A stretch of 64,000 nucleotides of DNA from Siniperca chuatsi (lineage: Eukaryota > Chordata > Actinopteri > Centrarchiformes > Sinipercidae): NCBI RefSeq assembly GCF_020085105.1, contig NC_058044.1, forward strand, positions 24,177,206 through 24,241,205, in the 5' to 3' direction. Of the stretch, positions 1 to 64,000 are shown one piece after another. The translations under genes and the position numbers were made by a program. The notes beneath the pieces were generated by a model. It was given only the letters and a program-made list of their open reading frames with translations. It was not told the origin of the DNA and ran no database searches. The stretch's first letter is position 1. Each line of letters starts with the position of its first letter.

Positions 1-476
1 TATGAGTCTGTCTCTGATCTCTAGACTTGGTAATCAGTAGAGATGCACAAATGAATGGCTATGCACACAAACACATGTGAAAACACAAACACACCCTGGT
101 GACATTTAATAGAGGAAGTACTTTGGTCATCAACTCCCAGCAGGAAGTGCTGAGTGGGTGGGTAGTGTACGAGCTCTGATAACTTTGACGATAAAGTTCA
201 AATCAAATTGAATCTAACAATCGAACCACCCACCTACTGTCTAACTTTCTGCTCTCTCATGCAAACAAACTGTTGCTGTTTGTTTGTGTGTGTGTCAGAT
301 GCAGCAGCTGTGGCTGCAGCGCTGAGATGCTGCTCTCTAGTGGGGATCTGGGTGCAGTGCAGGAAAACCAGCAGCATGAAACTCAGGATCAATTTGAACC
401 GAAGAGGAGCAGGATGAGAAAGATTGAGGACAATGATAGATAGACAGGTAGACATAGAGACATGCAGACAGACTAC

Positions 477-3400
477 CTTGTTTCTGTTGTTAGCCAGGTT
501 GATCCGGAGGACGCCCATGCCGTGGAGGACGAACTTCATGGAGGTCAGGAGGTTATCCAGAACTGCGGGCTGCCAAAGAAGTTCATAGGTTAACTTGATG
601 AATAGCCGTGGCAACGGAAACAAAACAAAAATTCGGACAAAAGCCTGGTTTGCTGCAACACAACAAAAAAAAACAACTGTTCAAATAAACTGTACAGTGT
701 GGGCAAAGAAAATGCGCAGAAACCTTAAGCTTTCTAATAGTGTTGGATATTGTTGTCTTTACTAAGGGCTTACTTCAGTTTCTGTTGTTATGATTATATT
801 TTCCCCCAAAGTACAGTGTGGGTTTTCTGGTTTATTGTTTTTACTGCCTTACACTAGCACGTAACAGCACCAACAAGCGCTGAGTTAGATAATTGATACC
901 ACTCTCATGTCAGTACATTAAATATGAAGCTACAGCCAGCAGATGGTTAGCTTAGCATAAAGACTGGAAACCGGGGGAAAACTGCTAGCCTCGCTCTATC
1001 CATAGGTAACAAAATCTGCCTCCCAGCACCTCTAAATCTCACTAATTAACACGTTCTATTTCGTTTCTTTAATCCATACAAAACCTGAAGTGTAAAAATG
1101 ACACATTGAGACTGAACCAAAAGAAGCAAAGTTGTGGGCCATAAAACCAAAACAATGAGGCAAAAGATGCTAAAACACTCCATAAAGCTGAGGGGAACTG
1201 CAGAGTTAGATGATAATTCTCTGTGGGTTCATCAGTAGAAGTGACCTCTTTCACATTACACACTCACTTGATCCATTGTTAATATGAAAATATTGATTGA
1301 GTGCAGATTTAAGATGCCTGAAGTGTATCCAAACATGACCCTTTGTAGCCTTTATGGTTATTGTAATGTGGACATCAACATAGAGTGAATTTTTTTAATT
1401 ATCCAATTGAGAAACTGATGATTCCACTGTGGAACCAACTATGTTCTAATGACTTGTGCACTTCTTTTCTGCTGTGCTTTAAATTGTGTGTATATATAAA
1501 CGTAGATGTGGGGCATCGTGTGTGTGTCTGTGTGTTTGCATCTATCACACCCCATGGACCAGCTATCGAGCCTATTGAGAGTGAAAGTACCGTGTAACTC
1601 ATATAAATTAAACTCATAACTCTGTTTTAGTGCTCGGAAACCTTGAGACTTTAGTGACTGAGCAGAGTGACTCCTGCAGAGAGTTGGGAAGGGTGTGTGT
1701 GTGTGTGTGTGTGTGTGTTATACTCTCCGTCACTCTCCTGCCAGCTAAAGATAAGCTTCACATTCCATCACAATTCTATCACAGTCTGGTCGCTCTTCCC
1801 TCTTTGTGTGTTTCAGTGTCCAGATTGCGATGTGTTGCTCTCCCAGTGAAATGTGTGAGGTGAGATAACTCAGTGAGGTGACAGGGCTTCATCTTATGAC
1901 GAGCGCAGGGCTGAGGGCTGCTGACACCATGGCATTAGGGGCAAATTAGTCTCTTTCAGGAGAACCTTTGCTGACAGTGCTGCATTGATTTGTGTCAGAA
2001 ATAAGCTGCTTTGTGCATTTGTCTCCCTCTGCCTCACCATCACTGTCATCTGCTCAGATATGCGATTAAATAAAATTGTTTCATAATAATAACAACAACA
2101 ACAAAACAACAACACATTCTAATAGTCTTAAGAACAATATATATATTTTATTTTTATGGTGCAGTTTCTATGTTTTATTACCATAAACATCACAAAAAAT
2201 TAGGCAGTTGGTGATCCCAGCGTGATGGCAGTCTTGAGGTTTGAGAAGTACATCTGTGACCCGACAAATCCTAAACACACCTGAAAAACTCTGGCTACAA
2301 GCATTGTTTATGAAGTTGTCTCTTTCAATCACTACTGTAGTGCTCATGAGCAAGACAATGAACCTGGAACTGCTTTGGTTAGGTTGCTTAGTGAACAAAG
2401 GAAGAAAACTAAGAGAGGGTTTCATGTATGAAAGGTGCAACTGTATGGGAAGAGGTATGACTAAGAGTCTACAGCCATGCTAGCTGCTCTAAGAGGCTGT
2501 ACTGTGTAGGTGCAACAGTGCTCTGAGCTAAATGCTAACATCAGCATGCTGACAATGCTAACATGCTGATGTTAGGCAGGTGTAATGTTTACCATGTTCA
2601 CCATCTTAGTTTATCGTAATATTTGCGTAAATTAGCACTAAACATAAACTACAGCTGAGGCTGATGGAAATGTCCTAAAACTTGCAAATATTTGGTTATG
2701 AAGTATTGGTTTTCTACCTGATGATGACACTAGATGAAAAGTCAGAGGATCACCAAACTTATTACAATTCACCACTCTACTACATGTCCGTACGCTAAGT
2801 ATGAAGCTACCACCAGCAGCCAGTTTGCTTAGCTTAGCATAACAGCTAGTGTGGCTCTGTCCAAATGTAACAGAATCTGCCAACAAGCACCTCTAAAGCT
2901 TTACAAAAAAACGCCTGCCATGCAATAAAACTAACATGAGGGTAAAGGATGATGTCAGTCATGGCCAGTTTGTGCTGGCCTCTTATCAGGACAAGTGAAA
3001 AGCACCTGTGTAGGTGGACTATGAGTGTGTGGGGGCTTTAGGATTAATGCAATTACACACAAGACATATATTACACAAGACCTCATGACACAGAAGCTAC
3101 ACTTCATTACATTACAAATGTATTTTGAAGGGCGGTAGAGCTTTTACTTAATGTAAAACTTAATGTATAATTTTTATTGTGGATTTATCCAGGCTTGATG
3201 TTAAGATTTGAATTTGATATGAGATTTATTTCTTAATTAGAAAGTACAGTAACCTCTCATGTGGATGTTGTTCTTCCATCTTAAAGATAAAAGTCATACC
3301 CTGTTACCAGGATCTCTCTGAGAGTTGAGTCTTGGCCAGTCCAACCTAGACTGGATCTCTATGTGAGGCTTAAGTGACAAAACCAAACGAAACACTTTTG

Positions 3401-4512
3401 GAGTTGGGTGCCTCAAAAGGCCCTGAATCTTTTAATTTCCATTCTTGAGGCGGTTCACAGTATAGAGTACTCTGCACTGAATGACACTTGAGCCTGCTTT
3501 AGAAAGGCTTATGTACTGAACTCACAACAAATTCCACAAGTTATCTTAAAGTTACCATGTGGAGTTTTTGGCCGCTAGTAGTGCTGAGGAGCAATGTTTT
3601 TATGAGTAGGTCCCTGTTTTGTTTGTATTGCACATGCAAAACATGCGGGCAGCGCGATTCATATTCTGCTGTTGGTTTCATGCTATTTCTCTGGTTGGCA
3701 GTGGTGTGCCAACAAATGTAGCAATGAACCAACAAAGGCAGTGATGAAGAAGACTGCTAGCAAGTAAACATGGATGTAAACGATACAGAACTGAAATATT
3801 TGAGAAATCAGCTTTGCAAAGGAAGAAAATACACATTTGTAAGAGCTCAAGGATATACAGTACATCTGAAACACTGAATGTAAACAGAACCTCTCTGTTT
3901 ACAATAAAACTCCACAGAGCACCTTTAAAGTCAACATATTGCAATACAAGTATTACACAACATTACAAATTACAGATCCTAAAATTTACCCTCCAGTTGA
4001 ATCAACAATTTTTTAACAAACTCAGCAAAATTGGAGCTTTTTAAGCACCACAAAGACAACATTTATTCTATTATACAGGTGTTGCTACTAATCATTCCAC
4101 ACCCTAGGGAAATTAAATTACTGCCCCTCTCATGGCTGATCCAGCTGTAGTACCCTTGTCTCTGCCTTCAGTTTGTTTCATTCTTCTTCCTTCCTTCCCT
4201 CCACCTTTGTCCTTATCAATTGTTTCCAAGTCCCTCCCTCTCTGACTCAAGGCTTACTTTAGTGTTGTGTTGATAGTAAAGGTGGGAGGCACAGAGGGAG
4301 GAGGGAGGCCATGGTTAAACTCCCTACAGCATCAGACACTTTGTGTGTAGAAAACTCATGTAGCTGTTTCTCTAAATACACAGTATGTAACATGTTTGGA
4401 GCAGCTAACCAGCTTGTACCGGCTGTTGCAACTACATGCACTTTCAGCCGAATGGGTACATTATCCCTAACAGACAAACACTGTGCCATTGTTTCGATGC
4501 ACCAATTCATGC

Positions 4513-4557
<45 letters not shown>

Positions 4558-5647
4558 GGGGCCACAGGTGTGTCACTGTATGGTAATCTGAATCCACTAT
4601 GAGCTATATGAGTAAAAAGACACTGTGTTTTCACCAATGTGTGTGTGTCAGTCAGTTTAAAAGAAGACACAACAGACAGAAATCTCTCACACCTCTCCAA
4701 CCTTTGTTTCCTGCTGGCTATTAATACTCCTACCACCACCACCACCACCACCGTTTAAAGCACTGTGGGAACTTTGCGATACACTGTGCGTCAACGGAGA
4801 TATTACAACTCCCATTACCACAGTGTAATCTCTAAATCCATCCAGATACACTGAACTATTGTTCTTGTCCAGCTTGCTGTTTGGAAAACGTTAACAGTTG
4901 TCTTGTGTCGGAGCATTTGCTACAAAAACACAACAACAAAGAATGCGGTTGAACTGGCGGTGGCCTGATATTTAATCATCAACCAGTGTGTGCTTGTAGG
5001 TTTTAAGCTCTAATGATTTCAAAAACCAAAACCTCACAGCCGTTCCAGGTGAGAAAGCTCCCATGATTCATCGCATTTTTAAAGAAATGTATCCTTGATA
5101 CAAATACTCATACAAAACACCTGAATCAACAAAGAGATTCCAGGCTGAAAAATACAAAATCAGTTAATAAATGTTTTCCACTGTCACGGCAACATCTGCG
5201 CGCGCACACACACACACACACAAAGCATCACTTTTGTTGACACAGAGTTGTGTGTATTGAAAGAGAATGAAGGGAAAAATCTCAGTCAATCCACAGTAAA
5301 AACACCACCACGGCCTCGGGCTGCAAATAAAGGAGGGATGAGACAAAGAGGAGCCCCCTTCCTACCTTCCCTCCCCTTATTCCTCTCAAACAGGCTGTCC
5401 TGTCATGGTCCTAATGCAATACAAACCTGGCTGGCAGGGCCACAAAAAGACAGACAGAGCCGTGCCTTCAGGGGAAAACTTGAGAGAAGGGATAGCGTGG
5501 AGCAGAGATAACCTGTCCCGTTCCAGGCAGGGTTGAGATGGTTACTACTGCACTGGTGGACGCACAGATAGCAGGTAGGGCTTCGGAGGTAGAAACAAAC
5601 ACGTGTGGAACAATATGCACGCAGGCCCGATAAAGAACAATGAGCTC

Positions 5648-5688
<41 letters not shown>

Positions 5689-7803
5689 TGCGTGCGCGCG
5701 TGTGCAGGGGAGGGTGTGTCTGCGTTTGCTGTGGGAGGTTGGGATGGTCAGGGAAGGGAAGGGCAGGTTTGTGGGTTAGTGTTATTTTTCCACTTGAAAA
5801 TAAGGGTGTCACCTGAGAAGAAAGGCAAACCCAACTGACAGTAGGGACAACAAAAGAGATTTAACCACTGGCATTTAACATGTGTTGATGCATGTCTGCA
5901 TGCTTGCACATTTAAATTTTCTTTGTATACTGATTACAGAGTTTTATAAATGCAACATAAGGAGGTTCTGAAAACTATCCTGCATAGATAGAGCAGGAAA
6001 GACCTGCTTATTCTTCTTTTGTACTTGATTATATTATTTTTCTGCATGTAACTATATAAACGTGATGCAGGAAATCATTTGCGTCACTCCTTGGTGCTTT
6101 TTAAGCCCCTTTCTGAACAATGAAAATGTGTAATAACTCAAACTTGGGGGTGGGTATCATTTAAAACTTAAATAAATAATATATAACTAACAAATAAAAC
6201 TATTGGACTGGATTGGGTTGACATTTTAGTTTTTTAGTTAAATATCTCCACAACTATTGAATGGATTGTTATGAAATTTGGTACAGAGATCCATGCCCCT
6301 GTCAGGATTAATTGTAATCACTTTGGAGATCCCTTGACTTAATCTAGAACCGTCATCAGGCACACATTTCAATTTGTCCACTACTTTGGTTTATGACCGA
6401 ATACCTGCAAAAACTAATGGCATTCCCATCAGCCTCAGCTGTACTTTGAGTTTAGTGCTAATTAGCAAATGTTAGCATGCTAACACGCTAAACTAAGATG
6501 ATGAACATGGTAAACATTATACTTGCTGAGCATCAGCATCTTAGCATTGTTATTGTGAGCATGTTAGCACGCTAATGTTAGCATTTAGCTAATTTAGTAC
6601 AGCCTCACAGAGCCGCTAGCATGGCTGTAGACGCTTAGTCTTGTTTGATACTAGATGCAATACAGTACCTGAGTTTCGGTAACATATCAAAACAATACTT
6701 TTTTTCAATAACTTAATTTTAGCAGCTACAAAACCTGTTTATTTAATTTATCAAAAAAAAAAGCCAAAGTTCTCAAATGTTAAATGTTGAAGAACTTCGC
6801 CTGAATACAATACGATCTAAAACTTTCAACATTTGTATTTAATTTAGGAACTATCGGATCAAAGACAAAGTTAACGTGATTATGAATTAGACCAGACATT
6901 TGATGCCAACTTTTGGTACTTGACAGTTCTTGATACACATTTGATTCGGTACCAAAAATGTGTCACAGTTTGATGTCCAGCCCTGCTCAAAGTGACAAAA
7001 GCATGAACTGAGCTGCTCAGGGGTTATGCTTCTTTCTCCAGCACAGTCCAATAAAAGAAAGTATGATGACAGGAGTGAACTGCAGACAAGGTGACTGTTA
7101 TGAGACACGAGAGGCAGCAGAAGGAGAGGGGAGTGCAGAGAGGGAGCTGAGGCGTCTTTAATATCTAGGAATGCATTCAAACATCCCAGCTGCCTGTGCA
7201 AACAACTGGGACCTTCATATGTCATATCACTGTGTGAGTGCATAATCCGGGCCAATGAGCTACTGCCAAAGTTTTGACAAAGTTGGACAGTGTTTTGCAT
7301 ATTTCCAGGACATAGATATTATCTGCTGCACATGAGATGATCACGCACCAACCCTACGTTCAAACATAGCTCATTTTTGGTTCAGTATGAACTCTTTGGA
7401 GCCTGTTTTCAGTTTTATAGTCTGCTTCACAAACTAAAAAGAGAGTGAATTAAGTTTAGGTGGGTTCAAACTCCACCATATTCATCCATGAAGGGCTGCT
7501 ATTATAGAGCAGGTAGCAGAAGCATGAGGAAGACAGAGAAAGGCCCTTTCTGTCATCACATACTCATTGTGTAAATGCATAACAGGAAGGAGGAGGAAAA
7601 GATACAGAATAGCAAAGGGGATAGGGAGGGAAAAAGAGGAGAGTATGTGGTGAGAGGTTAAAGGAGGGGGATGTGGAAGAAGATAAGCCTTCAGTAAAAA
7701 CAAGCTGATGGGGTCAAACTGATGTGTGTGTGTTTTGAACCATTTCCATTCTCCCCATCCTATCCAAACCCCGAGTACAACAGAGGAATTTAGCTTTCAG
7801 TCA

Positions 7804-7860
<57 letters not shown>

Positions 7861-8730
7861 AGAAGGAAGAGCAGATGCAAGCCAAACCGCTGCATACCAA
7901 CTTGGATCTGACCCTGGGTATCATGACAAATCTCAGTCCCCCACAGGAACTAAGCGTCGCCTCGTTTTCCATCTCATCTCCATCGCTGCCGCCCCGTCTT
8001 CAATGACTTCTAACTTTGATTTTAGTCGTGCCTGCAGCATAAACTGACCTCTTGACTTCCTCTATTCGTACTTGAAACTAAACTATGATGATAACCTAAA
8101 CCTAAACAAATGAGATATTGATCAGTTGAAGTCATTTATTAGTTTTGTACTACTTCCCTTTATAAAGATATGAAACAAATGTGATTGTAATCCAACTCTC
8201 TTCTACAGGAAACCATAACACCAAGCCCACTGTATGCTAATAGACTGTTATCTGATAAAAACATCAGGCGGGGTGAACCAGGCTGTAGTTGTGTGTTTCC
8301 AACCTTGAAGCTGGTGAGCTCTTGCTTGGTGAATCCATTGCTGTGAATGATCTTCATCTGTTTGACCAAAGTGCTTTTTCCGCTCTCTGCCGCACCTGGA
8401 GGAGGTTGTAAATGGTGGATAAACTGGGTCTTTTAAAAAATATATTTGAGATAAATCATAACAAACTTGCACCCACTCATCTGTGATCAGCTTTTATCAT
8501 TGAACCTGCAATGGTTTAAATTAAACACTCAGATACTTAACAGTCCCAGGGACAGACTTCTATCAGGTGAGTTCATATCAGGCTGTTCAGTGGTCAGGCT
8601 CACCTAGTAGGAGTATTTTAACCACATTCATCTCGCGTTTGGCGGATTCGTACAGGTCTCTGTCTATCTTGGCGCTGTGTATCCTCGCCTTCTTCTCCTC
8701 TGTGACTTCGGTACCGAGGCACAGACCCAT
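477..8730 (-). CDS. gnav1: G-protein alpha subunit, Gv class (5' part, three coding exons)
   Basis: Partial gene; coding exons are 8604-8730, 8304-8395 and 477-569, and the rest lies beyond the left edge. The product is a heterotrimeric G-protein alpha subunit, which binds GTP at the inner plasma membrane and couples receptors to effectors. The start MGLCLGTE has Gly2 (myristoylation) and Cys4 (palmitoylation), as in other G alphas. Exon 2 carries the P-loop GAAESGKST (residues 43-51) followed by [20 protein letters not shown]. Exon 3 encodes [20 protein letters not shown], start of the helical domain. The phases fit (127, 92 and 93 nt) and all junctions are GT-AG. The post-P-loop and helical sequence differs from Gi, Go, Gs, Gq and G12/13 and fits my memory of fish Gv. 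The G-alpha call is near certain; the Gv assignment is from memory. The usual P-loop GAGESGKST has Ala here at its third position. Confidence 0.85.
870..1085. repeat. Interspersed repeat, copy 1 (GCTTAGCATAAAGACTGG family)
   Basis: Contains TTGATACCACTCTCATGTC, ATATGAAGCTACAGCCAGCA, TTAGCTTAGCATAAAGACTG and CAGCACCTCTAAATCTCAC, a string I recognise as a widespread repeat of percomorph genomes. A second, diverged copy lies at about 2771-2925. Confidence 0.7.
2476..2770 (-). repeat. TGTTAGCATGC-type interspersed repeat, reverse copy
   Basis: Same family as the repeat at about 6237-6660 but in the opposite orientation. Shared blocks include GCTAACATGCTGATGTTAG, ACCATGTTCACCATCTTAG and CAGCTGAGGCTGATGG. 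It carries a perfect 14-bp inverted repeat (2535-2548 and 2562-2575) around a 13-nt loop. Confidence 0.75.
2771..2925. repeat. Interspersed repeat, copy 2 (GCTTAGCATAAAGACTGG family)
   Basis: Diverged relative of the copy at 870-1085. Shares the TATGAAGCTACNNCCAGCAG, TTAGCTTAGCATAA, CTCTGTCCAAA..GTAACA and AGCACCTCTAAAGCT blocks. It directly abuts the preceding reverse-oriented repeat, so the two form a composite. Confidence 0.7.
3543..3933. mobile_element. MITE-like element with imperfect terminal inverted repeats
   Basis: The left end reads CTTAAAGTTACCATGTGGAG and the right end, reverse complemented, reads CTTTAAAGGTGCTCTGTGGA followed by GTTTTA. This gives imperfect terminal repeats of about 25 bp around a 390-bp body with no credible protein. 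The size and ends suit a nonautonomous DNA transposon. The superfamily was not determined. Confidence 0.6.
4516..4554. repeat. (CA)n microsatellite
   Basis: About 19 uninterrupted CA units in gnav1 intron 2. Confidence 0.95.
5653..5685. repeat. (TG)n microsatellite
   Basis: About 16 TG units, followed by an alternating TGCGTGCGCGCGTGTG stretch that could adopt Z-form. Confidence 0.95.
6237..6660 (+). repeat. TGTTAGCATGC-type interspersed repeat, forward copy
   Basis: Begins near ATCTCCACAACTATTGAATG, continues with ATGAAATTTGGTACAGAGAT, and ends in a block rich in GTTAGCATGCTAA, AAGATGATGAACATGGTAAA and CTAGCATGGCTGTAGAC. I recognise it as a very common repeat of perciform fishes. A second copy lies in reverse at 2476-2770. 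Confidence 0.75.
7805..7857. repeat. (CA)n microsatellite
   Basis: About 26 uninterrupted CA units in gnav1 intron 2, about 450 bp downstream (in transcript sense) of gnav1 exon 2. Confidence 0.95.
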
Positions 8731-9261
8731 CCTGAGCACTCATCTCCTCCCCGACCCCGGCCTGAGAGGAAAGCACAAAGCACGGAGTCCAGACTGGGAT
8801 TAACCCGAGTTGGTTTCTACAGGCTGCATGCTCCGAGCTCTGCTGCTACTCCGCAAACCGCAGGGTTACTGTGTACAAAAGTTCACTCTCTGAAAAAAAA
8901 AAAAGTTCAGGCCATTTTCGAAACATCATTCAAACTCGCAGGAGTTGCGGGTCAAACCCGTCCGGACCGAACTGACTTTACGCATCGCTTCAAGTGTTTT
9001 TTTCTTTTCTTTTCCTTGTCAGTGGCAGATTTTACTGGGTGGTAACTTTTCAGCAACTGTCTTCCTCCGTGAAAACACCGATCTATTATGTCACTGTGCG
9101 CCGTAACGGTTCAAAATCTGCCTGACCGCCTTGGCAGAGACCCCAGATAACCAGTGCCTCCTCCCACTGCAGCCTGCTGCCCAGATGGAAAAGTTTTGGA
9201 CTTCCCTGGGAAGTGACGTACGGGGACAAAACTGCTGAGTGCGCAATTCCATGTATTTCAC

Positions 9262-9395
9262 CTGTGCGTAAAGTAACTGAGTATTTACTCAATTACTCCG
9301 CTACTTTAGCTGTAGTTACCAGTTACTTTGATTATACATACAAAACATATGCTCAACTTTATAATATAATAAGATGCATTATTATAGATTAAAGC
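9262..9395. mobile_element. Partial copy of the CAGTGGTGGAAAGTAAC hAT-like element
   Basis: Contains AAAGTAACTGAGTATTTACT, TTAGCTGTAGTTACCAGTTA and CATTATTATAGATTA, which match internal blocks of the fuller copies at 59057 and 60960. Both termini are missing. Confidence 0.55.
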
Positions 9396-10354
9396 CCCTG
9401 CATACCCACACAGGTGTTTTGCAGTTATTGTGGCTGATTAGAGCTGCTCAGGTTACAGCTGTGCAAAGCTCTGCTGGGATTTACAACTAACAGATAAGAG
9501 GTGAAAGTATTTCCTCACCAAAATAATGTTTCAAATTCATTATTCCAGTCATTTCTCCGACAGCTCAATGTCCCAAACACACAGTTGTTGGCCCATGAAA
9601 AGGAAAAAAAACCCCACTTAAAACCATTTCCACCTGCTGCAGTGGTTGGCAAATGGGTCCCTTGAGAGGCCCCTGTGTAAATTAAATGTTTGTCTTCACT
9701 ATTTAATTCCGCTAAAACCAGAGCAGTGAAAAAAATGCATGAGATCTGCTTAGACTGCGCAGTGGCCCCTAACAGGAAAAAGACTGTGGATCTGACTGAC
9801 AGGATCCTTCCTGCAGAAGCTCCTCCGGGGCGCTCTGGTTGGCGGATTAAAGGCTCTTTGTGTTTGTAATGACGGCTTGCAGTTTTGAGCAGTGTGACCA
9901 GGACAGGACCGCTCTGCTTTAGCCGTTTCTGAGCGGCTGTGGCCTCATTTAACTGACTCAGTGAACCATGAATATATGCTGATCCAACAAAGATCTCAGG
10001 CTGCACACATGACACTACTGCTGTAAAATAGACATCAGATGACACTGCCACATTACCTATTTATTTATTAAAAGGGAAATGTACACATTGCAATATAATG
10101 ATTGAAAGGTTGTGAAAATCCCCACCATTTAATATTTAGAAATGTATTTATTTCTCAGCCTTTCACCATCCCACCTTCCAACCCAGAGACTCACTTTAAA
10201 AACACACACAGTCTTGCACCATTAACACTTCACCTCCAGGTAATATGCCCCATAACAGGAAAAGCAACAGAAGTAACCTTCAACAATCTAGCTTTTATTT
10301 TTATTATTTATTAATATTTTTATTTATTACTCAATCACTCTTTTCCTCTATTTT

Positions 10355-10430
10355 TGACTCTTGAGCTGTTGTAACAAGTGAATTTCTCCAGTGTGGGATC
10401 AATAAAGTTTATCTTATCTTATCTTAATCT
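10355..10430 (+). mobile_element. LINE/SINE-type 3' tail ending in ATCTT repeats
   Basis: Reads TGAATTTCTCCAGTGTGGGA then TCAATAAAGTTTATCTTATC, ending in a short TATCT array. This is the 3' end typical of L2-like non-LTR retrotransposons and their SINE partners in fish. Only the tail is present. Confidence 0.6.
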
Positions 10431-11362
10431 ACAAATGTTTGCAGCTTGACAGTGATATTGGGTTCTTGGATTGTCTTGAAAAGAAGGAGAAAAGATGACA
10501 TTCATTTCTTGGAAGTAGACTGAGGAAAGGACAACTTTACAGACAGCTTTAGTTTAGAATTTTGTGATAGTCACAGCCCTTACATTAGTTATACCTTTAG
10601 GAATGAGGCACTACTGTCATTAACAGGCGCACAAACACTCACTAAACTCACTCTCTTTCTCTCTCACACACAGACACTCACTCGGTGCAAATTCAGGTAG
10701 TTAAAACCAAAAGACTACTTCACAGATCATTTAACCTAGTAATAATGTTTTTTTCAGGATGGATAAAAACATAGTGACTTTCAGAGATTAAAATAAATCT
10801 ACATTTTCTAAGTGTATTAAAAATAGATCACATTCAAGTTTACTGATGACACTTCTAAGACTGATCATTAAAAACTAATATGGTTTAAAATCTAAAAACA
10901 GAACTGACAATGACGTTAAAATTTTGTCAATAAGTTATGGATAATTACAAACTTAACATACCACTTTGACACATACAGGAGCACGTAGTGTGTGATTTCA
11001 TGGACAAAAGCAATACATGACAAAAGATAACTGTTCTGATAAAAGTTCTGTGTGGAGGACGACAGGTTTAAAAGGGACTTTGCAGGTTAAATAGCAGTAT
11101 GTGTTTGGATTCTTTGTGTTCTTGCCAAGGCAGATCTATTCTAATCCCATTAGGCTGGAATAGTCTGTATAGATGAGACAGAGAGAAGCTAACAACAGTG
11201 GACTAGCTGAGACCGACTGGCCCCCCCTCCCGCGTCGTTTCACCCAGCCAGGCCCAGTTTAGGACAACATGGACCGTCCGCCTGTGTCCGTTGAGTCCAC
11301 CCTCTTAAAGCTGAGTGTACCAGGATGAGTAAATCAGACACACAACCAGGTCTGAGGTCTCA

Positions 11363-19081
<7,719 letters not shown>

Positions 19082-21598
19082 TTCGACAAGTTCAGGCAAA
19101 TGACTTAGTGGTAATACAAATAAAAACAACAAGTCAAAGTAGGGACTTGGTCAAATCCGGTTTCAAAGGACGTCTTCTCCGTCTCAAGTTCTCCTCAACA
19201 GACACAGACCGGCCAACGCCTCCAACACTACGTCACATCGAACGAATCATCTCACGCTGACGTACTGATTGCATAATCACCCATGTCACGTGATCGGCTA
19301 CAGCCTATAAACAAACTGATGCCAGGAGTTGAACGCAGCTAAGCACATTCACTCAGTGCTGCAATTTTGAGTTACTTGTTGAGTGTTTCTATTTTCTCTA
19401 TTATTTTACTCCACTACACTTCAGAGGGAAAATGTGTTTTATTTACTCCACTACAATAATTGATTGCTCTGGTTAAGTTATTTTGCAGATCAAGAATTTA
19501 GATTAAAATATATATAACTGAAACTGAGTACATTTAGGTGATAATATTTTTATACTTCTACTCAAGAATAATTTTGACCCAAGTTTTTATTAAACCACGA
19601 CTGTTCTGGGAGGTGGAATCTTGAATACAGCACTTTAACTAGTAATGGAGTATTTTACATTGTGGTATGGCTACTTTTTACTTAGGATTTGAATATTTCT
19701 TCCACTGGAAAGTTAATAATTTGTTAAAGTCACACTATGATGCCTTGGGGAGCAAGTTGCAGGAAAACAAGTCAAATGACAAGTTAATTCCTAAACACAC
19801 AGGCACAGTATTTAAGTGGACTTATTCCAGGCACAAACCATTACCCCCTGCACAAAAAATATAACATGGCTAATAAAATCAAACAGGTTAAGCTAGAGCA
19901 CTGTCAAGTCTATGAATCAAGTGTACAATATTAATACTAATATTAATTCACTAGTTAAAGCAAGGGACAGTACAATGGAAAAGGAGATTATCAAGATACA
20001 CAACACTTTAATGTCTCACAAATATAGCATCTTTTTTGCAAAATACAATGAAAACCAAGGAGTCTTCACATCCAGTTTCACCACTGGGATGAGTTTTAGG
20101 AATGCTGAACTCTAGCTTATCATGGCTAGTCTGGCCTTTTAGAACTAGACACTATATGGGACAAGATGAGATTGCTAATAATACTAGATCTTCCTGAGAC
20201 AAATTAATAGAGACACATATTTGGATGTTTCCAATCACTTGAGTAAACAGTAAATTAACATGACACAAACTAATAACTAACCAAAATGTGAGTAAAAATT
20301 CAAAAATCAGCTTTCCTTCTTACACTGCAGTAGACAAAGTCAGACAGTGTCTCTGCCTTGTCTCCAGAAAAAATTAGATAAAAATGTAAACATAGGTAAA
20401 TTCAATAACTTCAGTAAACGACGGTACAGTCCAGTAGCTGTACTACATAGCCTGCAAACCTGAGGATAGGTGACAGCAGAGTTTAAGTCGACTGCGAGTT
20501 CTAGAAATAATTTTCATAACCCAAAATACCTTTAAAATAAACATCAACACAAATAAGCTTTGTTAAAAAAGGTACATTCAACAATGCAAGTTTCTCTGAA
20601 AAAGACTACAAAAATAACTTTTACTCTAAGCAACACATGTAGAAAATGTTTGACCTCCTTTTTAAATCTCTTCTCAGTAAAAGCTGTGGCAGCACAGAAA
20701 TTGAAAATTGGCCATTAGTGTGCTGCTGTTGTTCCACTGGCTTGGCCACTTAGAAACACCATGTCATTTGTGTTCCACTGAAAGATACCACTTGACAGTG
20801 AGCATACAGTAACTTACACTTCAAGCACCAGTAGCTCAATGGCAGTTTACATCTAGCTAATGCTCAACATACACATTTAAAGTTTAAAGTGTTACTCCAC
20901 CAAAAATCTTATCTTCTGAGGATCATTCACCACCCGTAGGCTGTGAAGACTTTATGCTGTTGAAAATGTATGTTTGTGATATACTGAGCATACAGAGGAA
21001 CAGCAGAGAGATTGATAATGCTGCAGGAGTGGTTTTAAAACTTTCTTTGGACTTTGCAATGAATTTTTAATCAAAACTTGTCACTACTGGTATCCATTGT
21101 GACTGATTAAAGCTGCCAGTATATGCTGTGTGTCAACGTGGAAACTTTTTTACTGCCACTTACACTACAGGGTGCGAGTGTGATATAGTAAAAATAACCC
21201 AGATCATTTTCTGGTTTTGTCATTCAAACTTTGTCTTACAGGCTGTGCTGGCTCTGCTAGCCGTACTGGGCTAATTTTGACCTCTACCAACACAGCTAGC
21301 TTAGCTGCCATAAATGTAGCATACCCAAAGCCACTTTTAGATCTTACTTTAGATGTTACTAAAAACTTTATGTTGTATAAAATAATATGTTCATCGTGCA
21401 AAGTGCTAATTTCAAATGGCAAACTTATTTTTCCCTTTACACGCACGCACACACTGCATCTGACTAAATGTTACCAATGCATAACAGCACCCTAAACCTG
21501 AAAGTCCAACTCATCCTCATCATGGAACTGAAATTTGAATCCCTCATTGGGATTTATCACTTGACCACACTCTATGTGTCTATGTGTCATAATAAGTA
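19082..21598. other. pcyt2 promoter side and sirt7 3' region
   Basis: The first 200 bases upstream of the pcyt2 start (19082-19280) are relatively CpG-rich and should hold its 5' UTR and promoter. A hAT-like repeat follows at about 19354-19710. The remainder to 21598 is AT-rich without recognisable exons and should include the sirt7 3' UTR; its polyadenylation site was not fixed. Confidence 0.5.
19354..19710. mobile_element. Diverged copy of the CAGTGGTGGAAAGTAAC hAT-like element
   Basis: Starts near CAGTGCTGCAATTTTGAGTT and ends near TATTTCTTCCACTGG. Internal blocks such as TTTACTCCACTACACTTCAG and GAGTATTTTACATTGTGGTA match the copies at 24217, 59057 and 60960. Confidence 0.6.
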
Positions 21599-24500
21599 TT
21601 ATGCAGCTTTTTTCTTCTTTCTTCCTTTGCCATAGCCTCGTCCAAACCAACCGCCCTGCACAGCTGCAGCTTCTTCTGCCTGCTCCCCAGAGTCCGGTAA
21701 GCAGTCCACCTGGCCATTAGGGGGAGCTATGACCTCACGAGTACAGCTGTCGACCTCTTCTGGCTGCAACTGTGTGGCTAGACTGAAGATGGGGTCCTCT
21801 GCCCTGATGAGACAGAATGAGGGAAAATTGAGCTTGGAGTCAAAAAGTTGGACTAATCTTTCTAGTTTGAGTGTGTGTGTGAGAGTACAATCAGAAATGG
21901 ACCTTACCTGTTATACACAGGAATCTGAATGCTCAGCTCCTCCATTAGGAGGCTCATGACATCGTCACACTTGCCATGGATCTTCAGCGCAGCCAGATCA
22001 TCTTTTGGTGTCCACTAGAACAGAAGCACAGCCACATAATCAGCCACCGAGCAGCCAGAACTTTATTTGCATATTATTCAAATGTATTTGCATGTCAGAA
22101 CTAAGTGTACCTGGAGGTTGACAATGTAGAGTTTGGGCCTTTTGCCTGCTGGTCTGTTCATGCACCACAGACAAGCGTATTTCTTCAGTACCTAGAAGAG
22201 AGAGAAACAGAGCGCACATAGGGCGAAGATGCCACAAGTAAATAAACCATCAAATACAAATCACATAATATATATCAACTTACATGTCAATATATGTGTT
22301 TACATGAAATTCATATTAACCTGATTAAAACAAGACTCAGGACTGAAATTGCAATGTAACAAACTTTTTTACATTACCAAATGCAGTTAAGAATATAGTG
22401 TGTGTAAGCACAATCAAATGAAGTGTTTCAAATTTTGTTGCATTACTGAAGAGACATTTTGATTAACTTTAATTATATACAGTATTTAGACTATTACAAT
22501 GAGGAAAGGTATGTCTTAACTTATTCATTGGGCTATGGTCTATAGCATGTAAACAGATTATTATTTAGAATAAAGTCAATATTGTCATTATAACGATCCA
22601 TAAACTATATATGTTAAATTTTACTGAACCGCATTACATTTACAGACACACTGCGGTTTTTAAAACCTACCTTCAGACTGGAGCCTAAGCAGAGGATAAC
22701 GTCCGCTATCTTGGCAGCCTCTGCAGCTCCCTTCCAGTTGAGAGGTTGCTCCAGGGTCCCACGTTCCCCGAAGTGCACGATGGTGTCCCTGAGTTCGCTG
22801 CCACACTGCCTGCACCTGCGGCCCGTCCCGTGTCGGTGCAGTGACGTCCGCTCCGTCACGTCAAATAAACGCACGTACTCCCTGACCGGGGAACAGGAGG
22901 TACACACCTGAGGATAGGATTAAAAAAACAAAAAAAAACAAAACAACATGTCAGAGTTAGTTACTTTCTTTGGAGAACAGTTTTCTAGGACGGTGTAAAA
23001 TTTGTTTCTTGGCAAGTTCAAAAGTACTTTTCAACCAACAGCACTTTAGAGACGTGATGCACCTAAAAAATGTCTGTGAAATAGACACAAACCCAAAGCA
23101 GCTTTGCTTGCATGACTCGCTGAAGCACGTTGTCATATCACTGATTCAAACTGCTGGCTGCAGTTCATTTGTTGTGTGTGAACTCTGCAGTTCACTTACT
23201 TTCATTGCTGTGTTGTTTTTTCTGAGCATGATGCAATGTTTTTGAGAGCTGGTGTACCCACAGCAAACAAAGGATCAGAAATGGATCAGACTTTATATAG
23301 CCAATACTGATCCATCATAACAAAAAAATAAAAATGCCAGAATCATCTTCTCAGTTCTGAATCCTACTGAGATGCTGCCTTTGGAGCCAGCACTGCAAAT
23401 TCTGTTGAAAACATCTGAGGGCTGAGGACAACAGCTGTGTGTGTGAGTCAGTGACAGAGGATGTGTGTGTGTGTGTGTTTCACCTCAATAAACATGTTTC
23501 CATGAAGCTCAGACAGGGCATGTCTGGGAAGACCGCTACGCAAGTGAAGTCCATCACAGTTTTGAGAAACAACATGCTTTACCTTTATAGACAAACACAC
23601 ACACGCAGTATATTATAATACCGGTATGCGTAAATATCAATGGAACATCTAACAGTTTAAGTTATTAACTAGGTCTCACATACCAGCTTTTCCTTATGTA
23701 ACATCCTAATGCACATGTGCGTGAGAGTTGGCTCAGCTTTACTCAGGTCAGAAGAACTGTTTGTAAAGAGAAACAAGAAAGATAATAGCAGTTGGAGTTG
23801 AATTCACTTCAAAAGAAAATGCAGCTAATATCACATTAGGGAAAAGACTACATATCTCACCTGACTGTCAGTCCCTTCTGTAGCTGTGTCCACACCCCAT
23901 TAGGGCCCCTGTAGTCTGGGATAGAAGCTGCCTGAAAAGACAGAAATCATCAGTCCTGTGAAAGGTTAAAAAGGAAAAGGAAACTGAAGATGCAGAGTTT
24001 GGCGTACCGTACTGATACCGGCTCCGGTGTAAACCACCATGTGTTTTGCTTGTTTGACTGCCACAGCGAGCTGCCTAACTTTACTTTTCAGCTCGTCAGC
24101 ATCATCAAACACCTGCAGATATTACAGGAAAAATAAGATGTTTTAGGTAACCAAGCAGGTTAATCAGGTCACGCCCCTAACATACACTCGTATCTTGTGG
24201 TGTAAAAATATTTGGTCAGTGGTGGAAAGTAACTAAGTACATTTACACACATTACTACTTTATACTTATACTCTACTACATTTATCTGACAGTTGAAAGT
24301 TAAGTCTTTACATAAAAAACATTTGATCAGCTTATAAAATATGATTAACAGTCATAGATTAACATACACTACAGAATTAAAATTAGCTCCATTTCACCTG
24401 CTACAATGATGCTTACATGTAGTAAAAATCAACAATATCATATAAATAAAAATACACCATCATGAAAGAGGCTATTCTGAATGATTACTTTTGACACTTT

Positions 24501-26830
24501 AATTTTTCTGATTGTACTACTGTTCTTCTACTTTAGTAAAATCGTGAATGCAGGACTTTTACTTGTGGAGTATATTTTACATTGTGATATTTATTTATAT
24601 TTATTATTTATATTTGGAAGTTTTCTTTCCAACTCTGCATATTGCTAGTAGGACTTTACAGTGTACGGAATAGTACTCAGGCGTTTCACATTATCTTTAT
24701 TCCACCCCGCCCACTTTTAATACTTTGCCTCTTCCGCATTTTGTCATCCGACTTCCGACACGTCGGGTAGCTAGTTCGTTAGTTAGAGGAACTATTACTT
24801 ATTGCAGTGTTAATTTTCTTAACAGGTTTTATTCTGTTTCCTGCCCAGGGACTACACATGAAAATTAGCTTATAGCTAAACCTGGTACAGCTATGAAGCT
24901 GTGCACTGTCCCTGTGAACTAAATAAATAAATAAATACCTATCACACATATTATTATTGTTATTTTATTATTTTGTTTTATTTTATTATTTTATCTTTTG
25001 AGTGCATAAACTCATCCAGTAAATGTGTTTGGTCTCAGGTTGAAAAAGCCTTGTCAACTGGACTTACTGACATTGCCAGCACCGATAAGCAACAGCTCTG
25101 AAACGTGGGGACCCAGAGGAACCTTGGCCCAAAGGTGATGTCCATTTTGGGCATCACCTTTGAGCTAGAGATACCTCCTATGGCCCTTTGTGTACAGTTT
25201 ATATTTCACCTTTGAATCCTCACTATATGGAATAAACCAAGATGGAATTATTTAGCAAACATGACGTATTCCTTCAAATCACAAGAGTTTATTCCTCTAT
25301 GTTTTGAGGTTAATCTACAAAGCTGACATTGTATAGGTTTATAAAAAAACTGAAAAAATAACTATTTACAAACAGGTAATATCTGGCTGAAGCATAGCTG
25401 TGGTCAGAGACAGATGGATCCCTCCCATTGTGTTTCTGCATTACAGTGTGTAGGCATGTGGTCATCCTCACAGTTCTCCACTGCATCGCTTACGCTCATT
25501 AATGTATCTGTGGAAATAATATAACCATAAACATATTTTCAGACTTCAAATTCAACCAAGTGGTCCCACTAGTCAAGTGAGTGTTTTAAAAGGTTATATA
25601 GCACCAATTCATTCAACAGAAGATATCCCATTGCACTTTTCCTATAGTGCAGGTCTAGACAGAACTCTTTATAATATTATTTACAGAGACTCAGCAGAGA
25701 CTATAGGATGGCAACCATAATTATTAACAGTGAGAGAGATGCAGTGAAAACGAGACAAAATACACACAATCTTCTAATCACACTAGCGTCAGTACGAAGG
25801 TCAATATCAATATCTGATTGACAGATGTGGCTGGCTAGCCTACTAGCATCTGCAATATCTGTAACTTACAGCTAGCTAGCTTACCTGAATCTGACAACCT
25901 CTTCATCACCAGACGGAGCCTCGTATCCGAGCCATCTCTCGGGGTAGGGTGTACATCTGTCGGCTTCCTGTCCACGAAATGGTAGGACGAGATATGGCCG
26001 CTTGGGTCTGCACTACTTTTTAGCGCCTTAGCCATAACGTTAGCCTCAAGTGCCCCACATCTTTAGGAGGTGGGTGCAAGCTGTAAAATGCCCCACAACA
26101 CCCCGCCCTCTTCATGATCGTAACTCTGTTGTAATTACTCTCTCTTCTTTTTTTTTTAAAATCTAATTATTATGGCACCTCCTAACTGAGCATACAGGTT
26201 AATACTTGACATCGTAGCTTTCGGTGATCTAGCTAACTGAGGTCCCTCTCAGCCGAAGTTGGATCAACGGAAGTCGGATGACAAAGCGATGGCGTCGCCC
26301 TTGTTGTCGTCGAAAATAAGGTGAATAAGCTAGTCCTGGAGAAACCTCTGACATAACCCGTCTTGGTTCTTTCACCTTCTGATTATAACCCCTACAGGTG
26401 AAATCCCACCTAACCGGTTAGCTAAATGGCAAACAATCACTGGGCCTGACAGTCTCACCTCCTCCTGCTTCCTTTTGAGCACATTTCTGCGGACTTGTCT
26501 CTTACAGAGCTCCTCCACAGTTTCTCTGTGCAGCAGTAACACAGCCGCCTCCTCCTCCGACCGCTCAGCCTCCGGTTTCTTCAGGACTCGTCCAACCTTC
26601 AGTTAAAACAGAAACACCGAGTGTGTTTGGAAAAACCTGGTCAGACTCACCGGCTAACACTACATGCACAGTAAACAACTGCTACTTTAGCCGCAGGCTC
26701 CAAATGTGCTGTTGTTGCGTCTTACCAGTCTAAAGGTCTTCCTCTCGCTTTCTCGTTGCAGTATTTTGGCCTTTTCCAACGCTTTCCTCTCCGCCCGTAA
26801 ATTAACACCGGCGTCTGCCTCTTCTGCCAT
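21599..26830 (-). CDS. sirt7: NAD-dependent protein deacylase sirtuin-7
   Basis: Complete 10-exon gene of 406 codons. SIRT7 is a nuclear, mainly nucleolar, sirtuin that removes acyl groups from histone H3 Lys18 and other targets and supports rRNA transcription. Coding exons: 26726-26830, 26459-26596, 24008-24112, 23861-23931, 23684-23756, 23484-23582, 22671-22907, 22111-22191, 21908-22014, 21599-21803. Visible motifs: NAD-binding GAGIST (111-116) and [27 protein letters not shown] with catalytic His191 in ELHGN, a zinc site of Cys199/202 and Cys229/232, HFGERGTL and LCLGSSLK. The C-terminus [17 protein letters not shown] matches the SIRT7-specific basic tail. The charged N-terminus [20 protein letters not shown] is also SIRT7-like. 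Human SIRT7 has 400 residues. The ccp110 3' end lies only about 200 bp upstream of this start. Confidence 0.96.
23462..23477. repeat. Short (TG)n repeat beside the sirt7 exon 6 donor
   Basis: About 8 units. In the transcript it is a CA repeat starting about 6 nt after the donor GTGAAA of the exon that encodes the catalytic His191. Confidence 0.9.
24217..24630. mobile_element. CAGTGGTGGAAAGTAAC hAT-like element
   Basis: Starts with CAGTGGTGGAAAGTAACTAA and continues with TACTCTACTACATTTATCTG and GAATGCAGGACTTTTACTTG. The right end is diverged. It lies in sirt7 intron 2 to the left of the nested-gene interval, about 100 bp downstream of exon 3 in transcript sense. Confidence 0.7.
24838..24945 (+). 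mobile_element. L2/CR1-like retrotransposon 3' tail
   Basis: Contains CCTGCCCAGGGACTACACAT, TTAGCTTATAGCTAAACCTG, GTGCACTGTCCCTGTGAACT and then a short AAAT/ATAA tandem tail. This is a common fish LINE 3' end; only the tail is present. Confidence 0.65.
25131..25161. repeat. Perfect 10-bp inverted repeat
   Basis: AAAGGTGATG and CATCACCTTT flank an 11-nt loop. It lies downstream of the candidate nested gene and its AATAAA signal, so its role, if any, is unknown. Confidence 0.8.
25404..26035 (-). CDS. Candidate nested two-exon gene, product unknown
   Basis: Predicted 84-residue product from exons 25885-26035 and 25404-25507. Exon 1 starts with a good context (GTTATGG) and ends CAG|GTAAGC. Exon 2 starts after TTTCCACAG and keeps the frame (151 + 104 nt including the stop). 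A minus-strand AATAAA signal follows at about 25288-25293. The product starts [20 protein letters not shown], has a basic middle ([12 protein letters not shown]) and an acidic, Cys-containing tail ([16 protein letters not shown]). I recognise no family. It lies in the same orientation inside the sirt7 intron between exons 2 and 3, within the inverted-repeat interval. It could also be an alternative sirt7 transcript start, a noncoding RNA or chance. Confidence 0.4.
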
Positions 26831-27036
26831 CCTGTTTTAAGTCAGCTGAGAAGTAGCTGTCTATTCAAAACACAGCTCATAGCACCAGTGACCAAAGACA
26901 GCCGGGACGGAAGTTGTCTGTGTAAAAACGAGAGCAAACGGCCGGCAGCGCCCCCTGCTGCTGGGAGTCTGTAAATGTTTTTAATGAAGACTCAGCTTTC
27001 ACAAACTCCAGAGCAACTTTGAAGCGTTAAGAAACA

Positions 27037-28349
27037 TTTATTAGCAACAACATACAAATAAATAACATATAAAACAGGTCCAAAGTCCCTATAAGAATAA
27101 AAAATTGCAAACGTGTTTTGGCTGACATGACTATCCCAGTACTTTAGGAAAAATATTTAAGGCAACACTTGGGAGTATTAGCGCTAACACTACAATCTGG
27201 AGCTGGATAACAACATTTCCATATAAGTGAGCACACTGTCCTACAAAACTAATACTAATGGATTTCAATATGTGCAGTCAATATGTAGGCGATGAACTAG
27301 GAGCATCAATCTGAACGAACTGAAAAATTCAAGGTTGAAGTCCATCCTACAAGGCAGAGATTTAACATTGGACTAATGGAAAATCACAGACACATAAAAC
27401 CAGCTGAACTTATTACCTGGTTAACAGACTTTTCAGAGAGGGTTCGGAGTCGAGTTTCCCAGGTCCTGGTATTGTGCATGCTGGCTCACGGGCATGGCCT
27501 ACTACATGCATATTTTTCAACTTGTCACCCCTTACAACAAAGCAATGTCCATTTGCAACCCCTAGTCACAGCTTGCATGTGGACAAGTTGTAAACAGTGA
27601 GCCAAAGAGTACTTTAATAAAAAAAACCCAAATACATTCTTGAGTAGTTTTTGTAGGTAGGAGGTAAAATCATCCAGTGATTCACAAGAAAGTCTCAAAG
27701 AAACAACTATAATTTGTGTTGCATATACTGTATATATCTTTGCTGCTTTCCTGTGCTAATCATCTAACAAGATCAACCTTGCGATCCCCAGGTTGGGAAC
27801 CACTGGCTTATATCCAAAGGAATGGAGCCATCATTATTGTTATTCATTACACACCTGCTGCACTTTGTCATACTGTCTGCTGTGAGTCATACATACAGCA
27901 TCTTTCAGGTACAGTACTCAGAGCTTTAAAGGTTCAGCTAAAGTGTTTGGTTTTTTTGCCTACTCAACATTTTTCCCACTAACATCTGCAACATTAGTAC
28001 ACTGAAGTGAAAAATACTGGAAGCAGAAGCAGACCTGGTAAAGAATTTCTGTTACTGACAGAGCGGCTGTAGGGATGTTTCATACCCACCTGAGCATCCA
28101 CTCACTGTGAAACGACTCTGTAATGTCTCACTAAGAGTGGAACTGCTGTCACTATATTACACTGTGGTTGTAGAGTGTACAAAATTTCACAGCACACCAG
28201 ATATGAAATACAATGATGTATTTGTCAGCAACAACCATCACTTTGTGTCAAATTTGGATCGGGAAACTCTCAAATGACTGGTTATACAATATTCATGTAA
28301 TCGCTAGAGGTCTTATTAGGGGCCCTCACTGGGGCCAATTAGGTAAGTG
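27037..28349 (-). other. ccp110: ccp110 3' UTR (inferred)
   Basis: Follows the ccp110 stop codon at 28350-28352. A minus-strand AATAAA lies at 27037-27042 and is the best polyadenylation signal before the sirt7 promoter. The UTR contains a fragment of a repeat ending CAGGTTGGGAACCACTGG near 27790-27807, related to the element at 61165-61422. The 3' end position is inferred. Confidence 0.55.
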
Positions 28350-29481
28350 TCATCGGGGTCTAGAGGAGCAAGTGCTCTTTGGGACCCTCTGAGGATTTGC
28401 TCTGAACTGTCCTTGTTTGGTTTCCAGTGGCTGCTCGGCAGAGAATCCAGTGTGTCCAGTCCTCGTCACAACTCCCCTGTGCCTTCCTGCTAACTTCTTC
28501 TGGATCCTGGAGGGAAGAGCAGACAGGTTTTAGCCACTGACAAAAGTACTGCTTGTGAAATTAAATTAAATTAAATTAAATAAACAATAATTAATAAACA
28601 GTGTTTTTATTTTTTTTAGCTGGCTGCAACATTACAGTAACACTAAAATATTGACCTTTGAGTCAAACGTACCACCTATATCTGACCAACTGTGAAATAT
28701 GTGTTTTTCCAGGACATTATGATGTCACAGTGAAGTTGACGTTTGACCTTTTGGGTAAAAAAAATCTGTTTCATCACTTCATCGCTGTATCCCATTAAAC
28801 ATCTGTGTGAAATGTTGTCATAATTACCGCATCAATTATTGAGTTATGGCCAAAAATGTGTTTGTCACGATCATTTTGAGGTCACAGTGACCTTTGAGTC
28901 CCCTATTCAGGGTCCGACCAACTGTGAAATATGGTCATGAATTCTTGAGTTATGGCCAAAAATGTGTTTTGTGAGGTCACAGTGACCTTGACCTTTGACA
29001 AACAAATTCTAATCAGCTCATCCTTGTGTCCAAGTGGACGTTTGTACCAAATTTGAAGAAATTCCCTCAAGGTGTTCCTGAGATATCGCGTTCATGAGAA
29101 TGGGACGGATGGAGTGACAACCCAGTGCGGAGGCATAAAAATCCACTAACAAATCTTGTGCAGATTTTAAATGTTTTCATAGGTTGGGTTCATACTGTAT
29201 TGTGACTGTGAGAACTAAACATAAAGAATGTCTTTATCAGAGTTGAGGCACCGGTTTGACCTTCAATTTGACTGAAATTCCTTCATCCTGTTTTGTGACT
29301 GTACTGGAAGTAACTGTGTCCATGTGTCCTTATAAACGCAAGCACACACAGAAACACTTGAGCGATACAGAGCCCTGAAGAAAACTCACATCATTCCTCT
29401 CTTCCTCTCCAGTGATTTTTGTGTTGCAGCTGACAGAGTACTCTTTCCTCTGGGATGTCCTGTGTGCCCACTCTAAACAAG

Positions 29482-29554
<73 letters not shown>

Positions 29555-30481
29555 GCACAGAAGATTAGTCTGTGCACTACTCACTAGGTATATTATAATA
29601 CCCACAACATAATGTATTAATAGAAAGGAAATGTACAGTGAAACAATACAGAATCAATATTTCAGTCCTTTCTGCCTACTTTAAGAAATTAGATCAACAA
29701 CATAAGTACTGCACAGGAAAAATAAAACTCATCATGAAGCAGTGGGAAATGGTGGCGCCCTGAAAGGTCTGGACAGTACTAAAAGCATAATGGTATTATG
29801 AATTTGAATAATTAGAACTGGATCAGAACAGCTGTAATTAAATACTATATATATTTCTGTGTTGTGTTTAGTTTTGGCTCAGTGGTGCACAATCACACTG
29901 CTTTGCACCTGAATGTGTTTCAGTCAGCTCTTACCTTATCACTACAGGACTTTCCCCACATATAATTCTGCTGGTGTCTTTTTTTTGTGGCATTATTTGT
30001 AATTGCTTCACTATCTATAGTGAGAAACCAACACTTCTCCAATGTATATGATTTTTTCAGCTCACACAGAACTTCTGAGAAGGTTACCTGTCGTCTGAGC
30101 TCTCTCTCCCTGGCCAGCTCTCTGTCCCAGCTGATCAGCTGCATCCTCTCTCCGGCTGACAGGCTGAAGAATATGTCGTTGACCTCATAACGGGCAGCGC
30201 GCAGCTGGAGAGGGAAACAATTACAGAGCAGACGATGGCTCGAATGAATGCGTGTAATCACATATCTGTTGTGGTAACTGCTAATGGAGGGAGTAATTGC
30301 TCAGCTGGCAGTGTAGAAGAGAGGAGGAGAGACGTTAGCAGATGTTTACAACACATGTTTGCTATAATACCTGCAGAGTGACTCTCTCCTGCAACAAAAG
30401 GTCCTGTCTGCTACAGAACTCTCCTCTGCCAGGGTTCTGCTGCTGGAGGGCCTGCAGGAACTGCTGTGTGTCCTTGATGTC

Positions 30482-30536
<55 letters not shown>

Positions 30537-33500
30537 CTGTAATCTGTATACAAACAATTGTTTTTTCATTTTATAAAAATATGGCAGAGTGATGCTAGAG
30601 GCAGACGTGACACTGCTTTCTCTCTTTACTCACCCTGATGGTGCGCACCAGCTGCGCCACTCTCTCAGTCTTCAGCAGCCTGCGAGTTAGAAAACCTTTC
30701 ACGGCTGCTACCAGCAGGGGGCGGTAGTGCCCTGAGCGTAGGCTGGAGGGCTGAGGAAGAGGAGGAAGAAGGGGGAACGAGTGATGCGAGGGGTGAATAA
30801 TGAGGACCAGAGGGGAAAGGAGAGGAGAATGCTAATTCCATCAATGACAACCAATTAATTTCCCACGCAGATTCTCAAGGTCTTTTGGTTGGCATCTGTT
30901 TAGCGCATCAAGGCAAGCGGACTCACAGCTCATCATTATAATAGGGAATAATAAGCAAAATCATAAGCAGCTGATGTGCTGTCACTCACTTGTTGATTCT
31001 AAAGCTGTTGCATTATAGGGACATGTTTGTTGAACAACTGTAGTCTAACTGAAGCTGAGCTGCTGTACTTGAATACATATTAGAGTGCAATAACAGATGA
31101 AAAGGGTTACTGACAAAGATTAAGACATCAAGGGGGAAGTATGTGTTTCACCTGAGTGTGTCAGCTAACTGGTGATGAATATAAATTTTGTGGGTACAAG
31201 GATAAACAGGACAAGCTTTTCGCATCACTGACATTAGTGAACAAATGTGATGGTAATACCTGAGAGAGGGTAGAAAAGGTCAACGTGTCCCCAAGATGTG
31301 AGCTTGACATGGTGCAAGGGAAGGACACGCTCTGGAGGACACGGTAACGCACTGCCAATACCTGAGAGAGAGACAGACAGGAGAAAAATATAAGGGTGGA
31401 GGGAAGGAATAGGAGGAGAAGTGCATGTGTGTGTGCAGACATGCATGCGTGCATTTGGGAGCAGGCAAGGTTGGAAAATATTGAATTGGAAAGGACAGCA
31501 AATGAGGCAGGAGGATGAAATTAATTGAGGGTAGAGAGAAAGAGACAGAAGGGGAGAGATGGGGCACAGAGGCAAGAGGGATGAGATGAGGGAGGGAGCA
31601 GAGGAGAAGGATGACGGGGATGATGAGACAGGAGAGATGGAGAATTAATATGGCCAGAGAGTAAAATCGACGTTGGAGGAGGTAGGAGACAAAACAAAGA
31701 GAGGGATGCAAGGAGAGGGGGGGAAAAAGAGGAGAAGGAGAAGGGACCATTAGCGGTGGCACTCAGCGGGACGATCTGGCACTTAACCACAGACGCTCAT
31801 GAATTAAACAAATTATCCTTTCCTTTTCTGTGTCAATTCCCTCGGTCCCCTCCTCCCTCCACCAAGAGTTCAGCCAGCTCGCTCTCTCATCACATCACAA
31901 ATGATGGAAGGACAGAGGGGAGTCGAAAATAAGTCTTTTTATTAAACAGCTTATGTTAATTATTTTGTTGTTAAAGACACATAAATTAAACAGAGACTGT
32001 GATTAATAGGGCAAGGACACTGGCCAAGAACAAATACAGACACACAAGCAGAAGAATCAGGAACTGGTTGCCAGATAACAGCAGGCGTCCTTGAAGTCTT
32101 GCATGTGTGCGCAAACACACACACACACACATAGAAACAGGCGACCATGCCAGCTTGCCTCTTAGGGATGTAATGAAACATTTATGGTAGAATCCCTGTA
32201 TGTTTTTTTTTTTTTACTGGGGAGAGTCTGAAGGTCTCTTGTAATGAGCAGATGTCTGTAGTCTGCACACGACCCCGGTCTCCAGAAGCACTCTAACAGG
32301 TAGGGCGACAACGTGTGTGTGTGTGTGTGTGTGTTGTATTGTGTGTGTGTTGTATTGTGTGTGTGTGTGCCCACATATGGAACAGCGCCAGAGCCTTTCA
32401 AAGGCTGCTTCTCATTTCAAAAGAACATTTAGGGTCAATGTTATATCACAGCTTATTGAATCGGTTAGAAACTCTCATCTCTCATTTTAAAAAGGTGGAA
32501 GCATTAATTCTTAATTTCTCATAGGTGACTTTGGGTGGAGTTAAGAACCTTGGTAGGATGAATTATGGTTGGTACAGGAATTACATAGTGCTAGATCTGT
32601 ACAGCAGTATGTGATGCAATTTAATGCAAGAAGCGGGCCAATGGGATGGAGGAAATATCAATGACTGTTTGAACCTTATTTAGAGTCATAATAAATGGCT
32701 GGTAATTTTAGTGTTTTAGAAACATGCCAGCTGGCAATATTCTATATTTTTCTTAGAGTCAACAAATTCCATGGGGCTCCCTTGTAGCTTAGGGATCTCA
32801 CCACACAGCCAAAAAGGCTAAATAGTCTTCCTAAAACAGCTAAGCACCCTAATTTCAGCAAATGTTACTCAAGCAGGAGTAAATAGTGTATTTGTTGGAG
32901 ACTACTTTCAGTGTTCATCAAATTAAATTGAAGACATTTTTCCATACCAAATTGAACGCAGTTTGATACCTTTTTCACAGTCATACTGGTCAAAAAAACA
33001 AACAAACTGGTTAGTAGGGTCAGTGGTTTTGTTTTTTTCATGGTATTTGATGACAATATAAAAAATATAAAATATTGCCAGACTTATCCTTTAACAGTCA
33101 AAAATGCAAATGCCACATATTTTCTGGCTTCACACATCTCAATTTAAACATTTGTTTTTTGTTTAGTTTCAGATCTGTCATCTTAATAACATCTACTGTA
33201 ATTATTCACCCAATAATACCAAAAATCTATCCCCATTGTCTCACCTGCAGTAGTTCTTCCTGTTGTCTCCTGTGCTCATCTTGCAGGGCTCTGACCTGAG
33301 CGGCGTGGGCCTGCTTCAGTTGTTCCTGTTTGTCTTTTTGACAGCCATGGCCTTCGTACCGCCGCACTGCAGCTAAAGACAGTAAATATGACAATTTGCG
33401 GTCACATAATATATGAATAAAAACTGTTGTCAAGACAAAATCTGAACTGATACAGCAGAAGGTCCCGCCACTAAGTTCATAACCATGTGTCATCGAGGGC

Positions 33501-36500
33501 AAGGAGTATGCTGGGTTCTGTTTCAACAGCACACCTGATCAGGTTTTTGGCTCCGGACCCAAATCCAAGCCCAGTTTTATTTGGTAATACAAAGTCTGAT
33601 CGGATTTATTTTCTATTAATTTATTCGATATTTACATGTATTTCTTCCTATTTAACAGAGCTGTACAGTGTACTTTGCTTAAAGAACACACAAATGGACT
33701 TAATGCTCCCGATATGCTGTTGATCAATTAAAAGAATTCCATGATCAGTACTGACCCTGAGGACCTGCTAAATGCATTTTTGATGTTCATTCTGTTCGTT
33801 TTTGTTTTCTAAATCTCTATGCACCCCTTAGCAGTACGGTTTTGTACATGCATACTTTGGCCCGTATTTGACATCCCTGTCCCACTATCGTCCTGTTCTT
33901 ACCAGGAAGAGTGCTGGAGTTGGGTCTGACCGCAGAGCCTGCTCCTCCGCTGGCATCTGCACTCCTTTCCTGTATCTCTTCTGCCACATGCATTAGCAGT
34001 CTCCGTTTGACCTTGGAGACCCCGCCCTGACCTTCACCCCCACTCTCTGGGGTCAGATGTTGCTCCTGAACAAGATGACCTTTTGATCCCAAGTCGGACC
34101 GAGACCCTTCGACAAGCCACAGGCCAGACGGCGCGTCCACATCATACGACTGGTTGAGAGATGGTGAGCGGGGAGAGTCGTGACCTTCTGCAGCTGTCTC
34201 ATTCCTCCTGTCCACTGGGTGGTTACTGGTATCCGAAAGCACTGAGACGTTATGTGGAGCTGTGGTTTCTGATGGAACATTTCTGAATACGTCGGGAATT
34301 CGCAGCCGCTGTGCTACAGAGAAGATACCTTTAGCTGGGGGCTGCTGCTTTCTGCAGATGCCATGCTGTCTATAACTCTTTGTAAGTCCTTCTTTACATG
34401 TCTCTTTTTCCTTTCCTCTCTCTGTAGCTAAGGTTTTGACTAGCCTGAGCTCACTTAAGTTAACTGCCTCGGCTCCTTTTACGATTAGAGTTACATCATT
34501 TGTCTCACTGATGCTTGGTTCAGGTCCTGTATCTTCATGCATGCTCTTGAAATTGTCTAATGACTGTCTTCTCGGCCGCTCCCTGTACGTTCGGTCTTGC
34601 TCTGCATCATTGCTATCGTCATTATCCCTCAGTTTGTCCCCCCAATAGTCACAATCACTTTGACGAAGCTGATGTTGTTCATTTTTAATTTGCTCGATGC
34701 TTTCAAAACTGAACTCACTTTGCGCGTTGCTCTCAGTTTGGCTGTGATTCTCCAGGTTTTCTGTCAGTGTGGACTCCAGATCCGAGATCAGTACTTTCAG
34801 ACTGGACAGGTTGGACTCAAGCTGATCTATGTGCTGTGAACTCTTGGTGGAAACGTTTTTTACATCATCTTCAACTATGAGATTCACAGTGGAAGGAACT
34901 GCTGTGGGACTGTTTTGACGTCCCAGGTTAACTTCTTCAACCTTGTGGTCTTCTATCAAACCAGTACTGACTTTTGAGGTCTCTACCCCGTCAATAGCTT
35001 CTCCATCTTGGATACTGCCTTTGCTTTTGCAGTGAACAGGACTCCTGCAGAAATTCGGGGCTGGGATAGTGTAATATTTCCCGACTCCTTTATAAAAAGC
35101 TGTGGGACAGGTGGTCAAGTAAAAGGCTTCCTGAACAGGTGAGGTGTCTGTAGACATGGGCTGTTGCTGGGGGAAGGCACAGATTTGTTTAGGCTCTGTT
35201 ATGACCTCTTGTGAAATGTTCAGCCTATTATTTTTGAAGATTGTTTCTTCCTCAACACGAGTCATTTCCATAGTATTTCCATCTCCTGTTAAATGTGTGC
35301 TTTCAGATTTAAAGTTTGCCTTTTCCCCAGAAAACTCACTCTCAATCATCCTCTCATTTTCCCAGGATTTCTTTGGTGACGTTTCCACTGACGGCATAAA
35401 AGTGCCTCTCCTCTCTTTAGTTTTCTTCCCGTTTGCAGTCACAGTGCCCTTGTAAGGGAACTCGTCATTCTCCTTATCAGAGAGGCTCTGCTCCTCCGCC
35501 CTTGCTTTTGGCTGTTCTTGTGTCCTCTCCTGGATTTTAGTGTTTTTGGCTTGGTTCCTAAGCATCCGCTGGCGCCGCCGATACTCCTGAGATTTCTTCA
35601 GCAAGGCCTGGAGGCTCAGACGATAAGGCTCCTCAGATGGGTTTGCTTCGTCTACATGGTTGTCTGCCGGTTCTGTTTCTGTGGGGTCGAGCTGAATATG
35701 CAGTTCTCTTGTTGGACAGTGAAGAGTGCTTAATGTCTGTGATAACTCTGGAGTGTCTGAAAAGCCACTGTTTTCTGATGAAGAGACTGAGTCCTCAATT
35801 CTGTCCAAATTGTGATCTTTGTCAAGGTCAAGCATTGTAGTAAAGGGAAGGTTATCGTCACCCTCTGTGCTGTCCACACAGCTGCTTTCAGATTTCTCTA
35901 CAGGTAAATGGTCACATATGACTGAATCCTCCTGGACTGAGAAGCAACAAATGTCTTTTACTGCTATAACATCATTACAAAAGGATGATTCCAGTCCACT
36001 CCTTTCCAATTCCTCTCCATCTATGGGAGGGTGGCTAATAATATCTGGCATCTTGGCGATAGTGTTTGAGGTGCTGTGAAGGAAAAAGCCACCCATATTA
36101 AAAGCTCCCTCTGAGGAGCCAAAGCCATGGCTCTCTCTCCCTGCATCAATTCTTCCAGATACGCCGGTGGTGTTTTCAAGATTCTCGTAGGTCACGTAAC
36201 CTGAAGACTGGTGGCTCGCACCAATAAGGGAACTTGGCTGTGATCCCTGTTGGCTGTAATGTTGGTCAATAAGGCATCCTTCCATGTAACTTTGCTGATG
36301 TGTCACATTAGAGGCGAAAAAGGCACTATATGTAGTTGATGTCAACGGAGGAAGAGAAACACCATCCTTTTCTTTCCTTTCAGGTGGTGGTGAGAGCGAA
36401 AGACTACCATTTGTTCCTACGACAAATTTGTTCTGCAACACTGATCCACCGCTGGTGTTAGGGGAATATGAAGATTTTGTGTTCATTTCTGACTCTTGAA

Positions 36501-37601
36501 GCAACTCCTCCAGTGTTGGTGTCTTCCTCAGCTGCAATTCATAAGAGGAAACAATAACTAATATTAAGAGAGCAAAAGGGGTTTCTCATTTGATCAAAAC
36601 TAAGTGGGGCATGACATGAAAGAAAATAATGTCTGACGATGACTCTATTCATTCAAAAGAGCTAGTGTATGTGCGAATAGGACTAAGCAGTCCCAGTTAT
36701 CCTTAAGAAAACCTGCTCTGCAGTAATATAGGAATACAAATATAGCAACATATTAGGCTTGACAAGAGGATAGCTGAAAAGTCAGGACCTATATTACCTG
36801 AACACTGTGTAGGATAGTTTGCACGTAGGCCATTCGTGCATCATCCTTCAACTTTCTGTGGACAGCAGCTTTCTGCGCAGCAGCTTTCTGCGCTGCATCT
36901 CTGTGTCGCTGCATCTCCTCTCTCTGTTCCCCTGACAGCTGTTATCATCAGAAAGCAGACATGGGGTGTTATGCAGGTTTAATAACAAGGCTGGCACTAA
37001 TGACTTTTTTAATTATTGATTATTCGGCCCTTTATTTTTTGATTAACCAATTACTTGTTTGATAAAAACATAGAAATAGTGAAAAATGTCTCACACAAAT
37101 TCCCAGAGGCCCAGTTGACTTCTTAAAAACCCCCAGATACTGTTACACTAAACTTACAATGATATAGAACAGAGCAAAGCAGCAAACCCCTCACAAGCTG
37201 GAAGAATCTGCAGCATTTTTGCTTGATAACTTATATGAATAATTAATTATCAAACTGTTGTTACTTTCTGTCGGATGACTAATTGTTTCAGCACTACTCC
37301 ACAAAAACTACCAGTTACACCATGACAGCACAGTACATCTATCTACACAACAGAGACAGCAAAGTGGTACAGCCCTTAATACTGTTTTTAGGCCGTCTGC
37401 GTCTTGTTGGCTAAGATTAAAAAGCTAAATCATGATGATTTCAACAGGAACATCGTAAAACCGAACTCATACCAGGGGAGGAAGGATGGGTTGTCCATAG
37501 AAGCGGATGAGAGAGGATGCAGGTGGAGGTTTGTTGTGTTTCTCCTCACTTCTCCTCACATGGGAGAGACGATGCTGCACAAAGTTGTCGTAGTCCTCCA
37601 T
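28350..37601 (-). CDS. ccp110: Centriolar coiled-coil protein of 110 kDa (CP110)
   Basis: Complete 10-exon gene of 1234 codons. CP110 caps the distal end of centrioles with CEP97, limits centriole length and blocks cilium growth until removed from the mother centriole. Coding exons: 37473-37601, 36798-36938, 33903-36531, 33245-33372, 31260-31361, 30634-30750, 30371-30472, 30088-30204, 29390-29472, 28350-28506. The N-terminus MEDYDNFVQHRL, SLIRFYGQPILPPL and a basic helix match vertebrate CP110. So do PYRLSLQALLKKSQEYRRRQ (about 390-412), a Gln/Glu-rich coiled coil in exon 4, VAAVKGFLTRRLLKTER (IQ-like, exon 6), ARYEVNDIFFSLSAGERM (exon 8) and LSAATQKSLERK (exon 9). The tail is basic. It is longer than human CP110 (about 1010 residues), mostly in the 2.6-kb exon 3, which is low in conservation and rich in Ser/Thr/Glu. 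Confidence 0.92.
28680..29140. repeat. Interspersed repeat with internal GAGGTCACAGTGACCTT units
   Basis: In the last ccp110 intron. Units built on ACTGTGAAATATG, TTGAGTTATGGCCAAAAATG and AGGTCACAGTGACCTTTGA recur two to three times, then the element ends in CAAGGTGTTCCTGAGATATC and GACGGATGGAGTGACAACCC. I recognise this as a common teleost repeat. Two units carry a perfect AGGTCACAGTGACCT palindrome (28879-28893 and 28974-28988). Confidence 0.75.
29485..29550. repeat. (AC)n microsatellite abutting the ccp110 exon 9 acceptor
   Basis: About 33 units. In the transcript it is (UG)33 followed by 12 nt (ATGCTTGTTTAG) and then exon 9. Confidence 0.97.
30485..30535. repeat. (AC)n microsatellite abutting the ccp110 exon 7 acceptor
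   Basis: About 25 units. In the transcript it is (UG)25 followed by 12 nt (TTGGACATCAAG) and then exon 7. There is almost no pyrimidine tract between repeat and acceptor. Confidence 0.97.
31362..33244 (-). other. ccp110: ccp110 intron 4
   Basis: Holds a purine-rich stretch (about 31380-31760, GGAGAG-like on the plus strand) that generates long but compositionally biased minus-strand frames, and a (TG)n block at 32312-32370. No supported exon. Confidence 0.6.
36985..37300. repeat. AT-rich ATTAATCG-type interspersed repeat
   Basis: In ccp110 intron 1. The ends are near-complementary (CACTAATGACTTTTTTAATT at the left, ACTAATTGTTTCAGCAC at the right). Internal block AATTCCCAGAGGCCCAGTTG is typical of this fish family. 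Related copies lie at 47632, 51385, 53520 and 53795. Confidence 0.65.
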
Positions 37602-39095
37602 CAAGTTGCATCAGGATACGGTAGGTAGTAACGTTTGATAGTTTAAGGGCTAACGTTGATATGTTAACATTATCTTGTTGTTTTGCTAACGTTAGCTGCT
37701 GAGCTGTAACCCCAGCTAGCTAGCTAGCTAACGGGTTAAACTGTCGCTGGTCTGGTTAACGTTAGCGGTTAGCTGCCGGTAAAGTTAAGTTATTAGAAGA
37801 CGTAAAAGTAACAAAAGTAGAGCAGCTCTGCTTACTTCTGATAAAACAACACTATAATAAAGTCTAGCAAGCTACCAAACAAAACATCTCCATCGGAATG
37901 GATCAATGTTTACAGTTTTACCCGCTTCTCCTCCCGGAGCAACAGACAGTGACAGTTGGGAAACTCTCTCAAAACCCGGAGTGGACTCACAGCCCGGACA
38001 TGGATTTACCAAATAAAACTACGAATATACTTAACACTACTTAATACACAACACGCAACTTTAATTCACAAAGAATCATATCAGATTAACTAAACAAATA
38101 AAACCTCATCTTCTCTGACAACGATATTGCTGCGAAGTTTGTGTTAAAAACGATAGAAATGCCATGGCGCTCCATGTTTTCGCAGGATCCAGACCTGTTT
38201 GAGAAGAAGGGAGCTGAGCATCATAACTTGATACTGCCACCTACAGACTTGACTGGCCAAACAAAGGAATAAACAAATGTGTAGCCTTGAAATAATACTG
38301 GAGATAAAGTAGTACAAATTGTGCAGTCCATTTCAGCCTTGACTTTTGGCCTGCTGGCCCCCTTATTGGCACCCCACACATTTAATGTTGTGCAATTGTA
38401 AACATGTATTATATGTTCTCTTTATCTTTTAAACCATGGTTTTCTCTCAAAATTATTGGGGTTTTTTTTTGTGTTTTTTTTTAGATATTTGGTGATTGGT
38501 TGGCTCCCGACCTCTATTACTGGCACAGTGTCCACTACTTCAATGCCACATAGACATATGGTGAGCTTTGTTCATTTTAAACTAAATCTAGGACTTTCCC
38601 TTTCAAACAAGAGCTTGCAGTAAAGGTTTAAGATCAATGTATGTTTAAAACGAGAGCAAGTCAGTGCACACCTTTTTCACAGCAGATATTTTAAGTTGCC
38701 GCAGCAGAAAAAGCACAGGTGAAACCAATGACATTAATGATGGCTCTGTTCCAGCAACTACTGCAATGCAGCAATTAACAATGTTATTAGTTTCACCTGT
38801 TTGTCTGCTGTGAAAAAGGTCTATATGGTGTCTTTCGTATGAATTGTGACACATATTTACAAAGATTAATAGGCATGCAGTGCATATCAGAAATAAATAT
38901 TACATTTTAAAATGTTCTGTCCATTCAGTATTATATGGGCCTTTTTTCTATACATTTTCTAATATTTCTAATATTTGTATTGCAGAGATTTCTTGAAAAG
39001 AACACAATATGGCTATGATAATGACAATAATTAAGATCAACAACCTAATTATATTAACTTGCTGACACACAAAACCTGTTCCATTTCAAAACATG
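37602..39095. other. ccp110 promoter and intergenic spacer to mafg 3' end
   Basis: Contains clusters of GCTAACGTTAGC-like words at 37620-37790, a GCTAGC tandem at 37714-37730, and AT-rich spacer. No coding region is supported; a 37-codon plus-strand frame at 38159-38272 is noted under rejected items. Confidence 0.5.
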
Positions 39096-42000
39096 TTTAT
39101 TGGTCATATACAAAATAAAGTAAGCTGTTTATCAACAAACATACAGTATATACATCAATAAATTAAAAGATGCATCAGACTGATGATGAAACAGTTAATT
39201 TCATGATTACCAATACCTTGTCATCATCACTTACGTATCTACAAATTGCAAAAAGAGTACAATAATTTAGTTGAAGATAAATACTTACAAAGACTGTCAC
39301 ACTTTAAGTATTTCCCATAGAAAGTACTGTCGTAGAATAATTTATTACACCCCATACAGAAATATTACAAAACACATAATTCTCTATTACAAGGGCTTTT
39401 CTCAATAGGCTACGCCATACAAACTCACTACTTTTCTATAGCTTCAAACTGACCATTATATATTAGAAACACAAAAATATCCCAGCGCCCGTGAGTAATC
39501 TGGCCGAATGCTCACCAGCAGACACATGTGGTTGGATGGGGAAAAAATGTTAGCAGGAGTTAAATTAGAGAGGGAGATTTACAACAAAAAGAAACACAAG
39601 TTAACATGATATGATACCTAAACTCTGGGTAGGAATTTTATGTTAGAGGCTGAACAACTGATAAGGGCAGGGGCAGCAGAGAGAGTAAGAGAGAGCAGCA
39701 GAAGGGGGTAACTGGGGAGGCAAAACAAACATTATTGATGAACACACCAAACGATCAAAGGAATCCTTGGTTCATTTACTCTTATCGATCAGCATTGGAG
39801 GTGGGTGAAAGGGCTTTTAGAGTCTGGTGGCGTGATTTACTAGACAAGAAAGCAACTGAATGACTACATACCGATTGGCCGAGCAGCAAGATAAGTAGTT
39901 AATGATTTGCATCTTCTAGAAGAATCGGATGTTTTGAAGAAGGGCTTGGAAGCCTGCAGAGTTAACTCGCTGACACTTTATAAAAAAAAATAAAATAAAA
40001 AAAAAGGGACAGGATAAGTGGAGTGGGGAATTGTTAAGAGTTTTATCAGATGTGTCTCCACCACTCCCTTCTGCCTCTGTAAAATATTTATAGACGCGGT
40101 TTAGGAGCAGTTGCTTGGGTTTGTGATGAAATGTCTTTTCATAAAAAGGAGGGTATGACCCCTGTACAGACAGTGGAAAATAAGGTCAGCGTGTTTTTCA
40201 AGCTCATAAACTCTGTTATGAAACCCTACCAAGCTGCCCTGTCTGACGATAATTACAGGTCACTGTTGTCGGCTGATCATGTCTGCTGAGTGAGAATTAG
40301 GATCAAACTTCTAATGTTTCACCTCATTTGTTTAGGGACCTAACACCCTGACCCAACACACTGCTTCACACTGAAGAAACACCCACACGATATTCAAGCC
40401 TGGAAGACACAAATAATGATATTCTTCAGTGCGACTGCGGGCCTTGCATGACAGCTGCAGTATACTGTATTTTGCATTTTGTCCTCTTCTTAATCGGAAA
40501 CGAATCAAACGTATTTGATGATTTTATGTTTTCACAGTTAATTGTTAAGTGACACTGAAAAAAGGAGCCATATTTAAACAGAGACAAAGTGACATTGACA
40601 TTTATAACCAAGTCTAAACTGCTCAGCACGCTTTATCCTTGTCACATCACACTGTACCTGCAATTATAAAACAGACAACTTGACACGACGACTACGTGGC
40701 AGGAGGTCTAATTTTGCCCTACACAGTTTGCATAATTAGAGCCACGTCCACACGTTTATGTTTACACAGTATGCATCCTTTTTAAACAAGGGGAGCATAA
40801 AAATACAGACATGGTGGAGACATATTGTGTGACAGTGGCACATACAGTACATACAGTTTGACAAGCACCTGGAAGTTTCATATTTTGCTCTAACTTGACA
40901 CAACCTCATCTCAGCAAAAGTCGCGTTTCTTCCTATTTTATACCACCATGATCATTCACACCACATGACGTGCCAGCAAAACAAAAAAAACATAATTCAA
41001 CGAGCAAATGTAAAGACAGACAGGAAGCAACAGAGTGACAGGGAGAAAGAATATATGAAAAAAAAACAGTAGAAAATTGAATAATAGCATTGTGACATAC
41101 AAAACAGGACACATCTTTTTAAAGAAATACAGAAATATACTGGGTGTGATATCTGTATTTCCTTGTAACTGAATACCATGGAATATATTCATGCGGTAAG
41201 ACATTTAAAAAAAAAATAAATAAATAAATAAAGTATCAGACATTTTCATTTGACATTTGTAGTTCTCTGATTTCACGGTTGACTGGACATGCTGATGGTT
41301 ATCAGTGTAAAGAAAATGGAGAAATAATATTTTAAAATCTCAAACCCATTTCCCTTCCAATGTCTTTGCCCATTGTTCACCTGCTTGAATTATATTTTAT
41401 ATTAATGTAGGGTACAGATGAAGACATACCTTACTAATCTTAATAACTGCACAGCAGTAGGCTAGCTAACCCCTTTTTCTTCACAGTGGAAAAGTAGCAG
41501 TTCAGGTAAAAGGCTGCATGTATGTACTGTTTTTTGTCATTGTAAATTGCTTCTATTTCAGTAAATCTCTTGATTTAAATCAGGTTTTCATAGTTTAAAA
41601 AAACAGTTTGAGGCAATTGTACTTTATAAGGTAAACTTAACTCTTTGACAAACCATTAAATACCAGAATACATTTGTTTTACTTCATAAAACACCAAATA
41701 GATGAACACAATTGCTTCACTTCCCTGACACTCACAGAACACTTCAAAAACAAACAAAACAGGAACAACATTATATATACATAACTATATAAAATGTACA
41801 CAGCAAAAACAAATACCTTTATCACACACTACAAAAATAACTTATTGAATTGGTTGTAGGGATGATGCAGCCATATAGGCCCATTGTTGAGTTTCACATC
41901 TCTGTTTCCACGCCACTTCCTCATCGCATCGGTCATTTTATCTCCAATAACGAGCTCTGAACACAGCAAGGACCAAAAAGAAAGCCACAAAGGCCTGTTC

Positions 42001-44345
42001 CATTCCAATGTGAACTTTACAAATCATAAGTGCAGATTACGAGCAGATAAACACACGATCTGCAGTGCTGGAGCTGAATGATTGGGCCGGTAGGACAAAG
42101 ATTTTATGATTAGAGAAAGAGTGCAGTTACCCACGGTGTCATCACCCGCGTCGGCCTTAAATCAAACAAAGTCATATCCATGAAATAGTGAACGTTATAG
42201 TTACCTCGTCACATACCTACACAGCACACCACACGCTAGTTCACGGACACACAAGTGCCTAGTCACTAGAGAAAAAACAAAGCTATTCAGTAGTTAAGCC
42301 ACTTTTGGTACAATTGCAAAATAGAGAGATACTGTATATCAAACAGATTGTGTTATACCTTTTTTTTTTTTTACAGGTCGTTACAAACAATGCAAAGATA
42401 ATTGTTTTTATAAAATTCCAGACTCTACCATACATAGACAAAGATTCTTTGAGTATAGAACACCACATAAGACTACTTTAATGGTAAAACTCGTGTGAAA
42501 TGACATCCCATTTGTGTGACTGGAAATTCTGAGAAACATCCTTGCTATCTGACTGCATCGTCAGTAATCACATTTGCACTTGCAAAGTGAGCTTTGTGGT
42601 TAAAAGCAAGAGAAATGCAATGTTAACCAACGTTTGTTTTGAAGCAAACATTTTGCTATAGGTGTAATAACCTAGATTTCTGAGTCAGTAGCCAATCAAC
42701 TGTGAACCAAGTAATTAACATAAAACAGATACATCGACCTTACCTTTCCAAAAAGCATATGCATATGTGCAAGAAAATCAGGCTAAATACGGGTTCCTGT
42801 TTTGCAGACCCTTTTATTTATTTTTAAGTAAATTAACTGCCAAGTCACATAAATGGGTGTTATTAATATTATTAATCCTGATGAGTACTACACAGCTCAT
42901 ACAACAACGCACAGCGAGAGTTAAATGCTGTCACAACCTGATTCCTGATTGGTCAGTGTATCCCATTAAGCACAGGTTTTGCACCTGCAATGAATCTCCA
43001 CCGTCCTTCCACAATGTTCTCTTGACTTCTTCTTGATGCATATCATTAGGAGACCAAGGCACTTGCCCTTCCAATTTTCTTGAATATACTTTTGAGAGGA
43101 ACTCAAACAGACAGAAGACAACGTTATCTTAATTCAGCTCTGGTGTTCAAACGACCATTTCCCTGAAAATTCTTACAAACTGAGTTAAGGTCAGTGGCCC
43201 TCAGTAACTCTATCTCCTTTTCTCTATAGTATGTTGTGTTTTTTTTTTTTTTTTTTATATTAATTGCCTTTCCCCCCCTATTTCTATTAGATCCAGGAAG
43301 TACTGTGTGTAACAATTGGAAACCAGTTGGAATTGAAAAATGGAAGGACAGAGAAAGAATAGGTAAGAGAAAGAGAGTTGGACATAGAAAGTGAAGAGAC
43401 CGTAGAAAAAATACAGCTAACTAAATATAGCAATACCAAAACGAACACGCGCCACAGAATTTCACAGAATTCCTGATATATAACAATTGACACACAGAGA
43501 ATACACTTTGGACCTCATGTGAATGACAACACAGTACAAAACAGTAGAAATACAGTTACCACCATTGTGTAATATATATTTTTCTATAGTACTTTTCTGA
43601 AGAAGTTCTTGGCTAGGTGGAGCAAGATGGGATTTCTCTGCAGCCACTGAAATCAGCAGGTCACATGAAATCTATTCTTTTGGAACTCAGGGACCCAACA
43701 CTGTTTGTGCCAATCTAATCCAATGGCTTTCCTGTAACTAACACATTAATACCGTCCTTCTGATTCTATTACATATGTAATACATGTGTTAGAATATGTT
43801 TGTTGCTTTAGCAAATTTAAATGTTCAACATCTTGGTTCAGGCAAAAGACAACTTCAAATCTAGTGTGCAGATGTGTGACGGGATTATTATGCACTTGCA
43901 GATATGTAGATCTACCAACAGTAAAACTTGACACTGAGCACTTGATTTGACAGTAAATGGCAACTGAACAAAATTTCCTTCCATTTACTTTTTTTTAATC
44001 TTTTTTTCCCCTGGCCTGGAATAAAACTAATCTCAAATTCTTTGACTTCTCCAGGCTTTCAGTGACCGTAGGAACCCTGTATATCTTTCTGTCCTGTGTT
44101 AAATGATCATGTGCTGACCAAGGGTTTGCGTCTTTTTAGTCACAATAATCTTCCTCTGCATCCATCCTTTCCTTCACCTGCACTGATCTGTTACAGGTGA
44201 CGGGAACATGCTGAGGCGATGAGATCGAGGCTGCCCAGCTGTTTGAAGTCAGTGCAGGTGGAGGAGAGGTGGCCGGCAGAGAAGAAGAATGACTCTGTTG
44301 CAGCTGAACTCCATCCCGATACACCCTCATCTATCTTTCCCTCCC
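39096..44345 (-). other. mafg: mafg long 3' UTR (inferred)
   Basis: About 5.2 kb of AT-rich, low-repeat sequence follows the mafg stop. A minus-strand AATAAA at 39096-39101 is the most distal signal before the spacer to ccp110. Vertebrate MAFG transcripts are known for long 3' UTRs, which fits. Earlier signals may also be used. Confidence 0.55.
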
Positions 44346-44952
44346 TCAAGACCGTGCATCTGTTTTTGACTTCACTATTGTGATCACGCTCGTCGCTGTT
44401 GCCACCTTCCCTGGTATGAGTGGACCAATGACTGATGACGGCACCCCTCCCCCTCCCCCTCCAGCCCTAACCCCGACCCCGACAGTGGGGCTCCGTGCCA
44501 CAGTCCTGGCGAAGGTCTGTAACGCCTCGTACTTAGACCTCAGAGTGTCCAGCTCAACGCGCATCGAAGCATTCTCATTGGCCAGTTTGTCCACCTCCTG
44601 CTGCAGCTGGGCCTTCTGCTTCTCCAGCTCCTCCTTCTGGGTCACTCGCTTCACCCGGCAGCTGGCGGCGTAGCCCCGGTTCTTCAGGGTGCGCCGCCGT
44701 TGTTTCAGTTGCAGGATCTCTTCTTTGGTGAGCCCTCTGAGGTGCTGATTCAGCTCCCGCACTGACATGGTCACCAGCTCCTCGTCTGTGAGGCTGGTGC
44801 CATTCTCCCCCGGCTCACGCTTCACCTGGAGGAAACAGGAGGAGGAAGGGGAGTGAGACAGAGAGAGAACAACATATAAGATAGAGAGTGTAATTCAGTG
44901 TAAAGCACTATCTTACCTTCAAGGCTTTATTTCCTTTGTTAGTCGTCGTCAT
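44346..44952 (-). CDS. mafg: Small Maf bZIP transcription factor MafG
   Basis: Two coding exons, 44917-44952 and 44346-44825, encode 171 residues. MafG has a DNA-binding basic leucine zipper but no activation domain. It pairs with NRF2, NRF1, BACH or NF-E2 p45 at Maf/antioxidant response elements in the nucleus, or represses as a homodimer. The start [20 protein letters not shown] is characteristic. The extended homology region [20 protein letters not shown] is followed by the basic region ([19 protein letters not shown], with the Maf-family Tyr) and a leucine zipper to about residue 110. The Gly-rich insert (RAGGGGGGV) makes it slightly longer than human MAFG (162). The start codon exon begins at 44982 after TCCGTAG. 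Confidence 0.96.
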
Positions 44953-45822
44953 GCCACAAGAGCCTTGCTCTTCTGAACAGACCTACGGAGACGCAACAGA
45001 GTAAAAAACATGAGCAAAGAAGCAACATAACAGACAGCTGAAGTTCTGTGTAAAGCCAGTTAACAGAGTAATAGCATTTAAAAAGTTCACTTTAAACCAC
45101 TGTGTTTAAGAACAATAATGCTTCCTTGAGATCAGTAAAAACATACAAAGTGTGTGTCAATACCCACCTGGACCAGTGGAGACATACCACATTGAAATCT
45201 ACTGTTGGAGCACTGTGTGAGCATGTTACAGGATTATGCATCTGTGTCACAGTGTATGAGTGAAAGTGACACACACAAACTTTTCTTAGAATTTCCCTGA
45301 CTTCCTGTTTCCTGGTGGTTACACTAACAGTGCCCACTACCTTTGTGTTGTTGAACTCTTATTGGTTGGCTTTAGGCCAATAGGAATGTAATGAATGTGA
45401 AAGAAGAGGAAGTGGTAAAATTTGTGGGAAGGACTCCAGGGGAAAACCAACTGTTAGAGCCGTAACACACACACAGACACACACACACCTTACCCGTAGA
45501 GACTGGAGAGAAGTAGAAAGACAGACCTACACCTACTAGGGATAAAAATGAAAGCAAACCAGATAAAATGATGTATATGCATTTGTACCAAAGTGGAAAC
45601 AAGAGACAAAAGGATGGTGGTGTGGATCAGAAGTCAACAAAGAGGGAGCCTGGAAGTGCAAAGATGAGATCAGTCCTTAGAGCGCACAGCTCCACAGATG
45701 AGCATCTCCACAAGCTCTCAATGAGATGCTTTGTATGGTGCAGTTGGTCTGGCTCTCATCTCTAAGACCTGTGTGTGTGTGTGTGTGTGTGTGTGTTCGA
45801 TAAAGTGCGGCTATTGTTGCTG

Positions 45823-45865
45823 CTGCTGAGTGATCATCATGAGACCAGTCATGATGACTCAGCAG
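45823..45865. promoter_or_regulatory. Palindrome with antioxidant/Maf response element
   Basis: The arms CTGCTGAGTGATCATCATGA and TCATGATGACTCAGCAG are reverse complements apart from a 3-nt insertion, around a 6-nt loop. The right arm contains ATGACTCAGC (45854-45863), a perfect match to the RTGACNNNGC antioxidant response element core, which NRF2-small Maf dimers bind. It lies in intron 1 of mafg, about 870 bp from the start-codon exon. Confidence 0.5.
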
Positions 45866-47631
45866 ATTCCTGATCTCACTCTCTCACCCCCCCCCCCAAC
45901 TGCCGTGCAAATTTCTGCTCTCCTCTGTCACTTTTTACCCCCCCCCCCGTTTCCTGCACCCCTTACAACTGTCTAACTCCTGAGTGAGGGTTTGCCCAAA
46001 ATATAGTTCCAGGCTATGTAAAGCCTACAGGGCACGAGGGGGGGGGGGGTCAACGAGAGAACGTGCTCACATGTAATTGACTGTCTAATGGACAGTGAAA
46101 TGCGGTTGTCCTCAAATCATAAAAAGGCATGCTTCTCAGCCAAACCACCACACCTGATACTGCTGAATCAGACGTTTAGTTAAACCAATTTGCTGAAGAC
46201 AGCCTGTTGTCTCCCTTTATGTATTTATACTCTCTGAAGTAAGAAGCAAATTTGGAAATAAGTTATATTTCTTCAGTCATTCACAAGTTGGGTAATTTAA
46301 AAAGCTCCTTGTTTAGGGAAGTGATGAAATGCAAGTGACATTAGGCAACGTGTCTGTTCTTGTTTCATTCTTATTCTTTTCTGTCGAAAGGCCCGGCACT
46401 GAGCATGCCAGTGAGCCTCCCCCACGTCGCACCTCTGCCTGTCTGTCTGTGAGGGTGCGTGAGCGTGTGCAAGCGCTGCCACAAATCATACAGTTATAAA
46501 TAGCTGTAGATCAAAGAAACATGTACACTACAAGCACATACAAGTTATCACACACAACGCACGTCAAATGCACAGCAACTCAAAATTCTGTCAAAAATTC
46601 AATAAAATGATGAAGAATATGAAAAAAAGAGTGACACTTCACTTTTCCTCACATACGAGGTTTACTATGATGGAGCAATGGCACTGCTTGATTCAGAGCA
46701 TTTGACATCAGCACTTCAAGCTCTCTTTAAGTCAGTCAATTATAAATGGTCTTTCATATAGAGCTTCTTCTCAATAAACTAATATCTTCCATCCTCATGT
46801 ACCACTGCAGTCTTACATTTTGTCAGGATGCAGCCTCCCACAGCTGGAGGTGCACCATCGCACAATAGATGGATCAAAGACATGAAGACTGAGGGTGGCT
46901 GGTGGGTGTGGTGAAGAGAGGGGGGGAGGGAAAACAGAGGGGGCAAAAAGGAGGCGGTTTTCCTGCCAGGCGCTGGTTTATTTCCCCTGTGCCCAAAACC
47001 CAACCCCCTCTAACCCCATCTACATACAAACAAAAAGCATGCCGGCATGCGCACGCACACACACATACACACACACACACCCATTCCCCTACCGCCATGC
47101 CAGTGGGGCACAATAAAACACACACGTAAAACGGTCGGCTGCAAGTACACAAACGTGCAACTGTAGTTGTGTTTAAAGTGCTAAACAACGCTTGATACGT
47201 GCGGAAATTGAACATACTGTACATGGCTCAGAGGTTTTCTTCCGTACTTGACAACACCATATTAAAATGTTAGGGAATTTTTAGTTGTCTTAGATGAAAG
47301 CAACTAGCAAATGGAAATATTGCAGGTGCACAGAAGGTATTGTAGTATCTATATCCATACAGATCCAGCTCCTTCGTAATCATTTTTAGTATCTGCAAAT
47401 GTCTTAGTTTCATATATTATGGCTTACTTTTAATTACATGTCCTCTGCAGAAATAATCAATCACTGTCTGTGGTTTGTACATTTTGTTTAGTAACGATGA
47501 GAAAATTTTAGACTACAAAATGTGCCAGATTTGGCTATGAACAAATTAACAGTAACTGATGGATCTGATCATGAGCTAAATCCAACTAAGTTACACTGAT
47601 GAGTTCAGAAAAGGATAGTATCTGTGCTATG

Positions 47632-47685
47632 GCTACAACTAATGATTATTTTCATTATTGATTAATGTGCTAATTATTAGGGCGT
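47632..47685. repeat. Fragment of AT-rich ATTAATCG-type repeat, cut by a SINE
   Basis: Reads GGCTACAACTAATGATTATT then TTCATTATTGATTAATGTG, the left end of the family seen at 51385, and is interrupted by the SINE-like sequence that follows. Confidence 0.5.
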
Positions 47686-47825
47686 CCTTGTAGCCAAATG
47701 GTTAAGGGGCATAATCACAACCTCCCCGATCTTGGACAGTTTGCTGCATGTCATACCCCTCTCTCTATTCCCCTCATTTCCTGTCCACTAAAAGGCAAAA
47801 ATGCCCTAAAAATCTGAGTAGTAGT
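47678..47825 (+). mobile_element. tRNA-derived SINE remnant
   Basis: Begins GGGCGTCCTTGTAGCCAAAT and continues with a TAGCCAAATGG stretch resembling a tRNA A box. The body TTGCTGCATGTCATACCCCT, CTCTCTATTCCCCTCATTTC and GGCAAAAATGCCCTAAAAA is typical of a widespread fish SINE. A B box is not recognisable, so it is probably inactive. Confidence 0.65.
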
Positions 47826-48950
47826 CATAGTAGTTATAGCTAGAGTAGTGGTAGTAGTGGTGTTAGTATACACAGAGCAAGACAGTACATTAAGTTTGGG
47901 GCCTATTTCACCAAAGTTAGACAACATAAAATCTGACCTACACCACAACATAAAACTGAAATAAACTAGTTTGTGTGTGTGTGTGTGTTTTCTGAGAGCT
48001 CAGGCCATGTGTAAGTCACCCAGGTTAAAGATCATCTGCTGAGCAAAGACATAGCCATTCATCTTGGGCGTACACACCCAGACACACACACGCACACAAA
48101 TACAAAAGTGCCAGAGGTGTCCTTCCCATAATGCTTGCGGGGTGGTCGCTGCGGTGTGGTCAATGCCACAGTCACTGTTGCTACAACAGACAGCTTTTTT
48201 GCTGTGGCAGGCTGTATTTTTTATGGAGCAACCGAAAGAACGCTGACAACTAAAGAGCAGAGCTGCTTACGGTTACAGTGCAGAGACACAACACACACAC
48301 ACACACACACACACGGGACATGGGGACAGGGATGGAAGAAGAGGTGAGAAGTGGTGGAGATGAGTAAAATACAGCTAGAAGAGAGGAAAAGATAAGAAAG
48401 TGAGGAGAAAAGAGGGTGAGGAGTTGGTAGGATAGCAAGATGAAGACAGACTAGGTAAGAAAGGAGGAGAAAGGGTGGGTGCTGGTGGTGGTGAAGGAGG
48501 ACTGAAAGAATGCTGACGTCTCCAGAGCTGATTAGCGTTACAGCGGAGACATCACACCCACAGCCGAGAAAAATGCTGAGTATGGAGGGAGGACGGGGTG
48601 GGGGGTGCAAATGACATGGGAGATAGAAGAGAGGAAAAAGAGAGAGGCAAGTGAGTAAGGAGGAGGAGGAGGAGAGGGACGTCGATGAGGAGGAACAGGA
48701 CGGGGGGTGCAGAGAAGGAGGAAAGAAGAGGGGGTGGGAAAGCGTTTGGGTGAAAATGCATCCTCAACACATTTGTAAGAGCTTAGCTGTTGGAGGGGGA
48801 CCAGGAAGGGAGGAATGGATGGAGGGGATTGGGGTAGAAAAAAAACCCCTGAACTCAGCAACGACCACGACTAAAACCTCCAATTAGAAAAGTTCTGAGG
48901 CTGATCCAGAGCAATGAAACTAGTGCTGACCCTCCCCCCCAACCTTCTGT

Positions 48951-49010
<60 letters not shown>
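48951..49010. repeat. Compound (TC)n(AC)n microsatellite
   Basis: About 14 TC units followed by about 16 AC units in mafg intron 1. Confidence 0.95.
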
Positions 49011-49015
<5 letters not shown>

Positions 49016-49754
49016 CCTTACATCCTGTCTTGTTGACAAATCAAGTCCTAGAGAAAGGATGAAAACAAGACTAATGGTGTGGCAGAATGTCAACACAGCG
49101 ATCATGGGGCTTATAAAGATAGATTAAAGAGCACAAGAAACTGCACAAGACATACAGCACCAGTCCTTTCTCTTCATGTAGTGCAGACGAACAGGGTGAT
49201 GAACTCTGTGTGTGTGTGTGTGTGGCTGGCTTCAGACAGAACTCTAATTAATCTTGTTTGAGAGAACCACTACCGCCACACAGAGAAGAATTTCTTAGAA
49301 AGAGACTTCCTACTTAAAAGATGGTGGCATGCTGCGCGCACACACACACACACACACACAGGAAAACAAATAGCCAGATTAGGTGCTTCACAAACAACCC
49401 GGGGGCTGGTGTGTGTGGGTGTACGCAAGCATAAACAAGGTAGCATATAGAGACTGATCAAGAATAGATTGTAAGAGTCACAAGTCCTTTGTGATGCAGT
49501 GGCAAGTCTGTCTTTATTGAATAATCCCAACATAACAACTGCTTTAACTGCGCCTCCTCCCTCAGGCAACTCTCTGAGCAATAATGGAGAACACAAAGGA
49601 TGGCAGCCGAGTGAGTCAGAGAAGACACACAGTAAGACACGGAGAGGACATGATGGAAAGACATAAAGAGAGAAAAATGTAGGGAGTGTGAATTAAAACC
49701 TCAGAGCGCCACAAAACTGGGCTCCTGGCTGCAGTCCACCCTGCCTTTGTTAGT

Positions 49755-49756
<2 letters not shown>

Positions 49757-49781
<25 letters not shown>
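49757..49781. repeat. Poly(A) run
   Basis: About 24-25 uninterrupted A; no retrotransposon body is obvious beside it. Confidence 0.9.
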
Positions 49782-49785
<4 letters not shown>

Positions 49786-50243
49786 GAGCAGTGCTCTTGC
49801 TCATTGATCTAGTGTGGGCCGAGGGTGTTGAGGGAGTTGGTAAATAATTAACGACGAGCGCTGTATGGAGGCTAATTGAGAATTAGGAATCAGATCGGCG
49901 ATAATGGCAACCTTTGTACAGAGAGGGGGCAGGCTCACAGCGGAGATACGTGGGCCATGGAGAGAGGGTGAGGAACTGAAGAGAAGGGGGGAGAAAAGAC
50001 ACCAGTTTGAGCTGTGTCTATGCGTGGAGAAAGAGCAGGAAGCTATTAACTGGGAGGTATGCAGAGCGTGAAATAAGCATGATAACACAGACAGAGAAGG
50101 GAGCCGAGGAGATGGAGAAAACACAGGGAAAGTGAAGGAGAAGACTTGTAAAGGAGAAAGAGTCTGGCCCCTCATATACATATTATAATATATGGAGAGA
50201 GAAGAGCGATCACTTTCACACTTTTCTGAGAGTTCAAAAAGGG

Positions 50244-50245
<2 letters not shown>

Positions 50246-50280
<35 letters not shown>
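50246..50280. repeat. (TG)n microsatellite
   Basis: About 17 TG units in mafg intron 1. Confidence 0.95.
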
Positions 50281-50281
<1 letters not shown>

Positions 50282-51384
50282 ACGTGCTGGTTAAGTGTTT
50301 GCGAGACAGTGTTTGTGCAAGTGTGTTATTAAAGGCGAGAAAAAGTCCTGGTGTCGACACGTTTTTCTCATTCCAGGTAGTAAGTTGGAGTGTGATGACA
50401 AATTTCCCAACACAAGCAAAAAAACTGCACTGTCAGGCAATTGAGCTCTGGCTCCTTTTTCTTTTTTCATAAGTGCTTTTTTTTTTTTTTTTAAAGGAGG
50501 AGAGAAATCATGTACCGTAGGTTAAGATAGTTCTCTCTTTGTGTGTGAATAACTGCGAGGGAGACAGCGATAAGTTAAACGGCATGTTACATTTATTCCC
50601 TTATTCCCCCCAGCGCTGTACATCCCCGGTCAGCAATACTAACTTGAGACAAAGACAAAGTTTTGGTGCTGCAGCAAAGTAAGCATGATGCATTCATCAT
50701 TATCAGTCACAGAAATGAGTTAATATCGTCAGAACCTTCTTGGCAAACATTTAAAAGCAGCAATGAACAGGGGGAGACATGTTTGTAGCTCAAAGAGGTA
50801 TCATGGAGAGTGGCCTTTTGCACTGGGACATTGCGGGTGACCATTTTAAGATTTCCCACTTGCGGTCACTCGTTTAAGATGGTATGACAGGCATTGTGGC
50901 TCACAAATACACACAGGGCCATAGTATGTGGGCATGTGCACATTCTACTGTAGTAATGAGGTCTCTTTTCCTTTATACAGTTAGTTTAGTCATGCCAAAC
51001 ATTTGGTTCATCCCACATGGGATTACAAGATGCCGCTATGTATCAAACATCAAAAATCTATTTTAATGTTATAGATATTTCTACATACTTTCAAATAACA
51101 TGTTTAAGTGGAAAATTTCAAATAAGTGCCTTTTGTGCCTCAAAAAGCAGAAGAAAAAAGAGAAATGCTACAAAGCCAAATTGTATCCAGATAAAAGGCT
51201 TTTTCCTCATCTCCTCCAAGACACTGGCTAACTTGCATGTTTTGTATGTGAACTTAGAATTAAGTTAACTTAATCATCCAAATGTATGTTCTGTTTTTAT
51301 AGTGCGCTGTTTCCATTACAAAGGATGATAGAAAATTGAGACTGTATGTTGAACAAATCTGTTTATCGTCCAGCTTTGTCAGCT

Positions 51385-51733
51385 TTAGAGCTGAAAGAAT
51401 TGAAAGGTTGATTAATCGATTAGTCAATCAACAGAAAATTCTTCAGCAACAATTTGGATTAATCGTTATTTTTTAAGCAAAAAGCAAAACAAATTCACTG
51501 GGTCCAGCTTCTTAAATGTGAATATTTCCAGGTTTTCTTATCTTCTATGATAGCAAATTGAATCTCTTTGGGTTTTGGACTGTCGGACCAAACAAGACAT
51601 GCGAAGATGTCACACCTTGTGATGGATATTTTTCAGTATTTTCTGACATTTTGTAGACTAAACAACTAATCGATTAAAATGTTAAAATTTGTTAGCTGAT
51701 TAATCGACAATGAAAAGTTAGTTGCCCTAGTCC
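51385..51733. mobile_element. AT-rich ATTAATCG-type element, fullest copy
   Basis: Starts GAGCTGAAAGAATTGAAAGG then TTGATTAATCGATTAGTCAA, and ends TTAGCTGATTAATCGACAAT then GAAAAGTTAGTTGCCCTAG. The ends can pair with each other. Internal words TTTGGGTTTTGGACTGTCGG and ACTAAACAACTAATCGATTA are typical of an abundant teleost MITE-like family. Confidence 0.7.
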
Positions 51734-52759
51734 GCTTTGTCTACATAGGTCAAACAGACAGAGAGGGCGAGTAAAAAGGCTCCTGAGATATTTTAGTTGT
51801 CAGTACAAGAAAAATAAAAAAGAATCAGCATCCAGAGAAGATCAACATGCATCAGGTGTGATGGTTAAAAAGTTAAACCTGACTCCAGATGCCAATACGC
51901 TATCCCATCAGTCACATTCAATCATTCTGAAGGTGATTTGATAGAGGTATGCACCTACTTTGTTTCACAACAGCTCTGATGTTTAGTTTCTAAACTTGGC
52001 TTCAATGTGAACAGGTAAATTAAAACTCAGTGGAGAACTGTTGTTGCATGGAAATATGTTAATGCCACAGGTGAAGGCAAAGAGCTGGCGCCACATTTGA
52101 GGCACACACATATCTTTGTTCCCTCTCTTTGCTCCTTGGCATTGATCCACATCGGGTGCGTGTTTTTTTAATTTTTTTTTATTTAATTTAAAAAAGGTTC
52201 CGAAATTTATACCACAAATCTGGTATCGTCACACTGCAGTTAAAAAATGCGGCAATTTGGCGCATAGAGATGATGCAACTGGTTGACAACCTCTGGTACG
52301 GATACTCCTGTTACCAGGGCCTTGCATCTCCAGGGCTACATTCTCAATATCTCAACACTGCATGCAAAACAAAATCATTCCTAAGCCATGGAGTGTATGT
52401 GTCTATTTGTGTATGTGTGGGAATGAGAAGTCTCCTTTAACTGGAGCCTTCTCAAAAAAGCTCCAAAATAAACCCAAAGGTCCTCAGAGGGAAAACATGA
52501 GAACTTGACTCAAAGAGTGCTGATCACAGAGAGATTATTGATACAGAAAAGCGGCTTTGTAATACCGGTGTTTGAACACTCCGCAACCATTTCAGGACAG
52601 AGGATTGGATCAGTAATTTGAGCCACTTAAACTAAACTTAAACACATTTTCCATTTCCTAATCCTTTTGACTTCTTGTGCGTGCTGCAATGGGATTTATC
52701 TTGATTTCATATATTTTTCAGTTCTCAGGGAGGTTATGTAAATAAGGAGCCAAGACACT

Positions 52760-52796
<37 letters not shown>

Positions 52797-53519
52797 GTCA
52801 AAATAACACAAGGACAAGCAGCACACTCACACGGAAGCAGGAAAAACAGCAGCACAGCAATGATTATGCACCAGATCTGCTTACACCATATTTCATCATT
52901 ACTGTGGAGAAAAAACACTCAACTATTGATCTGCCCTACTGCTTCCCAGCCTCTCTCTCACCCACTCTCCGATTCCCTCTTTTATTCCTGCTTTCACTTC
53001 TCTCTTTTTTCTTCTCTCTCTCTCTCAGAAATTTGCAAACATAACAAGACTTTTCTGAAATGGATCCCAGTAGTAAACAAGATCATAAACACACAGGCGC
53101 TACTTAGAAATTATCTCCACAAACAGCGAACTCTCTCACACACACGCGCACACACACACACACACACACACAAGGTGGACACGATATTGAGAACACCTGT
53201 GCAATCTAATGCAATCCAGTACTATAGCTCTGCAATAAATGCTGCCTTTGGAAAGCTTCTTCTTTAATGCAGGGATGGATATAGAAAATACAACAGGAAC
53301 ATGTTACAATATAATGCTGTGCATTAGAACCAAAACATCATTAACGACCTCAAAATGTGTCCAACAAACCGAGGATCAAAAACTGTCAAGTACCAGAAGT
53401 TGGCACTGACTTAGGCAAACGTTTAACATTATTAGCTTCACAAGGGTAACATGTATGACAAGGCTACGGTATTTCATTGCATGTTTGTAAGTATCCATCC
53501 CTTGCAAACTTCTTATAAA

Positions 53520-53750
53520 ACTAGAGCTGAAATGATAAAAAATAATTGGCTATTTTGATGATCAATTATTGGTTTCAGTCATTTTTCAATTATTCTGGGG
53601 TTTGGAGATGTTTGGTAGGACCAAATATTACATTTGAAGAGCTCACCTTCGGTGATGAGCATTTTTTTGACGTTTCATAGACTAGACGATTGATTGAAAA
53701 AAAGAATCGGCAGATGAATCGATAATGAAAAAAATTTGTTTCAGCCCAAA
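53520..53750. repeat. AT-rich ATTAATCG-type repeat, shorter copy
   Basis: Starts TAGAGCTGAAATGATAAAAA and ends GAATCGATAATGAAAAAAAT then TTGTTTCAGCCC. An internal deletion relative to the copy at 51385 is likely. Confidence 0.6.
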
Positions 53751-53794
53751 ATACAAAACACAAACCAAGGTTTTGAGACAATACTTGACACGAG

Positions 53795-54135
53795 TAGGGT
53801 TGCAACTAGGCTAATAATAATAATTTTCATCAGTGATTAATCTGACGATTACTTTCTCAATAATTGATTGGCCTAGAAAATGTCAAAAAATTTGCTTAAT
53901 GTCATAAATTTCCTAAAGCCCAAGTTGACATATTCAAACAGCTTGTTTCATCTGACCAACAGTCGAAATCCCAACAATATTCACTTTACTATCATAGGAG
54001 AGTAAAAAAAAAAAAAACAGAAAATATTTAAATTTGAGAAGCTGGAACCAGTGACTTTCTTAGCATTTTTGTTAAAGACTTGAATAACTTTTCACTAATC
54101 GAGTAATCAACTAATCGTTTCAGCTCTCAAGGTGA
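53795..54135. repeat. AT-rich ATTAATCG-type repeat, reverse copy
   Basis: Starts GGGTTGCAACTAGGCTAATA and ends ACTAATCGAGTAATCAACTA then ATCGTTTCAGCTCT, i.e. opposite orientation to the copy just before it. Confidence 0.65.
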
Positions 54136-54281
54136 GTGCATCTCTTCCTTCCAGAAGTGTAAACACCTGTCTTAGTTCCTGTCCCATCCTTTCTTCCTCA
54201 CACACCTAGAGGACGTTTTACACAGTTTTACATCAATCTGACCCCAGTACATGCAGAAAATCAAACAAGTTTATATGAGAG

Positions 54282-54318
<37 letters not shown>

Positions 54319-55067
54319 CTGATGTGATAAAACTGTGATGTTACACTCATTACTTAGGACCGTCTCATGAAGAGAGAAGCTTCAGGTCAGGCATTGTTAA
54401 GGGCAGTGCAAAATGTTGTGAAGGCCAACCGATTGTAAAATGACTTCCCATTGCTACATCTTCTTTCCCCATCTTGCAAGTACAGCTAGGAACTCACACA
54501 CACACACACACACACCTAACCATGGTGCTTACACACACACACAGCCCCTACAGCAACTAGATCATAGCATCTTATAGGTGTTTTTAAATCCCCTGCTCTC
54601 TTCACACACTCTCTCACATGCACACACACACACTTTCACACACATGCACACGACAAGGCAAAGAAACTAGCTGTGGTAAGTAACAAGTGAAAACGCCATC
54701 TGTCAAGCGAGAGCGCATTTGCTTCGCCTCAGCATTTTCAGGGGAATGCCTTGAAGACAAAAAGGTCCTTGTTCTCAATTCTTTCCTCAAATCCCATCTC
54801 TCATTCTTCCTCCCTCTTCCTTCATCCCCCTTGCTCCGCGCGCCTTGCCGCTCCGCCACCATCAGCAAAGTTGCACACATAAGCATTGGTCAGCGTTCAA
54901 TTACCGTGAACACCAGGGAAGGATGGGGAAAGTACTTGACAGAGAAATGCACTTCAAGCACTGATTAAATACTGATACCAAGTATAAAAAAGTTTAGCCC
55001 CTTGGTTGTGTGTGTGCGTGCATGTAATGAGAATAGGAAATGGGGGGAAATGTGTGTGTGTGAGTGA

Positions 55068-55071
<4 letters not shown>

Positions 55072-55112
<41 letters not shown>
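55072..55112. repeat. (GA)n microsatellite
   Basis: About 20 GA units, directly after a short TG/TGAG repeat. Confidence 0.95.
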
Positions 55113-55114
<2 letters not shown>

Positions 55115-56589
55115 AGGGGGGTGCTCTTCTCTCCAATACTGATACAACTGTTTCATCATTATGACCCTCTATTACAGTACTTGCCAACTTGCTTACTACA
55201 TACTTTTGATACACTCAGCAGAGTGCTGACGCAAACTAAAGCTGCTGATATGGAGTCATTAGGGGGTGAAGTTTCTGTTTTTCTTGAGCCCACAGAGCTT
55301 CCCTATTACTCGTCAGTGTTTAAGAGTCGCAATGCTCATAGGTTGCTACCAGGCAGCAGATAATGGCCCATCTACAAGAGATCAATCAGAGGATATTCCC
55401 TTCCAACTCTTTACAGTTCAGTGAGGTGCTTTCTTTTTTTTTCTTTTTTTTAAGCACAAGTCTGTGTGTGGGTTCATGAGCAATCAGTGCTCAACATTAA
55501 CTGCCATGGGTATGTGCCCTCCCCTCCATGTTTCATTTGTTTTTGTCCAAATATATTTAATGATATTTACACACAAGGCTAATTTTTGATTTGTAGACTT
55601 TCCGACAAGGTTTTCAGCAAAAAGTGAGTGATCACTGCAAGATATCAAAAGGCAGCAAGTAGCCTATCATTGGTTGACCGCTTGTGACTGAAAATGATTT
55701 ATTTAGCTTAAGTCATAAGCCAAAAGTAAAAACAGGTTAAGCAACTAAATAATGTACAGCATATGTTAGTATCATGCCTGTGTGCACAGTCTTCCCATTT
55801 CCCTTAAATCCATATTGACTGAAAATGTATTTGAGCCCACTGAATAACCAAACCTCACTGAAAAATTAACAAATTTAGCACAATTGACATTTTAAAAACA
55901 TCCATTCCTCAGCCCACATGAGCTCTAATTATCCCGTAAACACGTCAACTACCTCTACATGACCGGGCCTATTTCATTTTGAGCCAAGCCCCCAAAATAA
56001 ACCGAGCTCTTCCTTCCCTCGCGCCAGACCTTTGTCCGCCCGCCTGCCGCCGGTGCCATGTTGCCATGGCTCCCTCATGCCTCCGCTCTGCTCGCGCAAA
56101 CGTTGAGAAATAACAACGTTGTGATGAATCAGCATCTCTGCCGCGAGCCCAGCCGGTGTACAACCAGGAACACCAGGAAATGGCCTGATTCTCTCTGTTT
56201 GAACCGACAGCACAAGTCACTTAAATGTCAAACGTATGACCTAATGTTAAAAAAGATGCATGAACTGAAGGCCTGTCGGAAGAACAGCGTCTGACACAAA
56301 GCAAAATGTCAAAACAGTCGCTCCAGCAGAGTCCCTGCTGCCCTCTCACTAACAGCTAGGATATAGGCTACTCTAGCTAGCCGCTGGACGTTTGACAGTT
56401 ACAAATGCACCACAAGGACAGCCGGGGTTGTTTATTGTTGTCGCCGGCTTTTATTCATTACATACGTTACTTATATCACACCGCCATGTATGCAAGCAGC
56501 TAGTCGACGAGAGGTTACCTCAAGAGTCAGTAAAACCGTCCGCTAAACAAATAAAATCCCCGCACACCTAACGAATAGCTGACTGGCCA

Positions 56590-57540
56590 TCTTACCTGTG
56601 AGGCGGCAATAGACGAGTTGGCAGTTTGTGAAGCGACAGCGGGTGGCTTCCAGTTTGGGTCCACCGCACCGCTGCCGCTTCAGCACCCCGAGGAGAGGAC
56701 AGTCGGAGAAGCTAACGGTGAGGTTGTGTGTTGTTATCCGGCGTTTCCGCTGTCCTAAGTTGTTACTCTGCGTTAATGTGTTTCTCTAGCTCTTCTTACT
56801 TCCACCTTTCTAAATATCTAGCCATTTAACGTTAGTAGCCACAACACAAGGGAATCCCCGGCGATACCAACGGCAAAGCCGACACGCTCTCGAACTCCGC
56901 ACGGGCTTCTAATTCCGACACATGGCTTCTTTTTTAAGCTTGACAGCCGTACGCAACGTAGCCTACTACACCCCCTTTGTCTGTGTTATTATGAAATCGC
57001 CGGTTGATCGGTCGGCGTGGCCGTGCGAGCGACCGAGCCTGTCTCGGAAGTCTCGTATGTACGGGTCTAGACGTCGACTGGATCGTGATGATTCAGCACT
57101 ACCAGACCGCTGCCCTTTACACGACAGCGGCGTCGCGGTGAGTTCGGCTGAACAGGACAGCGCAGCGGCGGCAGCGCACACCGGGACAAGCGGCAACATC
57201 AGCGCGTCCACACTCGGCGGCGATAACGGCATGGCAGCGGCGGCCGTGCACACTCAGTAAAACAACACCTCTATATTCAGCACTTTTTAAAGAATTTCAG
57301 TGTTGATTTCGACCAAGCTGACTCACCAGAAGTCAAACCGGCGCCTTTCGCCCACCGCACCTTCGAAGGTTGGGGTTCGCCGATGGTTGGTCGACCCGGT
57401 GTGGAGAGAAACAGTTGGAAAAATGTTTTTCCGCTCACGCCTTCTAGCAGCTCTCTAGATATATCCACTCCTTCCTCGCTTGTTTTAGTCTGTGGTCGGA
57501 GGCGCCAGACGTCAAATGATGTTTGGATCACATGGTTTCA
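56590..57540. promoter_or_regulatory. CpG-rich promoter region of mafg
   Basis: CpG density is much higher here than elsewhere in the window, e.g. CGGCGGCGATAACGGCATGG near 57211-57230. Open frames on both strands here reflect this composition rather than protein coding. A TAACGTTAG word lies at 56827. Confidence 0.65.
56596..56760 (-). other. mafg: mafg noncoding first exon (5' UTR), 5' end inferred
   Basis: A strong minus-strand donor GCCTCACAG|GTAAG places the 3' end of the exon at 56596. The transcription start is not visible from sequence, so the right boundary is an estimate within the CpG-rich promoter. A first noncoding exon far upstream of the start-codon exon is the normal MAFG layout. 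Confidence 0.5.
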
Positions 57541-59056
57541 TTCATGAAGGATCTACGCAACCCGCATTTAAAGAGACATGCGACACTACTACTCTGTGAT
57601 GGACTGTTTCAGCAACAGTCAGGGTGGAGAGTGTGACAAGACAGCCCCTCCTCTATGCACATTTCTAAACTTAGAGCTAACATTTGAAGTAGTGCTTGGC
57701 TCCAACACTAGTACAGAGTGATGGAATAAAAAAATAAAACATCTGATGCTGGACATTTATACATTTTGTACGTTAAATATGACACCAAAGTTGAAGATAA
57801 TGTGGTCTGTATTTTCCACCATTTGACTTGACTTGTGATTTCATTCAAAAATTACAGCTATAAAATTGGGATACATGCTATTTGAAAGTGGAAAAACAGA
57901 GAAACCAATGTTTAAATAAGTATAAGCATAAGTACTGTAACACACATAGTCAACACAGACATTTATCCAAACAGAAATAAATATACTGTACTAAATGTTC
58001 TAAGTATTGGCTTGAGAAAGATATACACTTTTCTATACAGGTCCTGTTTTTAAGCTGATTACTTTAATTACAGAAAACATCTAACTGACACGTAGATTTA
58101 TATCACTGTTGTGCTTCCTCTAAAAGAAGGACATGATATGGCAGTATCAAAAATGAGAACACATTTTTCACTTTCACAAAAACTGTGTTATAGATTTGTA
58201 CCATTTTTCTTGAGGTCATGAAATTGTAAAGCATTTTTATTTAAAAATCATTTTTGTGTGTCAACAACAGTTTTTCATAGGTTTGATATGCAATTCTAAC
58301 TGAGGTTTTTAAAAGAAAAATTAAAATCGGACTAGTTTTCGGGCAGTTTTGCAGCCATCTCCAGTTTTAATATCTGGTTGGTTACCTGACAACTTTAAAT
58401 CCTACTTTTCCAATCTGTTTTATCTATATATAGCAATATATCTATCCATCCTCAATTACAGCACAATTTAAAAATAAAACAAAACTATTAGGACCGATGT
58501 ACAGTTGTTTATCAATACTCCAGTCCATTTCTGAGAAACGAATGACTTTCGAAACAAGACAAGAAAACACTATCAATATTAGCAGTCTATTTCCGGATAA
58601 TGACACTCGTTTAGAAAAAATAGCTGGTATTACATATTTAAGGATGGATATCTCCACTTGGACATTCACAGGCCTTTAAGAAATCAAAGTAAATCTCTGC
58701 CAGGCTACAGAAAGTGAAGATGCATTTTGAAATCTAACTTAAATTTGGCGTGGTATTTTTAAGAAATGATTAATATTTAGCCCAAATGTAACCATGCAGC
58801 CTGTTAAGACACTGTAGGGTGAGGTTTGAAAAATTGTGTTTTGCAGATCTATTAGCAATTTTTCATCCGAAGGAGCTCCAGACGTTTTTATCAGCAAAGA
58901 CTGGATAAGAGAGGAAGATGTGTTTCTTATTATTTCATGATGAAGAGCCACCCATGGCCACACTACTGATGAATACAAGCTCTTGAGGAGAGGTAACATC
59001 CTGCATATTGAGGAAATACACCAGTATAAATATTCATTATACTGGTAGCTTGTAGG

Positions 59057-59481
59057 CAGTTGTGGAAAGTAACTAATTACATTTACTCAACTACTGTACT
59101 TAAGCACACTTTTGAGGTGCTTGTACTTTGAATATTTCCATGATATGCTACTTTACACCTCTACTCCACTACAATTCAGAAGCAAATATTGTACCTTTAA
59201 CTGCACTACATTTATCTGACAGCTTTAGTCACTAGTTACTTTGGAGATTCAGATTATTAGTACACAATATCATCATGATGTATTATTATAGGCTACCCAG
59301 CAGTATATATAGTAGCTAGAATGAGCCCCACCTTTACCTGCAGCATCTCAGCATTTTATTATTCTGAAATGGATCTCATTCTGCATAATGAGCACTTTTA
59401 CTTGTAACCAAGTATTATATATACACTGTGGTATTACTACTTTTACGTAGGTAAAAGATCTGAGAACTCCTTCCACCACTG
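59057..59481. mobile_element. CAGTGGTGGAAAGTAAC hAT-like nonautonomous element
   Basis: Left end CAGTTGTGGAAAGTAACTAA; right end, reverse complemented, CAGTGGTGGAAGGAGTTCTC. The flanking octamers CTTGTAGG and CTTTTATG agree at 6 of 8 positions, as expected for a decayed 8-bp target duplication. The body has no open frame of note. Confidence 0.75.
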
Positions 59482-59867
59482 CTTTTATGTTAATAACATC
59501 TAATCATTAATATAGTAACACTCTGACAGAGGCCAGTCTGTATAATGAGTACTTTTATTTTTGGTACTTAGTAAAAGATCTGAAATATTTGTTCCGCCAG
59601 TGCACAGAGGACAGACAGTATTCCCCCACTCCTATACACCTCTGTCCATGTCTGATTCCCAGATAAGCATCAGTAGACTAAAGGTGTGTGTCTGCAGGAA
59701 TCCTCTTGATCTGTACATTGCAAGTTGGCCTGAGGGGGAAGCCCATACTGCAGATTCACTGACTGTGTGGTAACTGTCGGAGCTTCCTCTTTCTGCGACC
59801 GTTTCACCAGGCAGCTGCATAAAGCTGATACAGTATCAGTCCAGAGATCACAGTTGTGCATGGGCCA

Positions 59868-59924
<57 letters not shown>
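59868..59924. repeat. Compound (TC)n(AC)n microsatellite
   Basis: About 9 TC and 19 AC units. Confidence 0.95.
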
Positions 59925-59928
<4 letters not shown>

Positions 59929-60959
59929 GAACACAGAAGACTGACTACCCAGAAACGCCTCTTTCCTAGCTTGTCTCCCTAAGTTTTTCATTATAGAGAA
60001 GATTGTGTGGATGTGTGGTGGTGGTGATGGAGGAGAAAAAGAAAAAAAGCCGCTCCATCAATTCACTCATCTTGGTTTCTGGCACTCCTCCTGGCCTTGA
60101 TACGATATGCAAACAACCATGTTACTGCAAAGGTCAGTGATTACACTGATTGAATGGAGATGACAGGTAGCATCTGGCCTACCTGTGGATAGAAATCCCA
60201 TGCTGGGCTGGAGCACACACATACACACAGTCCAAACTTTCCACTCAGGATTATCTGCCATTGAACCGCCATTTTAGACCTTCTGCTGGTGTCAAGATGA
60301 TTGACACAGAGCACATCCTCTTCACCTTCGGTGGAAGAGAGGTGCTCAAAGCTGCCCGACCAACGAAAGGTAACAGAAGTCTAATAATGAGAGGCAAATG
60401 GAAGTCTCTCCAGAAATGGCTAATCTTAACGGACAGAGGCAGGAGCAAGCGGAGAATAACCTTTCGGAATAAAAGAGGGATTACCAAGACACTTGAGCGG
60501 CGGAGGAAAAACCATTGCATGCACAAATAAACAGCCCGAGTGCACACCTAAGAGCCCGCGGGCCGCAATTTCATCAAGGCACACTGGTGTGTGTATTAGT
60601 TTAAGGAAAATAAACTAATCCTACAACAGCTATAAATTGTTCAATTATAATGAGGACATGGCTCTTCACGAACCACCACCTTTCTTCCATCATTTTTACT
60701 TCGCCATTATGCACCTGTGTATTGCCTGAATAGAACCACAGGCCTATCTCTTTTTAACACAAAGTGGCATCTGTTAATCCACACTGTAGCAGCCTGGAGC
60801 ACAGGAATGGACCCAAATATCTAAAAAGTACTTCACAGACTTCAACTCTGCTGTAGCTACTGCAATCTCATAACATACCCAAATGTAACTGCACTTCTGT
60901 CCTCTACTATCAGACTAATTCAGAACTCATTGATATTTCATTTCTAAGCTTGCAGCACC

Positions 60960-61729
60960 CAGTGGTGGAAAGTAACATTTACTTAAGTGCTGTATACTTA
61001 AACACAATGTTGAAGTACTTGTATTTTATTTGAGTATTTCCATGTTATGCTACTTTATACTTATACTTATTTATCTGACAGCTGTAGTTGTTGATTTTTG
61101 GTAAGATTTTCAGATTTCCTATGATAAGCTTCTAAAATACAATGCATGCATGCTAAGATTAAACTAGTGGTTCCTTATCTGTCTGGCTTGTGACCTCCTA
61201 TGAGCTGTTAGCAACTCCACCAGAGAAACATTTCCCCTCTCAACTTCTCACATGGTTTCATTTAACTGTTTGGGGCCCAAAAAGGTTAACAAAAAGTCCC
61301 AAAAAATGAAAACAAATTTGCGCAGCAGAACTTACTTTCCTCTCCCATTAATCGTCTTACAACCCCTCAGATTTATCTTATGAACCTTTGGAAAGGCTCG
61401 ACCCATAGTTTGAGAACCACTGGACTAAACTATCAAGCTGTATATAAAGTAGTTAGTTCTACCTCAAGCACCTACAACAGTGAAATGTTAATTATATTTA
61501 CTTACACATTGATGAAGTATTAACATTCTAATAATGTAGAATAATATGCAGTCAGTCACAGGGGACATATTACTAGAATGACCACTTTCCATACTTTAAG
61601 CCCATTTAGCTGATAATACCTCTGTACTTTTACTTAAGTAGGATACTAAATGCAGGACTTTGTAATGGAGTATTTTTACATTATGGTATAGGCACTTTTC
61701 CTTACGTAAAGGTCTTTCTTCCACCACTG
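60960..61729. mobile_element. CAGTGGTGGAAAGTAAC hAT-like element carrying an insertion
   Basis: Left end CAGTGGTGGAAAGTAACATT; right end TCTTTCTTCCACCACTG. It is longer than the copy at 59057 because a second element (61165-61422) is inserted in it. Confidence 0.75.
61165..61422. mobile_element. Nested hAT-type MITE with 8-bp target duplication
   Basis: Ends TAGTGGTTC and GAACCACTG form terminal inverted repeats. The flanks GATTAAAC (61157-61164) and GACTAAAC (61423-61430) match at 7 of 8 positions, the target-duplication length of the hAT superfamily. Because it splits the outer element, it is the younger of the two. Confidence 0.75.
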
Positions 61730-63551
61730 ACTGCAACCCTGTGTTTCTGAACTTGTACAGAAGTAATAATTATGTGAACACCACTAGGAGAGAAGAAGAG
61801 AAGGCTGGATCTGCAGAGAAATCCATGATCCCACTCATGGTCATATGTGCTGCAGACAGAAAGCTTCTAAAATTGGACGGTGTTTCCTCTTGGAACAGCC
61901 AATCACAACGCACCTCCAGGCCAGTGAAGAAAAAAAGTTTACCTCTTGATATTTAAGGCATATGTAAAGTCTGATTTCGGTAGAAGAGGAATCTAATTGG
62001 GAAGAGACTAAACAGGCAGTGACCTACCAGAGGAGACTAAATAAGACACGGGGTTTTGGATGACGACTGGGTGAAACATGTAACTGTAGCACTGCAGCAA
62101 ATGCCATTTACCAATACGTGAGGTGGTGTAGTTATATTTGATGTTAGTCCGGGGTCAATTTTAAGTCACTCTCAGCTGGCAGCTATGTGAAGAGGGTAAT
62201 TTGAGCTCAGTAGACTTGCGCATTTGATCATAGGGTGCCATCTACAGGACAGGGTGCATCTTAATTACTCACTGACAGACTCAGGTCAGCCGTAGTCAAA
62301 GGGAACCCTCAAATTAACTAGATGAAATGAACTGAACCACAAAAAATAAAAACATGCTACACAGAGTTGGGAAAACAAATGGAGCTGAAACAATGGAAGA
62401 GGAGAGTCAAACCAGACTCATTCAATTCAGGGACAAACAAGCTTTGGAACAGAAATATTTGATTCTGCTTCTTTAATATTTACTTTTTGACTGGCAAACC
62501 AACTCAGTGGTTGATATGCCGAACAAAACAATACATAACATGGGGATACAAATATATAGAACAATGCAAAATTAGGACGGATTGATGGCTAATGTGATAC
62601 TTTTACAACATAATCTATAGGAATATATTGTTTCATTGTGTAGATGATTTTTTTTTATGCACTTCCAGGTAAAAACATCACATTCCTCACAGCAGTTGAA
62701 GATTTGGGGAAATGAACAGAGGGATCTGAGGAAAATGCTTACATGCTGACAGAGGTGTTTTAAAGCTTGGAATGACCTTTATATGTAAGAAATCAGATTT
62801 TCTGGGTCACAGAGTCAAAGGCACAATGTCCTTAATGTGCTAGAAACTCCACTGTAACACTGCAAGCAAGGTATTTTATCCATTAAGCCTGTAGTGTTCA
62901 TATGCAGCAATCAAAACAAATAAAGTTATTACAGTTTTTGTTCAATCCATATTCAGTCTTTGTTAACAGTATGCCATAGTTAAACAAAAGTCAAAAGTTA
63001 TTATTTGCACAAACAAAACAAGGATACATGATGATTTACATTGTGGCTAAAAAAGAATAAAAAGAAGACATTACAGACGTACATTAAGAGCTTGATGGTA
63101 TCCCAGCAGCCATCTGCTGCCTGGTGTGTACCAGGATCCCATGATGGCCCCCTGGGTCATTACCATTTAACAGCCCTAGATAGTCTAGAGCCCAAACACA
63201 GACAGACAACAGATTTTAAATGCACTTTTGCTCTTCAGTGTGCATGTGTAGACAGTAATCCTGTATCACGACATAAGGCTATAACTGTGTGCAATTCACC
63301 CAGAATACACCTGTGTTTGTGTGTAATGTGGTGGTGAAACCACCAGGTCCACTGTCCACATATAACTCAAGTATAAATAAATAATCTGGCATTTATGCCA
63401 ATTTGGATGTGATTTCAGACCAGTCCTGAGTCTGTTTTTATTTATTTTTTTTATTGTATGGCTGAATAGCTGGATAACATATATGTCCACATGTACATGT
63501 TGGTACACTTAAACCTGTAATGTGTTTGTGTGTGTGCCCGCCTCTATGTAC

Positions 63552-63726
63552 TCAGTTCTTCTTGATCCCAGGGTTGCGAGTGTTGAACAGGCTGAGTCCC
63601 GATCTGCCGTTCCCATTAGCCACTCCACTGACTGTGACTCCGGGCTGCTGGAGCACCTTGTCCAGTGTAGTTTTCTTAATGGCTGCTGGAGAAATGCGCT
63701 CCTGGTCTGCTAGAAACTGCAGCTCC
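63552..63726 (-). CDS. pycr1: Pyrroline-5-carboxylate reductase, mitochondrial (last exon)
   Basis: Last coding exon only; the rest lies beyond the right edge. PYCR1 reduces pyrroline-5-carboxylate to proline with NAD(P)H in mitochondria. The exon begins after TCTCACAG in phase 2 (R)ELQFLADQERISPAAIKKTT, matching the vertebrate PYCR end (ELQ-ADQE--SPAAIKKT-LD), and continues KVLQQPGVTVSG to a tail ending LFNTRNPGIKKN. The C-terminal tail differs from the human one, as is usual for this part. It lies next to mafg, as PYCR1 and MAFG do in mammals. It could in principle be a close PYCR paralogue, but the neighbourhood favours pycr1. Confidence 0.88.
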
Positions 63727-64000
63727 CTGTGAGAGGAAGGGAAAGCTTAGTGTTAGATATACAGTACAAATGTAGGTGTTTGTGTGTGTGTCATATTTTC
63801 TTCAGTGTTACAACTTGAAAGCATGAAGACAACAGACCTGAGATGAGATCAGAGTATCTCAATGTTGGAATCAAGTGGCTCACTTGACATACAAACAGGG
63901 TCAATAGAGAATTCCATGCCTGAAATATTCCTGCTCGCTTGGTATTTATTTGTATATGAAACAACAGATTTGTAATATAGAATCATTTCTATATAATCCC

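What the first reader, a model, noticed from the sequence alone, without database searches (positions are those of the whole stretch)
29473..30535. Two ccp110 exons have long UG repeats exactly 12 nt upstream of their 3' splice sites
In the transcript, (UG)25 precedes exon 7 and (UG)33 precedes exon 9, each separated from the exon by 12 nt (TTGGACATCAAG and ATGCTTGTTTAG). The exon 7 acceptor has almost no pyrimidine tract. UG repeats at an acceptor are the known arrangement of CFTR exon 9, where TDP-43 binding causes skipping. Skipping exon 7 (102 nt) would keep the frame; skipping exon 9 (83 nt) would change the C-terminus. Two such exons, one apart, in a gene that controls ciliation suggest length-dependent splicing that could vary between individuals. 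That it is functional is inference.
Basis: partly seen in the sequence, partly recalled or inferred. Interest (0 to 1): 0.7.

Follow-up and report, generated by a model that had tools for sequence, protein, structure and literature searches.

The report
UG-repeat acceptors in fish ccp110
Two exons of a fish centriole gene are preceded by long UG repeats just before their splice acceptors; this is real, but similar repeats sit at splice sites of two neighbouring genes, so it looks like an ordinary intron design of this genome rather than a special switch in this gene.

Summary
In ccp110 (minus strand, 10 coding exons, 1234 aa), (UG)25 and (UG)33 each end 12 nt before the acceptors of exons 7 and 9; neither acceptor has a pyrimidine run longer than 3 in its last 40 nt. 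Uniform random placement makes the pair unlikely (P about 9e-4). But it is not peculiar to ccp110. In 29 introns of ccp110, sirt7 and pcyt2, AC/UG runs are polarised: AC just after donors, UG just before acceptors (6 of 20 runs within 20 nt, 0.66 expected; 0 in the opposite layout), also without ccp110. That is the layout of known zebrafish (AC)m-(GU)n introns, but introns 6 and 8 lack an AC partner and fold less stably than shuffles, so they fail that membership test. Best explanation: the UG array is the U-rich, AG-free tract between a distant branch point and a weak AG, as in PUF60-activated GANAB exon 6; TDP-43 could antagonise it. Skipping and variation between individuals are untested. 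Ordinary to mildly interesting.

The parts
30485..30535 (-). (UG)25 array in intron 6, 12 nt before exon 7
30473..30484 (-). 12-nt spacer TTGGACATCAAG ending in the exon 7 acceptor (weak AAG)
30371..30472 (-). ccp110 coding exon 7 (102 nt, phase 0)
   Evidence: open frame and GT-AG borders
30540..30547 (-). candidate branch-point adenines of intron 6 (68, 71, 75 nt from the exon), upstream of the UG array
   Evidence: crude consensus score, poor matches; inference
30537..30538 (-). cryptic AG just upstream of the UG array; use would add 64 nt and shift the frame (1123 aa)
29485..29551 (-). (UG)33 array in intron 8, 12 nt before exon 9
29473..29484 (-). 12-nt spacer ATGCTTGTTTAG ending in the exon 9 acceptor
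29390..29472 (-). ccp110 coding exon 9 (83 nt)
   Evidence: open frame and GT-AG borders
29565..29565 (-). candidate branch-point adenine of intron 8 (GACTAAT, 93 nt from the exon)
   Evidence: crude consensus score; inference
32313..32369 (-). imperfect AC array in intron 4, the longest AC array in the ccp110 pre-mRNA; predicted duplex with the UG arrays
28350..37601 (-). ccp110 coding region, 10 coding exons, 1234 aa
   Evidence: Pfam CaM_bind PF16025; gene name partly recalled
13682..13761 (-). comparison: (AC)40 in pcyt2 intron 8, 7 nt after its donor
23462..23478 (-). comparison: (AC)8 in sirt7 intron 6, 5 nt after its donor
23595..23604 (-). comparison: (UG)5 in sirt7 intron 5, 12 nt before its acceptor

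Best explanation
Each UG array is the working 3' end of its intron. The branch point lies upstream of the repeat (about 68-75 nt from exon 7, about 93 nt from exon 9), and the repeat provides a long U-rich, AG-free stretch that guides the spliceosome to the first AG after it. Without a C/U tract it is probably read by a UG-tolerant factor such as PUF60, with or without U2AF2. TDP-43 or CELF proteins that bind UG could compete and lower inclusion, so length may tune efficiency, but the default is that both exons are mostly included. Shown: position, sequence, AG-free stretch, no AC partner in the same intron, no unusually stable intron fold. Inferred: branch points, the factor used, mostly constitutive inclusion, any length effect.
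For: The UG array is the only U-rich element between the candidate branch points and the AG; the longest pyrimidine run in the last 40 nt is 3, against 5-25 in the other seven introns. AG-free stretches are 62 nt (intron 6) and 95 nt (intron 8), and the best-scoring branch-point motifs lie upstream of the arrays. The arrays have no structure of their own, and introns 6 and 8 fold less stably than shuffles (z +2.1 with 40 shuffles, +2.9 with 15). PMC6093180 (passages and section 26): GANAB exon 6 uses branch points at -74 and -80 just upstream of a UG-rich segment; deleting that segment abolishes use of the natural 3' site and activates a cryptic one, while deleting the UC-rich segment leaves only canonical transcripts; PUF60 prefers UG-rich motifs, and PUF60-activated exons have long AG-exclusion zones. 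[quoted passage not shown]
Against: No RNA data, no branch-point map and no factor binding for this species. The AG-free stretches are not extreme in this gene: introns 4 and 5 have 398 and 79 nt, so introns 8 and 6 rank 2nd and 4th of nine. Branch-point scoring was a crude consensus that skipped the last positions before the AG; the intron 6 candidates are poor, and intron 8 has weaker candidates at 80-82, 97, 109 and 12 nt. The inferred distances are far above the human mean of about 29 nt and optimum of 19-23 nt, and distant sites splice less well in fission yeast (PMC9508853 passages), which argues against efficient inclusion. In the MFE folds 36 of 50 and 45 of 66 array bases pair with flanking intron, which argues against a fully open tract. 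No relative's intron could be compared (searches found none).
Confidence: 0.5

Rival explanations
1. Neutral bystander: TG arrays are simply tolerated next to acceptors, and AC arrays next to donors, because the opposite layouts would create cryptic GT donors or spoil the U-rich acceptor tract. They do nothing.
For: AC/UG runs are common here (23 arrays of 8 or more units in 64 kb). The polarity holds in neighbouring genes. No UG run of 4 or more units lies within 20 nt of a donor and no AC run within 60 nt of an acceptor in the 29 introns, as avoidance would give.
Against: Avoidance of the opposite layout alone does not explain the excess near splice sites (6 observed, 0.66 expected), though local composition was not controlled. 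The acceptors have no other U-rich tract.
Confidence: 0.2
2. CFTR exon 9-like switch: TDP-43 on the UG array blocks the acceptor so that longer arrays give more skipping, making C-terminal CP110 isoforms that differ between tissues or individuals.
For: 25 and 33 units exceed the 6 needed for TDP-43, and affinity rises with length (PMC3985631 passages). Exon 7 skipping keeps the frame. A human cortex preprint (passages) reports links between repeat length and RBP binding, TARDBP with GT repeats among them.
Against: No oligo-U tract between UG and AG as in CFTR (recalled). No transcript evidence. Searches for CCP110 with alternative splicing, exon skipping and cilia (1 paper) and CP110 with splice variant, centriole and exon (18 papers, 10 listed) showed no title or abstract start about CP110 splicing (listings only).
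Confidence: 0.18
3. Cross-intron RNA bridge: the AC array in intron 4 pairs with the UG arrays of intron 6 or 8, looping out exons 5-6 or 5-8 and favouring their joint skipping or circularisation.
For: Predicted duplexes of -84 and -93 kcal/mol; the MFE of the pre-mRNA from intron 4 to intron 8 pairs 56 of 57 AC positions with the intron 8 UG array. Exons 5, 6, 7, 8 are 102, 117, 102, 117 nt, all multiples of 3.
Against: The AC array is about 900 nt from both ends of intron 4. A complementary array is expected to pair in any MFE. Co-transcriptional splicing may remove intron 4 first. Any pair of AC and UG arrays would do this.
Confidence: 0.07

Closest known systems
GANAB exon 6 / PUF60-activated distant-branch-point acceptors (PMC6093180, passages and section 26)
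   Same: UG-rich segment between a distant (here only inferred) branch point and the AG, long AG-free stretch, a cryptic AG upstream of the UG segment
   Different: GANAB has a 27-nt UG-rich and a 40-nt UC-rich segment; here pure UG repeats of 51 and 67 nt with no UC-rich part. GANAB's cryptic site lies upstream of its branch points; the intron 6 cryptic AG lies just downstream of the candidate branch points. PUF60 dependence not tested
Zebrafish (AC)m-(GU)n introns spliced without U2AF2 (Lin et al. 2016; seen only through citing papers)
   Same: GU repeats immediately before the acceptor; AC-at-donor, GU-at-acceptor polarity seen in three genes here; one zebrafish example is cep97, a CP110 partner (partnership recalled; example from PMC9024468)
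   Different: Introns 6 and 8 have no AC run at the donor end and no unusually stable fold
CFTR exon 9 (TG)m(T)n acceptor silenced by TDP-43
   Same: UG repeat a dozen nucleotides before an acceptor (CFTR spacing recalled)
   Different: No oligo-U tract between UG and AG; arrays two to three times longer (CFTR lengths recalled); skipping not shown

Membership tests
(AC)m-(GU)n U2AF2-independent introns | GU repeat near the 3' splice site | tested here: met
(AC)m-(GU)n U2AF2-independent introns | complementary AC repeat near the 5' splice site of the same intron | tested here: not met
   No AC run of 3 or more units in introns 6 or 8. Over 29 introns of three genes, 0 have both halves within 100 nt at 4 or more units, 2 at 3 or more
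(AC)m-(GU)n U2AF2-independent introns | intron folds into an unusually stable hairpin | tested here: not met
   z +2.1 (intron 6, 40 shuffles) and +2.9 (intron 8, 15 shuffles) against dinucleotide shuffles
(AC)m-(GU)n U2AF2-independent introns | splicing independent of U2AF2 | not testable with these tools
   needs knock-down and RNA-seq
CFTR exon 9-type TDP-43 silenced exon | at least 6 UG units just upstream of the acceptor | tested here: met
   25 and 33 units; threshold from PMC3985631
CFTR exon 9-type TDP-43 silenced exon | oligo-U tract (T5-T9, recalled) between UG and AG | tested here: not met
   spacers TTGGACATCAAG and ATGCTTGTTTAG
CFTR exon 9-type TDP-43 silenced exon | TDP-43 binding causes length-dependent skipping | not testable with these tools
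   no RNA-seq or CLIP
PUF60-type distant-branch-point UG-rich acceptor | UG-rich segment and long AG-free stretch before the acceptor | tested here: met
   62 and 95 nt AG-free, array inside it; 4th and 2nd longest of nine introns
PUF60-type distant-branch-point UG-rich acceptor | branch point upstream of the UG segment | tested here: inconclusive
   consensus scoring only: 68-75 nt and 93 nt from the exon
PUF60-type distant-branch-point UG-rich acceptor | inclusion depends on PUF60 | not testable with these tools
   needs knock-down

The most novel reading that the evidence does not exclude
This genome carries 'half' repeat introns: AC at donors and UG at acceptors without an in-intron partner. 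They form a polarised class in which the unpaired UG tract itself, or pairing with an AC array in another intron (ccp110 intron 4 to 6 or 8; across sirt7 exon 6), sets splice-site pairing, so that repeat length acts as a heritable dial on exon choice in many genes including ccp110.
Probability: 0.15. Interest if true: 0.6.

Novelty: new member of a known kind. Interest (0 to 1): 0.33.

Why it matters
UG repeats at acceptors are known to affect splicing in man and in zebrafish. If long unpaired UG arrays serve as the acceptor tract here, they give a natural series of repeat lengths for testing how PUF60, U2AF2 and TDP-43 divide the work, and whether microsatellite length changes protein isoforms between individuals. 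The polarity of AC and UG runs at splice sites can be tested genome-wide in any annotated fish.

Tried and rejected
Same-intron AC-GU hairpin for introns 6 and 8: rejected, no AC runs and folds less stable than shuffles. Relatives of exons 6-8 in GTDB genomes and IMG/VR: none confirmed (88 and 8 pattern matches), as expected for a vertebrate gene. Solved structure of the C-terminal 192 aa: no match up to E 1. Rfam over the window: no match at gathering; tRNAs: none by a bacterial-code scan.

Scan of the 23 arrays of 8 or more units for a following AG plus open frame and GTRAG donor: it flagged arrays at 1694, 29486 and 50247 but missed the exon 7 array, whose donor is GTATT, so it is not a usable test; the other two were not followed.

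Chance by class frequency: if 10% of introns bore GT before the acceptor (as PMC6093180 states; my recollection of the Lin 2016 abstract is 10% of genes, not introns), two or more of nine introns would have P 0.23, at 5% 0.07, at 3% 0.03, at 1% 0.003, so the base rate in this species decides how surprising the pair is.

Alternative acceptors: AG at 9 and 12 nt inside exon 7 would remove 3 or 4 residues in frame; the AG upstream of the (UG)25 would add 64 nt and shift the frame; not pursued.

Literature: Lin et al. 2016 and its follow-up are not held, so their content is taken from passages of PMC9024468, PMC9198270 and PMC6093180. Passages of PMC5766209, PMC7404189 and PMC10809524 added nothing used here. 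Searches gave 0 papers; some searches were seen as listings, and no listed title or abstract start is a direct study of unpaired UG arrays at acceptors. This does not show that none exists.

Full report
What is there. The window's minus strand carries ccp110. Ten coding exons join into an unbroken 1234-aa frame with GT-AG borders, and the N-terminal part matches Pfam CaM_bind PF16025 (E 1e-15). Exons 5-8 are 102, 117, 102 and 117 nt, all in phase 0; exon 9 is 83 nt.

The arrays. (UG)25 (30485-30535) and (UG)33 (29485-29551) are uninterrupted. Each ends 13 nt from the exon by whole units, 12 nt when the half unit is counted. The exon 7 acceptor reads ...UGUGUUUGGACAUCAAG and exon 9 ...UGUGUAUGCUUGUUUAG; the longest pyrimidine run in the last 40 nt is 3 in both, against 5-25 in the other seven introns. 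Skipping exon 7 gives 1200 aa in frame; skipping exon 9 gives 1203 aa with a new tail.

Chance. With the four AC/UG arrays of 8 or more units in ccp110 introns placed uniformly and oriented at random, two or more UG-sense arrays within 13 nt of an acceptor occur with P about 9e-4. That is for a gene chosen because it showed the pattern, and uniform placement ignores local composition.

Wider pattern. I delimited 29 introns of three genes: ccp110 (9), sirt7 (9), pcyt2 (11), 29 of 29 GT-AG. The names sirt7 and pcyt2 rest on Pfam SIR2 and CTP_transf_like matches and recall. Two further loci (a small Maf, and an exon like a G-alpha subunit that scores below the Pfam cut-off) were not modelled, and the stretch from 47 to 64 kb was not examined for genes. 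Of 20 AC or UG runs of 4 or more units in the 29 introns, 6 lie within 20 nt of a splice site in the layout AC-after-donor or UG-before-acceptor, with 0.66 expected (0 of 20,000 placements reach 6); 0 are in the opposite layout, for which no expectation was computed. Within 60 nt it is 8 against 1, with 2.13 expected for the first layout, P 0.0007. With 8 or more units, 4 of 6 arrays lie within 20 nt, 0 opposite, 0.2 expected. Five threshold pairs were run and all point the same way. Leaving out ccp110, the other 20 introns have 4 of 12 runs within 20 nt, 0 opposite, 0.41 expected, P 0.0008; within 60 nt 6, 0 opposite, 1.33 expected, P 0.001. Examples are pcyt2 intron 8 with (AC)40 7 nt after the donor and sirt7 intron 6 with (AC)8 5 nt after the donor.

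Known class and membership. Citing papers describe zebrafish introns in which AC repeats near the donor pair with GU repeats near the acceptor and make U2AF2 dispensable (PMC9198270, PMC9024468, PMC6093180 passages; the original is not held). One cited example is zebrafish cep97 intron 5. Introns 6 and 8 of ccp110 fail this test: no AC run of 3 or more units, and folds less stable than shuffles (z +2.1 with 40 shuffles, +2.9 with 15). None of 29 introns has both halves at 4 or more units within 100 nt; at 3 or more units two do (pcyt2 introns 2 and 7). The ccp110 introns are therefore halves of that layout, or a separate outcome of the same constraint.

Mechanism. The nearest worked case is GANAB exon 6: branch points at -74 and -80 lie just upstream of a UG-rich segment; deleting that segment abolishes use of the natural acceptor and opens a cryptic one upstream; deleting the neighbouring UC-rich segment leaves only canonical transcripts; PUF60 favours UG-rich RNA (PMC6093180 passages and section 26). 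In ccp110 the AG-free stretches are 62 and 95 nt, and the best consensus branch points sit 68-75 and 93 nt from the exon, beyond the array. A cryptic AG sits immediately upstream of the (UG)25; its use would shift the frame. I infer that the UG array is the acceptor tract. Against this: introns 4 and 5 have AG-free stretches of 398 and 79 nt; the branch-point score is crude; the inferred distances exceed the human mean of about 29 nt, and distant sites splice less well in fission yeast (PMC9508853 passages); and the MFE pairs 36 of 50 and 45 of 66 array bases with flanking intron. Nothing was measured.

TDP-43. It needs about 6 units, binds (UG)15 with Kd about 5 nM, and can promote skipping or inclusion from repeats near splice sites (PMC3985631 passages). 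So both arrays should bind it, but the direction and size of any effect cannot be told. The CFTR layout has a T tract between UG and AG (recalled), absent here.

Cross-intron pairing. The longest AC array of the ccp110 pre-mRNA is in intron 4. It can form duplexes of -84 and -93 kcal/mol with the two UG arrays, and the MFE of the pre-mRNA from intron 4 to intron 8 pairs 56 of 57 of its bases with the (UG)33. A similar layout flanks sirt7 exon 6 ((UG)5 12 nt upstream, (AC)8 5 nt downstream; duplex -22 kcal/mol). Such bridges would loop out exons in frame, but any AC and UG arrays would pair in silico. I rate it unlikely but cheap to test.

Verdict. Observation confirmed; interpretation partly supported; most likely a fish version of a known UG-tract acceptor. 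No evidence for or against length-dependent skipping was obtainable here.

Noticed in passing
13682-13768 (pcyt2 intron 8, minus strand): (AC)40 begins 7 nt after the donor of pcyt2 intron 8; the UG runs of the pcyt2 pre-mRNA have at most 5 units.
   Followed up: partly
23462-23604 (sirt7 exon 6 and flanks, minus strand): sirt7 exon 6 (99 nt, a multiple of 3) has (UG)5 12 nt upstream and (AC)8 5 nt downstream, predicted duplex -22.3 kcal/mol across the exon.
   Followed up: partly
11364-45000: Order along the + coordinates, all on the minus strand: pcyt2, sirt7, ccp110, small maf (Pfam CTP_transf_like, SIR2, bZIP_Maf). I recall PCYT2-SIRT7-MAFG as neighbours in man with CCP110 elsewhere, so ccp110 looks placed between sirt7 and maf here.
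   Followed up: no
30461-30466 (minus strand): Exon 7 contains CAG acceptor-like sites at 9 and 12 nt (CAGCAG), by consensus better than its own AAG; use would delete 3 or 4 residues in frame.
   Followed up: no
29471-29474 (minus strand): Exon 9 acceptor is a tandem AGAG; use of the second AG would shift the frame by 2 nt and alter the C-terminus (1230 aa).
   Followed up: no
28507-29389 (ccp110 intron 9): Intron 9 folds more stably than shuffles (z -4.3 with 15 shuffles), unlike introns 1-3 and 5-8; intron 4 was not folded alone; cause not examined.
   Followed up: no
50247-50280 (+ strand): (TG)17 is followed 15 nt later by an AG and an open frame to a GTRAG-like donor; whether an exon lies there is unknown.
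   Followed up: no
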